Assembly: GCA_002104905.1 (NCBI GenBank)
Contig: MCFE01000123.1
Location: 97,574 to 161,573, forward strand
Origin: Basidiobolus meristosporus CBS 931.73
Taxonomy: Eukaryota; Basidiobolomycota; Basidiobolomycetes; Basidiobolales; Basidiobolaceae
DNA length: 64,000 nt
Reading direction: 5' to 3'
Shown here piece after piece: positions 1 to 64,000 of the stretch. How positions within the stretch are numbered: position 1 is the stretch's first letter; the number at the start of each line of letters is the position of its first letter. Below the pieces are notes generated by a model. The model was given only the letters and a program-made list of their open reading frames with translations. It ran no database searches and was not told the DNA's origin. The translations under genes and the position numbers were made by a program.

Positions 1-657
1 TGACAGTTTGATGCATATCATGCTTGAAACACATCCAGATAGCTCATATTCAGTGAGAGTTGTCAGCCAACATAATCAGAACTATGGATCTGACCATACT
101 GCTGCAGTTAAGCGGGTTTTTAGATATCTAAAAGGAACTGCTGATATCTGCTTAAGATACACTTACAAGGACTCAGAGCAGGATCTTTTGGGATATTCTG
201 ATGCTTATTGGGGACAAAATTTGGAAGACTGAAGATCCACCACAGGATACACCTTTCTTTACCGTAAAGGAGCAATTTCATGAAATTCAAGTGAGCAACC
301 AACCATAACACTATCTTCCACAGAGGCAGAGTACATGGCAGCCTGTGAGGCTACAACAGTAGCAATGCGGTTAAGAAAGCTTTTTGCAGACTTAGGCCTA
401 TGTCAAAAAATGCCTATTACTTTATTTCAAGATAAGTAAGGATGTTTACAATTAGGTAGAAATCCAACTTTTCATGCTAGAACCAAGCACATATATATTA
501 AACATCATTTCATACATGAAGCCATAGAGAATAACTTAGTTAGCTTAGTTTACTGTCCTACAAATGATATGATTGCAGACATATTTACCAAACTATTAGC
601 TAGAGACAAGTTTGAATATCTTAGGTCAAAATTAGGACTAGTCAGTATGAACATTTA
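1..657 (+). pseudogene. copia-type pol 3' end (RT tail and RNase H), decayed
   Basis: This is the C-terminal end of a Ty1/copia polyprotein, cut by the window edge. The first readable piece (8-232) holds the stretch before RNase H and a YSDAYW motif like the SDADW of copia RNase H. A frame break near 233 follows, then GYTFLYRKGAISW, STEAEYMAACEA and the typical ending DIFTKLL...LGLVSMNI, with a stop at about 655-657. A further stop at about 437-439 interrupts the frame. It lies just upstream of an LTR in the same orientation (670-1018), as expected for the 3' end of an element. It is not functional. The match to the minus-strand element at 5424-9872 shows it belongs to the same family. Confidence 0.8.
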
Positions 658-669
658 GCTGAGTGGGAG

Positions 670-1018
670 TGTTGTAAGAATTTGTATTTCCACCCAAATA
701 TTCTCCTAACTTTGTCATTTAGAACATCACCTTCAAATCCTAGAGAATACTGACCAAATTCCTTGTCAGGATTCACTTAGAATATTTTCTCCAAAAAACC
801 TGGTACCTAGAACATGAAAATTCTCAAAGTGGTCCGTACTGCCCCAAACTTTGCACACATGTTCTTGGGACCTTCTTTAGCCTATTCTACATGCTTGCTA
901 TGCCAAGACCAGGTAAAAGTATAAGTACTACTTTTACATTCAATAAATCATTAAGTGAAAACCACATAATCAACTTGTCCTCCCAATCACTTCCAATATC
1001 TCTAAGACTCTTACAACA
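670..1018 (+). repeat. copia-family LTR (3' LTR of the fragment to its left)
   Basis: A 349-bp LTR begins TGTTGTAAGAATTTG and ends CTCTTACAACA, giving short terminal inverted repeats TGTTGTAA/TTACAACA. The inner promoter-like stretch AAAGTATAAGTACTAC and the AATAAATCATTAAGTG stretch are shared with the other copies at 3658, 5424, 5811, 9541 and 55278. A purine-rich GAGTGGGAG run just before it is a plausible polypurine tract. The right flank is an unrelated gag fragment, so later rearrangement is likely. Confidence 0.85.
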
Positions 1019-1029
1019 CTATCTCCCTT

Positions 1030-1190
1030 GTCAAAGCACCGGTCTGATGAGTGTCCTCTCCTTTTGCAGTAGTAGCAACATAGGTTGGTATTGCTCTTGG
1101 AAGATCTTGAGCATCTCCTTTATTGGTTATCATTGCTTATCAAAGCATTTTCTTCTTCCTTCTTCTTGGTGCTGTGGTGGTGTATACGTC
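1030..1190 (-). pseudogene. copia gag fragment (zinc-knuckle region)
   Basis: On the minus strand this stretch matches 8790-8930 of the nearly complete copia element, the part of gag around the CCHC zinc knuckle. Shared landmarks on the plus strand are ACCGGTCTRATGTGTGTCC-like sequence and TTATCATTGCTTAYCAAAG. It is short, out of frame and joined directly to an LTR of opposite orientation, so it is a rearranged remnant. Confidence 0.6.
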
Positions 1191-1689
1191 CAAGGGAGAG
1201 ATACATCCAACACTTCTCAAGTGCTTTGTGTGTGGGGTGTTCACTGGGTGCAATAACCTCTGGCAAATCTTGCTAGGAATACTTGGGTTCTGTCTCTAAT
1301 CTAATGTGAAGGGGAATAAAGCCACAAGCTTGTCAAGAGAAAACTATTGAGCTACAATCACCAACTTAGTTGGCATCTTAGTAAAAGTATGTGCTGGGTT
1401 CAGCATTATTTGAGATGACAATGTACTAAAGCTTCCAAAGTCAAAACAACTGTAAACTCCACCAGCAGGGACTTGATAAGAATGCAGCTGAGGTCAATAG
1501 TTACAAAGACAGAAAAGTATCTCTGCCTGTACAAGAAAAAACTTGGGAAAGAATCAAATACAACAAAAGATACCTACTCTGAGTTTTCCTCACAAGTAGT
1601 GCCTCTACGGTCAGTTGGCTGTCAGCGTAGTTTCCTGGGAGTGTCCTGTGGTCCAGGGTTGGAAGTTCAGGTAGCAGCAGGTAGCAGTG

Positions 1690-2040
1690 ATTACACTAAT
1701 CAGCAAGTTGGTATATTGATAAAAGGGAAGATCATTTACTGTTGAGAGACTGCCTCCCTTATATACTTCTCTCACTGGTAAAGTGATTACTAATCTTGGT
1801 GTTCCAGAAGGCTCTGGAGATCAACAGAAATCTTAATGACATCAGAGTGAGCTAAGAGTATTCTAGGTAGGTGCCAGAAGGTTCTAAGAGGCACAGCACA
1901 TCCAATCAATCAGGAATTAGTATTATGAAACCTGTGTAACATAGCAATACCTTATATGGTATGAAAATTGTAGGGAAGGTGACATGGGTTGATCATGTGT
2001 CACAGGTACTGGTACAGGTACTTGCCTAATATAGAAGCAC
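1690..2040 (-). repeat. left arm of an inverted LTR-like repeat pair
   Basis: The reverse complement of this stretch resembles 2630-3000. Shared blocks include GCAAGTACC...CAGTACC.GTGACACATGA, ACCATATA.GGTATT.CTATGTT, ATTCCTGATTG.TTG.ATGTGCTGTGCC and a TATA-like block (GTATATAAGGG here, GTATTTAAGGG in the other arm). The TATA-like block followed by transcribed-like sequence suggests two LTRs of a second retroelement family facing each other. I see no pol sequence that belongs to it. Confidence 0.5.
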
Positions 2041-2629
2041 TTACAGCTAGTAATCTTACATCAAGTGAGGGATAACTTATGCAATAAGGTAAGCAGGTGT
2101 GATAGTCAACCAACTTATGGGATAGTACTGATCAGGTAAGACAAATGGGATAAAACTAAAATAAGTTTAGTAGAGATATAGGGAAGTAGAAAATATGGGA
2201 ATGTGCGTATATGTCAGTTGGTGTCACTGTGACCCCACTAAAGTGCTTGACTTTCTTAATTCTTCATCCAGCAACCTTTGCTATGACATCATGTAGATAT
2301 CTATCCCAGGAAAAGACAGGTGGCTTCATTGAGGATGACTGAGAGAGCACTTTGTTCTCCAAACTTACAGTGGTTAGCTAAAAAGTTTCAGGGAATTTTT
2401 TAGCTCAAGTGGGGGGTGGATGTGGTAGGGTAAACATACCCCCCATAGACAAGTTTACTCATGTAGTCATTATGATATACTTATCCATATATTATCTTAC
2501 CAGTATTATCCCATTCTTCTTTTGCCCATATTATCAGTATTATCCCCATATGATGTTTACCCTGATTAGTTCTTAGCATTAGTTATCCCAGATGTTACTC
2601 AGCTTTGGGATCAGTGTATGTAACTACAT

Positions 2630-3000
2630 AAGGCAAGTACCCGCGTCAGTACCCGTGACACATGACCTAAGTCTGTGTTACCATTCCTACCATTTCAATA
2701 CCATATATGGTATTTCTATGTTGCACTGGTTTCAGACTACTGATTCCTGATTGGTTGAATGTGCTGTGCCTTTTAGAACCTTCCAGGACATTCTTGGCAT
2801 ATTTTTAGCTTATAGTGATGTCATCAAGAATTCCACTGATACCTAGAATCTTCTAGAACTTTGTCATTAGTAACCACTTGGCAATCAGGAAGAGTATTTA
2901 AGGGAAAGCAATCCCTCATCAATAAATCATCCCTTCTATCAGTAACACTTCTAACTCATTGATTAGCAGTTGATCACTGCACCTGCCTTCAACAGTACAT
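2630..3000 (+). repeat. right arm of the inverted LTR-like repeat pair
   Basis: Plus-strand partner of 1690-2040 (see that entry). Arms are clearly related but diverged, with roughly one difference every five to ten bases by eye. The stretch between the arms (2041-2629) is AT-rich, contains no convincing coding sequence, and includes a purine-rich GTGGGGGGTGGATG run near 2410. Confidence 0.5.
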
Positions 3001-3214
3001 CTCAGACCTGCCATCAAGGAGCTTTTCAGGGTAGTGCACAAGGCACACAGAGGCCTTTGGAGACACTTGGAGCACCTAGGAAGCTAGAGAAGCAGGAGCT
3101 TTTACCATAGTGACATATTGACAAAGATACCAGCAGTTTAGACACAGAGGTTATTGCACCCATCAGACACCTCACACACCTTGAGTTGTGTAGCTTCTCT
3201 CAGGAGTACCTCTA

Positions 3215-3657
3215 CACCACCACACTGCATGGCAATTCTGTTAACTAGATTTTTCATTTCTTCTCCTGGCAGCATCTTTGCAGCAAAGAATGTTTGTCTC
3301 AGATAGCTATTCTTGGCAGCTTAGCATCACTGGTAGGTGTCTTCTAATACCTTCCAGACATTCTTTGCCATTTTTGCTGTTGAGCATTGAATTAGCAATT
3401 TGTCTTTAACTTTAAGGCAAATGCAGTTATAGGTACTTAATTATTTCTTCTGTGATTTCAAGGCTTCCTCTCCCATGCTTTTATGAGGGCATTCTTCTCC
3501 CATGACAATATTCCAAAGGCCTCTTTCTTATAGCAGTGTCTTTATCTTTAACTTTAACACTTGGTAGTTGGATCCGTCCAGCTTTTCAGCAGAGGGAAAA
3601 ATTCCAGTAATAGCAGTAGTAGATGTTACAGAGAGTGACAGCTTGGGGCCCATAACC
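3215..3657 (-). pseudogene. copia gag N-terminal fragment
   Basis: Minus-strand sequence equivalent to 9110-9540 of the larger copia element. It reads TTAITGIFPSAEKLDGSNYQ after the LTR, then stops and frame breaks appear (for example the stop at 3528). The left edge runs into unrelated sequence near 3215. It lies directly inside its own 5' LTR (3658-3989), so this is a truncated insertion: LTR plus the first ~440 bp of the body. Confidence 0.7.
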
Positions 3658-3989
3658 TGTTGTGATAGTCTTGGAGATATTGGAAGCAATTGGGAGGACA
3701 AGTAGACTATGTGGTTCTCACTTAATGATTTATTGAATGTAAAAGTAGTATTTATACTTTTGCATGATCTTGGCATTGCAAGCACATAGAATTGGCTCAG
3801 GAAGGTCCCAAGAGCATGTGTGCAAGGCTGAGAACTTTTTGGACAACTTTGAGAATTTTCATGTTCTGGGTAAATATTCTAGGCAAATCCCAGCTGGGAA
3901 TTTGGTCAGTATTCTCTAAAGTCTGTGGGTAATGAGCTAAGTGCCTACATTTGGTGAATATATAAGTGGAGTTACAAACTTTTACAACA
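3658..3989 (-). repeat. copia-family LTR (5' LTR of a truncated element)
   Basis: About 332 bp. In plus coordinates it starts TGTTGTGATAGTCTTGG and ends ACTTTTACAACA, the reverse complement of the LTR consensus seen elsewhere in the window. The primer-binding site analogue lies immediately inside it on the minus strand (GGTTATGGGCCCC, complement of about 3645-3657). Confidence 0.8.
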
Positions 3990-4019
3990 CCCAGCACATT
4001 GATGGATGACCAGCAAATG

Positions 4020-5160
4020 TCCATCATCACATCAGCACCACCTATATTAGCATGTATTTCATCAGCTTATACCAAAGCATTATTGAGGCAATTAGGTGCT
4101 GTGGCTAATAGCATAGATGCAATGGCCTAGAGATACCAGGAAATAGTCCAGAAGCCAGATGAGCAGATCATACATGTAGAGCAATCAATATCCCAGGTAG
4201 AGAATGCAGTATCTAGTCTGCAAAGAAGGAATCCAAGTAGTTCATTATCACAGACAAAATCTGAGCCATTTCCCAATGTAGCATCAGTGGAATTTTGTAC
4301 AGTATTTGAAGCACAAGGACAGTGCCCATAGATAAAGCTCACAGAACAACATATGACAGCCTGGGGGAGAGACTGCAGTATTTATACCAAATGCTAAAAA
4401 GCAAAAGACATTGTGAAGCTGTTCAGTGCAATGGTACACCATAGCCTAATATTCAAGATGCCATAAGAAGTTTAGCATGCCATCACCTTAAGGTCTGCAT
4501 AGAATGGGACCACCAGTGACTCAAGGCAAAGCAGAATGTGCTTAGTCTGCTCCATGAGTGTTATCCTGGATCCAAACAGGCCAAAGGATTTTAGGCTAGC
4601 ATTGGCATGCTAAGAGAGTATCTTAAGAATAGCAGAAACTATCAAAGGCAGAACAACAAGGGCACCATGGCCAAAAAGCAGCAGCTTCCTCAGGATTCTA
4701 TCACAAGCAAGGCTGAATGCTTAATGCAAGCAACAAATAAACATCAGGTAGCTGGAAGAGTTCTGGCAAGGGACAAGCAGGCAGAAACAGATACACCAGT
4801 GCAGTATACATCCAGGGTAAAGTGAAGTTAATAATAGGTGCACCAAGAAGTTGCATCACCTCTTCAAGTGCAGTGCTCAAGAAAATGCACTTGAATATTG
4901 CAAGCATTTATTGCCAGTACTGGCAGCTGAGGTGCTAGACCTTATAGTGCTGGCCAAAAACCTGGATGTTTGGGAACCCTTGAGTGAAGAATGGCATAGA
5001 GCTCTAGAATTACTGCAAAAGTCATGGAAAAAGGGCATTACAGCCAAAGCACTCATTGAATGGTGGATTTTTATGGAGTTACTTGTTGAATGTGCAAATG
5101 GGCTTAGTATTAGTGTTGGGTATAGGGACTTGTATAGGTCAGTGCAGTGAGCAAATATGG
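4020..5160 (+). other. unrecognised decayed coding-like sequence
   Basis: The plus strand reads like old coding sequence with scattered stops and frame changes. Near 4030-4230 it encodes KALLRQLGAVANSIDAMA, then a coiled-coil-like EIVQKPDEQIIHVEQSIS and VENAVSSLQRRNPS. At 4851-5150 a 99-residue open stretch contains VLAAEVLDLIVLAKNLDVWE and EWWIFMELLVECANG. I do not recognise a family. Position among LTR fragments suggests a remnant of another mobile element or a dead gene. No function can be assigned. Confidence 0.3.
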
Positions 5161-5423
5161 TACAACTAAAGGCTCAGCAGTAATAAGCCTACTTGTAGGC
5201 ATGAAAAGTAAGAGCATCAGTTGAGTCAGGAAGTAAGAAGTGTGAACAAGTAGCAACAGCCAATCAATGTACACAAATGTAGGAGGTGATTGAGTGTCTG
5301 GGATCAGAAAGTGAGATAAATGGCAGAGAACTAATGAAAAGCCAACTATGTATTGCTTTGATGAAAATTTTGACCAAGTTATTTATGCAATCTGAGATGT
5401 AAATTTTTTTTGATGGTCTTTTT

Positions 5424-5753
5424 TGTTGTAAGAGTCTTGGAGATATTGGAAGTGATTGGGAGAACATGTAGATTATGTGGTTTTCACTTAATGATTTATT
5501 GAATGTAAAAGTAGTATTGAAACTTTTACATGATCTTGGCATAACAAACATGTAGAATAGGCCTAGGAAGGTCCCAAGAACATGTGTGCAAAGTTTGGGC
5601 TGTTTGGACAACCTTGAAAATTTTCATCTTCTGGGTAAATATTCTAAGTAGATCCCACCAAGGAATCTTGTCAGTATTCTCTAGCACTTGAAGGTAGTAA
5701 TCTAAGTGACCAAGTTGGGTGAGTATTTAGGGGAATTACAAATTGTTACAACA
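5424..5753 (-). repeat. 3' LTR of the copia element
   Basis: A 330-bp LTR with ends TGTTGTAAGAG and AATTGTTACAACA in plus coordinates. Immediately to its right, CTCCTACTCAGCTAAATG is the reverse complement of the RNase H end and polypurine tract seen at 640-670, confirming that this is the 3' LTR. Confidence 0.85.
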
Positions 5754-5810
5754 CTCCTACTCAGCTAAATGTTTATACTGACTAGTCCTAATTTTGACCT
5801 AAGATATACA

Positions 5811-6158
5811 TGTTGTAACAATTTGTATTTCCACCTAAATATTCACCTAACTTAGTCACTTAGATCATCACCTTCAAATCCTACAGAATATTGACCAAAT
5901 TCCTTGTCAGGACTTACTTAGAATATTTCCACTAAAATACTAGGTGCCCAGAACATGAAAATTCTCAAAGTTGTCCAAACAGCCCCAAACTTGCACACAT
6001 GTTCTTGGGACCTTCCTAAGCCCATTCTACATGTTTTTTATGCCAAGACCATGTAAAAGTATAAATACTACTTTGACATTCAATAAATCATTAAGTGAAA
6101 ACCACATAATCTACTTGTTCTCCAAATCACTTCCAATATCTCCAAGACTCTTACAACA
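5811..6158 (+). repeat. solo LTR nested in the copia element
   Basis: A 348-bp LTR of the same family, starting TGTTGTAACAATTTG and ending CTCTTACAACA. It is inserted in the opposite orientation into the RNase H region of the minus-strand element. It is bordered by a 5-bp direct repeat ATACA (5806-5810 and 6159-6163), a typical copia target-site duplication. No internal sequence remains, so this is a solo LTR left by LTR-LTR recombination. Confidence 0.9.
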
Positions 6159-9100
6159 ATACAAACTTGTCTCCAGCTAATGGTTTGGTGAGTATGTCTG
6201 CAATTATTTCATCTGAAGGACAGTACAATAAGCTTACTAAGTTGTTCTCTATAGCTTCATATATGGAGTGATGTCTAATATCTATGTGCTTAGTTCTAGC
6301 ATGAAAAGCTGGATTTCTACCTAATTGTATACATCCTTGATTATCTTACAATAAAGTAATAGGGATTATTTGACATAGGCCTAAATCTGTAAAAAGCTTT
6401 CTTAACCACATTGCTTCTTTTGTAGCTTCACAGGCAGCCATGTACTCTGTCTCTGTGGTGGAAAGCCCTATGTTTGGTTGCTTTCTTGAGTTTCATGAAG
6501 CTTCTCCTTTATAGTGAAGAAAGGTGTATTCTGTGGTGGATCTTCTGTTTTCCAAATTTTGTCCCCAATCAGCATCAGAGTATCCCACAAGAGTCTACTC
6601 TGAGTCCTTATAAGTGTATCTTAAGCAGATATCAGCAGTTCCTTTTAGGTATCAAAAAATCCACTTATCTGCTGCAATATGATCAGATCCATAGTTCTGA
6701 TTTTGCTGGCTGACAACCCCCACTGAATACAGGATATCTGGACATATTCCAAGCATGATATACATCCAACTGCCAACCATAGATTGATAAGGAAAGTCAG
6801 GGCATTCAGATGGCACCAAGCTCTCTTGATTTGGTTAAGTCTTGACCAAGTTAAGGTTTACCTCCATTGGGGTCGCTGCTGGTTTACAGTCTTCTATTTG
6901 ATACTTCTTTAGTATATCTTGAATATACTTGGACTGGCTTAGGGTGATAGTCTGGGTACTACCGTCTATGGAGAACTTAATCCCTAAGTAGTAACTGAGT
7001 TCTCCTAGAATGGGCATCTTGAACTCATTAGATAGACTGGATCTAGTCTCAAACAATGCTGCTAGGTCATTGGCAGCTATGATAAGCTCATCCACATATA
7101 GAGCTAATAGAACTGGACTTGCTCTGTCTGCCTTATAGTATATACTATAGTCAGCATTACTCCTTTTGAAACTCACAGACTCCAAATAAGAATCTATCTT
7201 GCAGTTCCAGGCTCTTGGTGATTCTTTGAAACCATATAGAGATTTTAAGCTTGCAGACCAAATGGGGTTATCTTGGTCAACAAACCCATCAGGCTGGTTC
7301 ATATACATGTCCTTATCAAAGACTCCATTCAAGAATGCAGTTTTTACCTACATTTGATGAATAAAAAACTTATATTTGGCGGCAAAAGCCAATATTAATG
7401 TGATGGAGTTAAACTTGGCTACCAGTGCAAAGGTCTTAGTATAGTCAAGTCCTTTTGTTTGAGAGTATCCTTTGGCCACAAGTCTTACTTTGTAACTCTC
7501 CATTATACCATCAGCCTTATACTTTGTCTTGAAGACCCATCTGATTTCCAAGCAGTTTCTTGGCATATGCTGTACACCCAAATACTTTTAGGTGTTCTGC
7601 ACTTGGTCTGCATCCATACCATGCTTCAAATGGAGTAGAACCACAAAGTATTCTGTTATGACTCCTATTTTTAAGGTATACACCTGTGGCAACTGATTTT
7701 GCCCAAAAACCATTGGATAATTTTTGATCATGGATCATAGATCTTGCCATATTGATTATTTATCTGTTAGCATGTTCTGCTACTCCATTTTACTATGAGG
7801 AGAATGGTACAATAGTCTCTTGCTTTATCCCATGAATTTTGCAGAAGTGGATGAAGAGCTTTGAGGAATATTCTTCACCTTTGACAGAGCATATTTTCTT
7901 TATTTTTTCACCAGTTTCTCTCTCCACCATGGCTTTAAACTCCCTGAACTTAGACAGAGCTTCTTCCTTTCTCTTTATGAAGAAGACCCAAATGTATTTT
8001 GTATAATCATCAATAAAAGAGTTTAAATACTTTACCCTGCCCCAGGATAAATTTTGCAAAGATCCACACAGATATGAGTGAGTTAGATCTAATTTTTTCT
8101 TAGTTCTCATTACCCCAGAGCTCTTGAACAGTTGACTGGCTTGTTTCCCATATATGCAGGTTTCACAGTGCTCCAAATTAGCTGGGGATCAATTTTTACT
8201 CCAGAAATTAGCTGATCTTTGATCATTTTACACAAGTTATCAAAATTAAAGTGCCCAAATCTCCTATGCCAAAGCATTGGTGTTTCTTTATTTAAGTTAC
8301 CTATATTGGCTTCCAGATATGATGGAATATAAGTCAACTTGTATAGATTTTGATCTCTGATACCCAAAGCAAGATGGGCACCATTTTGATCAGTGATCCT
8401 GCATCCAGAATTGTCAAAGCTGAAACTGAGTCCTTCTGCTGTGGCCTTGTTTACAGATAGTAGGTTCTTGGCTATTTCTGGTACATAGAGTACTTCCTTA
8501 AAGGTCAGTGTATAGCTTCCTTCACTACTTCTAAGGTTTACTTGGATACTTCCTTCTCCCACTGCATCAAGTGTTCTATTGTCACCCATGAAAACCTTCC
8601 TATCTGGAATTTCTTGGTATTGGGTAAAAAGTTCTTTTTGATGTGTAAAGTGTTGTGATGCTCCAGAGTCAATGTATAATGTCTGAGAATCCTTGTTTGT
8701 GGTCATATTTAGTGCAGATATGAATAGTCTATCTTCAGTTGTTGCAGCATTTCCAAATTCAGGCTTCTTTTGCTGATTATCTCTCTTTTTGAGACACCGG
8801 TCTAATGTGTGTCCTTTCCTTTTGCAGAAGTTACAAAGCAGGTTGCTTTTTTCTTTGAAAGGTCTTGGGTATCTTCTTTGTTGATTATCATTGCTTACCA
8901 AAGCATTTTCTTCTTCCTTCTTATTGGCACTTGATTTTCTTAGTTTTCCATCCAGAAGCCCTCCATATACGTAATTTAAGGTCAAATCTTCAGTTCTGGA
9001 CTCTAGGGCTGATACAAGGCCCTGAAGCTTGTCTGTCAGGCTATGCAGGATGGTTACTATCACATCTTCTTCAGTAGTTGGTGTGCCCACAAATTCATCT

Positions 9101-9528
9101 CATCCACCAGCAGAGTAACTCTGTTAATTAGATATTTCATTTCTTCTCCTGGCAGCATCTTTGTAGTAAGGAATTTTTGTCAAAGATACATTTTCTTAGC
9201 AGCTGAACATGACTGGTAGGTGTCTTCTAATGCCTTCCAGGCATCCTTTGCTGTTTTTGCTCTTGAGCATTGAATGAGCAATTTGTCCTTAACGTTTAGG
9301 CAAATGCAGTTAAAGGCACTATGTTCTTTCTTCTGGTACTTTAAGGCTTCCTCATCCACATTTTTATGAGGGCATTCTTCTCCCATGACAATATCCCAAA
9401 GGCCTCTTTCTTGTAGCAGCATCTTCATCTTCACCTTCCGCACTTGGTAGTTAAATCCATCTAATTTTTCAGCAGAGGGAAAAATTCCAGTAATAGCAGT
9501 AGTAGACATTGCAAAGAGTGACAGCTTA

Positions 9529-9540
9529 GTGCTCATAGCC
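9529..9540 (-). other. copia primer-binding site (half-tRNA type)
   Basis: Directly inside the 5' LTR the minus strand reads GGCTATGAGCAC. The cleaner copy at 55611-55622 reads GGTTATGAGCCC, the complement of the initiator tRNA-Met anticodon arm (GGGCTCATAACC, anticodon CAT). Drosophila copia and yeast Ty5 are known to prime from such an internal half-tRNA fragment rather than from the tRNA 3' end. Two mismatches in this copy reflect decay. Confidence 0.65.
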
Positions 9541-9872
9541 TGTTGTAAGAGTCTTGGAGATATTGGAAGTGATTGGGAGAACAAGTGGATTATGTGGTTT
9601 TCACTTAATGACTTATTGAATGTAAAAGTAGTATTTATACTTTTATATGGTCTTGGCATAACAAACACATATGATAGGTTAAAGAAGGTCCCAAGTACAT
9701 GTGTGCAAAGTTTGGGGCTGTTTGGACAACTTATCTAATTTTCATGTTCTGGGTAAATATTCTAAGTAAATCCCAACAAGGAATTTGGTCAGTATTCTCT
9801 AGGATTTGAAGGTAATGATATAAGTGACAAAGTTAGGTGAATATTTAGGTGGAATTCCAAATTTTTGGAACA
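9541..9872 (-). repeat. 5' LTR of the copia element
   Basis: About 332 bp, starting TGTTGTAAGAGTCTTGG in plus coordinates. The far end is mutated (AATTTTTGGAACA instead of AATTTGTTACAACA). It differs from the 3' LTR at many positions, which implies an old insertion. Confidence 0.8.
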
Positions 9873-10690
9873 GAATATGCCACAAGATTCTTCACCCACC
9901 TCTGCAAAATTTGTGTCATAAAGGAAGAGGCCACTTCACCGCACTCTCCACAGTAAATCTGAATGTCAAAGCATGAATGTAGATCTACAATTGATATAGC
10001 TAGATCTTCATCTGTGAACAAACATTATGCTACAATTCTTGGGTGGGATCATTTGCCATTGCTGTACATGTCTGAAATAGGAGATATAGTGGAATACTTT
10101 GTAGTTCTACTCCATTTGAGGTGCAGTATGGATATGAGCCAAATGCAGGTCATCTAAGAATATTTGGGTTGCACAGAATATGCAAAAGCTGCCCAGAAAT
10201 CTGCCACAATTTGGGTAAAAAGCAAGAAACCAGTATTTTTGAACAACTGCAATGAGAGTAAGATATAGAGACTTGGCAATACCAAAGCAAATAAGCTGAT
10301 CAAGTCCAGGCATGTTCTGTTTGATTAAAAGTCAGGGAACTCACAAAAATTGTATCAGGCAACTACAAAAATTTAATCTACATCCATCACAGAGCATGTC
10401 AATGAAAATTTTCTCACTCCAATGGACTCCACAACTGTTGTTCAGCCTGAATCAGTACCCAGAAATATCCCAGAAGTGATCATTCCAGTATCACAAGGCA
10501 GAAGATCCTACCAGATTAGCAACAGCCCAAGTTACTATATTGATGTGGGCACAGACTTAGCCTATGTCTATTCTGTCCCAGTAGATGAGCTCCAGGCAGT
10601 AATAAAGGCCCTAGAGGAGTGCTACATGGTAAACATGATCTGGAGGGAGGATATGGACACCATTTACTCAGTGTTATCATGGAAATGAGC
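9873..10690. other. no recognisable gene; possible old repeat remnant
   Basis: AT-rich sequence without a convincing gene. One open stretch on the plus strand (10422-10688, 88 residues, ending ECYMVNMIWREDMDTIYS) starts at ATG but matches no family I know. Composition resembles the transposon graveyard to its left, not the genes that begin near 10.7 kb. Confidence 0.3.
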
Positions 10691-10954
10691 AATCCTAGGC
10701 TTGTGGGTTCCATAAGGTAAGGAAAGATGGGACACGTGCAATAGGGAAGATTTTTGACACAGCGGAGGTGTGCTACAGATACAACGTATACGTCTTGCCG
10801 AATGAGCAATTGGGTGCTGTACTGATGATTTGCCAGAGTGGCCATGCGGGCATGGTTTTCCAATTTTGAAAATACTATTGAGTTTCCGGATTCTGCCCAG
10901 GTTAATGGTACGGTCATGCAACACATGGGCATAATAGAGCAGCCAACTACCGTT

Positions 10955-11230
10955 TCACCATCCATGCCACATATCTGATGATACGATTTCTCGGCTCATT
11001 TCCCAAACCCCTATCAACCGCATGGTTGCTGGAGCCACGTATCGCGTACCAATCCAATGACCCATGTCCACGGAAAGCGGAAAGATGGGGATTATGTGGT
11101 ACCAGATGAGCTTGATCAAATCTTCGCTGCACTTGGCCCGTTTATCGTTGCCCTTGGTTTCTTCGCGCAAGACAAGGTGGGATAGGATCGCCGTGACACG
11201 TGAACATTCCACATCTCCGATGGGGCCCAT
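10955..11230 (-). CDS. short unrecognised open reading frame
   Basis: A 91-residue minus-strand frame begins at an ATG (complement 11228-11230). It reads MGPIGDVECSRVTAILSHLV and ends at a stop near 10957; the same frame reopens from 10924 to 10664. GC content is that of the gene island rather than the repeats on its left. I recognise no domain, and the start overlaps the presumed promoter of the divergent oxidoreductase gene, so it may be chance. Treat as hypothetical. Confidence 0.2.
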   Translation of the reverse strand: MGPIGDVECSRVTAILSHLVLREETKGNDKRAKCSEDLIKLIWYHIIPIFPLSVDMGHWIGTRYVAPATMRLIGVWEMSREIVSSDMWHGW

Positions 11231-11235
11231 AAATA
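11229..11235 (+). promoter_or_regulatory. TATA-like element upstream of the oxidoreductase
   Basis: ATAAATA lies about 47 bases before the chosen ATG at 11282. Similar A/T boxes sit close upstream of other starts in this window (18849, 22102, 39894). Position and sequence are the only support. Confidence 0.35.
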
Positions 11236-11281
11236 GGCCTGACCGCCACCAGATGCCGCAACCTTGATTCTTTTCCGCACC

Positions 11282-12166
11282 ATGCTATCCGAACGAAACT
11301 CAAGTGAAGTCACGGTGATCGGCCTGGGGGACATGGGCTCCACCCTTGCCAGAGTGCTGCTGGAAAAAGGCCATCGTATCACCGTGTGGAATCGCACCAG
11401 TGCCAAGGCTGAGCCGTTGGTCCGAAAGGGGGCCACCCTGGCCTCAAGCCTCCAGGACGCCATCAGGGCGAGCCCGGTCATCATCACCTGTGTCACCAGC
11501 TACCAGGCAACCCGAAGCCTTCTTGAAAGCGAACCAGCATTGCCCAGCATTGCCGGTAGACTACTGGTGCAGCTAAGTACCGGCACGCCGCAGGACGCAA
11601 GAGACAGCGAAGCCTGGGCCCATGAGCACGGGGCCGAATACCTTGACGGGGCGATCCTGGCATTCCCGGATCAGGTTGGCAAAGAAACCACCCCCATTGT
11701 GGTGTCAGGCCCATACTCCCAGTTCCAGAAGTGCGAGCCAATCCTGCGATCCCTTGCCGGTGGTCTCCAGCATGTGGGTGAGCCAGTAGGCGTCGCCTCC
11801 ACATGGGACATGGGATTTCTCTCCTCCCTCTGGGGGGCCACTCTCGGGTTCCTTCACGGGGCCCGCATCTTCGAGTCGGAAGGGCTTCGGGTGGACACTT
11901 TCGGCACCCTGATCAACCGCATCTCCCCGTTGATTGGCGAGATGGCCGAATACGAGTGCCAGGTCATCCAGTCGGAGAAGTATGACAGGCCCCAGGCGTC
12001 CGTAAGCATCTGCTCCCAGTCGGTAGAATTGCTCACGAAGCAGGCGCAACAGGCTGGCATCAACCCCGATATCCCAGTGTTTACCCACGGACTGTTCAAG
12101 AAAGCGATCGCCGCGGGATATGGTGACGAGGAGTTTGGCGCGGTGATCAAGGTACTCCGCAAGTGA
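11282..12166 (+). CDS. NAD(P)-dependent beta-hydroxyacid dehydrogenase / imine-reductase-like oxidoreductase
   Basis: An intronless gene of 294 residues. The N-terminus carries a Rossmann dinucleotide motif, VTVIGLGDMGSTLARVLL (GLGxMG at residues 14-19), followed by VWNRTSAKAEPL, where Asn-Arg after the second strand is typical of NADP-preferring members. The domain order (NAD-binding, then an all-alpha C-terminal half) and length fit the 6-phosphogluconate/3-hydroxyisobutyrate dehydrogenase superfamily. The loop VQLSTGTPQDARDSEAWA and the lack of the usual catalytic Lys-x-x-x-Asn motif resemble the fungal and bacterial imine-reductase-like branch. The substrate cannot be read from sequence. 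ATG 11282 is preferred because the upstream in-frame codons begin only with TTG. It converges on GLE1. Confidence 0.8.
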   Translation: MLSERNSSEVTVIGLGDMGSTLARVLLEKGHRITVWNRTSAKAEPLVRKGATLASSLQDAIRASPVIITCVTSYQATRSLLESEPALPSIAGRLLVQLSTGTPQDARDSEAWAHEHGAEYLDGAILAFPDQVGKETTPIVVSGPYSQFQKCEPILRSLAGGLQHVGEPVGVASTWDMGFLSSLWGATLGFLHGARIFESEGLRVDTFGTLINRISPLIGEMAEYECQVIQSEKYDRPQASVSICSQSVELLTKQAQQAGINPDIPVFTHGLFKKAIAAGYGDEEFGAVIKVLRK

Positions 12167-12475
12167 GCCTATTGTAGGAAATAAACTTGTCCATGTCGAT
12201 GGCTACCAGCAGTCACTGGGAGTAAGCTTGGGGTGTTATGACACCACGTTAGCAATATTGGTTGTGGAAGAGGTGACGGCGGCACATGGAAGTAGTCCCC
12301 CACCCCATCATCTTATTGGTTAATATTGGGTTAGGATTGGTGGTTTTATTGGGATAAAGGGTGGATACTATTGCCGCCCAAGTGGCCAGAGAAGGAGGCA
12401 AGGGGGAATGGGAGGTGGGAGGTGGGGAAATATACACAATCTATATATAGTGATGAGATGAGATAAGCGCATCGA
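12167..12475. other. convergent intergenic region
   Basis: About 310 bases between the 3' ends of the oxidoreductase (+) and GLE1 (-). It contains a purine-rich AGAGAAGGAGGCAAGGGGG run and AT-rich TATACACAATCTATATATAG. No gene or clear terminator signal can be supported. Confidence 0.5.
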
Positions 12476-14817
12476 CTAAGAATAATCCCGACCCTCGCAG
12501 CCGGTGATGGTGCGGCCGTTCTGAACGTATCTTTCCAGGAAGCTGGTAAGTCGGGTGTTCGCGGCGACACTCTCCTTGGAGAGTAGAGGTAGATAGCTTT
12601 GGATGATTAGCTGAAGCAATTTGTGGGCCTGGCCTTGATACACTTGAAGGAACACGGGTCCAGCCACCTAACCTGTGGGTTAGCTCGGGTCCGGGGGGGA
12701 AGGAACGTTGAACGCAAATTACCTCCAGAAATATGTTGATCAGGATGGGTGTGATGGGCCGTGGGGGCAGATTCACGATCCGCGCCAGCCAGGTCCAACC
12801 GTTGGCTATGCCGTACGGATTCTGAAAGTCTGCGGACATCATGTCAGTCAGGATTCCTATGCGTCACCCATAGATGTTACCGTGAATTCACTTACTCTCC
12901 GGCGAGGTTTGAACGATCGCCGAGTACAGGGAAAGGATGCCGCCCATGCGTTCGTTGTATTGAACCTCGGTTTCCCACTCGTCACCATCCTTCTTCTTGA
13001 ACCCGATGAGCTTCAGGTAGTCTTCCTTTGATTGGCTCTGCATCCATCGGTAATTAGCATCCGGCTCGACGGGAACTTTCAAATGGCCTACAAACCGCTT
13101 TCTTCCCGATGTATTGGGGGATCACGTAGGGGCAATGCTTGATCAAACGAACCAAGAGAAGATCGAGGAACTCCGGGTGGGTGTTGATCAGGTTGACACA
13201 CACTCGCGCCAGAGGGTAGGCGGTGGATTGCTTGACGGTTACCTCGGTCTCAGCTTGGTCCTAGCCGGGTTCTAATCTTAGTATCGACTCTGGGTGCAGT
13301 TGGCTCGGATGGACTTACTATCACTGATTTGGCGGCAAGATTCATGATCCAGCGATATACCTCTGGAGACTTCTGCTTGGCATCGATGAAGATGTTGTTC
13401 AGCTCGTTGGTCTACCACAAGCGAGTGTTAATCCAGGGGATTCGTGCATCGAGTCGCCAAATACACTTACGATTCTAGTGACATCTTCGGGGGTGTTGAC
13501 CAGCTGTCCCATCTTCGGGCGGATCGATCGCTTGGCGGTGAAGCAGTAATTTTTCACCTCTTTGTTCCCTTGAATTTTTGGTTTGAGTTGTTGGTTGATT
13601 TCCTAGCGGTTGCGTAAACAAACATCAGCTATGATTCGTAGGCGATGTGTGGTTGAGACGTTACTTGTAGCATGTTGCGATACTTGTCAGCCATTTCCAC
13701 GGCCTTAGGTGACGCAAATTTGGCCTCTTGAAGCTAGATTCGATTGGATTAGAAGTACTTCGATTGGGGGGTAGTGGTGTTGCGACATATACCTTTTTGG
13801 CCTGCTCTTCTTGAGCCAGCTTATTGAGTTCCGCTTCTTTGGCAGCATTCTCTTTGGCCACCTTATCCGCCTCCTGCTTTTGCTTCAGCTCGAGCTCCTC
13901 TTTGATATGCCGTTCCTCGGCCTCCTTCAATTCCTTTTCTTTCCGCAACTTTTCTTCCTGTTCTTTCTTCACCTTTTCGAGGGCCTCTTGCTTCAATTTC
14001 TCCTTGCGTTCATGTTCTTCCCGTTTTTGACGAATCACCTGCTCGATTCTCTGCAACGAGTCAGTTAGTACACGGTCTGAGGTACGGAGTGAATCTCCCC
14101 AGGGACGGGTCAAGCTCCGGGAAAGCGCAGATACCTTTTTCATGGCTTCGTTCTTCCCCTGGAACTCGATCTTCAGCTTTTCCTCATCGTTGGTTCTACA
14201 CGAGAAGGCTCAGTCCAAAGTGCACCAAGCCAAACAGCTACAACTTAGCAGGTACCTTTCCAACTTCAACTTCGCCAAGGCCTTGCGTGCTTCCTCGGAA
14301 TCCTTTTCGATCTTCTCCTTAAGAGTGAGGGTGCGAGTAGGGGAGGACCAGGAGCTGGCACGAAACTCTGCCATCTCGGTGGCCTTTCGGTAGCCGGCAT
14401 TCTATCGGGCACGGGAGTGTTAGTTGTCGAGCCATTGTTGAGGCAGGGAAGGATAAGAAAGGGGCTCTTACCCAAGCATGGGTGGAGATCTCCTGGTGAT
14501 GTAGATCGATCGGATCGTCGGTGAAGGTCAAGCGAACGATCCGGGTAGCGTCCAGATTTTCTATTGGCTCCAAGTCAACTACAGGTCAAGTGGGGAAAAA
14601 CCAAACCGCATACTGACCACGAGACTTTTTCGGGCTGGTGAGGTAGGTTGGTGTCGTAGGGTTGGCCAGTGGTTTTCTACATAACGGTACGCGTTGGGTT
14701 AGTGAAGGGGCGGTGGTATGGACGGTGGGCGGAAACCGGTCGGTACTTGTTTATGGTGGCGAATAAGTCCTCCTCGGAATCCGACTCTATTATGGAATTG
14801 GCATTGAAAGTGGGCAT
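12476..14817 (-). CDS. GLE1: GLE1-like mRNA export factor (multi-exon, one apparent frame break)
   Basis: Gle1 works at the cytoplasmic face of the nuclear pore, where with inositol hexakisphosphate it activates the DEAD-box ATPase Dbp5 in mRNA export. The first exon starts MPTFNANSIIESDSEEDLFA (ATG complement 14815-14817). A long charged coiled coil follows (about 14050-13800; KREEHERKEKLKQEALEKV and onward). The conserved C-terminal HEAT-like domain includes LIKHCPYVIPQYIGKK, EDYLKLIGFKKKDGDEWE, YNERMGGILSLYSAIVQT, NPYGIANGWTWLARIVNLPP and an end FLERYVQNGRTITGCEGRDY. Several short introns separate these blocks. Near 13100 the frame slips by one base inside an otherwise continuous exon; removing one A from the AAGAAAG run restores the family sequence. 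Identification is strong; exon edges are approximate. Confidence 0.85.
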
Positions 14818-15100
14818 GGCTGGAGTTGGGTTGGAACAGCGCAGGTATGACTAGAGTGAAGAAGCACTGGCCATAAATCATCTGAACCCTTTGACTGTTA
14901 TTCCCCCAAATCAAAAAAAATCCTCGATGTTGCTTAAACTTAATCCATAAGCTTGATTAGGTGAGTTTGACTGTGAACCAACACAGTGAGAGTGATGGTG
15001 ATGGTGATGGTGATGGTGCGGGTGACATGACATCATCCGGGTTATCCTGATAAATAGATTATGCTGTGAGGTGAGTGAGCCATATTTTCTATACTCTACC
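14818..15100. promoter_or_regulatory. shared divergent promoter region of GLE1 and PI31
   Basis: 283 bases separate the GLE1 start (minus) from the PI31 start (plus). The region must hold both core promoters. It contains the GATGGT microsatellite (14992-15018). No clear TATA box stands out. The arrangement suggests co-regulation of the two housekeeping genes, by inference only. Confidence 0.4.
14992..15018 (+). repeat. (GATGGT)n microsatellite
   Basis: GATGGT repeated about four and a half times within the divergent promoter. On the other strand it reads as a run of His codons, which explains a spurious short His-rich frame there. Confidence 0.8.
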
Positions 15101-16799
15101 ATGTCACAAAGTAAACAGAATCCTTTAAGTGTTCAGACTTTACTGTCTTTATTGGAACAGAATGTGGCGAAACCGGAAGACTCCGACGTCATACTGAGGA
15201 ATGGGGGCGACGCGATAGCCGGACTCTTTCATTCAATCATGATCTCCCTGGGGTTCAGCTTTTCTGGGCTAGGGGATTCGGGGAAAGTAGGTGAGTAGAG
15301 CATAGGTTTCACCCAAAGTAAACTTTAAACTTGTAGCCCGGTGAAAAGAAACCACCCAACAAACTGCCCCCGGTTAGGGAGGAGCGGAAACTCTGGTTAC
15401 ACTTCAACTTACGCTCAGCGGCCCGTTCTCATTCAGACTTGTTACCTTTGCAGATTCAGGAGAAACAAAGCTTCCCGTCGGGTGGAACTCCTCGGACTGT
15501 TACTCGTTTCGTTACACCCATCCTCAGTCTCAACTCACCTTTCTAGTAAAGAGCGTTCACATTGGGAATAAACTAGTCGTGCACGGTTCAACCAAAGAGG
15601 TATAGACTTGGGCGCACACTTCACCTCACCTAAAACATTTTATTAACGACGCTTGGTACCTCACCCTGTCGACCTTGGAAAGAACGACAAGATTGAATCG
15701 TTTGAGGTGGACATATCGAACTGCCTTTCACCTTCCTTCAACTTTCCCCTGACCAGCGGCTCCAACCAACATTACGCTTCCATATTCTGGTCGCCGGAGA
15801 AATTGAAAGAGGTCGTGGAGTTGTATCAGACCCGAATAGTTCAGGTTCTGTTACCCAAGCTGAATAAGCCGGGTTACGAGGAAACCAGGTGTTGTGGCCC
15901 TGTCGCTCTGCTCGCTCATTTCATCTCTAATCGATCTCTATAGAACAAACGTAGAAAGCTCCACCCGCAGCACCGGGACGCCCAGTCACGGAAGACCTCA
16001 ACCCAATTATCCAGACCCGGAGGGATCATCGCAACCCACGCGTGGAGGACTCCCATAGTAATCTCAATCATTCCATGGCGAACGCACTCGAACGAACATA
16101 TGCTCATTTGCTTATCCGATATAGTTACCATCCCACCGGGATCGGACGTTCAGACCTGGATCCACTAGCGGCCTCACCCGGGTTTATTTCCCCGAGGTTG
16201 GTCAACTGAAAGTTACTTGGGTTGAATGCTCTAGCTAAACGGTATCTCTCTTGTAGAGGGGCTCCCTTTGGACTTGGTGGGGATAGTGGGATGTATGTGG
16301 GACCGGATCACTCCATTTTCGGAAGAGTCTCCGGCGATGATTATGACGAAAACCCAATCTTCGGTGGGCCACAGCCGTTGCCAAGGTAAGCTCTACGCAT
16401 CACGCCTCGGAACTCCATTTAACTCGCGTTTCGCCTGTGTAGAGGGTCGGTCCCACCTGGAGCCAGATTCGACCCGATCGGACCTTTCGGTGAAAACCCT
16501 GGGCAGGGCCGCTTCCAAGGCGGTAACCGCGGACGCGGACGCGGGCGTGGCCGAGGGGATGGGTTCAGGTAAGAAATGATCTCTAGAGGCTTGGCACAGC
16601 GACCCAATGATAACGATCCATCAAAACCAGTGGCGAACCCGACCATGATCACCTCCCACCACCGGTAAACGAACATACATGATGAGTAATCTACGCAAAA
16701 TGTACTAAAATGGCTACTCTATAGGGCTTCAACGGCGGATTTGGACCCGGAGGTGGTGGATTCGGATCTGGAGGATTCGGAGGCGGAATGTTCATGTAA
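15101..16799 (+). CDS. PI31-like proteasome regulator (multi-exon)
   Basis: PI31 (human PSMF1, yeast Fub1) binds the 20S proteasome. Exon 1 starts MSQSKQNPLSVQTLLSLLEQ (ATG 15101) and matches the N-terminal FP domain. Later exons give LPVGWNSSDCYSFRYTHPQS and LTFLVKSVHIGNKLVVHGST, then SFEVDISNCLSPSFNFPLTS. The C-terminal half has the family's disordered signature: FGLGGDSGMYVGPDHSIFG, PLPRGSVPPGARFDPIGPFG, then an RG/GF-rich tail ending GGFGGGMFM and TAA (16797-16799). Introns such as the one ending near 15336 and those between 16387-16440 and 16570-16723 are short with GT/AG borders. The last residues M-F-M resemble the HbYX motif with Phe for Tyr. Strong identification from two domains; internal splice sites approximate. 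Confidence 0.85.
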
Positions 16800-16952
16800 T
16801 TCACGGGCTACGTTAGCAATGTAGCGACAAATGACCCAATAAAAAACGGAGAGCCCAACTTGGCCTGGACAATGATATAGACAAATTCAGAATCGAGGGA
16901 AACTTTATTAACAAATCATAATGCCCGTCCGATTCAGGCTTCATTGATTCTA

Positions 16953-18794
16953 TTAAAGGCCAGCAATGTGGTGGAATAGTACAAGCCCACAAATATACAG
17001 TAATAGGTTATCCACCCTGCCAGAGCTGGCGCCAGAAATGGCACTCTCCTTGACGTCAGATCCCTGCACTCCATCCGAGGTGTCAGGGGCACTGCTACTC
17101 GTCGTGCACCCAGTATTGCATGTGTGATAGCAGTCGTCCTTGGGGTATTTTGGCCTTTGTGCCGTGGCATTGGGGTGATCCCATCCAAGATCGAGTGTAC
17201 AATCCGAGTGCGGCTGGAAGTTGGAGGCCCCGTACCAATCGATCATCCCCGCAAGCGCCCCCTGGAAGCCTGCATTGTAGTCTTGGGTGACTTCGGTGTA
17301 GACATAGTCCCTACGATTGTCAAAGAAAGAGTCATCGAACGCGGGTCCGCCAACCAGGGCTCCATAGAGGATGAACCGGTTCTTCGTCATGCTTTCCAGG
17401 AAATCCGAACCAACAGCATACTGAGGCTGCCCCTTCATAGGGTAGTCGATATATGCGTTGTAGCTAGCCTTGTGATAGGGCCGTTGTGGGTAGTCTTTTC
17501 CAAACCCAACCACCCAGGACCTACCACAATCCCCCAGTATGTAGTTCATTTGTTGTGTGGCATGGTTGAGAAGCCTTTGGGCGTACGGGTCGTCGTAGCC
17601 GAGATCTTTGGCATGGTAGATCATCGCAAAGGCGACATTGGCCGAATATGATAGGGATCCCCATTTTTCGTAGAACGAAAGTCCTCGGGGAGTCTGCTGC
17701 ACCTTCTGGTTAGGCCCGGGGAGCCATGCGTCGAAGAATTCCTTGGCGTTTTTCTTGTAAACCTCCTCTTTTGTAAGATGGTACAGGAGCACATGGCAGG
17801 CGCCCTCTTGATCATCCCACGACCATTCGTAGCCCCCGTTGTAGGCGGCGGTGTACCATTTAATCCCTTCGTCGAGATAGACTTTGTTGTTGGTTGCTTG
17901 GTAGAGGAAAACCGCCGCCAATCCCAGCTCATCCTGCCAGTTTGTGGATGGGTACCACTCTTTGACCGTGGTCCAGTTGGCATTGTTGGATTCCATGAAC
18001 GTGCCTTGGTGGTCGGTGGCAAATTTGTACAGCTGCTCCGCGTGGCCGAGGAGGGTTTTAGCGTAGTTAGGGTCGGAGTCCTTGAAAACTGAGGAAGAAG
18101 CGGCCATGGCAGCCGATGCGATACCAAGGATCTCCGAAGAGGGGTTTTCCGGGGTAACGTAGAATGCGGTGTGCTTGATACCAAGAGGAACGTACTCGTC
18201 GTAGAACTCTGGTGGCCCGAAATATCCGAAATCCACATCGGTCTCGCCAACGGCAGAGGTTCCCAACTGAGCCACGAAAGCCAGGGGGGCAGGATGAGCA
18301 CTGATTAGGTAATCGGTGCCCCATTTGAGATTCTCCATGGCTTCCTTTTTTTCATTCACAGCCTCCATGGCGTCCCCGAACGCCAGTATGTTGAAGGCAA
18401 GCTGCATAATGGTAAACCCTAATGGTTGGGACCATTTCATCGTGTTCGCAGCCTCAAACCACGCCTTACTCAGATCCTCCCCGTACTCCCCTTTGCAATC
18501 CACGCACGAGTCCGTGCGCCAGGCCAGTCGTTGGTAAGGAAGCTTCCCGGACCTCTGGGAGTGGTAGAAGATCTGCGACTTGTGTAAAACCTCCGAGTAA
18601 TCGTACGCGGGCTTCTTGGGGGCGCTGTAATTCCCGGTCGCCAATGGGCCGGGAGGAGTAATGCGCGGATCCTCCGCGGTGCCGGCATAAGAATCTTGAC
18701 GTTTGGTGAGTTTCCGGGATGCCGCTGGCTCCGAGGAACACAGCAGTAGTAATCCCACTGCACCCACTGCAGAGGCTAGGCTCCAAGGTTTCAT
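16953..18794 (-). CDS. GH9-family glucanase-like protein, secreted and probably GPI-anchored, with altered catalytic Asp motif
   Basis: Single exon, 613 residues. A signal peptide (about residues 1-26) precedes a dibasic KR at 31-32, a likely Kex2-type site. The (alpha/alpha)6 GH9 domain is recognisable from LAWRTDSCVDC (90-100), a HVLLYHLTKEEVYKKNAKEF stretch, the helix block SYSANVAFAMIYHA, the substrate-site block SWVVGFGKDYPQRPYHKASY and the C-terminal YTEVTQDYNAGFQGALA. Glu501 there is at the position of the GH9 acid (T. fusca Cel9A E424). The N-terminal DAGD motif, which supplies the catalytic base, reads E114-A-A-N117 here, so activity is uncertain. A Ser/Asp/Gly-rich stretch and hydrophobic C-terminus (about 590-613) suggest a GPI anchor at the plasma membrane or wall. 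GH9 enzymes normally cut beta-1,4-glucan. Confidence 0.85.
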   Translation of the reverse strand: MKPWSLASAVGAVGLLLLCSSEPAASRKLTKRQDSYAGTAEDPRITPPGPLATGNYSAPKKPAYDYSEVLHKSQIFYHSQRSGKLPYQRLAWRTDSCVDCKGEYGEDLSKAWFEAANTMKWSQPLGFTIMQLAFNILAFGDAMEAVNEKKEAMENLKWGTDYLISAHPAPLAFVAQLGTSAVGETDVDFGYFGPPEFYDEYVPLGIKHTAFYVTPENPSSEILGIASAAMAASSSVFKDSDPNYAKTLLGHAEQLYKFATDHQGTFMESNNANWTTVKEWYPSTNWQDELGLAAVFLYQATNNKVYLDEGIKWYTAAYNGGYEWSWDDQEGACHVLLYHLTKEEVYKKNAKEFFDAWLPGPNQKVQQTPRGLSFYEKWGSLSYSANVAFAMIYHAKDLGYDDPYAQRLLNHATQQMNYILGDCGRSWVVGFGKDYPQRPYHKASYNAYIDYPMKGQPQYAVGSDFLESMTKNRFILYGALVGGPAFDDSFFDNRRDYVYTEVTQDYNAGFQGALAGMIDWYGASNFQPHSDCTLDLGWDHPNATAQRPKYPKDDCYHTCNTGCTTSSSAPDTSDGVQGSDVKESAISGASSGRVDNLLLYICGLVLFHHIAGL

Positions 18795-18848
18795 TTGTGC
18801 GGAGATTGAACAGTATGAGAATTAAGGTTTTGGTACGAAACCCTATTC

Positions 18849-18855
18849 TTTTATA
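18849..18855 (-). promoter_or_regulatory. TATA box of the GH9 gene
   Basis: The minus strand reads GTATAAAAGAATAG, a near-perfect TATAAAA, about 55 bases before the ATG at 18794. No other gene start is near, so assignment to the GH9 gene is likely. Confidence 0.5.
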
Positions 18856-19259
18856 CTGCTCGGATGGCCATCACGCACTAATTTAGAATCTTGGTCGGAT
18901 TTGGAAACGCAGGTCGATTTCATTAGATCTACCACTTGTAGAGGAGCAGCTTTTTTTAGGAGTTGGCGTAGAATTCAGTTAATTTATCAATCGATTTAAT
19001 GTCTCGAGCTCGGCACAAATGCAGCCAGATGAGGGACTGTGGAAATGCATACTAAGACATGCCATCATCATTTCCCTCCGATATACTGTGAAATAGGCAA
19101 GTGTAAATTAAAAGTGCTGGGCCATGAGCATTTATCAGTCCTATGTACAACGTAGTTTAATTAATATGATAAGGCTGCACATACATCCATGGTGTTCTAA
19201 ATAGAAGAGGACAAGTGTGAGTGTGTAGTGGTATCCTGGCTGGAAAAATGGAAGGGCTT
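18856..19259. other. intergenic region upstream of the GH9 gene
   Basis: About 400 AT-rich bases between the GH9 promoter and the 3' end of the tetraspanin gene. It includes TAATTTATCAATCGATTTAA and TTTAATTAATATGATAAGG. No gene seen. Confidence 0.5.
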
Positions 19260-20216
19260 CTATCTGTTCAAGGAGGGCGGTGGGCTCTTGTTAAAACGAT
19301 TGTTGACGTGATTGGCACAAAGGATGGAAACAAAGATTACGTATAGCTGAGGTATCAAGAGTGAGAAGGCTGAGATATAGAGCAGTTTCAAGGTGCGATC
19401 GCTAAACCGATAGTATTTTCCCATGCACCCGGGCAGGAGACTGCGTAGGTAGCACTTATTGGAGAGGGCGGCGTGATCGAACGGCCCTTTGAACCCGCAA
19501 CAATGTAACTATGAGAAGCGGTTAGTAGTGGTGCATGGAATCACATCCTGAAAGATGAATCCTACGTTGTTCTGAATGATTAGTCGCTCTTGGTAGCCAA
19601 AGGATCTCCATTGATGACCAAGCTTGGCTCTCAGATTCCACAATTGCCGTTTGTAAGCTAAATAGCCAACGACGGCGATCAGGATGAATATTACCCACAG
19701 GATTAGCGCCCAGATGGTCAATATTCTGCGGTTGTTCTTCAAGGACCCGTAATAACCTATCAACGAGTTGATTATCCCGATTAGGCTAAGGGTTATTAAC
19801 ACCCCAAGGAGTCCGCTGTTTCCGGTTACAATCACTTCAGCTCGGAGGTAGCCTATTCGATTCGATCAACGATCAATCAGATTAATGATGGAGCATATAA
19901 GTCAATTAATTATGACAATTACCTCTGGAATAAGTGATCAGGGAGAAGAAGAAAATCGAGAGGGACACCACTAACAACTGTAATTGAACGTCAGTCTCGC
20001 TCTAAAGCCACTCCAGAGCAAACTTCCTACCAGGGTGTTTGCCACGAGCAATGACCATTTAGATTTTGTCCATTGCTCATGGACCATGTAATCTACATCT
20101 GACAGATATTGCTCATTTGCTTGATTCAATTCGTTGGTCAATTTCTCGGATGTTGGTAACGTATCTGCAAGTGATTCTGGCACACACACTTTTTCATCCC
20201 GACGCTCTAGGTTCAT
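19260..20216 (-). CDS. fungal tetraspanin (four exons)
   Basis: Tetraspanins are small four-pass membrane organisers. Exon 1 (from ATG complement 20214-20216) gives a cytoplasmic N-terminus of about 50 residues ending MVHEQWTKSKWSLLVANTL. Splicing out a short intron (donor GTAGGAAG, acceptor ATTACAG) joins LLVVSLSIFFFSLITYS to complete TM1. Exon 3 holds GVLITLSLIGIINSLIGYYG (TM2), NNRRILTIWALILWVIFILI (TM3) and the first part of the large loop ending LIIQNNV. The last exon begins LHCCGFKGPFDHAA, the hallmark CCG motif, followed by loop cysteines and TM4 (LLYISAFSLLIPQLYVIFVS) and ends SPPPSLNR-stop. Reading frame, four TM segments and CCG together make the family call firm. Which fungal subfamily (Pls1, Tsp2 or Tsp3) I cannot say. 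Confidence 0.85.
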
Positions 20217-20996
20217 TGCGATAAGGTACGAAGGTGCTGTAGGAATGGATCACTTGAAGAATGTGAATGCCTTGTCCAACAGAGGCGGTCATTTTATTTG
20301 ACGTAGGAAAAGAGCTAAACTCTACTAGCACCCGCCATGTAGGAGGGAAGGTTTCAAACTGCATGTAATCACTGTTTTGAAAGCAAACCTAACTATTATT
20401 TATTGGGAGCGATTGATAAGCACCCGGCATTGTGGAACTGCATGGAAAGGGACAGTGTGGATACCCAATCCATCCGTCATCATCAGGCAAGCGGGGGCCC
20501 TATATAGCACCCATCCCCGAAATGCGATATATTACAAGTTGTGTATATATCAGCACCCAGCCCTGGATTGCAAGATATTGTATTTGTAAGCCCTGAATTG
20601 CGATATATCGTATTTGCGGATAGGCAAAGTTTGGGGCGTCAGTCTTCCAATAAAAGCCAGATGCGGAAAAGATTTATTTGTATGCTTGCGTCAAGGGAGT
20701 GATGTATTTGTGTGTTTGAGTCACCGCAGGATATATTTGTTCTCTTTGTTCGGATCGGCGCCATGTGGGGTAAGGATGGCCAAATATCGAGGATGGAGGG
20801 AGTCGGAGCAGACGCCTCATCGGATGCTGGTGAATGTGCGAGTGTTGTGTACTCCATGGAGTGGGGATCAGGATGCATGATTATCAGGGCTGATCTCCGT
20901 AAATATTAGGATTATGTAGGCAGGTTTATTACGATGGGTTTAGAATTATATACAGTTGTGTTACGAGGTCTAATTCTTGTTAGTCTATATTGTTGG
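20217..20996. other. intergenic region with degenerate short repeats
   Basis: About 780 bases between the tetraspanin start and the arrestin 3' end. At 20510-20610 a degenerate unit of about 26-30 bp (CCCTGRATTGCRAKATATYGT-like, ending TATTTG) is repeated two to three times. The rest shows no gene. Several open frames on both strands lack any family resemblance. Confidence 0.5.
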
Positions 20997-22064
20997 TCAT
21001 GCGCATATGGTGTTATTAAATGGCGCATAGGGTGGGGGTGGTATCCCTTGGTATGGTGACATCGCTTCGTAACTGGGTGGGCACTGCGACAGCTCGTTCT
21101 GAAGGTCGCTTTGGACTCCCACCCGAAGCAGTAGGTGAAGGGTTTTACGCTCGTTGCCATCCTCGGTCTCGATCTCCACGAACACCTTATGGACCACCTT
21201 GATGTAGCTGCACTCACTATCACAGTAAGCGCCCTTGGGGATTTGGAGGTTTAGGCTGCCCTCCCAAGCATGTTCGTTGCATACCTGGCTGGCTTGGCTG
21301 AGGTCATGGCACTTGATTATTGGCTTGCCTCCCTTGAGGCTGTAGGAAATAAACTCCCGTAAGACAAGGGAGATTTTTCGGATCTTGAAAGTAGGCTCGA
21401 ACGAGCAGAAGCTATACAAAACCGGAAACTGATCGCCCACGGTGTAGGTTGTCTCAGGTGAGGAGATTTGATAAGCAAACTTATCCAGCCAAACCCCATG
21501 GATCATGGTCGGCTGTAGGTAGTCATCGGAGGACGGGAGTGGAGCACGTTTGATCTCCACTGTACGACACGCTTTCATGTCAAAATGGAACGCAGGGCGC
21601 TCCACCGTGGCCACCAATTTGTACACGATCTTGCCTGAATTCACGTCGATGGACTCGGGCAAATCACCCTTGAGAGGCAGCTCGAAGTCGTAGGCGTAGT
21701 CTTTAGGCGCCAGTAGGTAAGCGTCCCGGCGTGCTTCCAAGAAGGTCCACTTGTGTCTGATTACATCGTACTCGTGCCTGGGGAGATCTGTGCGGAGGCT
21801 GGTTAGCATCGCTATCACGACGGGGAAAATGCTGCAAACACACTTACCAAAGCCGCCGTTGATCTTGACTTTGCCAACAAATTTGAGGTGAATGGACTTC
21901 ACCTTCATGTGCTCTTGGGGATTGAAGCGCAGGGTTCCACGCAGCACGCATCCAACGGACTCTTCCGTGGTGCCATACATGGTCAGCGAGTCCCCATTCA
22001 AATCGATCTGGATGTGCTCGGTGGCGAGCTGTGTTGTGGAGTCAACGTGGGGTAGGTTGAACAT
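20997..22064 (-). CDS. arrestin-related trafficking adaptor with PPxY motifs
   Basis: The N-terminal arrestin fold is recognisable from EHIQIDLNGDSLTMYGTTEE, then RGTLRFNPQEHMKVKSIHLK and DYAYDFELPLKGDLPESI; the C-terminal arrestin half follows (YTVGDQFPVLYSF, VVHKVFVEIETED). The tail carries two PPxY-type motifs (CPPSYEA and PPPPYAP), which bind the WW domains of the Nedd4/Rsp5 ubiquitin ligase. In yeast, ART proteins use these to direct ubiquitination and endocytosis of plasma-membrane transporters. A 60-nt intron (complement 21788-21847, GTAAGTG..TGCTAAC..CACAG) interrupts the gene after INGGF; it is a multiple of three without a stop, so the frame reads through it (355 residues unspliced, 335 spliced). 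Candidate cargo nearby includes the Dal5-type transporter, but that is only a guess. Confidence 0.85.
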   Translation of the reverse strand: MFNLPHVDSTTQLATEHIQIDLNGDSLTMYGTTEESVGCVLRGTLRFNPQEHMKVKSIHLKFVGKVKINGGFGKCVCSIFPVVIAMLTSLRTDLPRHEYDVIRHKWTFLEARRDAYLLAPKDYAYDFELPLKGDLPESIDVNSGKIVYKLVATVERPAFHFDMKACRTVEIKRAPLPSSDDYLQPTMIHGVWLDKFAYQISSPETTYTVGDQFPVLYSFCSFEPTFKIRKISLVLREFISYSLKGGKPIIKCHDLSQASQVCNEHAWEGSLNLQIPKGAYCDSECSYIKVVHKVFVEIETEDGNERKTLHLLLRVGVQSDLQNELSQCPPSYEAMSPYQGIPPPPYAPFNNTICA

Positions 22065-22101
22065 GTCGATAGTGGTAGGGAGCTTGAGGCAGACACGGGG
22101 A

Positions 22102-22108
22102 ATTTATA
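22102..22108 (-). promoter_or_regulatory. TATA box of the arrestin gene
   Basis: Minus-strand TATAAAT about 38 bases upstream of the ATG at 22064. Distance and sequence fit a fungal core promoter. Confidence 0.45.
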
Positions 22109-22542
22109 GAGGACCAAGGAGTTTGGATCCGATGGGGCACGTGGAACCGCAACGCATGAAGCCTAGCTTTGATTATCTCTGTCCAAGCTAACCACAACCA
22201 TCCAACATTCGTTTTTTTCCTATCCACGTTGTAGCGACCCCGTATATGGTATGGATGCCTGGAAGTCGCCGCTTATGGAATCGGATGCTTGAAAGCCCCC
22301 CATACTGCCAATAAGTTAATTAAATCTCACCATCACTAATAATACACTAACCGCTCGTGTCACAAGGGTTGACAGCGCTCGAGTATTCCACATGTGAAGA
22401 GAGAAGCCACCCCCTTAATCATAGATGACCAAATGAATTGCGGGACCATTGCATGTTGTAGGGTTTTTGTTTATTCAAGTGATGCCGAAGCTTTAGATAT
22501 AGATTCGACCTGGATATTACCTGCGCAGATGAGATCCAAACA
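22109..22542. other. intergenic region
   Basis: About 430 bases between the arrestin promoter and the 3' end of SND3. It contains AT-rich blocks (TTAATTAAATCTCACC) but no supported gene. Confidence 0.4.
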
Positions 22543-23410
22543 TTACAATCCCTTATCTTTCTTGCTGGCCGCCTTAGCGGCTCTCTTGAGATCCTTCTTG
22601 GTAACCTGTTTGGGTCCAGAATTGGCTCTGATATTACAAGGGCGAGTTAGTGGGCATCAGGGAGGATGATTAGCTGTTCGCTTATTTACCCGAAAGGTGA
22701 GCTAACTTTCCAAGGGCGTTTCAATTCGCCCTCAGCCCTCTTGTTGAAAAAGTGGATTTGGAACACTTTGCTCTCGAAGAGACTCTTGAAGGGCATGAAA
22801 GTTTGGAGGAAAAGGGGCTGGACATAGCCCCACTTGAGATGGATGAAGGCAAGAATGCAGAGGGAGATGAAGGTTTGCTTCACAACCTTGAAAACCTCAT
22901 CGCAATCATAGTCGCAGTAGGTGGTGGTGATAGGAACGGGCTCCCTATAAACGACGTTAGTGGGGCCCTTCTCCGAACGCGAATGACCAATCAAACATAC
23001 TCTCCGCTCCAAGGGTTGGGCTCAATGTACATGAGCTCGGTAGTATCTGATGATATGTGGATTTAGCAAGTGGAGATGTGGCGATCCAGCAAGCAAACAA
23101 CAATACCGTTTTTAGCCTTGATGCGGGTTCTAACGTAGAAGCACAAGCCGAGAATAATCCCCACCGAGGTAAGATGGATGATACGCATCCAAAACACCTT
23201 GTTTGGATCTTCAAGATTTAGCATGCGGGCCTGTCACCAGTGCGAAGAAGGCAATTGGTTAGTTTGGACCGCTGCTTGCCCGGAGAGAAAGGATGGACTT
23301 ACCACTTGGATCAGACCAAGGACCATGACGAGGTTTTGTACCTATCATCACTGGTTTAATAAGGAAGTAAAGACGGACCAAACGCATCCACGCCCTACCT
23401 GAGGATTCAT
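22543..23410 (-). CDS. SND3: PHO88/SND3-like ER membrane protein (multi-exon)
   Basis: Pho88/Snd3 is an ER membrane protein of the SRP-independent (SND) targeting route; loss in yeast also affects phosphate transporter maturation. Exon 1 is only four codons, MNPQ (ATG complement 23408-23410), matching the yeast start. Next exons give LVMVLGLIQVV, then RMLNLEDPNKVFWMRIIHLT and a membrane helix VGIILGLCFYVRTRIKAKN. A further exon reads VYREPVPITTTYCDYDCDEV, FISLCILAFIHLKWGYVQPL and VFQIHFFNKRAEGELKRPWK, close to the family's conserved end. The C-terminus is lysine-rich (KKDLKRAAKAASKKDKGL-stop, 22543). The pattern of four short exons and conserved blocks makes the identification firm. Confidence 0.85.
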
Positions 23411-23557
23411 TTTGTGGAGAAGCCAAAGAGTTGGCAATGCGCGTCGAATAATTTAACCTTGCGGCCAAAAAAAAACTAATCAACATTCAGAGGTTCCATT
23501 GGGATCTTATGCCAAATTGAATCTTGGTTTGTGAATGTATGTACAGATTTATTTCAG

Positions 23558-23839
23558 TTAATTATGAACATAGTCAACCCACTTCTGGGCTATACGGCGC
23601 TTAGAATGTGATATCCGGATTCCAATACCAATTTCGTTTGACGGGCTGTTGGTGGTGGTCTGTGTCTGTGTCTGTGTTGTGTCTGTGCCTGCGTCTTCAA
23701 GAGATATGGGCGCGGAATAGGCTAGAAGTATCAGCGCAAGATAGAAGAGCAGAATAAATACGGCCTTGGAGAGCATGTTGAGCGTGGGATTGTAGATTTG
23801 CGGAATAGCTGGGCGGGAGTAGGTACTTATATTTAACAT
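23558..23839 (-). CDS. small secreted or membrane-tethered protein, unknown
   Basis: 93 residues from ATG complement 23837-23839. The hydrophobic stretch MLSKAVFILLFYLALILLAYSAPIS starts at an internal Met about 22 residues in and looks like a signal peptide with cleavage after AYS-AP. The mature part is Thr/Gln-rich (TDTTQTQTQTTTNSPS), then IGIGIRISHSKRRIAQKWVD and the end YVHN. A dibasic KR (residues about 79-80) leaves a 14-residue C-terminal peptide, as in Kex2-processed precursors. No homologue recognised; it could be an effector-like, pheromone-like or non-functional frame. Confidence 0.4.
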   Translation of the reverse strand: MLNISTYSRPAIPQIYNPTLNMLSKAVFILLFYLALILLAYSAPISLEDAGTDTTQTQTQTTTNSPSNEIGIGIRISHSKRRIAQKWVDYVHN

Positions 23840-24268
23840 CACTTGGCCTGGACTCTTGACTCGTTCATCATGTTCGTATCCAGAGCATCCGTCTTCATCC
23901 CCCCGAAAGTCTAGTTTCTCTCTGGCAAATCACCCGCACTTCCGCCTGCCTCTAGGTCGACTATTTACGGCCTTCGATATGATTCACTCTATGCATTAGT
24001 TACCCATCATTTAGGCGAGAAAGGCCCAAGAATCTGACCACTTGATCGAGCCTCCTGGGTGATCTAGATATATCATCAGGGCGTCACAGGAGATCTAATT
24101 TAGCTTAATTTATTTTTAGGTTGTCCGCAGTGGAAGCACCAGGTTGCTTTATTAGCTGGCTAAGAAGCTGCGATTTTTTTTACGCAAATTTCTATTCTAT
24201 GAATTCGGCTTAATCCTCCATTTATCAGAGGAACCACTCTGACCGCTACCCACGGATAAGTTAGAAAC
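23840..24268. other. divergent intergenic region before MRH4
   Basis: About 430 bases between the small secreted ORF (minus) and MRH4 (plus). AT-rich blocks (TTTAGCTTAATTTATTTTTAGG near 24100) may belong to a promoter. No gene seen. Confidence 0.4.
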
Positions 24269-25839
24269 ATGTTTGGTCTGTGCCGACTCACTAGACAGCT
24301 GGCCATAGGCAAACCAGTGCCTTTGACTGTCCAAAAGGCATTCTTCTCCAACACCAACGTGCTGGAGATACGTAAGGCTAGTATAAAGAAGCCCAATGTG
24401 AGCACCTTGACCAAGCATCTCAAGCCAGACGGTATGACTGGTTACCAACGCAGAGCGAAGCTACTGAGGGAGGCGGGTAAGAAGAAGAACCCCATCACGA
24501 AAAAGACCCGAGGGTTTGTGCCGGTTCGATTCAAGCTTTTGTCAGTCGAGTCCGATGTCAAGTCTCCTCCCGTGAAAGGAAAAGGAAAGAAACCCAAATC
24601 TGGCGAAGAGACTGTAAAGGACTTTGTAAAGCGCGCCAACTCAAGCCAGTTCGAGGATTTCAAGCTTAGAGAGGAGGTGTTCACTGCACTGAAGAAGGGC
24701 CCTTGGCCCATGTTGGAGAACACGTGCGCCCAACCGAGATCCAGACGCTTGCTATCCCCGAGATTTTGAAGGGACGGAGCCAAATCCTTTGTGCCGCCGA
24801 GACAGGTTCTGGCAAAACTTTGGCCTACTTGATCCCGCTCATCAACAGACTGAAGGAGCAGGAGGCAATTCACGAGAAGCAGGTAAGCACCACGGCAGTA
24901 AGAAAGCTCAACAAACCACGCGTGATTATCTTGGTGCCAAGCAGAGAGCTTGTCAATCAAGTGATCCAAGTGGGTAAGGGCATGTGCCACCACGCCAAAT
25001 TCCGGATCGCAGCCATGACAAATGCAATGACCAAGAAAAACGTCCTGCGTGCGTTCGAAAGCCCGGTGGATATCCTGGTTGCCACACCCGCAAGCTTGTT
25101 GCATTACTTCAACGATAAAGACATATCCTTCGCCGACACTTTCTCGGTAGTTATCGACGAAGCCGACAGTATGTTCGATGGTGGATTTGGGGATGAAATC
25201 AAAGACATCTTCAAGTACATCAAGAGATCACGCGAGACCCAGAACCTCAGCTCTCAATTCATCGTTGTATCGGCCACTCTTCCGAAGAAAGTCAACGAAT
25301 CCCTGGACAAAATGTTCCCAGAGCTCTTCAAGATCACCACGCCTTCACTTCACAAAGCCCTTCCCAAACTCCGGCAAAACTTCGTGGATCTAGCCAGATT
25401 CCAAGGAAACAAACAGCTGGCGATATTGGATGTATTACGCGGCAATTCCCAAGACCGCACCATGATCTTCACCAACACTAAGCATGGTGCGAAGCTGCTT
25501 CACAAGTTCCTGGACGAAAAGAACATCAAGACCTTCTTGTTGCATGGCGACACCACCGACGATGCCAGAGATGAGATGGTGAACGCTTTCAAGGACGGCT
25601 CTCAAGAGTCCAGGATCATGGTGTGCACTGACATTGCTTCTCGTGGTCTTGATGTCAGCAATGTGCACCATGTCATTCTCTATGACTTCCCTAGCTCTGT
25701 TGTAGACTATCTACACAGAGTAGGCAGAACTGCCCGTGCAGGCAGCAAGGGTAAAGCCACTAGTTTGGTGGCTCGCAAGAACCGCAATCTCGCCGATCGT
25801 ATCCAACGGTCGATTCGAGATGGAACCGTTTTAAGCTAA
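24269..25839 (+). CDS. MRH4: MRH4-like mitochondrial DEAD-box RNA helicase, with a one-base frame break
   Basis: Mrh4 is a mitochondrial matrix DEAD-box helicase needed for large mitoribosomal subunit assembly. The N-terminus (MFGLCRLTRQLAIGKPVPLT) is basic with hydroxylated residues, as in a targeting sequence. The core has FEDFKLREEVF, a Q-motif RPTEIQTLAIPEI, motif I AAETGSGKT, Ia PSRELVNQ, GG-equivalent, motif II as DEAD (VVIDEADSMFDGG), motif III SAT (VVSATLPKK), IV MIFTNTKHGAKLL, V DIASRGLDVSNV and VI YLHRVGRTARAG. Everything is colinear, but the first part (24269 to about 24700) and the rest (about 24700 to 25839) are in different frames; one base is missing between KKGPW and HVGEHVRPTE. 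With one base restored the protein is about 523 residues, near the yeast length of 561. ATG 24269 follows the only sensible start. Confidence 0.85.
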
Positions 25840-25998
25840 TTCCGCACTAATTCGCATAGAATCCCCCTTCATATCTCTAGAGCATCCACTGTGGCATTTC
25901 TCTTATTTTCTTTAGTCTGCATGTATACTTGAGTTGGTTACTCCACCATAATAATTAAATCGTATTCATTTTTTTTTATTACAAACGCGTTGAATGGT

Positions 25999-27406
25999 TT
26001 AGTTACCGGTTCCGGTTCCGGGCCAGAACACTCTGCATGTGTTTCGATAGACGATCTCTGCAACCTCCTGCACATCTCGGGAGTGCACACCGGCTATCAC
26101 CTCCAACACTTGCCTGTTCGATAGTAATTAGCATTTTTTGATCAGCACCAGGGTGGTAGGGGGGGGGGTTACCGTAAGGTACAGGGCTCGTTTCGGCTTT
26201 TCACCATCAAACCCAACTCGAAGCGTTCCTTCTTCTTGGATTCAAACAACAATTCCGGTTTGTCTTTGATGTATTTGTAGCTGGCATGGGTTGGTCGAAT
26301 GTCACACCAAGGGGCATCTATGTGAGTTCAAATGAGTTGTAGGTTGGGCTGTGGCCTGGAAGAAGATGGTGCGTATACCAGTCTCGATCATCATGCGCTC
26401 AATTGGAATCGATGCCACCACACTGAGATTCTCCTCGGTTTTCAATGAGCATCCATTAATCCCAATAAAAAGATCCAAGTCCAACAGCTCTTTCGCCTCG
26501 TCGCTGGTTCCGGTGAACGAATGAACCACCCCCTGGGTAAACCGACCCCGATTCTCCCTGATCATCTGTGGACTGTTGTGAAGATTAATAACCTGCGCGC
26601 AACTCCAATCATAACCACATTATATGCTAAAGGATATTGGCAAAGTCGCCATCAGTGTTTCGATTGTGAAGGAACATCGGGAGTTTGGTGGTCTCCGCCA
26701 GTTGGAATTGCTTCTCGAAATACCTATTGGATTTAGTGTTAATGTGGGTTTTCTCAAACCAAAGATTCCGTGGCAACATACTTGAGCTGGGTCTCTTTAT
26801 CGCAGAACTGTAGTCTGTCGTAATCTACACTCCTGTGAGTAATTGCTGGCTTGCCGGTCTCGAGCTCACGTTTCCTTACCTAGACCACATTCGCCAATGG
26901 CAACTACTTTGTTCTGATCATTAAGGGCAATCTTCGATAGCTCCTCATAATATACTTCGGGTGAGGCTGAAATAGAGGTATCCTCAAACTCGGAACAACG
27001 AGTAGGATGGCAGCCAACAGTCGAGTACAAATAATCTACGTAGTGAGGGGGGCTAAGTAAAAGAAGTATCTTGTCTTTGCTGAATCATAGCCAACCTCTG
27101 CTTCTGGCCAATTCAAGGGCTTCTTTGCTCTCAGATAAAGAGCCACCAGTAATCAGCATGCGCTCCACACCTGCATCGAGAGCCCTCTTCAGGACGTACT
27201 CTAAATCATCTAAGCGGGCCAGCAAAAGTGGATGTCAGCATTTTCACCGGTTTCTTGAATCCCAATGAGTACCTTCATGGACTTTTTTGCCTCGATAGTC
27301 CCCCCGGAACATAGGGTCAGTCAGGTTAAGGCCGATGTCTTGGGATGATAAGCATAAGTAATAGCGGGTACGCAGAGCAGATGGGACCCTTACCAATGAG
27401 CTTCAT
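25999..27406 (-). CDS. TatD-family deoxyribonuclease (TATDN1-like, multi-exon)
   Basis: TatD/TATDN1 are metal-dependent DNases with a TIM-barrel fold, implicated in DNA repair and DNA fragmentation. The first exon is MKLI; after a short intron comes [20 protein letters not shown], the eukaryotic TATDN1 start. Metal-site blocks follow: VAIGECGL (Glu), the HNR-type His region, [20 protein letters not shown] (His), [20 protein letters not shown], and [20 protein letters not shown] (Asp) across an intron near 26340-26370. The end reads [11 protein letters not shown]-x-GTGTGN-stop (25999). All four metal-binding blocks are visible. Several introns of about 50-70 nt. Strong family call; exact exon borders approximate. 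The gene lies tail-to-tail with MRH4. Confidence 0.85.
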
Positions 27407-27600
27407 GTTGGGAGTGTACACAACTGAGGAGTACCTTTGCCTGAAAGAAATGGCCAGCTTACTCAACATGGGTGGAAAATTTCCTTGGAAACCAATAGAA
27501 TCGATCAATGAAGCGCAATCGTTGCTGAATTATTGTTGGAATGATCTAATGCTTTATAAATATATGTATAAGTGGAAACAGTGGCAAAATGCTGGATGAA

Positions 27601-27616
27601 TATATATATATATATA
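27601..27616. repeat. (TA)n dinucleotide repeat
   Basis: Eight TA units in the short space between the TATDN1 start and the ENA ATPase stop. Could add promoter flexibility for TATDN1 but nothing shows this. Confidence 0.6.
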
Positions 27617-27648
27617 ACGTGAGGAAGGGGATTGAAATTGATTAAAAA

Positions 27649-30606
27649 CTAGTAAGCAGCCTTCTCATCGTCTACAAGCACAATGTTGGGCTTCATCGTC
27701 CTTCTCTTGATAAGCTTGTAGAGCTCGGAGGCAGCCAAGAAGATGAGGACCGAAACGCCGACGACGGCCCACTCCCAAGTAAGATATTGGTGCTTGAAGA
27801 TGGAGGTGTTGACGTATGGGATGTACAAGACTGGGATCAACAAGCCACATCCAAGGAAGATTGACCAGAACAGCGGGCGGTTGGAGTAGTAGTTGCGGAT
27901 GCCGGGGGGTAGCCATTGGGGCTCACGAAGGCTGCGGCAGTTGTAAGCATGCAATAGAATCAACAGAGTGAGGCAGGAGAAAGCAGCACCACGGGCACGG
28001 AAGACCAGGTCACAGGCGTCGGAGTAGGCAGAGTTGCAATCGTGGCCCAGGTTTCCGTCACCGAAACCGAAGACCACGAGGACGAAGTTCAACAGAGAGA
28101 GGCCGCCCATCAAAGTACCGTATACGAGGATGTCGGAAATAATCTCCAAGGTGAAGATTCCGCTGGTGGGTGAACGAGGAGGCATGCGCATCGTCAAAGG
28201 ATTGTTAGGCTCCAATCCCAAGGCCATGGCTGGAGGAGAGCTGGTAACCATGTTCAGGAAGAGAATCTGAACTGGTGACATGGGATACACGGTAAGTCCA
28301 CTACTATCAGCAAAGCAAAGACCAATGACCAAGGCAATCACCTCGGACACGTTGCCGGACATCAGGTGGAGGACAAACTTCTGAATGTTGGCGAAGATTC
28401 GACGACCCTCCTCAACGGCCCTAACAATAGTGGCGAAATTATCATCGGTCAATACGATATCGGAAGCTTGTTTGGCGACGTCGGAGCCGGCCATTCCCAT
28501 GGCGATACCAACGTTGGCAATCTTAAGACTTGGTGAATCGTTTACACCGTCACCGGTCATGGCGGCGATCTTCTTTCTTCTGTGCAAAGCCTTGATCATC
28601 TTGACCTTTGTGTCGGGACTGCAACGAGCAATGACGTAAGGGAGCTCCTCCAGATCGTCTATTTCTTGGTCGGTCAAGGCATCAAACTCCATGGCGGTCA
28701 TTACTAGCTTGGGCCCTTCCTTGCTCTCCCTGTAGTTGGGTGGGATAATGGATACTTCACGGGCAATGGCGGCTGCAGTGGCTGGATGATCTCCAGTAAG
28801 CATGTGCACACGGATACCTGCACGAGCGCATTGCTCGACACTTTCCTTGGATTCAGCACGAGGAGGATCGTAGATACCGACCAGGCCGACGAACACCATG
28901 TCGCGCTCTACCTGCTCACGAGTCCAGTAATCGGGGTGGGTTTCAGATAGTTGAGGCTCAATATAGCGATACGCCAGAGAGAGCACACGAAGTCCATTGG
29001 ATGCCAGCTGCTCCACCTGGTAGCCGATCATTTGAGAGAGTTGATCCGGCTTTTCAATGGTCTCCTCTCTGTCTCCGATCTTGATACGCGAGCAGCACCC
29101 GATGACACGCTCGGTGGCGCCCTTCATATAAGCGATGTGCTTCCCGGACTTCTCCTCGGTGTACACCACACTCATTCTTTTGACCGTGGAATCGAAGGGG
29201 AACTCGGCATGAAGCGAAAACTCTGGGTGGCCGTTGTCAGTTTTCTGGGTCAGCGCGGGTCTTCCTCGACCAACCTTGGTGGCAAACACCTGAAGGGCGG
29301 TTTCGGTAGGATCGCCCACACCAATCCACTCGCCAGTGGTTTTGTCGTGCTTCAGGGTCGCCATGTTACACAAGGAAGAAACCTCGACCACTCTTCTCAA
29401 AGGAGCCCCCATATTTTCGTAGTTGACGACTTGTGTGTATGAATCGGAACTTCCGGCCATAGCTAGGTCGTTGGCGGAGATTTCTCCCAGACGGATCACC
29501 TGCCCTTCAGGAATGAAGCCAGCACCAGAGATATGGTAGTAGCCGTCTCCTGGAATGTAGGCTTTGGTCATGACCATCTTAGATTGGGTAAGAGTGCCGG
29601 TTTTGTCTGAACAGATGTTGGTGACGGATCCTAAGGCCTCGAGAGAATTCAGTTGTCGGATGATCGCCTTGTTTTTGGCCATGGATCTAACACCAGCAGC
29701 CATGGTGAGGGTAACAACGGCGATCAATCCTTCGGGGATGACAGCAATGCCCAATGAAATGGCGTAGATGGCGACCTCGGCAGTGATTCGGAATTTGTTG
29801 ACGGCGAAGACAACTACGCCCAAGAGAAGAGCAAAGATGAACAGGAGGTAGCCCATTTTGTCCATACTTTTTTGGAGTTTGGTCTTGCTATCCCCACTGC
29901 TCTCAATAAGGCTCTTGGCGATCTTTCCGATCTCACTCTGCATCCCGGTCGCAATAACAACTCCACGGCCACGGCCCTTGGTTACGGTGGTGCTGGAATA
30001 TACCAGGTTGATGCGATCACCAATAGGCTCATCAGGGTCGGTCAGGGTTTCAAGAGTCTTGGGAACTGGAAGAGATTCACCCGTAAGCAAAGCTTCGTCG
30101 ACTTCCAGATTGAACTGTTCAAATAGTCGGGCATCGGCACCAATCACATCCCCATTCTCGAATACCAGGATGTCGCCAGGGACAAGCTCGTTAGTCGAGA
30201 TGTGAGCCAGATTTCCATCGCGCATAACACGTGATGTGGGGGAAGCCATCTTCCGTAGGGAGTCCATGGTCTTCTCGGCACGGTACTCTTGGAAGAACCC
30301 GATAGTGGTGTTTGTTATAATGACCACTCCGATTACTGCTCCCTCGACCCAATCCTTAGCGGAAAAGGCAATGGCCATGGCAGCAACGAGAATAATGGTA
30401 AGAGAATTGGCAATTTGTCTGAAAAGGACCTTCCAGGGACTAACACCGCCATTCCCAGACATCTGGTTGTGGCCGTATTGCTGGAGGCGCTCTTGCACTT
30501 GCTGTGAGCTGAGACCATCCTCTAGATTGGTATCCAACTTCTGAGCGGTATCTTGGATGTCATATGTGTGATAAGGCAGCGGCGCTTCAGTAGTAGGGTT
30601 GGACAT
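27649..30606 (-). CDS. ENA-type (type IID) sodium/potassium-exporting P-type ATPase
   Basis: Single exon, 985 residues, the size of fungal ENA pumps. ENA ATPases expel Na+ (and K+) across the plasma membrane and give salt and alkaline tolerance. Visible landmarks: N-terminal cation-ATPase domain (residues 10-80), ITNTTIGFFQEYRAEKTMDS (98-116), actuator loop TGES (175-178), membrane helix with PEGL (291-294), phosphorylation site SDKTGTLTQSKM with Asp334, nucleotide-binding KGATERVIGC, hinge MTGDGVNDSPSLK and C-terminal membrane helices ending in a basic tail (LIKRRTMKPN). DKTGTLTQ with PEGLIAVVT and the NTTIGFFQEY block favour ENA over SERCA or PMR1. A long gene-free region lies upstream, room for complex stress regulation. 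The start is the first ATG, with the typical short N-terminus. Confidence 0.9.
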   Translation of the reverse strand: MSNPTTEAPLPYHTYDIQDTAQKLDTNLEDGLSSQQVQERLQQYGHNQMSGNGGVSPWKVLFRQIANSLTIILVAAMAIAFSAKDWVEGAVIGVVIITNTTIGFFQEYRAEKTMDSLRKMASPTSRVMRDGNLAHISTNELVPGDILVFENGDVIGADARLFEQFNLEVDEALLTGESLPVPKTLETLTDPDEPIGDRINLVYSSTTVTKGRGRGVVIATGMQSEIGKIAKSLIESSGDSKTKLQKSMDKMGYLLFIFALLLGVVVFAVNKFRITAEVAIYAISLGIAVIPEGLIAVVTLTMAAGVRSMAKNKAIIRQLNSLEALGSVTNICSDKTGTLTQSKMVMTKAYIPGDGYYHISGAGFIPEGQVIRLGEISANDLAMAGSSDSYTQVVNYENMGAPLRRVVEVSSLCNMATLKHDKTTGEWIGVGDPTETALQVFATKVGRGRPALTQKTDNGHPEFSLHAEFPFDSTVKRMSVVYTEEKSGKHIAYMKGATERVIGCCSRIKIGDREETIEKPDQLSQMIGYQVEQLASNGLRVLSLAYRYIEPQLSETHPDYWTREQVERDMVFVGLVGIYDPPRAESKESVEQCARAGIRVHMLTGDHPATAAAIAREVSIIPPNYRESKEGPKLVMTAMEFDALTDQEIDDLEELPYVIARCSPDTKVKMIKALHRRKKIAAMTGDGVNDSPSLKIANVGIAMGMAGSDVAKQASDIVLTDDNFATIVRAVEEGRRIFANIQKFVLHLMSGNVSEVIALVIGLCFADSSGLTVYPMSPVQILFLNMVTSSPPAMALGLEPNNPLTMRMPPRSPTSGIFTLEIISDILVYGTLMGGLSLLNFVLVVFGFGDGNLGHDCNSAYSDACDLVFRARGAAFSCLTLLILLHAYNCRSLREPQWLPPGIRNYYSNRPLFWSIFLGCGLLIPVLYIPYVNTSIFKHQYLTWEWAVVGVSVLIFLAASELYKLIKRRTMKPNIVLVDDEKAAY

Positions 30607-33400
30607 ACTACTCGGAGAATATAGCTTGGATTTTTACAAGGACAAGGTATGAATTTGATAGAATATAAACTTTAAATGGGTAAGAAAGTCTTTGAAGTTT
30701 ATCTGGTGGCTAGTCAAAGCTCCAGGCAACCACTTTTATACTTGATGGCTTCTCAACGGATCCGACTCCGTATTAAAGTAATATGAATAAAAACGGTATT
30801 GATTTCCGATTTATATGGAAACTCTACTAGATTCATACACTACAAAATCAATTTAAATGTATTGGGAATGATTCAGGAAAATTACACACAACATCTCCAC
30901 TGCTGTGTCCTAGAAAATATGAACAAATTGAGTTTCCAATAGATATTATCTATCAATGTTTCGAATTCACAGTAGCTCGATTTGGAAATTCGATTCTACT
31001 GTAGAACCCTTGCAGGTGCGTGTTCTGAATCTCGTCGTTGATTGACGTAGAACTTTTCAACAAGGTCAGTTGGGAATCAATACAACAATCCTTGCCTTCG
31101 CTTGACTCAGTCTTGATTCCAGAATGGACTCTTTTTTTGTCCCCTTGATAGCCCCAAGACTTCGTTTGTGTTCAACTCGAGCTTTGACGGAAATGAATCC
31201 CGGCAATTCATTAAAGTGCACGCAGAAGAGCGAGCAGCGGCTGCCGACTTCGTCTGAGTTGCTTCTAACTCGCGTGCTTTCTTCATATTGAAACCTAATG
31301 CGTTATGTTATAAGGATAAGTTATGAGTGAGCAGTCAATACAATAATAAGGTGACACCATAATGACAAGAAAGTAAAACAAGTCTATATAAGGCAGCGAT
31401 TCAGGAAATGAGCGGAACGCCGGCTAACCCATTCAAGTATTTACCATTGTTTCATCGATCGTTGAGCTTAAATCTCTGTGTTTGATTCGAGAATTGTAGA
31501 TCCTCCAATCGACAATTCTCGGATGGATTGAAAAAGCTTAATTCCTCTGATGGCAAGCGGTAATCCTTCTCCAGCCACCCCACAAGCAGCCTTCGTACGA
31601 GAATGAAACAGAAGCTGGTCTGTCGCCTGAACCATGCGCGCTGGACCTGTCGATCTTACTAGCTGAAGTTGATCTCTTGCTTGCCGTGACAACATGGCTG
31701 CCCTTGCGACCAGTTCACGCACGACCAGTACACGCAAATCCTGAAATTCTGGGGAAACGTGCACCGATTTTGTGCTGAGATTGGAGGAGATCTCGATTGA
31801 GTAACTGAGCGTTTGGCAAGTTCCGGCCTCAGTATTGGTTCGGTCCATTCGAATTTGATCGATTCAATAATGGAAAAGATTCATATTTGATCGATTCAAC
31901 AATGGATTTCAAAGAGCCCTGGCCCATTCAACAATGGAAAAGATTCGCATTTGATCGATTCAGCAATGGATTTTGGGAACCTTGGCCCATTCAACAATGG
32001 ATATACGTCAACTTCCATATATACCCGTCCGGCACACCGCAGTGACTCAAAAGTTTATCTTTCGCCAACGCAAACCTGAATTGGGCGCTCCAATCATCGC
32101 TTGTACTCCATGACACCATCAATATATAGTGAAGTTCAATAAGATGTTCATTGTAATCTCAAGTTGATGTGGCACCAGCAACAACCTCGTTTCAAAAGAA
32201 CATTCCATAGCGTCATCATAACCAGGGCTCTTATTTAATCCATTCAGTAATGGATTGGTGAAAGGTTCCGAAATCGACTGTCATTTTGTATATAAGCCTC
32301 TGGACCGAGAAACCATTGTCGAATGGATTTTGCCCCCTTGAACACAACCAAGTTATTTTAGAGGACTGTCTGTATAGTGCTGCATAATCAGCTTGTTTGA
32401 TAAACAAGCTTGGCCTTCGACTAGTTCTAGAAGCAGTCTCGTCGTCCCTTGATCCATTTGTTTGAGCATTTCTCGAAACATGCACTGCACTATTAAATCG
32501 GATGTCAATGGCCCAATATTACTATACTATTACGAGCAAAATGTGGCTTGCGGAGGCACTGCAGCTGCGATAAACCATAGAGTCAAACTGCAGTGGAGTG
32601 TCTTTGGCATAATATGTCTGCTGATACGAATCATTCGAATTTGTACATAGCTCGTTACTAATATTGTCTCTGGAGCAAACGCTACACTTCGGTTCATATG
32701 GAAATAAGGCATCCGCATCAAATCAATATATCCTGAATGGTTAGAAAGATTGACGGACCATCGTTGGCATTACAAATCACCCTATATATGGACGGTCTTT
32801 AGCTCTATTATGAGGATTTAGGAAATGTTGAACTTAGTAGGCGTCGGTACTTGCGGTATCTTCGGAAATATCTTCAGAGGGTAGCAATAGTAGCAATAGT
32901 AGCATTAGTTTGACGTTCGGAGAACTATGGCTAATAGACAATTAGATGTATTTTCGCCAATAGTATGCCACCATTTTCTCAGTCAGATAGGCTAGTTGCA
33001 GTAGCAGAGTGGACCGGGCGGCAAAATGTATGTAGCAGTGGTATCAGCAGTGGAGTGGGTGCTGGTAAATCCGAAATGAGCACCCAGCGGGAATGTTGAG
33101 GAATTGAAGGGGTTTAGTTAAATCGGCATGACCATGGTGTCGTTGAGGATATGACATGTGGAATGTGGGATTTAATTGATCATTGGGATGGAGTCTAGAA
33201 TCTTACTTAGCCAGCAAGTCCAATTTCGCTTGCCTGTTACTTTTATATACTCCTCTGTCGGTCCGTTGTTTGACAACCACATTTTTCTTTCATCTAATCT
33301 GTACATCGTTCACTCATCTTGCCTTCACCCCTGAAAAGGTGCCATTTACTTTAATACTCAACTAATATCCCTTAATTTTCTTCTCAACCTCGCGATCCAC
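30607..33400. other. 2.8-kb intergenic region between divergent ENA ATPase and kinase genes
   Basis: No supported gene. A TATA-like GTATAAAAGTGG (minus strand, near 30733) could serve the ATPase. A 126-residue minus-strand frame (31468-31848) starts at ATG but shows no family features; it ends in a hydrophobic-poor GGSTILESNTEI. A cluster of ATTCARYAATGGA-like repeats lies at 31850-32010 with further copies near 32242. An AGTAGCAATAGTAGCAAT-type repeat lies near 32880. The unusual length for this gene-dense island suggests a large regulatory region or lost gene. Confidence 0.4.
31850..32010. repeat. dispersed ATTCAACAATGGA-type repeat cluster
   Basis: Five copies of ATTCARYAATGG within 160 bp (near 31863, 31889, 31927, 31959 and 31989), some with longer shared flanks (TTTGATCGATTCA before, AAAAGATTC after). 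A sixth relaxed copy is near 32243. The longer pair GGCCCATTCAACAATGGA also recurs. Looks like decayed tandem duplication; a binding-site role is possible. Confidence 0.6.
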
Positions 33401-35691
<2,291 letters not shown>

Positions 35692-35792
35692 ATGCATAGA
35701 GTGTTCATCACGTAACGTGCCTTTGGTAACAAACCCGCCTTTTATGCCCACACAAACACTTGATGTTTCAACACTCTATATTATGTGGATCT

Positions 35793-36994
35793 CTATAATT
35801 CATCATACGACAACTTGAATCCACAGGATTTACAGGTTTGGGTCATTTCTCCAGTCTCCTGGTCCTCGATAGGTTCATCATAATCATGGACGTGCTCCAC
35901 TCGTTTCTTCTCCCAGGTGCTGGTTCTAGTCCTCCTACGAAGGTCTACGACGGGTGGGGTTAGCCGAGTAGCCTTCGGGGAATGTAGGACGCTACATACC
36001 TGCCAGTTGAGCCCGGAATTTCTTGTCTTTTCGCTTTTTCTTGTCGTTTTGCCGTCTTTCAAACTCGGCGTCCAACGCCTCTTCGCCACCCCATTTTTTG
36101 AACGCAAACTCCTCGACCTCGAATATGATTAGGTTTAGAGAGGGTCCATGAACTGAGTGCTGCAGCAAGCCTACCTGCTCTCGTACAAAAAGCATCATGT
36201 CGTTCCAGGTGGATTTCCGGGGATTTGGCTTCTTCCAGCAGGGAAACAGGTCACGGTCCTTCAACTCAGCTTCAGGATAGTCCATGGATTAGAGAAAGGA
36301 TGGAGAAATTAGTGGTGATTTGAAAAAGCGAAACGTACGGTCAGTCAGTAGGTAATCCTAGATAGGGATGAGCCGGTTTAGCAAAGTTTCCCACTCTCAC
36401 ACACGAAACACGTCTTTGCTCTCGAGCCTACCTCTTTGGCTTCAGTTTTCGTGATCAAGCTGAATTTCTCCGGAAACTCCTCTTTACATTTCGAACAAAC
36501 GTGAAGGTTGAATATGGTCAGGAAAATCGGATCCAGCTCGATGGACCCACATTCCTTACATTTCGGATTCTCTTCGGGATTGATGCTAAGTGCTACATTC
36601 GAGCAAGTGTTAGTAGTTTGTCTCGGGGGCGGGTGGACAAGGTGAATGAGGAAGCACCTAGGTCGTTGATCAACTTGGGTGGTTCGTATTTTTTCTTTTT
36701 CGAACCCTCCTCCTCCGCCTCCTCGTCAACCAAAAAGCCACCCCTCGTATCCACCATGTTGGTCAGATCGTACTCATAATACGGGTTGTTCCGTTTCAAC
36801 GCTTTCTTGGGCTTTTCCGCGGTGGCCTGGGTAGACTCAGAGCTTGGGGGTAAGGGTTTATTTTCGGTGGTGGTGGGGTTCGTGGCCGATTGCTTCTCCG
36901 AGAGCTTTTTCAACGCAGCCTGTCGGTTCGCCTCGATTCGCAGCAACTGTTCTTCGCTTAAGCCTGAATTGACTTCGCTCTTTTCCTCGCTCAT
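35793..36994 (-). CDS. RAD14: XPA/Rad14 nucleotide-excision-repair damage-verification protein (multi-exon)
   Basis: XPA/Rad14 binds damaged DNA and scaffolds nucleotide excision repair. Exon 1 (ATG complement 36992-36994) starts MSEEKSEVNSGLSEEQLLRI and includes RNNPYYEYDLTNMVDTRGGF, the conserved block before the zinc finger. The next exon has the four-Cys finger NPKCKECGSIELDP...LHVCSKCKEEF and ITKTEAKE. Then KDRDLFPCWKKPNPRKSTWN and LFVREQV, EEFAFKKWGGEEALDAEFER, KRKDKKFRAQL, and the last exon RTRTSTWEKKRVEHVHDYDE followed by a CxxC-type end TCKSCGFKLSYDEL-stop. Every conserved XPA block is present. The C-terminal CKSCG is a family feature of fungal Rad14. Introns are about 50-70 nt. Confidence 0.92.
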
Positions 36995-37419
36995 TTCTCG
37001 ACTGAGTATTGAACAGTGACAATGACCACAACCTCGATAACACTTGGATGATTTACCCCGACAATGGTCAAGAAGCTACGAAATATACCAGTAGGGGGTG
37101 GGTGCTTAGATTGCGGCAATTTTGGTTAATTTTCTGCTTATCTTATATAGGAGTTGGTCATGATTCCGGGAATTTCGCACAGCTCTGTAGAAATCGACCA
37201 AGTCCGAAATACCAGTAAATTTCTAGCAGTCCTGTTGTACGAGGCGTAACACAAGAACCATCTAGAGTGTCAAGCCCGGGAGATTGATGGGGAGGAGTGA
37301 GTGGAATGACAGCGTGAAGAGGAGGGGGAGGGGGAGAGGACGGGGCAGGAGAGGGAGCGGTGGGATGGTATTTTCGGGGAAAGAAATTCTTTGCACAGGT
37401 TAACTTCACATAAGTGGAT
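36995..37419. promoter_or_regulatory. divergent promoter region between RAD14 and the CS-Sel1 gene
   Basis: 425 bases between the two starts. It contains a polypurine GAGGAGGGGGAGGGGGAGAG run near 37318-37337 and TATATAGG near 37144. Shared regulation is possible but not shown. Confidence 0.4.
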
Positions 37420-38894
37420 ATGACAACGAACAAAATACTTAGTGACCCAACCTCCTATATATGGTCTCAAACAGACGACCAGGTCTCGGTCACCTTTCTG
37501 GTGCCCAAGACGGCACGCTCAAGAGACATAGTCATCGAATTGCACACAGATGAGCTTCATGCTGGCTTGCGCGGTATCGAGCCTATTATCAAGGTAACTT
37601 TTGACTCAACGTTCCTGTCGTTTCCAAAAACAACTAGCTCACCGAGTGTTTCTTGCCACGTCAGGGAAAACTGTACGCTCAGATCCGAAGCAGTGATTCG
37701 GTCTGGCAGATGGAACCTGGCTTAGAGTCTAGTCTGGTTGACTCCAATACCGCCGCACGATTCCAACTCTTGACTTTGCACTTGGAAAAGTTGGTCCGTG
37801 GAGCAGAATGGCCGGTCGTGATCACCGAGACCACAGAAGGGGACGCTCAAGTGGATATAGCATCGCAATTCTACTTAGGAAAGATGTATGAAAGTGCCGA
37901 CCCAGTTAAAGCATTCAAGTACTACCTGTCAGCAGCCAGAAACGGTCACATCGCTTCTCAACTGAAATTGGCAGCAATGTACGAGATAGGGAAGGAAAAG
38001 AGCTCGCTCGTGCCAGTGGAGCGCAGTGCGGAAAAGGCGTTCTATTGGCATTTGGAGGCGGCCAAATGTGGGGACGCTGAAGCCTGTTACATTGTCGGCA
38101 CATCCTACTCAAACGGCCACGGAGTTAAGAAGTCCTATCCAGATGCGATCAAGTACTTCAAAATAGCCATGGATCTCGCACAACCATCACTCGAGGAAGC
38201 CGCCCCGGATTCACGCTCAAGCCAGGTTCGAGGCTCGTATGCTTTCTTTGTGAATTCCGCATTCCGAACCGGTTTGATGTACCTGGAAGGTGGACACGGG
38301 ATTGTTGCTGAGCCTTCCCTTGCATTGGAGTTTTGGAAACAATCGGCAAATTCTGGTCATGCTCAATCCATGTACAATACCGGTATTTTATACTTGAACG
38401 GAGTGGGTACGGCGAAGAATTTGGACAAGGCAGCCAAGTACATCCAGAATGCCATTGAGCTGGACCCAAAATTGAAAATGCCCGAAGCACTTGTGAATCA
38501 CAAGAAACTCTCCGAGGTAGACGTTCAGGAAGGGAGGAGAAAAACTCCCCAGCGCGCACAGACCACCCCAAGGTCTAGAAAGTATTCTGCCCCATCGCCG
38601 TCAAGAGAAGAACCACTCTCGGAGCCTGAAAACGGGGCATCCCAGGCTGAGCTGTCTGAAGAGGTACCACAACCAGCCAAAACTAGTAGAAAGATCAAAA
38701 AACGTAAATCACGGAAATCTTCGTCCAAACCACAACCTGCAGATGACGGTATTGCATGGCTGCTGCTGGGAACCCTAACTGCCCTCACAGTAGGGTTGGT
38801 TGTATTCTCGGCTGTCAGACGGCCAGCAACACAACATCTGCACACGGTTCCACGCTCAGTATCTCGATCAGTTGCTGGGGTTCAGGTCATTTGA
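37420..38894 (+). CDS. CS-domain plus Sel1-repeat membrane protein
   Basis: ATG 37420 starts MTTNKILSDPTSYIWSQTDD, a p23/NudC-like CS fold (YIWSQTDDQVSVTFLVPKTA, VIELHTDELHAGLRG; after an intron near 37594-37664, GKLYAQIRSSDSVWQMEPG). CS domains are co-chaperone modules. Sel1-like repeats follow, for example ASQFYLGKMYESADPVKAFK, ACYIVGTSYSNGHGVKKSYP and SMYNTGILYLNGVGTAKNLD. After a Ser/Pro/Lys-rich linker comes a single membrane helix GIAWLLLGTLTALTVGLVVF near the C-terminus, so it is probably tail-anchored with repeats facing the cytosol. Sel1 repeats mediate protein interaction in ER quality control and chitin-synthase regulation. This domain combination suggests a membrane-bound chaperone adaptor; that role is inference. 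Confidence 0.8.
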
Positions 38895-39893
38895 ACGTGT
38901 ACTGAGCAGCTCCTCCCACCAAACACCTCATCACCACATATATTCAAGCACTGTATAAATCATTTAACTCTAACTAGATATTTGTTTGATTAAATAGCGT
39001 GCTGGGAGCATTAATGTGGGTATATTACGTGCAACAAAAGGGACAAATCACAATCGAGAAGATTCCTCAAGTTTCTGGAGTTGAGTGGTTGAGCCGAAAC
39101 AATGGAATCGATTCCAGTAGTGTTCTAGGAAGTAGGGGGTGGGAACCGGCGTGGGGAGCACGAATTCTGTGACAGATACCATATTTAACTTCCGGCGACA
39201 GTCATACCCGCCTGGTAAGGAAGTTCGGGTAGAATTAGGAAGGCCAGCTACACCCCCCCCATCAACTCACTTGACCCAAAGGGTCTTTATAACATGGAAA
39301 TGTCCCAATTCTAGAATGGCAATGCCCAATGGAGGAATGAATCTCTGACCTAACCTCCGCCTATGAAATGCTCTTACCTTTTCTAACCCTGCTCGCGTCA
39401 TCCCAGGCGATGAAACCCCAACTCCATCATGTCACAAGATCAATGAGATCTGCAGCAGTGGTGGCCATATTGTCAATATTGTCGCGCTGATTGTCGACAT
39501 TGTTACGATTATTTCCCTCCCTCCAGTTCGCTCAATGGTGACCCGAGTCAAAATGGTTCGTGAGGCAGAGTGCGCCCCTGCGTCTCGTCAGATCATCATA
39601 CAGTTTCAGCGAGTGTATTCCTCACGCCACAGGGGGACAGGGTTAGGATACATTCATAGCTCCGTTTTTGACATCACACTGCACATGATGAAATCATTCG
39701 GTTTGATACAATCTCATTTGCCCACATTCAGGTCAATCTTCCGAGGAAAGCGATGTTTTTCCAGGCCACCTGATTGGGTGTATAACCTGTGATTGAGGTT
39801 GTTTTCTCGAGTTTGGGGATGAGCGAATGACTGCATAATAGGCCCCACTTGGTATAACATTTAGAGATGAGTTTGGTGCGACCGTCCAATAAA
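38895..39893. other. intergenic region
   Basis: About 1 kb between the CS-Sel1 gene and the phosphatase. Small frames on both strands (for example 39139-39348 and 39535-39792) show no family features. Nothing else recognised. Confidence 0.4.
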
Positions 39894-39901
39894 TATATAA
39901 A
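39894..39901 (+). promoter_or_regulatory. TATA box before the phosphatase
   Basis: TATATAAA lies 65 bases upstream of the second in-frame ATG (39966). It lies inside the frame that begins at the earlier ATG 39867, which argues that translation starts at 39966. Confidence 0.45.
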
Positions 39902-39965
39902 GATTGGAGTTGTGCTCAATACGGTTCATATTCTCACCATCCACTCCAACCCGACCACAGCTTTT

Positions 39966-40640
39966 ATGTACACCACCACGCCAAGAGGTTTAGAGGATTT
40001 AGTCGCGCAATACCCACCCAACCCAACACCCTACTCTAACTGGGTGATACCCGAAAAAGTGATATGCGGGGCCTACCCTATGGTGAGAGATAAAGAGAAG
40101 TGCGTGGATTACCTACGGTCCTTGTTGTCAGCTGGCGTGACGACATTTGTGTGTTTGCAAGAGGAGAGTGAGCTGAGCATGCTTCCAGAATACAAAAATT
40201 CACTGCAGTGTATACACAGAGAGCTGGCAGATCATGAGTCTTCGTCGCTTCAGTTTATCCATTTCCCAATACGAGACGGATCCATTCTTCATGATGTTTT
40301 ACTTGGCTCGTTGGTGAACGTGCTAGAGCAAAGAGTCTTCAAGAATAACGAGGTTTTATATATTCATTGCTGGGGCGGTCATGGCAGAACCGGAACGCTA
40401 GTCGCGTGCTTACTCTCCAAGTACTATGGGCTGAATGCCGACCTAGCGTTGGAGCTGACGCAACGGCTACACGACACTCGGCACGATGGGGTGATTGCCA
40501 AGTCACCCGAGACCAGAGTACAAGTGAATCAAGTGCGAAGGATCATAGGCAAATACTCAGTAAAGAGCCCGTATACTGCTTCTACCGCCCTCACCCCAGT
40601 GATGACACCAACGAACTCGGTCAGTGCGATCCCGGGATAA
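39966..40640 (+). CDS. cysteine-based protein phosphatase (PTP/DSP superfamily)
   Basis: Single exon, 224 residues from ATG 39966 (an earlier in-frame ATG at 39867 would add 33). The signature VLYIHCWGGHGRTGTLVACL contains HCx5R with nucleophilic Cys and P-loop Arg. The general-acid loop is probably FIHFPIRDGS (Asp). Preceding blocks GAYPMVRDKEKCVDYLRSLL and GVTTFVCLQEESEL resemble the small PTP-like proteins of plants, protists and some fungi. Substrate unknown; it could act on phosphotyrosine or another phosphomonoester. The C-terminal Thr/Ser-rich tail looks disordered. No neighbour suggests a pathway. Confidence 0.8.
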   Translation: MYTTTPRGLEDLVAQYPPNPTPYSNWVIPEKVICGAYPMVRDKEKCVDYLRSLLSAGVTTFVCLQEESELSMLPEYKNSLQCIHRELADHESSSLQFIHFPIRDGSILHDVLLGSLVNVLEQRVFKNNEVLYIHCWGGHGRTGTLVACLLSKYYGLNADLALELTQRLHDTRHDGVIAKSPETRVQVNQVRRIIGKYSVKSPYTASTALTPVMTPTNSVSAIPG

Positions 40641-41017
40641 ATGTATAAAACGTACAAACGTACCCTTCCTCAACCGCCCGTAAATCCGTCAATGAACCCC
40701 GAAAATTGTAGATGACCTGTAAAAATATAGACTCTAATAAATCCACTCTCTTCGATGGAAGGTTGTACTTTTATGTCCAAGGTGGCTTGGGAAACGTGCT
40801 CGACGTTCCTGGTGGATTTCAATTGGCGGTGAATGACTTCAGGCCAATTAGGTTCAGGCCAAGCCTCTAATATTTCTAGAAACAAATTCAAGCCACAGTC
40901 GATAACTGGTGAGGCAGGAGTACCCGCAAGTGGATGGGAAGATCTTTCTTTATTGTGTATGTTGAGTATGCTCTATTACAGGGGATGAACTGATGGCTAT
41001 ACCAGGCGTCTAAATGG
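40641..41017. other. convergent intergenic region
   Basis: About 380 bases between phosphatase and Nudix 3' ends. A 73-residue minus-strand frame (40670-40891) has no ATG near its start and no domain I know; without an upstream exon it is not a gene. Confidence 0.4.
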
Positions 41018-42485
41018 TCACAAAACACACGTTGTTTCCGTATATATCGACCCGCTCTGTAGCCCTTCCTTTGCCATCTCCATATCCCATTCTGTGAGCG
41101 GCCTTACGCGACCTCCTCTAGCTACGTGGTTGAACCATATCTTGGGGTGTTCACTGCGTAGTTTGATGTGCGGACAATTCAGTTCCTCTAGATGCACCCA
41201 ACAAGCCCCATTGGTTTCATAATCCGGCAGCGACTTCGGCATCTGATCCTCATGTATGGGCTGCAAGATAGTCACTGTTAGTTTGAGCGTAGCACACAGC
41301 CTAAATAGTTAAACAAGGTACCTTGGCCAGAAATACCCACAACCGGTTCTCATACTTCAAATAATCCTCCCCGTTCTTGTCGCCAGACTCGCGTTCGTAG
41401 TGCAGGAGCCCTTGAAGTTCTATATCTATTCCAGACTCCTCCTTTGTTTCCCGTACAGCCGCTTCCATTGGTGTCTCCTCCGGGTCGATTTCTCCCCCTG
41501 GGAACCAGTACCCGGCACTACCACGCTCCTCGATCTGAATGTCATCAAATTCAGTCCATGAGTCTCATGCATGCTCTACATCATTTTTACGAACCATTAG
41601 GAATTTGCCGTCACTTGGACGACGTACAACCACCACAGCAAACCTACAATCCGGTCGAGGCTTTCGTTTCCTAATGCCGAGCTCTTCCGCCACTAAGCTT
41701 TGGGAGGGCCATATCTCATTCGGCAGATGCTCTTCCTGTAAGTGAATAGGAAACCATCTAGGGTTTTGCTTAGAGGGTCTTGAGCATTTAGTAGGGATCT
41801 CCAGGCATCGAGGGCATTCGTGGATGGGTACGTTGGATGCCGAGCTATGGTAAAGAGGGAGGTGCGTCCTCAGTGATGGCTGTCTAGTAGACGTAAATGA
41901 TGTGAAATTGGCCGGACATAGCGGGCATTCGTAGGTCCTGCGCAGTGGTGATACATTGGTGTGAAAATCCGGTTTGACAATTGGGTCAAAAGCAGTCGAG
42001 AGTGCTTGCTGAACACTCTCCTTGCTGCGTGTCACCATGTTGGCACCCATTTCGATGTAATTCGACCGTAATAGCACTTTTTCACTAGCAAGTTCATTCC
42101 ACACTAATATGAAGGTTCGGTTAAACATCTTCTTGCTGAGACCTGGCTCGGAAGGCTCGGGGAGTGCGCGAAGAGCCTGCACCAGTGGAAGTGCCACCTC
42201 CGTATGAATTTTCAGGTCATTAATCCCAGGAAAGAGCAAGAAAGCTAGCGCAGGCGGGGTATTGGCACAGGCGTAACGCTTCGGGTCGAAGGAACTTGCG
42301 TTAAAGTATACAGTTTCTAAATTGAGAAAGTCCAGCATCGGTGTTAAAAAGGATTCAACCTTGCTGTTCTCTAACAACTGTTTATCCGTGTGACTGAAAA
42401 TCAAGGCTTTCTCATGAAAACATCTGGCCATTCCAAGAAGCCTCGGGAGTCTGGGGAGAAAACGAATGCCGGATATCGCTAACAT
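41018..42485 (-). CDS. Nudix hydrolase with an N-terminal Cys/His-cluster region (multi-exon)
   Basis: ATG complement 42483-42485. The first ~300 residues have no known domain overall but contain Cys/His clusters: YECPLCPANFTSF...LRTHLPLYH (C2H2-like) and HECPRCLEIPTKC. After KFLMVRKND a 45-nt intron (GTAGAG..TTCAG) leads into IEERGSAGYWFPGGEIDPEE and TPMEAAVRETKEESGIDIEL, a perfect Nudix box (Gx5Ex7REUxEExGU). The Nudix fold continues GLLHYERESGDKNGEDYLKY and, after another intron, SLPDYETNGACWVHLEEL, ending YTETTCVL-stop. Nudix enzymes cleave nucleoside diphosphates linked to another moiety. Substrate cannot be read. Zinc-finger-like clusters fused to Nudix are unusual; the N-terminal exon might be a separate gene, but frame and spacing favour one protein. 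Confidence 0.75.
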
Positions 42486-42985
42486 TTCCTCTAACTAAAG
42501 TGGTTCATGGACCAAGTAAGCGAATTGAGTGCTGTACGGCAGAGAAGTATTTAATAAAAACACACGCAGGTCTGGATCAAGTTCGAATAATTCACCGGAA
42601 TTGGTGTTGATTGGTTGGGAAGCGAGGTATTTAGAGGGATGTCTTGTTGAGCAAGAAGGCTACCAATGGGTCTTTGCAGCAGGTCGATCAACGATCAGAG
42701 TCTATGACTGTGCAATGCGAGACAATGTACATCAAAATCCAGAGTTGACAGTCTGTCATCATACGAAACCACGCACCTGGTTCTAACAATGATCTGTGTG
42801 CTGATCTGTGGGATATCCTGAAATGCCAATCAATTGTTCTGGATATTAGGGATCAAGAACTATGGCGCTCACGAAACTTCATACAAGCAGGTCCGTGACT
42901 TCGTAAAAATCCTTTTTTTCGATTTTTTTTTCGTAATGAGATTCCCATTACCACAGAATGGTTAGAGGAATTCCCTGTCCCGACA

Positions 42986-44863
42986 ATGTGCAGTTTACAA
43001 GACGACATTGATATAGAGAGTAGGTCCAGCCAACTTTTTCGAGCGTATATGCACCTTTCCTAATCTTTCCAATTCGCTCACCATAGAGAAGAGCAAGCCT
43101 CAGCTCAAAACGTGCGTTAAATGTAAAGTTGCCAACGCCGAATATCTAATTCGACATGCGCAATATTGCAAGTAGGTTTTTTGTGAAGCTCTTCCTCGCT
43201 TCAGAACATCGTCAGAACTGACCAATTGCACCAGACAATGCTTCACACATACTTTTGTCGGAAAATTCCGTATCATCGTTTCGAAATCCAAATTTGTCGT
43301 TGGAAGAAAAGAATGCAAGCCAAACGTACTGTTAGCTTTTTCAGGAGGACCCTCCTCAAGGTACTGATGACTGCAAATCTTTCACAGCCTCCTCTGGAGC
43401 ATTAATTTCTGATTCACCTACAATAGAGCGCTTATTCATATGATGAAGGATTTCCACATTGGCGATAATCCAGAAATCAAGAAAAAAACCATTCTGGGTA
43501 ATGTTAAGATTTGTCATGTCGACGAAAGTGTCGTATGTGGTCCAGAGGTAGGTCCCAACTTCACTTCCGCTTCTAGACACATACTCATGTCTCGTTTAGG
43601 AAGGAACTCTCAAACAGGTCCAGGATATCACATCACAGTACACTTTCCCGTTCGTAGGTGCTTCGTTGGAAGATGTCTTCTCCTCAGAATATACTGAGTC
43701 AGGAGATTTCGAGCAAGTTCTTCGCACCGCAACACTGTCTCGAGATGCTAGCGCCAAGAATCATGACCGTAGGTTCCTTGTTATAATAAGAAAGCTTAGG
43801 AAAAGCTAATAACACCAATCCCGAGCTAGAATTGAAAGCTGTCCTCGAAGACTCTTCCTTAACGAATAGAGAAAAAATTCATGCTCTGTTAAGTGGTGTG
43901 ACCAAAACCACCGCCAAGGAAGATTTGATTGCATATTTGAAAAACAGACTCTTGTTACGCATCGCACAAAGAGAAAAGTATGCTTACTGCAATCCAACAA
44001 CAGCACTCGAAACGATTATTAACTCCACACGCCTAGTTGCTCCATTATACTGCTAGGGGACTCTGCCACTCGGATCGCCATCAAATGTATCGCATACACC
44101 AGCAAAGGTCGTGGATTTAGCTTGCCGTACGATGTAGCCACCGAGATTGAAGCAGAGAATGGAATTGGGTACCTCAGACCACTGCGGGACTGCCTCACCA
44201 AGGAGATTGGAATCTACAACCACTTGAACAAGCTGGAGACGGTGTTTGTTCCAACTCTTACCACTGGTGCACCGATTAAAGCTAGTATTGACAGACTCAC
44301 TGAAGGTAATACATTCATTCACTCCCAAATCAAGAGCTACCAAAGCTAACTTTTGCTTAGATTTCATCACGGGCTTGGATAGAGATTTTCCTTCCACTGT
44401 AAGCACAGTGGTTAGAACTGCTAGTAAACTGGTGCCTACAGAATCTTCAGAAAAGAACGAGAGATGCGCGATTTGTTTACGGTAAGAATTAATTAATAGA
44501 TTTCGAGATTAGATTGACCTAATTGCAACCCCTCCCGAGTAAAGCCCCATGCAAAATGGAGTGAGTGAATGGCGCGAAAGAATTACCGTAATGGAGATGC
44601 CTCACCAAGAAAACAATACTGCCACCAAATCCGAAACCAACACTTCGTGTGGGTCAGGCGAGTGCTGTGGGGAAACATGTGGAGCACCCAAAGAAACCGG
44701 GATTGACCTGCTACCATCATTATGCTATGGATGCCAAATAAGTGCGCGCGATATGAACTCCACTATTTTACCACCGTTTATGGCCGAACGTGCTATCCAA
44801 GCTCATAATTGTGAATCGTTGAGAGAGCAGATATCAGAATTCTTGATTGATGATTCCGAGTAA
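42986..44863 (+). CDS. NCS2: CTU2/NCS2-like cytoplasmic tRNA 2-thiolation protein 2 (many exons)
   Basis: Ncs2 with Ncs6 (Ctu1-Ctu2) thiolates U34 of tRNA-Lys, -Glu and -Gln in the cytosol, using sulfur from Urm1. Exon 1 starts MCSLQDDIDIES (ATG 42986). Next exons: KPQLKTCVKCKVANAEYLIR (CxxC), YCKQCFTHTFVGKFRI and KECKPNVLLAFSGGPSSST (a PP-loop-like SGGPSS). Then FDEVYFI-type middle exons, LKAVLEDSSLTNREKIHALL, LPYDVATEIEAENGIGYLRP with LRDCLTKEIGIYNHL, DFITGLDRDFPSTVSTVVRT and EKNERCAICL. The last exon has SCGSGECCGETCGAPKE and LLPSLCYGCQISARD and ends SEFLIDDSE-stop. Cys pairs and order match the family. At least seven introns. Whether exon 1 is preceded by another is not certain. Confidence 0.85.
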
Positions 44864-45483
44864 ATTATACTCAACAACTGACAAACCAATAAAGATACAC
44901 CTAGTATAATACTCAACGCATGCTGTACAAATGCTCTGCGAATGCTGCCATATTTGAATTTCGTGGGACATCGAATTTTTTCCCAAGCCAGAGTTTCAGA
45001 TAGCGTAGGACAAGCCCCAGAAATGGTTGAAGATTGGTGATGGTCAACCTACCAGAGCTTGGCCAACATATTCAAGGAAATATGCAATATGATTAAGAGG
45101 CTGGTTTAGCTCCTGCTGCCTAGTCCTTCAGTATGATTAATTAAGCATGAATGGAATAACCATGTTCAAGGAGATCTCCAATATGGTTATATATCCGCTT
45201 CTAGTAAGTTCTTAGAACCATTGAATGCTTCCAGATTCAGCTGTCAACAGAGCTGTGATTGAACACGCCCGCATTGAATGCGTGGATTGTCGAGTGCTAT
45301 ATTTGTGCCATACCCATCCCTGGGATTAAAATCCAGTGGCTTCTTTATATGGATTAAGCCTCTGACGCATACAACTCATTGATTGAATGGAAAGTACAGG
45401 CCAAATTTTGTGAATCCTCAATTCAATAAATAGATGCATTCGACGTTTTCATTTCATCTCATTTCAGAAAAACTTCGGTGATC
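44864..45483. promoter_or_regulatory. intergenic region upstream of deoC-like gene
   Basis: 620 bases. A related pair of blocks, ATATTCAAGGAAATATGCAA (near 45067) and ATGTTCAAGGAGATCTCCAA (near 45161), each followed by TATG, could be regulatory repeats. CT/TC-rich TTTCATTTCATCTCATTTCAG lies just before the ATG, typical of fungal 5' leaders. Confidence 0.4.
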
Positions 45484-46371
45484 ATGTCTCGCTCTGCTTT
45501 ACTCCAAACTGCCTCAGCTCAAAAGAGTTCTCCCCTTTATGCTCGTTTGGGACTCGCTACTTTGGATTTGACTTCGCTCAACGATAACGATACTGACGCA
45601 GTTATCACCGACCTGTGCCAACGCGCTTTGTCTTCCCCAGAACCAGTTGCTGCTCTCTGTGTGTACGCTCAATTCACTGAACTCGCCCGTAGAATATTGA
45701 AGGAAAACAATTATGACGCCGGTATTGCTACTGTGGTAAACTTCCCCTATGGAACCAACTCCGTCGAGCAGGTTGTTGCCGAGACCAAAGCTTGCCTTGA
45801 CAATGTTGATGAAGTAGACCTTGTCTGGCCTTTCGAGAAGTATATTCAAGGAGATAAAGAGGCTGCTTGCAATATGATCTCAGAAGTCAAGAAGACCATC
45901 GTCGACTACAATAGGACACTTTCCTCTGGACGTAAACCAGTTCTTCTAAAGGTGATTCTCGAGACTTCCGCTTTCCCTGCTGAATTAGTTTATGATGCCT
46001 GTATCGATGCTATCCATGCTGGCGCGGACTTCCTTAAAACTTCAACTGGCAAGCATTCCGCTGGCGGAGCTACTCTCGAAGTTGCCTATGATATGTTGCG
46101 TGCCATTAAAGACACTAAAGAGAAAGAAGGTCAAGATATTAGGCTGAAGATCTCCGGTGGAGTCAAGACCGTTGAACAAGCAGGATCTTATATCTGGCTT
46201 GCCGAGAAGATGATGACCGGTACTGACGAAGCATTGGTTGATGGAAAAGAAGATCAACGCTGGGTAAACGCAAAGAATTTCCGTATCGGAGCGAGTGGAG
46301 TGTTCAGTAAATTGGTCAATGTCCTTGCGCCTGGAAAGGAGGCATCGTCTGAAGTAGAGAGTGGCTACTAA
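45484..46371 (+). CDS. deoxyribose-phosphate aldolase (DeoC)
   Basis: Single exon, 295 residues. DeoC cleaves 2-deoxyribose-5-phosphate to glyceraldehyde-3-phosphate and acetaldehyde. The TIM-barrel motifs are clear: ARLGLATLDLTSLNDNDTDA, ALCVYAQFTELARRIL (Cys at the conserved CVxP-like position but with Ala for Pro), IATVVNFPYGTN, DEVDLVWPFEKYIQGD (catalytic Asp region), LLKVILETSAFPAE, and GADFLKTSTGKHSAGGATLE with the Schiff-base Lys. LKISGGVKTVEQAGSYIWLA and NFRIGASGVF complete the phosphate site. Length and spacing follow the E. coli-like class shared by Proteobacteria and animals. Start: the first ATG after the CT-rich leader. Possible bacterial origin is discussed separately. Confidence 0.9.
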   Translation: MSRSALLQTASAQKSSPLYARLGLATLDLTSLNDNDTDAVITDLCQRALSSPEPVAALCVYAQFTELARRILKENNYDAGIATVVNFPYGTNSVEQVVAETKACLDNVDEVDLVWPFEKYIQGDKEAACNMISEVKKTIVDYNRTLSSGRKPVLLKVILETSAFPAELVYDACIDAIHAGADFLKTSTGKHSAGGATLEVAYDMLRAIKDTKEKEGQDIRLKISGGVKTVEQAGSYIWLAEKMMTGTDEALVDGKEDQRWVNAKNFRIGASGVFSKLVNVLAPGKEASSEVESGY

Positions 46372-46537
46372 GTAGTTGTCAATATAGATGTATGCAGTCA
46401 ATAATCCATTATATTAATAAAGTAAACAACTTCGATGCATTCAATTTAATGTCTCAATACATACAGCTAGGGAATCATACATATATATAGAGTAGATAGG
46501 TTATTTGAAGAGAACGTGGGGGACACAAACTATACAA

Positions 46538-48528
46538 TCACATCAGATACTTGATCTTTACACCGTCTTTTGTTTGTCCATCTCGTTCAATAATTCTATT
46601 CAGCCGACCAAGGTCCCATCGCAAAAAAATCGTGACAAGAATGCCCAACCCACTCAGCCCTACGTTAACCATATTGCTGCCAACATATCTCGGTGCATCG
46701 GAGGGCCAACCTTGATACAAAAGATATGTTACAAATATCACTCCAAGTTGGGCCTAGGAATTGGTAACGTATGAGTAAAGTCCAGGAAACCTGTCAAGTG
46801 GTGAAGGAAACCTACCATGGTCGAGGCTATTCCCGTAGTTGCTGCTACGGCCTTTTCCCCATTTGCCGAACTGGTAGTCCAACCCATCGCCTAGATTGTG
46901 TGAGCTATTATCTCGTAACCAGCTTTAACGTAGTGTTTACTTACAATAGGGACTAACGGCCCTTGTCCAAGTGCAGCTACTAGCACACCGAAGTAGCGAA
47001 CACCAAGAGGGCCGGCGAAGGACAAGATGCAGAACCCAATTCCCGTGATGGCAAAAAATACGCACATCGGAAGAGAGCGGCTGTTAAACCTATCTGCAAG
47101 GCGAGGGAAGATGATGGCAGTAGTCATCATGCATATCCCGTACGGAATAATCATAAGGGAAACCTGGATTGAGCTGAATTTCCCACCTCCGAGTTGTGCA
47201 ATAATCGTCTGTAGAAGTGGATCAGAAAATACTAGCATAGTTACGCCATTGAATGTGATTGCTTACGGGAACGTAGTACTGAAGTGAGGTCGAGATGAGG
47301 ACAGGGCACATATACAGTACACCAAAGATGTAAACTAAAAAAGATGGTATGAGAAGAGCTTCGTTATAAGGTTCATTCAATCTTCAGTGTACCGCGGTAG
47401 TTCTTCATCTGCTTCAAAACCTCCTTAAAGCCGACATGGGCAGGCCCTTGGACCTCAGATTTCATTCTCGTCATGGCCAATTCCTTCTCCTTTTCAGATA
47501 AGAATCGGCAACTTTCGGGATTATCAGGGAGCATGAAGTAGACAACGATTCCAACGATCACTGTCAAGGTGCCGTTGATAATTAATAGCCTATACGATGA
47601 ATGCTTATAAGAATTTGGTCAAAGAGATGCTTGGGTGACAGATAATTACCACTTCCAACCATAGATGCCGTTGATTCCATCCATAAGTTGAACGCCTGCT
47701 GAGATAAAATTTCTTGAAAATATGTCAAGTCTGCACTTCTACAAAAACTCCCGCGCTATAGACCAACCCTATAATGCCCGAGGCGCTGGAGGCAAAGTAA
47801 TACGTTCCCACTCGTCCGCCGATTTCTTTCTTGCGGTAAAATTTCGTCAAGTAAAGCGCCATACCAGGCCACAGCTGCGAATTGCGAGTTAGTGAGGGCA
47901 GTCATATGTATGTATGTATCCGTTCCGTATAAGAAGTAAATACCCCGGCTTCTGCCACACCCAACAAAAATCGCAAGGCAAAGAAGGATGCTGCATTACT
48001 AATAAGTGCCATCAAACCAGCAACTGCACCCCAAGTTATGCAGATTCTGGCTAACCATTTCGAAGGAGATACTTTTGTCATGATCAGGTTCGAGGGGATC
48101 TCGAATACTGTATAGCCAATCTAGTTTCGTATTAGTGGTTTGTCATCTGCTCACTAAGTACTAATCCACTTACATAGAAAATAGCAACGCCTAGCGCTGA
48201 TTGCTGCGCTGTGAGGCCAGCCGTAGAGAGAAGATCATGCCCCTGCTCCTTGTTCATTGTCAGGGCCACACCGACGTTCGATCGGTCTGCACTACTGAAA
48301 TAGTACATCAGCCACAATAATGGTATGATACGCATGTCCAATTTGCTGATGACCAAAAGGGGAGTTAGCAAGGTCGATGATGCAGGTATGATCTCCTTCG
48401 AAATACCGAGTTAGCTTAGCTTCCTCCACAGGATCCAAGTCCGGATACTTCTCGATATCTGAGGAAATGGCTATTTCCTCGATTTCCACTTTCAACTTTT
48501 CAGGCTCTCTATTCTCTACGGTTGCCAT
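46538..48528 (-). CDS. Dal5/ACS-family MFS transporter (multi-exon)
   Basis: Major-facilitator anion:cation symporter family, the fungal group that carries allantoate, nicotinate, pantothenate or similar carboxylates across the plasma membrane. Start MATVENREPEKLKVEIEEIA (ATG complement 48526-48528). Exons give LDMRIIPLLWLMYYFSSADR (TM1, with the family's DRSNVG motif), TAGLTAQQSALGVAIFYIGY (TM2), EIPSNLIMTK, ALRFLLGVAEAGVF, WPGMALYLTKFYRKKEIG, INGTLTVIVGIVVYFMLPDN and PESCRFLSEKEKELAMTRM, then TM7-12 ending VKIKYLM-stop. DRxNxG, FLLGxxEAG and LPDxP are family hallmarks. Many introns of about 50-70 nt. Substrate not determinable. It could be a client of the arrestin adaptor encoded at 20997-22064. 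Confidence 0.85.
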
Positions 48529-51102
48529 GCTAGGGAAGAATACAATCACTGGTGATTGAAGAAGCAGGCTTATATACATCTCAGTAGGAGGCTGTGGGGA
48601 ATATCTTTCAGAAACCAACGTCTGTGGATTCTAAACGAGAAACCTCCCACATATGTTTCTGATTTGGACTCACCTGAAGCAATTCATGCTTAATTGGCTT
48701 TAGGTATTCAGAACCAGATAGTCTTGCTGATGCGTAGTTATGGCCACAAAAGTACGGGGAACTGCACTGGCAAAATATTTAGTCCGGAGGATTTCAAGCT
48801 TATCAGGCATTTAAGGTTTGTCATGATAATTCCTTGCCATATCAGACTGATTCCCTTTTGGAAATCGTGCGAAGTGATACAAAAGATCGTTGTGATGAGG
48901 TAACGCTACCAGCGAGGATTAATGTTGATCCTTAGGTGGTTTGATGGCGAGATCTAACCAAAACATTACCTGTTGATTCTTAGGGGTATCAAGGATACAG
49001 TGTGGGAGGTCAGGCGTTCATTCATGACCACACTGTACCAGGTAAGGGATACATGTAATAGTCATTCATTTGCAGCTAAAGGATCAAGTTGGTCATTACA
49101 GCTCAAAATACCGTTCCCAACAGGTCCACATGATTAGGAATTGGTTATTCATTCCCACAGATACACCAATCATCCTTTTGAAGACAACATTGTTAGGCAG
49201 TAGTTCATAATAAGTGAGAATACTCAGTGCCACGGTGGCAGATACCTTTCCAGTTTATTCAACTATCTGCCTTAGATAGCATAGTTGGCACACTATGTCT
49301 TGGCCGTTTCATTATCTCTACAGGAATGCTCCAAGTTCGTCAATATACACAATTGAAGTGTTATCTCACTACCTACATGCTATTGGCCGCTGAGATTCGA
49401 GAGGTGACTAGGATATATAGACGCAATCAACCAAAAACGAACTCATTCGCGCTATGCTATCAAGATTGGCATGGATGATGGTGGAGTACAGGCGGTGGCT
49501 TGACTTTAAAGTATAACAACGTAGCATCTTCTCTTCAGAACTTTATTAACTTCTGTTTGACCTTACGCCAAAAGATATTCGCACCCGGTTAGATCCACTT
49601 GAAAGTGATATCAAACGCTGTTAAATGGCTGACTTAGTTAAGCATTTAAGGCTTATTAGGATAAGATATCACTTATTCTCGTCGGTAGATAATATTTGAT
49701 CAAGGTCAAATTGAATGATGCAGAAGAATAGCGCCAATTCTGTCAGCCCACTTTATGGTCATTTTACGACCATCATAACACCCCAGAAAATAACATAATG
49801 GAAATATGTTCTCCAACGTACATGGTTATCTATGGCCTCAGCCATTACCCGTAGGGTTTGCTTCATATTAATTGCATTCAAGCATAGGGTAATCGGCTAG
49901 CAATTAAATATCATACAATACTATTCCTTCTAGGTTACCCTCTTTTCCCTATATTGATGAAAAAGGTGCATGTAATTTGATGTCAGTTTATAATCACTTC
50001 TTACCAAAGCCCTACAAATAGTACTGTACTGAAAACATCAAGGGACACAATTGTAAAATGTGTGAGTATTGTATTTACTTGTCCCAATGTATTACTTCTC
50101 TGCAAATCTGTTGTCAAATTGCGTAGTAATCCAGTTTGTCTTCTTTAAAGTAAGTGCACAAGGAGAAGTACGTAGGTTGCATCTGGTTTTCTTTTGAATA
50201 GTGGTTTAGGCTATTTGGTGGTACTTGGGTATAAGTGTTGTAGCTGTGTGAGCCTGGGAGAGATATGGGGTGTTTAGAGGTAAATGTGGGTTTTACCATT
50301 GGATTTATTGAATCAAAGCATTTGTTACTCCTAACTATAAGAGCAGTCATAGGTGATATTTTCTATAAAGTAGGGAAAATATCCTTGTAAGGTTGGTACC
50401 GAAATGGCCCGGGCTAAGCATTGGTCTCAGCTGAATGTCTGCATTCAAGGAAATCACTCAACATGAGTTGGACCGCGATCTTCTGGATCCCTACCGTCAA
50501 GCTAGTGGCGAAGCGATGGCCAAATGCTTAGTATGGAAATATAGACTAAGCAGATATTCTACTTAGGCACAAGATAGTCTTGAACAACTGACAAATTATT
50601 TAACCCTGAACACATGTATCACGCTCTTAAATAGGTGGTTTCCCATCATATGTGATACGATGTTAACTCACTGAGAAGATCCTAGTTAACAGTACTAACA
50701 ACCAGCAGTGGTACATGTGGTCGGACAACCTTTCATTCCCTACTTCACTGTATCAGGGTAGATAGGGAGTGCAATGGAGTCGGTCACGTGCGGGACTTCC
50801 ACCTGTCAATGGAACGTTTGCTGTAGCATATTACAATGCGAAATATGCATCTCTATAAACTCTCACAGGAGGTACATGGAGACAGGTATGGAGAATGCGG
50901 GGGAATAAGGTTAAGTTCACCCAATAGACAGATTTCATATCCGTTTTAGGTTATCCATCAGGGTGTGCCTTGGCTTACCGAGACACCACCGGAGAGGAAA
51001 AGGGGCAGTGAGGGAGGGTGTGGGGTAACCCATATTTTACTCCAAAGTGAGTATAAATTGATCAAGACACTCACTTGACAGTATATCTCTTTCAACAACA
51101 AA
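48529..51102. other. 2.6-kb gene-poor region
   Basis: No supported gene. Mostly AT-rich sequence; short frames (48694-48903, 49227-49478, 50114-50350) have no recognisable domains. The last 200 bases must contain the promoter of the Gly/Asn-rich protein: GAGTATAAATTGATCAAG near 51050 has a TATA box (TATAAAT about 50 bases before ATG 51103). Confidence 0.5.
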
Positions 51103-52440
51103 ATGAAATTTTCCGCACCCAGAATCTTGTGCTTCCTCTCTGGTTTGGCTGCAATCAACGCCGCAGCTTTCGATAGAAGGCTACAGGCTAGAAACGGTAG
51201 GGCTTACGACGTGACTGATCTATTCGGCGGAGGTAATGGAGATGGAGGCAATGGAAATGGTGGTAACGCAGCTGGTGCATATAGCCCTGGGAACGACGGC
51301 AACGGTGGTAACGGCGCTGGTGCTTATGACTCTGGCAATGGTGGAAATGGAAACGGCGGTAACGGCAACGGAAGCAATGGAGGTGGCAATGGTGATGGAG
51401 GCAGTGGTAGCGGCGCTGGTGCTTACGGCTCTGGCAATGGTGGAAATGGAAACGGCGGGAATGGAGATGGGAATGGCAACGGAGGCAGTGGCAACGGTTC
51501 TGGCTCTTACGATTCTGGAAATGGTGGAAACGGAAACAGTAGTAACGGCGCTGGTGATGGTGGAAATAGTGGAAGTAACAACGGCGCGGGTGCTTATGAC
51601 TCAGGCAATGGTGGAAATGGAAACGGCGATAACGGCAACGGAGGCAATGAAGATGGCAATTGTAATGGAGGCAATGGAAGCGGTGGTAACGGTGCTGGTG
51701 CTTATGACCCAGGCAATGATGGAAACGGCAACGGAGGTAACGGAAATGGAGGCAATGGAGACGGTAATGGTAACGGCGATAATGGAAGCGGTGGTAACGG
51801 TGCCGGTGCTTATGACTCAGGCAATGGAGGAAATGGAAACGGCGGTAACGGTAACGGAGGCATGGAGACGGTAATGGTGATGGAGGCAATGGAAGGTGGT
51901 AACGGTGCCGGTGCTTATGACTCTGGTAATGATGGAAACGGAACGGTGGTAACGGAAATGGAGCAATGGAGATGGTAATGGTAACGGCGATAATGGAAGC
52001 AGTGGTAATGGTGCCAGTGCTTATGACTCGGTAATGGTGGAATGGAAACGGCGGTAACGGTAACGGAGGCAATGGAGACGGTAATGGTAATGGAGGCGAT
52101 GGAACGGTGCCGGTGCTTATGACTCTGGTAATGAGAAATGGAGGCAATGAAGATGGTAATGGTGACAGGCAATGGAAGCGGTGGTAACGGTGCCAGTACT
52201 TACGAATCTGGCAATGGTGGAAATGGAAACGGTGGTAACGGCAAGGGAAGCAATGAAGGTGGCAATGGTGATGGAGGCAGTGGTAACGGCGCTGGTGCTT
52301 ACGGCTCTGGTGATGGTGGAAATGGAAATGACGGTAATGGAAGCGGTGGCAATGGTAACGGAGGAAATGGTGGTAATGGCTCTGGAGACGGTAATAATGT
52401 TGGTAATGGTACCGGTAACGGTGACGGCAATTGTCAGTAA
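51103..52440 (+). CDS. secreted Gly/Asn-rich repetitive protein, frame broken inside the repeats
   Basis: ATG 51103 opens MKFSAPRILCFLSGLAAINA, a clear signal peptide, followed by AFDRRLQARNGRAYDVTDLF with a dibasic RR. The rest is built from imperfect GNGGNGNGGNGNGG runs punctuated by NGAGAYDSGNGGN about every 30-45 residues. The frame is open to 51978; from about 51860 on single-base losses shift it repeatedly until 52170. The same repeat then resumes in a third frame and ends GNGTGNGDGNCQ-stop (52438-52440), so the full product would be about 440 residues. The repeat unit resembles structural glycine-rich wall or capsule proteins. Each AYDSG spacer offers regular Tyr residues, suited to cross-linking; that is inference. 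Confidence 0.75.
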
Positions 52441-52745
52441 CACATATAGCTATAGTAGAATGATAATGTATTTAAAATCTATATTACCCATAAATAAAAT
52501 TGCTTAGATATTCGTAGTGCCATTCTGTTTGTTTGTATATTCAACAATGTTTAGCTATATGAATCTGTACTGCTTTTATTTATGAAGATTAAGGCAAGGG
52601 AGAAGGAAGGGATGTAACGATTGCGGATCCATTGAGCCAGGTAGACTATTCCTGTATGCTCCCTTGTGAGGGCCACTCAAAAGGAGGCGTTGAGTGAGTA
52701 GTGAAGAGTTAGTACAACCAGATGGGTATTTATTGACCGCCGATA
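52441..52745. other. convergent intergenic region
   Basis: About 305 bases, AT-rich, with AATAAAATTGCTTAG-type poly(A)-like signal near 52493 for the Gly-rich gene. No gene seen. Confidence 0.4.
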
Positions 52746-53282
52746 TTATTCGTCGTCTTGCCCTTCATATACATTTTGGTAAAACTTGTTAAGGTTATCA
52801 TGCACATACGAAACGAAGTTCGAAAAGGGAGCCTTGGTAACTTCATTCTCGACATTCTGATTGTTTACCATGTGACGAGCAGCACCAAAAGCTGCTGATT
52901 TTGCATTAAAGTTTACAAATATATAGTCATATTCACTATAACCTGCCAAGCACAACCAGTCTTGGCCACCACAGGAGTCTTTACCGTGTTCTTCGGCCCA
53001 TTCTTTTCGAAGCTCATCTCCACCAATCACGTCCAAAGTAGTTTGAACAATGCTTTCAGGTCTGTAAATGTTAAAACCAAACACGTTGTAATGGTCATTA
53101 ACGAGGTGCCATTCGGAAGCAATCTTCCACATTTCCTTTAATTCCTCAGGAATGGCAGGGTTGGAAACACCGCTTTGCTCCATTGCCTTGACAAGCTCTT
53201 CAAAGTCATGTTCTTGGGCTGGTTCGCTATTGTCTTTGAAATGTTCAGCAAGGTTTTGGAGAGGTGGGTATGAGTTGACCAT
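52746..53282 (-). CDS. possible SMI1/KNR4 (SUKH)-fold protein
   Basis: Single exon, 178 residues from ATG complement 53280-53282. The pattern is helix-rich N-terminus (FEELVKAMEQSGVSNPAIPE), ELKEMWKIASEWHLVNDHYN, then VFGFNIYRPESIVQTTLDVI, and the beta-rich DWLCLAGYSEYDYIFVNFNA, with an acidic end. This is how SUKH/SMI1-KNR4 domains look: IP..L..L followed later by a W..hG..e....ih.n.. strand pair. No signal peptide or membrane segment. SUKH proteins include immunity proteins in bacteria and cell-wall regulators in fungi. Identification rests on pattern only. Confidence 0.5.
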   Translation of the reverse strand: MVNSYPPLQNLAEHFKDNSEPAQEHDFEELVKAMEQSGVSNPAIPEELKEMWKIASEWHLVNDHYNVFGFNIYRPESIVQTTLDVIGGDELRKEWAEEHGKDSCGGQDWLCLAGYSEYDYIFVNFNAKSAAFGAARHMVNNQNVENEVTKAPFSNFVSYVHDNLNKFYQNVYEGQDDE

Positions 53283-53792
53283 AGTGAAATAGAAGAGCTT
53301 GGATCGTAAGCTTAATTCATGCTGAATATTAGTATTAATTAATCACATCTTTAAAATTTCGCGCGAAGTAAAATGCTGGCAAACGTTGTCGACTTGATCT
53401 GAATTCATTGCTGAAATAACTTGTAATGTTTGTCTACTCCAGTGGCAGGATTGAGAATTGTCAGACATCCATGATAGATTACCGAAGATGGAAGGTTTAC
53501 CATCATTCCGAGTGATTACCCTTGTTCCGTAGGTGGCCTATTCACATTCGCTCAGAACCTTCGATGCGCCACAATCCACTCTTATCTTTTTGACATGCAA
53601 ACCGTTTTTATCTTCCTGCTATACAATCCACTTTTGTGCTCTTGATTTACAATTCACTCTTCAATTCTTGATAAGGGACATTGGCACATTTACAATGCTC
53701 ACTAATCTTCCTCATATGGTAAGTCTATATCCCATGATATGGTTCATATATTTTCCATAAACTGTTATATATACGTATGGTAGCTCCATGAT
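53283..53792. promoter_or_regulatory. divergent region between SUKH-like and hydrolase genes
   Basis: 510 bases. TATATATA (53766-53773) lies close before the hydrolase ATG. No other features. Confidence 0.35.
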
Positions 53793-54485
53793 ATGTCATC
53801 AATGAACATAGTTCTAGTCCACGGTGCTTGGGCTGATGGCTCTAACTGGAGTGGAGTCATCCCAGCTTTGCTGAAGTCCGGTCATAATGTGATTTCTGCT
53901 CAATTGCCTCTGACTTCACTCGCTGACGACGTGAACAGGGTCAGGCAACTACTAGATCGTATCCAAGGCCCCACCATCCTTGTTGGCCATTCCTATGGCT
54001 GTGCTGTAATCACTGGTGCTGGAACTGGTGTCAGTCATGTTGTTGGTCTAGTATTCATTGCTGGGTTTGCTCTCGATGAAGGCGAATCATTAGCAGATAT
54101 CTTCTCCAAATATCCAGCATTGGAGAGTGGACAGTACATCAAACCCGACTCGCACGGCTTCCTCTGGGTTGAACCGGAACATTATCCCCAGTATTTTGCC
54201 GCCGACGTAAGTCCAGAGAAAGCAGCAGTGATGGCAGCAGTTCAGAATCCAATCTCAGGCCAAGCATTCACTGACAAGAGTGGACCACCAGCTTGGAAGA
54301 GCCTACCATCTTGGTACCAGGTTTCGGAAAACGACCTAATGATCCCTCCCGAGGCTGAATGGATGATGGCCAAACGCGCGAACTCTACTACCATCTCGCT
54401 CCCTGCCAGTCACTCCTCCCTAGTTAGCCATGCCAAGGAAGTGGCGGAATTCATTTTACAGGCTGTACGAGATTGCACAAGATAG
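53793..54485 (+). CDS. alpha/beta hydrolase (esterase-like)
   Basis: Single exon, 230 residues. The N-terminal strand-loop NIVLVHGAWADGSNWSGVIP carries the HGAW oxyanion motif; nucleophile elbow ILVGHSYGCAVITGA (GHSYG); C-terminal ISLPASHSSLVSHAKEVAEF supplies the His. Such short, cap-poor hydrolases resemble salicylate-esterase-like and bacterial alpha/beta hydrolases of the same length. A catalytic Asp is probable in WYQVSENDLMIP. No signal peptide, so cytosolic. Last gene before the subtelomeric repeats. Substrate unknown. Confidence 0.85.
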   Translation: MSSMNIVLVHGAWADGSNWSGVIPALLKSGHNVISAQLPLTSLADDVNRVRQLLDRIQGPTILVGHSYGCAVITGAGTGVSHVVGLVFIAGFALDEGESLADIFSKYPALESGQYIKPDSHGFLWVEPEHYPQYFAADVSPEKAAVMAAVQNPISGQAFTDKSGPPAWKSLPSWYQVSENDLMIPPEAEWMMAKRANSTTISLPASHSSLVSHAKEVAEFILQAVRDCTR

Positions 54486-54729
54486 GTCAAATATCATTTG
54501 ATTTATTAGCAACGGAATCTTGAATATTGCTTATCATAAGCTCCAGGTTGCGGTAGTAGTGAATGCTCCCCTGGCTGTAGACAGTCTATGAAGAGGCTAT
54601 ACTTATTATTATAGCTTCTGAAGTAATTTGATGCCATAGAATGCTGAATAAATCTGTAATACTCGAGATGCTGCTTAGCAAATATCGGGCAAAGGAATGA
54701 TTGTCATAATATTTAGATGATAAACATAC
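54486..54729. other. gene-to-repeat boundary
   Basis: AT-rich 240 bases following the hydrolase. The first copia LTR fragment begins at 54730. Confidence 0.4.
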
Positions 54730-55017
54730 TGTTGTAAATTTAGTAATCACACATAAGTATTCACTCAACTTAGTCACTTGGATCATAGTCTACTAATCTT
54801 TGAGAACTCTGCCCAAATTCCTTGTCCAGATTTACTTGGAATATTATCACCAAATCATCAAGTACCCACAACATGAAAAATCTCAGATGTTCAAACAGCT
54901 CCAGACTTGGCACACATGTTCTTGGAGCCTTCCTAAGCATGCTCTACATGTTTGTTTGGCAAAGACCATGTAAAAGTATAAATACTACTTTATATGCAAT
55001 AAATCCTCAAGCAAAAC
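54730..55017 (+). repeat. copia LTR, 3'-truncated (first of three in tandem)
   Basis: Starts TGTTGTAAATTTAG and follows the LTR consensus through AAAGTATAAATACTACTT, then stops after GCAATAAATCCTCAAGCAAAAC. About 60 bases of the LTR 3' end are missing. The next LTR starts at the following base. Confidence 0.75.
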
Positions 55018-55277
55018 TGTTGTAAAAATTTGGATTTCCACCTAAATATTCACCTAACTTAGTCACTTAGATTATTACCTTCAAATCCTAGAGAATACTG
55101 ACCAAATTCCTTGTTGGGATTTACTTAGAAGATTTACCCAGAACATGAAAATTCTCAAGGTTGTGCAAAAAGCCTCAAACTTTGCACACATGTGCTTGGG
55201 ACCTTCCTAAACCTAATCTACATGTTTGCTATTCCAGGATCATGTAAAAGTATAAATACTACTTTTACATGTAATAA
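55018..55277 (+). repeat. copia LTR, 3'-truncated (second of three)
   Basis: Starts TGTTGTAAAAATTTGG and ends after ACTTTTACATGTAATAA, again just past the TATAAATAC block. The third LTR follows directly. Confidence 0.75.
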
Positions 55278-55610
55278 TGTTGTAAAAAGACGTAATTCCA
55301 CCTAGACATTCACCTAACTTAGTCACTTGGATCATTACCTCCAAATCCTAGAGAATACTGACCAAATTCCTTGTTGCAATTTACTTGGAATATTTACCCA
55401 GAACATGAGAATTCTCAAAGTTGTCCAAACAGCCCCAACCTTTGCACACATATTCTTGGGACATTCCTAAGCCTATTCTATGTGTTTTTAATGCCAAAAC
55501 CATGTAAAAGTATAAATACTACTTTAACATTCAATCAATCATTAAGTGAAAAACCACATAATCTACTTGTCCACCCAATCACTTCCAATATCTCCAAGAC
55601 TCTTACAACA
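55278..55610 (+). repeat. copia LTR, complete (third of three)
   Basis: 333 bp from TGTTGTAAAAAGACG to CTCTTACAACA. Directly followed by the primer-binding site and gag, so it is a 5' LTR. Confidence 0.85.
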
Positions 55611-55622
55611 GGTTATGAGCCC
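55611..55622 (+). other. copia primer-binding site complementary to initiator tRNA-Met anticodon arm
   Basis: GGTTATGAGCCC begins at the first base after the LTR. Its complement GGGCTCATAACC is the anticodon arm of eukaryotic initiator tRNA-Met including anticodon CAT. Copia of Drosophila and yeast Ty5 are known to use a cleaved half-tRNA in this way. Confidence 0.7.
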
Positions 55623-55825
55623 TAAGCTGTCACTCTCTGCAATGTCTACTACTGCTATTACTGGAATTTTCCCCTTTGCTGAAAAGTTGGATGGATCTAC
55701 CTACCAAGTGTGGGAGTTGAAGATGAAGATTCTGCTACAAGAAACAGGCCTTTGGGATATTGTCATGGGAGAAGAATGCCCTCCTAAAAACATGGGAGCA
55801 GAAGCCTTAAAGCACCAGAAGAAAG
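55623..55825 (+). pseudogene. copia gag start, truncated
   Basis: Continues MSTTAITGIFPFAEKLDGST (ATG near 55641) and WELKMKILLQETGLWDIVMG, ending EALKHQKKV where an inverted LTR fragment interrupts it at 55826. No stops within this piece; it is better preserved than the copies at 3215 and 9540. Confidence 0.8.
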
Positions 55826-55947
55826 TGTTGTAAGAGTCTTGGAGATATTGGAAGTGATTTGGAGAACATGTAGATTATGTGGTTCTCACTTATTGATTTA
55901 TTGAATGTCAAAGTAGTATTTAGACTTTTACATGGTCTTGGCTTAAC
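55826..55947 (-). repeat. copia LTR fragment, cut off by telomeric sequence
   Basis: Reverse-orientation LTR starting TGTTGTAAGAGTCTTGG (plus coordinates), colinear with other copies to CATGGTCTTGGCTTAAC, where it ends at the TTAGGG-type repeat. The remaining ~210 bases of the LTR are absent. Confidence 0.8.
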
Positions 55948-55961
55948 TTAGGGTTTAGGGG
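55948..55961 (+). repeat. interstitial telomeric repeat, innermost
   Basis: TTAGGGTTTAGGGG: two telomere-type units at the junction of the truncated copia LTR and the first LINE tail. Confidence 0.8.
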
Positions 55962-56103
55962 AGGGAAAGTCACCAAAGTAGGTGAAATCTTTATTTGATT
56001 TCAGACAAGTCTAACTACAAATAAAGAAGCCAGCTGGGAATAGAAGATTCCCAAAGTAAACACCAAGTTGAATATGAATAAATCTAAGCTAAAGTTAAGG
56101 CAG
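55962..56103 (-). mobile_element. 5'-truncated LINE fragment (3' tail only)
   Basis: About 140 bp on the minus strand. Its 3' end (left) has the tail GAGGGAAAGTCACC, loop AAAGTA, GGTGAAATCTTTATTTG, shared with all elements of the array; hairpin at 55970-55985. To the right the sequence (CAAATAAAGAAGCCAG...) resembles the 3' UTR of the LINE at 56104. It ends where the next tail begins. Confidence 0.7.
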
Positions 56104-58114
56104 TAGGGGAGGGAAAGTCACCAAGTTGGTGAAATCTTTATTTGAGTTAAGTACTAATCTAGGTGCAAATAAAGAAGCCAATTAAGAGGTCTAGAACCTC
56201 TCTAATAAGTAATCTAATTTATGTTTTGTTTCATCTCTAATGTTTGTTTCAATAAAGTAAAGCTCATCAGGGGTAAATATAAAATTCAGGGGTTTTGGGG
56301 GAAGTACAAATTGTAGATGTTTCTGATCAATATAATCCAAGACTGGAACCCAGCCTGGGATTAGGTGTAGTAGGAAAGGTGTGTGGACTTGTAAGTAGCT
56401 CTGCCACATAGATCTTAGATGGTCCTGAGCCAGTAGTCTTGGTTTCTCAGCTTTTTGAAGTTTTGAAGCAAGCTCTGTTACTACAGCAGAGCCAACCAGG
56501 GTGTGCCAGCAAGAAGATTTCAGGGAGGAGTTAGATTGAAGCCATTGTTTGATGGAGGGGTTATGTGATTTCTGAAGTTTGACTAGGAAGGAAGCACGGA
56601 GATAGACCATTCGGATTTGGTATGGGTAGAAGCCAAAGGCTCCATTAGTTGCATGGATATAGGGAGATACTGGAAGATAAGGTACCAAGGATCTGATACA
56701 CTGATGGAGAAATTTATCCAGGCGGTGAAGTTCTCTGGAGGTTAGGGGTATAATGTGGAGACCAAATTCAAGTACCAGCAGTACATACTGCTTCAGAAGT
56801 ATAGGGATCTTTTGAATTGGAGTGTCTGGAGTGACTACTACCAGAAGCTTTTTGAGAGCCTGCTGGGCAAGATGGATCCTATTATTCAGGTGGAGCTTTG
56901 AGTCAATCCCATGTTGACAAAACGGCAGACCTAGATATATTGCAGTTTGTTGTGGCAGAATGCTAGTGTTCTGTATAGTTGTAGTGCATCCAATTGGGAC
57001 TGTCTTGGAAATTGAGAGTGAGAGGTTGTTGGCAGCCAAGTACTTCTCAATGATGGCAGTGTCTGCTATGGGATTAGGAGTAGCAATCTTGATATCATCC
57101 GCATAGAGGGTTAGTAGTGGATAGGGAGAGTCTGGTGAGGGGCCTTTTGGAAATAAAGGAAAGTCATGCAGGAATATCACAAATAGTAAGGGACCTAGTA
57201 CAGATCCTTGCACTACTCCATTTGGAACCTCATAAGTCTCTGATGTACAACTTGGATGCAAAATTTTGGCTGAGTTCTCACAAAATAGAGAACATACAAG
57301 AAGGGTCATTGGTAGTGTGGTAACTGCTAATAGCTTTCTCCAAAGCAGAGCTCTGTCCACAGAGTCAAAGGCTTTAGTAATGTCAAACAGAATGGTTGGC
57401 AATGAGAATTGAAGTGAACGATCATGGCTTAGCACTACAGCCATATCCAAGGAGAGTTTGGGCAAGAAGCCAAACTGAGAAGGATGGAATGGATATAGTT
57501 GAGATTGCAAGGATCTTGCTATTATAAGCTCAAAGATTTTCTGGCAGGTTGGTAGGAGTGAAACTGGCTGGTAAGAACCTGGGAGTGAGTGTTTCCCCTT
57601 CCCTTTGTATAAGGGTATTACATTTGCCTGTGACCAGACCTTTGGGGTGTCAATTGTTGGGCACAGATAGAGTAGAATGGGAGAAGTAAGTGACTCATTT
57701 TGGAGTAGCACACCCGGAGTAGATTGTAGGTAATCAAGTCATGTCCAGGTGCAGTATTTGCAGGAAGCTTCTTTAAAATTTTCTCCAGAAGCTTTGCTGA
57801 AACCAAAATTGGAGATGTTGGACTGCTAGATATGTTACCAGTATGGTAGAAAGGAGGAGTGGGATGCACGGTTGAATCAAAGAATATAGGGGCCAGTTTG
57901 TCTGGTGATGGTATACTCCTTGCTTGGGGTCTCATGGCTTTATATACTCTTGATATGGACCTTGTGGTGGCATTCATATTTACTAAGGGCAAGGTATCCA
58001 TGATATGAGCCCATAATCTAGTATGCTCAGTGATCTGTAGTGACTTGGAGTAGGAGATTGCGCTTTCCAGGAGGTTCTGTGTTTTTGGGTTAAGGAAACA
58101 TAGGTAGCTGGAAT
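56104..58114 (-). mobile_element. telomeric LINE, subfamily 1, 5'-truncated
   Basis: About 2.0 kb. The 3' tail (56108-56145; hairpin TCACCAAGTTGGTGA at 56118-56132) is at the left, followed by a short 3' UTR and the RT domain. The right end breaks off in the linker between endonuclease and RT (SYLCFLNPKTQNLL) directly against telomeric repeat at 58115. There is no endonuclease or ORF1, a classical 5' truncation. Confidence 0.85.
56191..58114 (-). pseudogene. LINE subfamily 1 reverse transcriptase, 5'-truncated, one frame break
   Basis: Non-LTR reverse transcriptase. The linker piece (58114 to about 57650) gives LWAHIMDTLPLVNMNATTRS and KILKKLPANTAPGHDLITYN. A frame break near 57650 leads to a 506-residue frame with VWSQANVIPLYKGKGKH, SYQPVSLLPTCQKIFELII, FGFLPKLSLDMAVVLSHDRS, LFDITKAFDSVDRALLW, VPNGVVQGSVLGPLLF and the catalytic YADDIKIATP. 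YLGLPFCQHG and a C-terminal region without a Cys-rich finger follow, stop at 56191. The RT core is intact and would be catalytic as far as motifs show. Identity to the neighbouring LINE is moderate, so these are different subfamilies. Confidence 0.85.
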
Positions 58115-58141
58115 TTAGGGTTAGGGTTAGGGGTTAGGGGG
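58115..58141 (+). repeat. interstitial telomeric repeat between LINE 1 and SINE 1
   Basis: TTAGGGTTAGGGTTAGGGG then TTAGGGGG: about four telomere units separating the truncated LINE from the SINE tail. Confidence 0.9.
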
Positions 58142-58637
58142 AGGAAAGTCACCAAGTGGTGAAATCTTTATTTACTTATGACAAGTATCTAAAGAAGCCA
58201 AGTTAATCTGAAGTAATTCCTAGAAAGCTAGGTCTGAGAGATATCTTCCTGGTAAGCCAGGTCTGAGAGTTGAGAAGCTGAGTGGTACTATATTTCCTAG
58301 TTAGCTAGGTCTGAGAGAGGTTTCCTGGAAAGCCAGGCCTGAGAAGTGAGAATCTGAATATATCTGAGCTAAGTTTACTGGTTTGCGGTAGCTGAATTGT
58401 GGCCGGAATGGCCAGTAGACTGGGGGAACTGAGATGAATTTCTGGGCGATCACTGGCCAAATTTACTAGGCAAATCTGACCAATTAGCATTTCAAGGATT
58501 TCAGCCAATCAGAGCCTTTACTTTGCCCGATGGTTGATCAAGCCATCTCCCAATGAGCACACATCAATTTATTGATCAAATTTTGCTGGATCCAGGATTT
58601 GAACCCACAACCATGGGTATGGAAGGGTTAGGGATAA
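58142..58637 (-). mobile_element. telomeric SINE, copy 1 (5' end shortened)
   Basis: About 490 bp, about 98% identical to 63233-63753 by eye. On the minus strand the head (right) has a perfect pol III B box GGTTCAAATCC (complement 58595-58605). The body includes four CCTRG..CYAGG hairpins (58219-58337). The 3' tail (left) is the LINE tail AAATAAAGATTTCACC with hairpin 58149-58162. The A-box segment present in copy 2 is missing here: after GGATAAC the telomeric repeat begins. Confidence 0.8.
58219..58337. repeat. four short hairpins with compensating stems in SINE 1
   Basis: CCTAGAAAGCTAGG (58219-58232), CCTGGTAAGCCAGG (58248-58261), CCTAGTTAGCTAGG (58296-58309), CCTGGAAAGCCAGG (58324-58337). 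Each is followed by TCTGAGAG or CCTGAGAA. Stems alternate CCTAG/CTAGG and CCTGG/CCAGG, so both sides change together. Confidence 0.85.
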
Positions 58638-58653
58638 CTTAGGGTTAGGGGGG
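58638..58653 (+). repeat. interstitial telomeric repeat between SINE 1 and LINE 2
   Basis: TTAGGGTTAGGGGGGG at the head of SINE 1, immediately before the next LINE tail. Confidence 0.85.
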
Positions 58654-58708
58654 GAGACAGTCACCAACAGGTGAAATCTTTATTTCAGTTGAAACAAAGA
58701 AGCCAGCG

Positions 58709-61478
58709 CTACTGTTGTAGCTTTGATACAAGAGTGTGGAGCTGAGGGGAATTTGTAGGTAAGTTAATAAGAAGTGATGATAGTTCTTCAGTGCTCAAGA
58801 CACTGTTCAGTGGGAAGGGGGGTAGCAAGAGAGGTAAGAATGACTTGTGAACAACATTAATGAGGGGAATGTGATAAGGATTGATATTCATCATAAAGGG
58901 AGTGTGCTGCTGCAGATATTGCTGCCAAAGGTCTGTCAAGTACTTCAGGTAGGCCAGCTTGGGTTTTTCTGACTGCAGAATATAGTGAGCAAACTTCTTG
59001 ACTTCAGGATCTCCAAGTATAGTTCTCCAGCAGGAGCCAGGTGTTGTGTGGTGTGTTCTCTTCCAGGCCTTAATCAGTGGGTTGTTGCAGTTGTGAAGTC
59101 TGAGGTATAATCTGGTTCTAAGGTAGAGAAGTCTGATCTTATGGGCATAAACCCAAAAGCACCAAGAATAGCATGTCTGTAGGGGCATTCAGGCAAATGA
59201 GGCACCAAGGAGGTAATGCACCATACTGCAAACTTGTCAAGCTTAGTGCAGTCTCTAGAAGTAAGAGAGAGAAGTGGTAAGCCAAATTCCAGGACAGGGA
59301 AGACAAACTGCTTGAGTAGAAGGAGGCAGCTGGGAGCTGAAGTTGTAGGAGGAGTAACAGCCAGTAGCTTGTGGAGTGCCTGTCTTGCCAGGATAATTCT
59401 CTTCTTCAGGTGTGCTCCAGAGTCTAGTCCAGTAGGAAGGAAAGGAAAGCCAAGATATGTAGCAGAAACCTGAGCAGGTAGAGTGGAGTTCTCCAAGTTG
59501 ATGGGAGAGCCCAAAGGTACTGTCTTTGCAATGGAAAGCTGGAGATTATTCTTCTGCAGATACTGGTGGATGGTCTGGGAGTCTTGTTGCACATTGGAGG
59601 AGGATATTCTGATGTCATCAGCAAAGAGAGTAACCAGGCAGTCAGCTGAGAGTCTTGGGAAATCATTCAGGAAGATGGCAAACAGTATAGGACCAAGCAC
59701 AGAGCCTTGAACCACTCCATTAGGAACTGAGAACACAGCTGATTGCTCACTTGGGTGCAGAATTCTTGCTTGTGGATCCAAAACAGAGACCTGACAAGGA
59801 GGGTGAGAGAGGTACTGGAGAAGCATTGCAACTTGGACCAAAGCAGATTTCTGTCAACTGAATCAAAGGCCTTAGTAATATCAAACAGAACAGAGGGATA
59901 CTTGCACTGGAGAGAGTGATCTTGGCTAAGTATGACTGCATATTCCAAGGAGAGGCCAGGAACAAAGCCAAACTGTGCAGGATGAAACTTGAGGGAGTCA
60001 GAGTAGAGCTCCTGAGCAAGCAGAAGCTCAAACACCTTTCTGCAGGTGGGCAGCAGAGATATTGGCCTGTAGGAGCTAGGATCCAGGTGCTTTCCTTTAC
60101 CCTTGTACAGTGGCAGAACATTTGCAAAGGACCATTCCTCAGGAGTAGAAAGCTGGGCTGAGCATTGCTGAAACAGTGGAAGCAGAAGTGCAGACATGGC
60201 CTTGGTACTAGTCTTCAGAAGCTCATAAGAGATTGTGTCCACACCTGGAGCAGTAGAGTTGGGAAGCCTCTTGAGCACATAATGGATTCTCCTTTGATCA
60301 AGTGCAAGTGGGATGGGCAGAGTCTTGAAGTCAGGATGAAAGCCAGGAGTTGAGTACTGCCTTTGTAGAGAAGAAGATGTTAGCCAGCTGTTCTGTTGAA
60401 GGTAACTTCCTGGAAGAGGGCCTCATTGCCCTGTAGAGTCTTGATACTGTTCTTGTTATAGAGTTGGAAGATTGCAGAGGCAAGGAACTCATAATATGAT
60501 CCCAGAGCTGAGTATGCAGAGTGTGGTGAATTGCCTTGGAGTGGTGTATTGCTGTCAGGAGGAGTTTCTCTGTTTTTGGGTTAGGGAAAGCTCAGGTAGC
60601 TTTGTTGCAGGGCTGAAACAATGGATTCCCATTTTCTTGAGGTAACAGCAGTAGTCTTGCATGGCAGTGAGAGGGAGGCAGACACCAGAATCAGATGCTT
60701 CACAAAGAGCCAGGCAAAGTTGAGATCATCTGGCAGAGAAAGTAGCAAACTGGCAAGCTTCAAGTAGTTCCCAAAGTCTTTCTTCTGATTCTTGGTAGCT
60801 TTGTGGGTGAGACACAGTAAGTTTTGGCAGCTTCTTCTTCACAACTGGTTGCATAGAAAGGGACCAGGCTGGGTGGTCAGAGGCTCTCAAGGATCCTAGC
60901 TCAGCTCCAGAGAATTGCTTAACTTCATTCACAAAGTAGAGGGCAGCAGCAGAAGGGCAGATCCAGTCAACACATCTTTTCTCAGATTGAGCACCTAGTG
61001 CTAGCAGATGGCTTTCTCTCAGGAAGTTCAGTAGGAATGTAGACCTTGGCTTCATTCTTGCAGTCAGAGTAGTCTTGTTCTCAGGATGGGGAATGTTGAG
61101 ATCTCCAAGCAAGATAACAGGTGTTGATATAGATTGTTGGTATTGCTGAACCTTCTGGCATATAACTTGCACTTCCTGAAGGGCAAGACTTGGAGGCAGA
61201 TAGCAGAGCACCAGACTGATAGTTGGCAACTGGAGAGCAGCACAGTAAGGGGAGTAAAGAGGAACACAGAGCTGAGGAGTATTGATGGTAGAAGAGATGA
61301 AGCAGATAGAGGAGGTATTCTTTGTTCTAGGAGTAGAAAAGCAATATAGATTAGTCAAAAGTATAGAGGGTAGCTGGACATCAATCAAACACAGGAGGGA
61401 AAATCTTGAAAGAAGTCTCTCTAGAGTTGGTCTTGATGGCTGTATGCTGTTGCAGTTAAGCAACAGAACTTCAGGTAG
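58709..61478 (-). pseudogene. LINE ORF2: AP-type endonuclease plus reverse transcriptase, several frame breaks
   Basis: Continues in ORF1's frame after the TGA: LPEVLLLNCNSIQPSRPTLE (endonuclease N-terminus), LLCLIDVQLPS at the site of the usual LQET, VILLGDLNIPHPE (GDxN), KRCVDWICPSA, and LRASDHPAWSL (SDH). Then a linker and RT: FANVLPLYKGKGKH, SYRPISLLPTCRKVFELLL, LFDITKAFDSVDRNLLW, VPNGVVQGSVLGPILF, catalytic FADDIRISSS, YLGFPFLPTG, ending LVSKLQQ-stop at 58709. No ATG precedes the endonuclease, so translation would depend on reading through the ORF1 stop or on reinitiation. Frame changes near 60745, 60600, 60360, 59760 and 59130 make this copy non-functional as given; some may be sequence errors. 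Confidence 0.85.
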
Positions 61479-62987
61479 TCAGGCAGAGGTTGTAGCTTCT
61501 TCAGAGGCAGCATTGACAATGTGACCTGCAGAGTCCCAGAGCTCTTCAAATGGTGCATCACTTAAGTCAGCAAGGAGGGAAATGGCATGGTTCTTGAGGA
61601 AGTATGCCACATCATAGGAGGGGGCTTGTCTCTTGATGGCAGCAAAGAAAGACAGAATGGCAACATGGGCTGGAGGCTTGTTGAACAGTAGAGAGTCAGA
61701 GGATTCAGATTCTTCAGGCACTATCTTGAAGTCAGTTTTCAGCCAGTTAAGGTTCTTCTCCACAAAGGCAACAAATGGGTCAGCAATGTTTTGGTCTAGG
61801 ATAACCTCCAGAATCTTCCCTTTTCTCCAGGCCAGGTTGACAATTCTTGAGAGCTGAATATTGCATGCCTTGAGTGCTTTCCTGATGTTGGAAATGGGAG
61901 TCCAGGGAACTTGCTTCAAGTACACCACAGTCCAGGTAGAAGCTGGTGGTAGGTTTGCTGGGGGCTTGTAAGTCCTTCTGTGTTGCAATGGAGCTGCAGT
62001 AGTCAGATTGGAGTCCACATTCTCAGTAGAAGGTTTTCTTGATGTGTCTTGCTGAATAGTACTGGAGCTGGATGTGCTGATAATTCTTGCTAGAACCTTG
62101 CCTGCATAAGTCTGAGGTATAGCTGAGGTGACTGTAGAGGTGGTGGCAGCTGGTGCAGGTGGAGAGGCAGAGACTGAAGCAGGAACTGAGGTCACCTGGG
62201 AGAAGGCAGTGGAAGCAGGTTTTCTGGGAGGAACAGAGTTCACTATCCAGTTGTTCTGTAAAACACTGGAGTAGCTTTTCTGTGGAACAGGATCTTGCTC
62301 TTGAACAGGAACAGAAGCAGGAGGCTGGGGCTGAGCAGTAGTGGTAAGGCAGTGGCACTCCAAGGAAGCTTTTTGCAAGGCATCTCTGGCAGTTTTCAGG
62401 GCAGTATTGGCTTCATTCTTGAGCTTCTTGCATTGGGCATCCAGTCTCTTGTTTTCAATAGCCAGGGCAGTATTGGCAGCCTCTAAATCAGCAATTCTCT
62501 TCTCAATTGCAAGGAATCTCTGAAGAAATGCATCAGTAGAAGTGCTGGCATCTGGGAGAGCAGTGGCAGGAATAGAGTCCATTGACAGTGGGCTTCTTGG
62601 AGGCAAGGAAAGTGGACTGGCAGATTCAGGCACAAAAGGAGATATCCTGGCAGGAGGAGAAGGAGTATCCAAGGCAGTAACAGAGGCAATTCTTGTTGGT
62701 GAAGCAGCAGCAGGGGAGGCAAGCCTGTTCAGAAACTGGGCAGGAGAGAGTGCTTGAGGAGAGGGAGTCTTCAGCTTGCCAAGCATGTCTTCCATCAGAG
62801 TGATACCAATATTCCTGGTGCATTTGCAGAGAAAAGTAAGCTTCCTGAGTCTGCCAGCTCTTCCATTCCTTCTGATAGTTCCTTTGTTTCCACAGTTGGG
62901 GCAAGAAATCTTCTTGACAGACTTGTCAAAGCAATCAAGAACCTTCCTTTCAGGTGTAGTGGGCTCCTGTTGAGGTTTTGGTGGCAT
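61479..62987 (-). CDS. LINE ORF1 protein with zinc ribbon and coiled coil
   Basis: 502 residues from ATG complement 62985-62987 (upstream in-frame codons lack ATG). The N-terminus has SCPNCGNKGTIRRNG...LTFLCKCTRN, a CxxC...CxC zinc-ribbon-like module with basic residues between, reminiscent of DNA-binding ribbons in transposases. A Ser/Pro-rich segment is followed by a coiled coil (FLQRFLAIEKRIADLEAANT, ENKRLDAQCKKLKNEANTA), as in LINE-1 ORF1p trimers. The C-terminal third has a compact domain (WTVVYLKQVPWTPISNIRKA, KGKILEVILDQNIADPFVAF) that may be the RNA-binding part. It ends in TTSA and a TGA (complement 61479-61481). The frame is intact. It lies in the same frame as ORF2. Confidence 0.85.
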   Translation of the reverse strand: MPPKPQQEPTTPERKVLDCFDKSVKKISCPNCGNKGTIRRNGRAGRLRKLTFLCKCTRNIGITLMEDMLGKLKTPSPQALSPAQFLNRLASPAAASPTRIASVTALDTPSPPARISPFVPESASPLSLPPRSPLSMDSIPATALPDASTSTDAFLQRFLAIEKRIADLEAANTALAIENKRLDAQCKKLKNEANTALKTARDALQKASLECHCLTTTAQPQPPASVPVQEQDPVPQKSYSSVLQNNWIVNSVPPRKPASTAFSQVTSVPASVSASPPAPAATTSTVTSAIPQTYAGKVLARIISTSSSSTIQQDTSRKPSTENVDSNLTTAAPLQHRRTYKPPANLPPASTWTVVYLKQVPWTPISNIRKALKACNIQLSRIVNLAWRKGKILEVILDQNIADPFVAFVEKNLNWLKTDFKIVPEESESSDSLLFNKPPAHVAILSFFAAIKRQAPSYDVAYFLKNHAISLLADLSDAPFEELWDSAGHIVNAASEEATTSA

Positions 62988-63056
62988 ATCCAGAGTTTCA
63001 GCTTCAAATTTCAATTTTTGAGATTTTTGGGTGATTTTTGATGGGCGGGATCAAAA

Positions 63057-63070
63057 TTAGGGTTAGGGTT
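63057..63070 (+). repeat. interstitial telomeric repeat at the LINE 2 5' end
   Basis: TTAGGGTTAGGGTT directly after the LINE 5' UTR, marking its 5' boundary. Confidence 0.85.
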
Positions 63071-63218
63071 GCGCGCTGTGACTGCTTTTTACGATTGCAA
63101 GGTCAGAATCCTAGGAAAAAATAAAAATACTTAGTAAAGGTGATTTAATGGATGGATGGATGGATTCGGAGTCAGATTCAATCAAAAAATCAAATCGTTG
63201 ACTAATTTAAAGAGGAGG
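63071..63218. other. unassigned 148-bp block inside the array
   Basis: GCGCGCTGTGACTGC at its start, A-rich middle, (GGAT)n-type run GATGGATGGATGGATT near 63150, then AATCAAAAAATCAAATCG. It matches neither LINE nor SINE nor copia copies in the window. It lies between two telomeric tracts, so it is a separate insertion or captured sequence. Confidence 0.5.
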
Positions 63219-63232
63219 GTTAGGGTAGGGGG
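63219..63232 (+). repeat. interstitial telomeric repeat before SINE 2
   Basis: GTTAGGGTAGGGGG-type degenerate telomere units preceding the SINE tail. Confidence 0.7.
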
Positions 63233-63753
63233 AGGAAAGTCACCAAGTGGTGAAATCTTTATTTACTTATGACAAGTATCTAAAGAAGCCAAGTTAATCT
63301 GAAGTTATTCCTAGAAAGCTAGGTCTGAGAGATATCTTCCTGGTAAGCCAGGTCTGAGAGTTGAGAAGCTGAGTGGTACTATATTTCCTAGTTAGCTAGG
63401 TCTGAGAGTTGTTTCCTGGAAAGCCAGGCCTGAGAAGTGAGAATCTGAATATATCTGAGCTAAGTTATACTGGTTTGCGGTAGCTGAATTGTGGCCGGAA
63501 TGGCCAGTAGACTGGGGGAACTGAGAGGAATTTCTGGGCGATCACTGGCCAAATTTACTAGGCAAATCTGGCCAATTAGCATTTCAAGGATTTCAGCCAA
63601 TCAGAGCCTTTACTTTGCCCAATGGTTGATCAAGCCATCTCCCAATGAGCACACATCAATTTATTGATCAAATTTTGTTGGATCCAGGATTTGAACCCAC
63701 AACCATGGGTATGGAAGGGTTAGGGATAACCACAAGGCTAAGTGTTCTTGGTT
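63233..63753 (-). mobile_element. telomeric SINE, copy 2 (with A box and B box)
   Basis: About 520 bp. Head (right, minus strand): AGAACACTTAGCCTTGTGGT, whose TAGCCTTGTGG resembles the pol III A box (TRGCNNAGYNGG), and 43 bases later the perfect B box GGTTCAAATCC (complement 63687-63697); this spacing is that of a tRNA gene. Body with the same four hairpins (first at 63310-63323). 3' tail with hairpin 63240-63253, AAATAAAGATTTCACC. The tail is shared with the LINEs, so the SINE probably uses the LINE machinery. Confidence 0.82.
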
Positions 63754-63765
63754 AAGGGTTAGGGG
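63754..63765 (+). repeat. interstitial telomeric repeat before the last tail
   Basis: AAGGGTTAGGGG-type units between SINE 2 and the outermost tail fragment. Confidence 0.7.
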
Positions 63766-63798
63766 AGGAAGTCACCAAGTGGTGAATCTTATTATGAC
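63766..63798 (-). mobile_element. outermost, extremely 5'-truncated SINE/LINE tail
   Basis: Only about 33 bases: AGGAAGTCACCAAGTGGTGAA and TCTTATTATGAC, with the hairpin at 63772-63785. The TTATGAC ending matches the SINE rather than the LINE tails. It is embedded directly in the terminal telomere, so it is the most recent or most truncated addition. Confidence 0.75.
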
Positions 63799-63839
<41 letters not shown>

Positions 63840-64000
63840 GGTTAGGGTTAGGGTTAGGGTTAGGGTTAGGGTTAGGGTTAGGGTTAGGGTTAGGGTTAGG
63901 GTTAGGGTTAGGGTTAGGGTTAGGGTTAGGGTTAGGGTTAGGGTTAGGGTTAGGGTTAGGGTTAGGGTTAGGGTTAGGGTTAGGGTTAGGGTTAGGGTTA
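63799..64000 (+). repeat. terminal telomere, (TTAGGG)n
   Basis: About 33 TTAGGG units with one TTTAGGG variant near 63818, running to the window's end in the 5'-3' G-rich orientation expected of a right chromosome end. Confidence 0.97.

Follow-up and report, generated by a model that had tools for sequence, protein, structure and literature searches.

A two-ORF LINE near a terminal telomeric array

The window analysed here is a 64,000-nucleotide stretch whose end coincides with the end of its contig and consists of a terminal TTAGGG/CCCTAA array (63799..64000, no strand assigned). On its minus strand lies a copy of a LINE that we call family A. ORF1 of this copy (61479..62987, minus strand) begins with an ATG at 62987 and runs open through 502 amino acids to a TGA stop at 61481-61479. 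The predicted protein has a Cys-rich N-terminus (CPNC...CKC, a motif read by eye) and probably a coiled coil followed by a C-terminal domain; its Pfam matches, which include coiled-coil-like families, all fall below the curated cut-offs.

The first-pass annotation of this DNA had claimed that ORF1 and ORF2 share one frame, separated by a single UGA followed by CUA, and the letters of the window confirm it. The minus strand reads GCC TGA CTA at the end of ORF1, and with no intervening ATG the frame leads on to an APE endonuclease and a reverse transcriptase. The in-frame codons 3' of the TGA are CTA CCT GAA GTT CTG TTG CTT AAC TGC AAC (LPEVLLLNCNSIQPSRP); the endonuclease segment LLLNCNS starts five codons after the stop. 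The hexamer TGA CTA (61476..61481, minus strand), which is common to a second family, B, is the proposed readthrough site. One correction concerns the rest of ORF2. ORF2 (58709..61478, minus strand) starts in the frame of ORF1 and ends in TAG, but in the window copy several frameshifts leave its pieces in different frames; unbroken family A copies of 922 codons are found elsewhere in the genome.

The endonuclease domain (60780..61478, minus strand) is recognized by Pfam matches and by the motifs N8, GDxN and SDH. We take N, GDxN and SDH to be APE endonuclease motifs, and they are invariant in eight aligned copies, four from each family. The Pfam matches of family A, PF14529 (E = 6.4e-5) and PF03372 (E = 8.5e-4), are both below the curated cut-off, and the family A domain matched no PDB sequence at E up to 1. 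The reverse transcriptase domain (59137..60606, minus strand) occupies more than one frame in the window copy, with PF00078 matching two family A pieces; the same model matches family B, whose best E against LINE-1 ORF2p chains is 1.5e-11. The window also contains a 5'-truncated family B copy (56191..58118, minus strand) that covers the final portion of ORF2, split over two frames, and this copy was our route to full B copies with the same junction. Reverse transcriptase, an endonuclease at the N-terminus of ORF2, a common tail and 5' truncation together identify both families, at the level of sequence, as APE-type LINEs.

The host of these elements is probably a fungus: its genome gave 9 chitin synthase matches, and 0 of 14 control genomes responded to that search. 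Other matches to the two LINE domains were sought in the same genome. Of 22 matches to PF14529, one exceeded the cut-off (C439, 48 bits) and 21 scored 25-27 bits. Several of the latter sit at family A places already read, and the C439 piece is the endonuclease of a different LINE that looks older and in which no junction can be read. Of 2913 candidate PF00078 matches, the 150 that were scored were taken for LTR elements. Outside the genome, searches of viral contigs with the B reverse transcriptase and an endonuclease alignment, and of other genomes' contigs with A ORF2, returned pattern matches of which none was confirmed as a relative.

The 3' tail of the window copy (58651..58686, minus strand) reads GAAATAAAGATTTCACC..GGTGACTG..CCCC, then CCCTAACCCTAA. 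This tail is common to families A and B, to ORF1-only relatives in which ORF1 ends in TAG, and to SINE-like elements, and 5'-truncated pieces are stacked in arrays. CCCTAA follows 52 of 62 tails within 45 nt, as CCCTAACC in 32 of these, and does not follow the other 10; the last letters of the tail are themselves C's, so that little weight attaches to a lone CCCTAA. From these counts the 3' ends of these elements appear to be joined to telomeric repeats, a feature they have in common with TRAS and SART. The latter are the telomere-specific LINEs of insects.

The junction is kept in two divergent families

A chance hexamer was considered and rejected. CTA directly follows only 20 of 2148 TGA triplets (0.9%) on both strands of window positions 1-55900, so TGA CTA is not the usual outcome for a random stop. 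Whether the context recurs in other copies was the check proposed in the first-pass annotation, and it does. All 101 distinct copies of family A have the TGA, and in 100 of them it is followed by CTA; the other one reads TTA. In 18 of 100 scored copies a frame of 1446 or 1463 codons is interrupted by that one TGA only. At 16 other loci submitted to the count the junction was not matched; most of them are B copies in which the end of ORF1 is missing, and L141 is also among them. L147-L151 stop at the first base of the TGA and L146 and L152 lack the junction, and none of these was counted.

However, family A copies are so young and similar that retention of the TGA is no proof of selection. They show 71 changes in 9497 cells, from which approximately 0.9 to 2.3 changes would be expected at the three stop positions of 101 copies (without and with two common polymorphisms, respectively); none was seen. 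Family B is better evidence. It carries TCT GCC TGA CTA at the same place and in the same frame, with TGA in 21 of the 22 copies read and CTA in all 22. The sole exception has CAA and is a decayed-looking copy. A sense codon and a different stop context in other copies were among the observations that the first-pass annotation named as counting against its reading. A position-free count found at least one TGA in 30 of 31 family B matches spanning the stop, and one B copy has a 1506-codon frame.

The ORF2 proteins of A and B are only about 47% identical (46-47% over 756 amino acids for most unbroken A pieces), and their codons agree at just 158 of 349 identical residues (45%). Among the 76 leucines common to both, a single one is CTA in both families: the first codon after the stop. 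Since A and B have a common ancestor, part of this identity is inheritance, and an identical 18-nt run is also found in another part of ORF2. Conservation across divergent relatives thus refers to two families; a search with family B across the junction, in which 141 of 285 candidates were scored, showed no third autonomous family, and the matches listed read as B or A.

Could TGA-CTA simply be a relic shared by young elements whose ORF2 is not expressed from it? Divergence within family A is low, and broken and frameshifted copies are common, as such a relic would have it. We nevertheless consider this very unlikely, because unbroken ORF2 copies exist in both families despite their distance and because ORF2 is under purifying selection in family A (60 nonsynonymous and 71 synonymous variants among copies, pN/pS 0.28, from the first 726 codons in 24 of 29 copies). 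Together these observations indicate that ORF2 has been translated somehow.

No ATG that could serve ORF2 near the junction

The head of ORF2 was read letter by letter in one copy of each family, L037 (A) and L040 (B). Neither has an ATG in any frame between the stop and the codon for the catalytic Asn. L040 also has none within 129 nt 5' of the stop; L037 has ATGs at -107, -77 and -32, but these three lie in a different frame, which runs into stops. After the TGA, no in-frame ATG is reached until 426 nt in L037 and 177 nt in L040, in both cases past the first catalytic Asn. An ATG or shifted frame at the junction, the remaining observation that would have spoken against the first-pass reading, is absent from both copies. 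Of in-frame near-cognate codons from the stop to the catalytic Asn, family A has CTG and TTG and family B only ATA, with none in common; in family B neither an in-frame ATG nor a usual near-cognate start precedes the first catalytic residue. A spliced-out stop was also rejected: in L040 the nearest AG 3' of the TGA lies 50 nt away, by which point the catalytic Asn codon has been passed, and the frames of unbroken copies run on.

These observations bear on two ways of making a separate ORF2 protein. Ribosomes might terminate at the end of ORF1 and begin again on or close to its stop, a mode with precedent among LINEs, as stop-start coupling is described for SART1 and reinitiation has been proposed for mammalian L1 (PMC5972666). 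Such termination-reinitiation is unlikely here: the AUG overlapping or near the stop that SART1 uses was found in neither L037 nor L040, no other AUG near the junction could feed ORF2, and A and B have no in-frame near-cognate start in common that might replace it. Alternatively, internal initiation or a second transcript could yield ORF2 from a non-AUG codon independently of ORF1; the stop-separated junction of the LTR element Tca2 is reported to show weak promoter activity and no readthrough (PMC7175516). We regard this as quite improbable, as it would leave unexplained why ORF2 follows without a spacer in the ORF1 frame in both families and why CTA is kept, and it too lacks a near-cognate codon common to A and B.

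A proposed model of UGA-CUA readthrough

With ORF2 lying directly behind a leaky stop and without a start of its own, the enzyme is probably made only via readthrough. Fungal data support the earlier description of UGA-CUA as a leaky context: Stiebler et al. (PMC4207609) report that UGA CU suffices for efficient readthrough in Ustilago maydis and that UGA-CUA is leaky in both U. maydis and HeLa cells. The strongest known motif is UGA CUA G (PMC12233894), and here the base after CUA is C, which counts against readthrough. Downstream RNA folds are weak (z = -1.40 in A and -1.22 in B), with different structures and no conserved stem, and the family A fold that includes 42 nt 5' of the CUA has z = 0.19. 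A 3' stimulatory RNA structure is present in many, but not all, UGA-CUA readthrough cases.

UGA is also the codon used for selenocysteine, and the triplet might be read in that way or as a reassigned codon. This is extremely unlikely. SECIS models belong to the Rfam library, and window positions 56000-63800 gave no Rfam match at E up to 1. TGA does not serve as a sense codon in these ORFs: the parts of ORF2 that were counted contain no other in-frame TGA, compared with 7 TGG codons in the part from A and 11 in B ORF2. Elsewhere in the genome, all 150 scored PF00078 matches lack an internal stop, with open frames up to 1463 amino acids.

We therefore return to the fusion suggested by the first-pass annotation, for which TGA-CTA in both families and the lack of a junction ATG speak, and from which we infer readthrough of this stop. 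We think it quite probable that in this telomere-inserted fungal two-ORF LINE the ORF2 enzyme is an ORF1-ORF2 fusion produced by UGA-CUA readthrough. Hypothetically, the ORF1 protein would be the main product, through normal termination at the UGA, and a minor share of ribosomes would read the UGA in its UGA-CUA context and continue into ORF2. This would require a near-cognate tRNA to decode the UGA often enough to be of use, and the working enzyme would be the fusion itself or a product processed from it. The element may benefit by keeping its ORF1 protein in constant surplus over the enzyme, as leaky-stop retroviruses do with Gag over Gag-Pol.

In a broader proposal, which we favor by a little, these elements form a fungal telomere LINE lineage with Gag/Gag-Pol style ratio control at UGA-CUA, the machinery of which is used in trans by the ORF1-only elements and tRNA-like SINEs of the same 3' tail, all being added to chromosome ends.

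Comparison with known systems

Expression of the second ORF of LINEs is an old question, to which reinitiation, frameshifting and 2A are among the answers. Readthrough would be an unusual strategy, and the available text of the open-licence PMC literature yielded no description of stop readthrough in a LINE. A leaky stop conserved in this way would bring a retrovirus-like strategy to LINEs and tie a fungal telomere parasite to the termination fidelity of its host. Should readthrough be borne out, the context of the stop may also help to annotate two-ORF LINE pairs that lack a second start.

Families A and B resemble TRAS and SART in having two ORFs, an APE endonuclease with a reverse transcriptase, and insertion at telomeric repeats. 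However, translation of SART1 resumes where stop and start codons overlap (PMC5972666), whereas A and B have no start codon and a continuous frame. Fungal and animal cellular genes with UGA-CUA readthrough have the same stop context, but their extension carries a peroxisomal targeting signal (PMC4207609), whereas that of A and B is an enzyme of 922-949 amino acids. HeT-A of Drosophila telomeres is likewise a telomere element whose Gag needs recoding and, like the ORF1-only elements of this genome, it has no reverse transcriptase of its own; its recoding is frameshifting, in contrast to the readthrough proposed here (PMC5009743). Tca2 of Candida albicans has an in-frame gag/pol stop that gave no readthrough in a reporter (PMC7175516), and is an LTR element rather than a LINE. 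In Moloney murine leukaemia virus Gag-Pol the polymerase likewise lies in the frame of the upstream ORF behind one stop, although there the stop is UAG in a retrovirus (PMC5009743) and here it is UGA-CUA in a LINE.

Junction architecture

Family A, the two-ORF telomere LINE on the minus strand of the window, has an ORF1 of 502 aa running from an ATG at 62987 to a TGA at 61481-61479. In the window copy the ORF1 frame continues past this TGA as CTA CCT GAA GTT CTG TTG CTT AAC TGC AAC and leads directly into the start of the APE endonuclease, matching the single frame split by one TGA that the first-pass annotation described. Whether the TGA is the sole interruption depends on the copy: the window copy is damaged, its ORF2 broken into pieces in differing frames, but in 18 of 100 scored copies in the genome the frame spanning ORF1 and the whole of ORF2 is open except for one TGA (1446 codons in 16 copies, 1463 in two).

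Conservation of TGA-CTA

The suggested check of other copies for TGA-CTA found it retained in nearly all copies of both families. A junction-spanning query against the genome, with 100 of 810 candidates scored, returned at least one TGA inside every one of the 100 matches. Letter-by-letter reading of 108 locus matches, less seven second views, gave 101 distinct family A places (100 from this search and one in L041), with TGA in 101 and CTA in 100, the exception being TTA at locus L106. Of 9497 alignment cells, 71 carry a substitution, and 22 of the 96 sites vary; our own arithmetic predicts only 0.9 to 2.3 changes at the three stop positions. Because family A copies are this young, their retention of TGA-CTA is weak evidence, though consistent with readthrough.

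The distantly related family B is present in the window as a 5'-truncated LINE (56191-58118). Elsewhere in the genome, 15 of 84 scored matches have a 949-codon ORF2 frame, and one of these matches contains a TGA. Nine copies with this frame were read as ...GAG TCT GCC TGA CTA CAA (or CAG) AAC ATA CTC TTA CTC AAT TGC AAC, in the frame of the ORF1 end. Across 22 distinct places CTA is invariant and TGA occurs in 21; the exception is CAA in a fragment (L069) in which the codon beside the catalytic Asn is also altered and which, in our reading, adjoins copia-like sequence. The junction architecture is conserved in two families whose ORF2 products are ~47% identical over 756 aa. The same codon is used at 158 of 349 identical residues, and of 76 shared leucines only one, codon 1 after the stop, is CTA in both. 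On the other side, the agreement is partly common descent, and the ORF2 alignment has an identical 18-nt run elsewhere.

ORF1-only elements in the examined loci have an ORF1-like C-terminal domain (29-42% identity to family A ORF1) and the LINE 3' tail without ORF2. Two families, both with TAG-ended ORF1, occur at L045, L051, L052, L053, L062, L064 and others, and as a window fragment at ~56104-55957. The first ends ...LTLA TAG ATT at 13 distinct places, of which 12 follow the reading frame of ORF1 for nine codons or more and the thirteenth is the truncated window fragment; at a fourteenth (L049) one T is lost at the stop and the frame runs on. The second ends TTG TAG GCT at two loci. TAG also closes ORF2 in the window copies of A and B. 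Within the examined set, TGA-CTA is restricted to elements with ORF2 behind it. The ORF1-only elements are probably mobilised in trans by A or B.

Expression of ORF2

Among family A copies, ORF2 pN/pS is 0.28 (60 N and 71 S variants, 726 codons; 24 of 29 copies, five short or indel-shifted ones left out), which indicates that ORF2 was translated while the family spread. The ORF1 part gives 0.33, from 12 N and 12 S variants in 15 of the 29 copies.

ORF2 might instead begin at a start codon of its own. As first annotated, there is no ATG at the junction: family B copy L040 has none in any frame within 129 nt upstream of the stop, and the three upstream ATGs of family A copy L037 are all out of the ORF2 frame. 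The nearest downstream in-frame ATGs lie at 177 nt (L040) and 426 nt (L037); counting from the stop, the catalytic Asn is the eighth codon. Between stop and catalytic Asn the two families share no near-cognate start (CTG and TTG in A; ATA in B). No other route to the start of ORF2 is apparent from these junctions. Removal of the stop by splicing was also considered and rejected: the first AG in L040 lies 50 nt past the start of the TGA, which excludes a conserved acceptor before the catalytic codon.

The 119 nt downstream of the stop fold slightly better than shuffles, and the folds of A and B differ; we therefore claim no conserved stem. A perfect 7-bp hairpin (CTGTTGC-TTAACT-GCAACAG, 61466-61447, minus) lies shortly past the family A stop and is not predicted in B. 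Rfam gave no match in 56000-63800.

Element identity and telomeric setting

The host is taken to be fungal on the basis of its chitin synthases. Among PDB chains, family B ORF2 matches those of LINE-1 ORF2p and R2. The endonuclease carries the N, GDxN and SDH motifs; its Pfam scores are weak, and it matches no PDB sequence at E up to 1. Codon 33 of the endonuclease (61478-60780, minus), at the presumed second motif, is Asp (LIDV) in both families; this residue is Glu in most LINE endonucleases.

The 3' tail AAATAAAGATTTCACC...GGTGA...CCCC is common to both LINE families, the ORF1-only elements and the SINE-like elements. Among 62 tails (window and loci L040-L068), 52 have CCCTAA behind them within 45 nt, including CCCTAACC in 32, and ten are followed by neither. 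A 5'-truncated element is often next in line, and the 3' flanks of L040-L068 show such elements in arrays with short telomeric-repeat stretches between them. On their respective contigs, 99 of 100 scored A matches and 79 of 84 B matches are on the minus strand, many near the right end of the contig. In the window the sense strand runs from telomere to interior, as would be expected if a G-rich chromosome end, or a nick in the repeat, primes cDNA synthesis.

Two SINE-like copies (63230-63752 and 58140-58640, minus; 97% mean column identity) carry the LINE 3' tail and GGTTCAAATCC, which we take to be B-box-like; ARAGORN found no tRNA in 55800-64000. An alpha/beta hydrolase gene (53784-54485, plus; PF12697, E 1.1e-22) lies ~10 kb from the telomere.

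Comparison with known readthrough contexts

We consider UGA-CUA readthrough the best explanation of the ORF1-ORF2 junction, and a probable one. The sequences show the architecture and its retention in two distant families, and the translation event itself is inferred. Open-licence PMC literature yielded no LINE with a stop-readthrough strategy, which does not prove the strategy unreported. The description of UGA-CUA as a leaky context finds backing in Stiebler et al. (PMC4207609), where UGA then CU is enough to give efficient readthrough in Ustilago maydis, with further help from an A at +3 in HeLa cells. The strongest motif (PMC12233894) has G after CUA, whereas both A and B have C.
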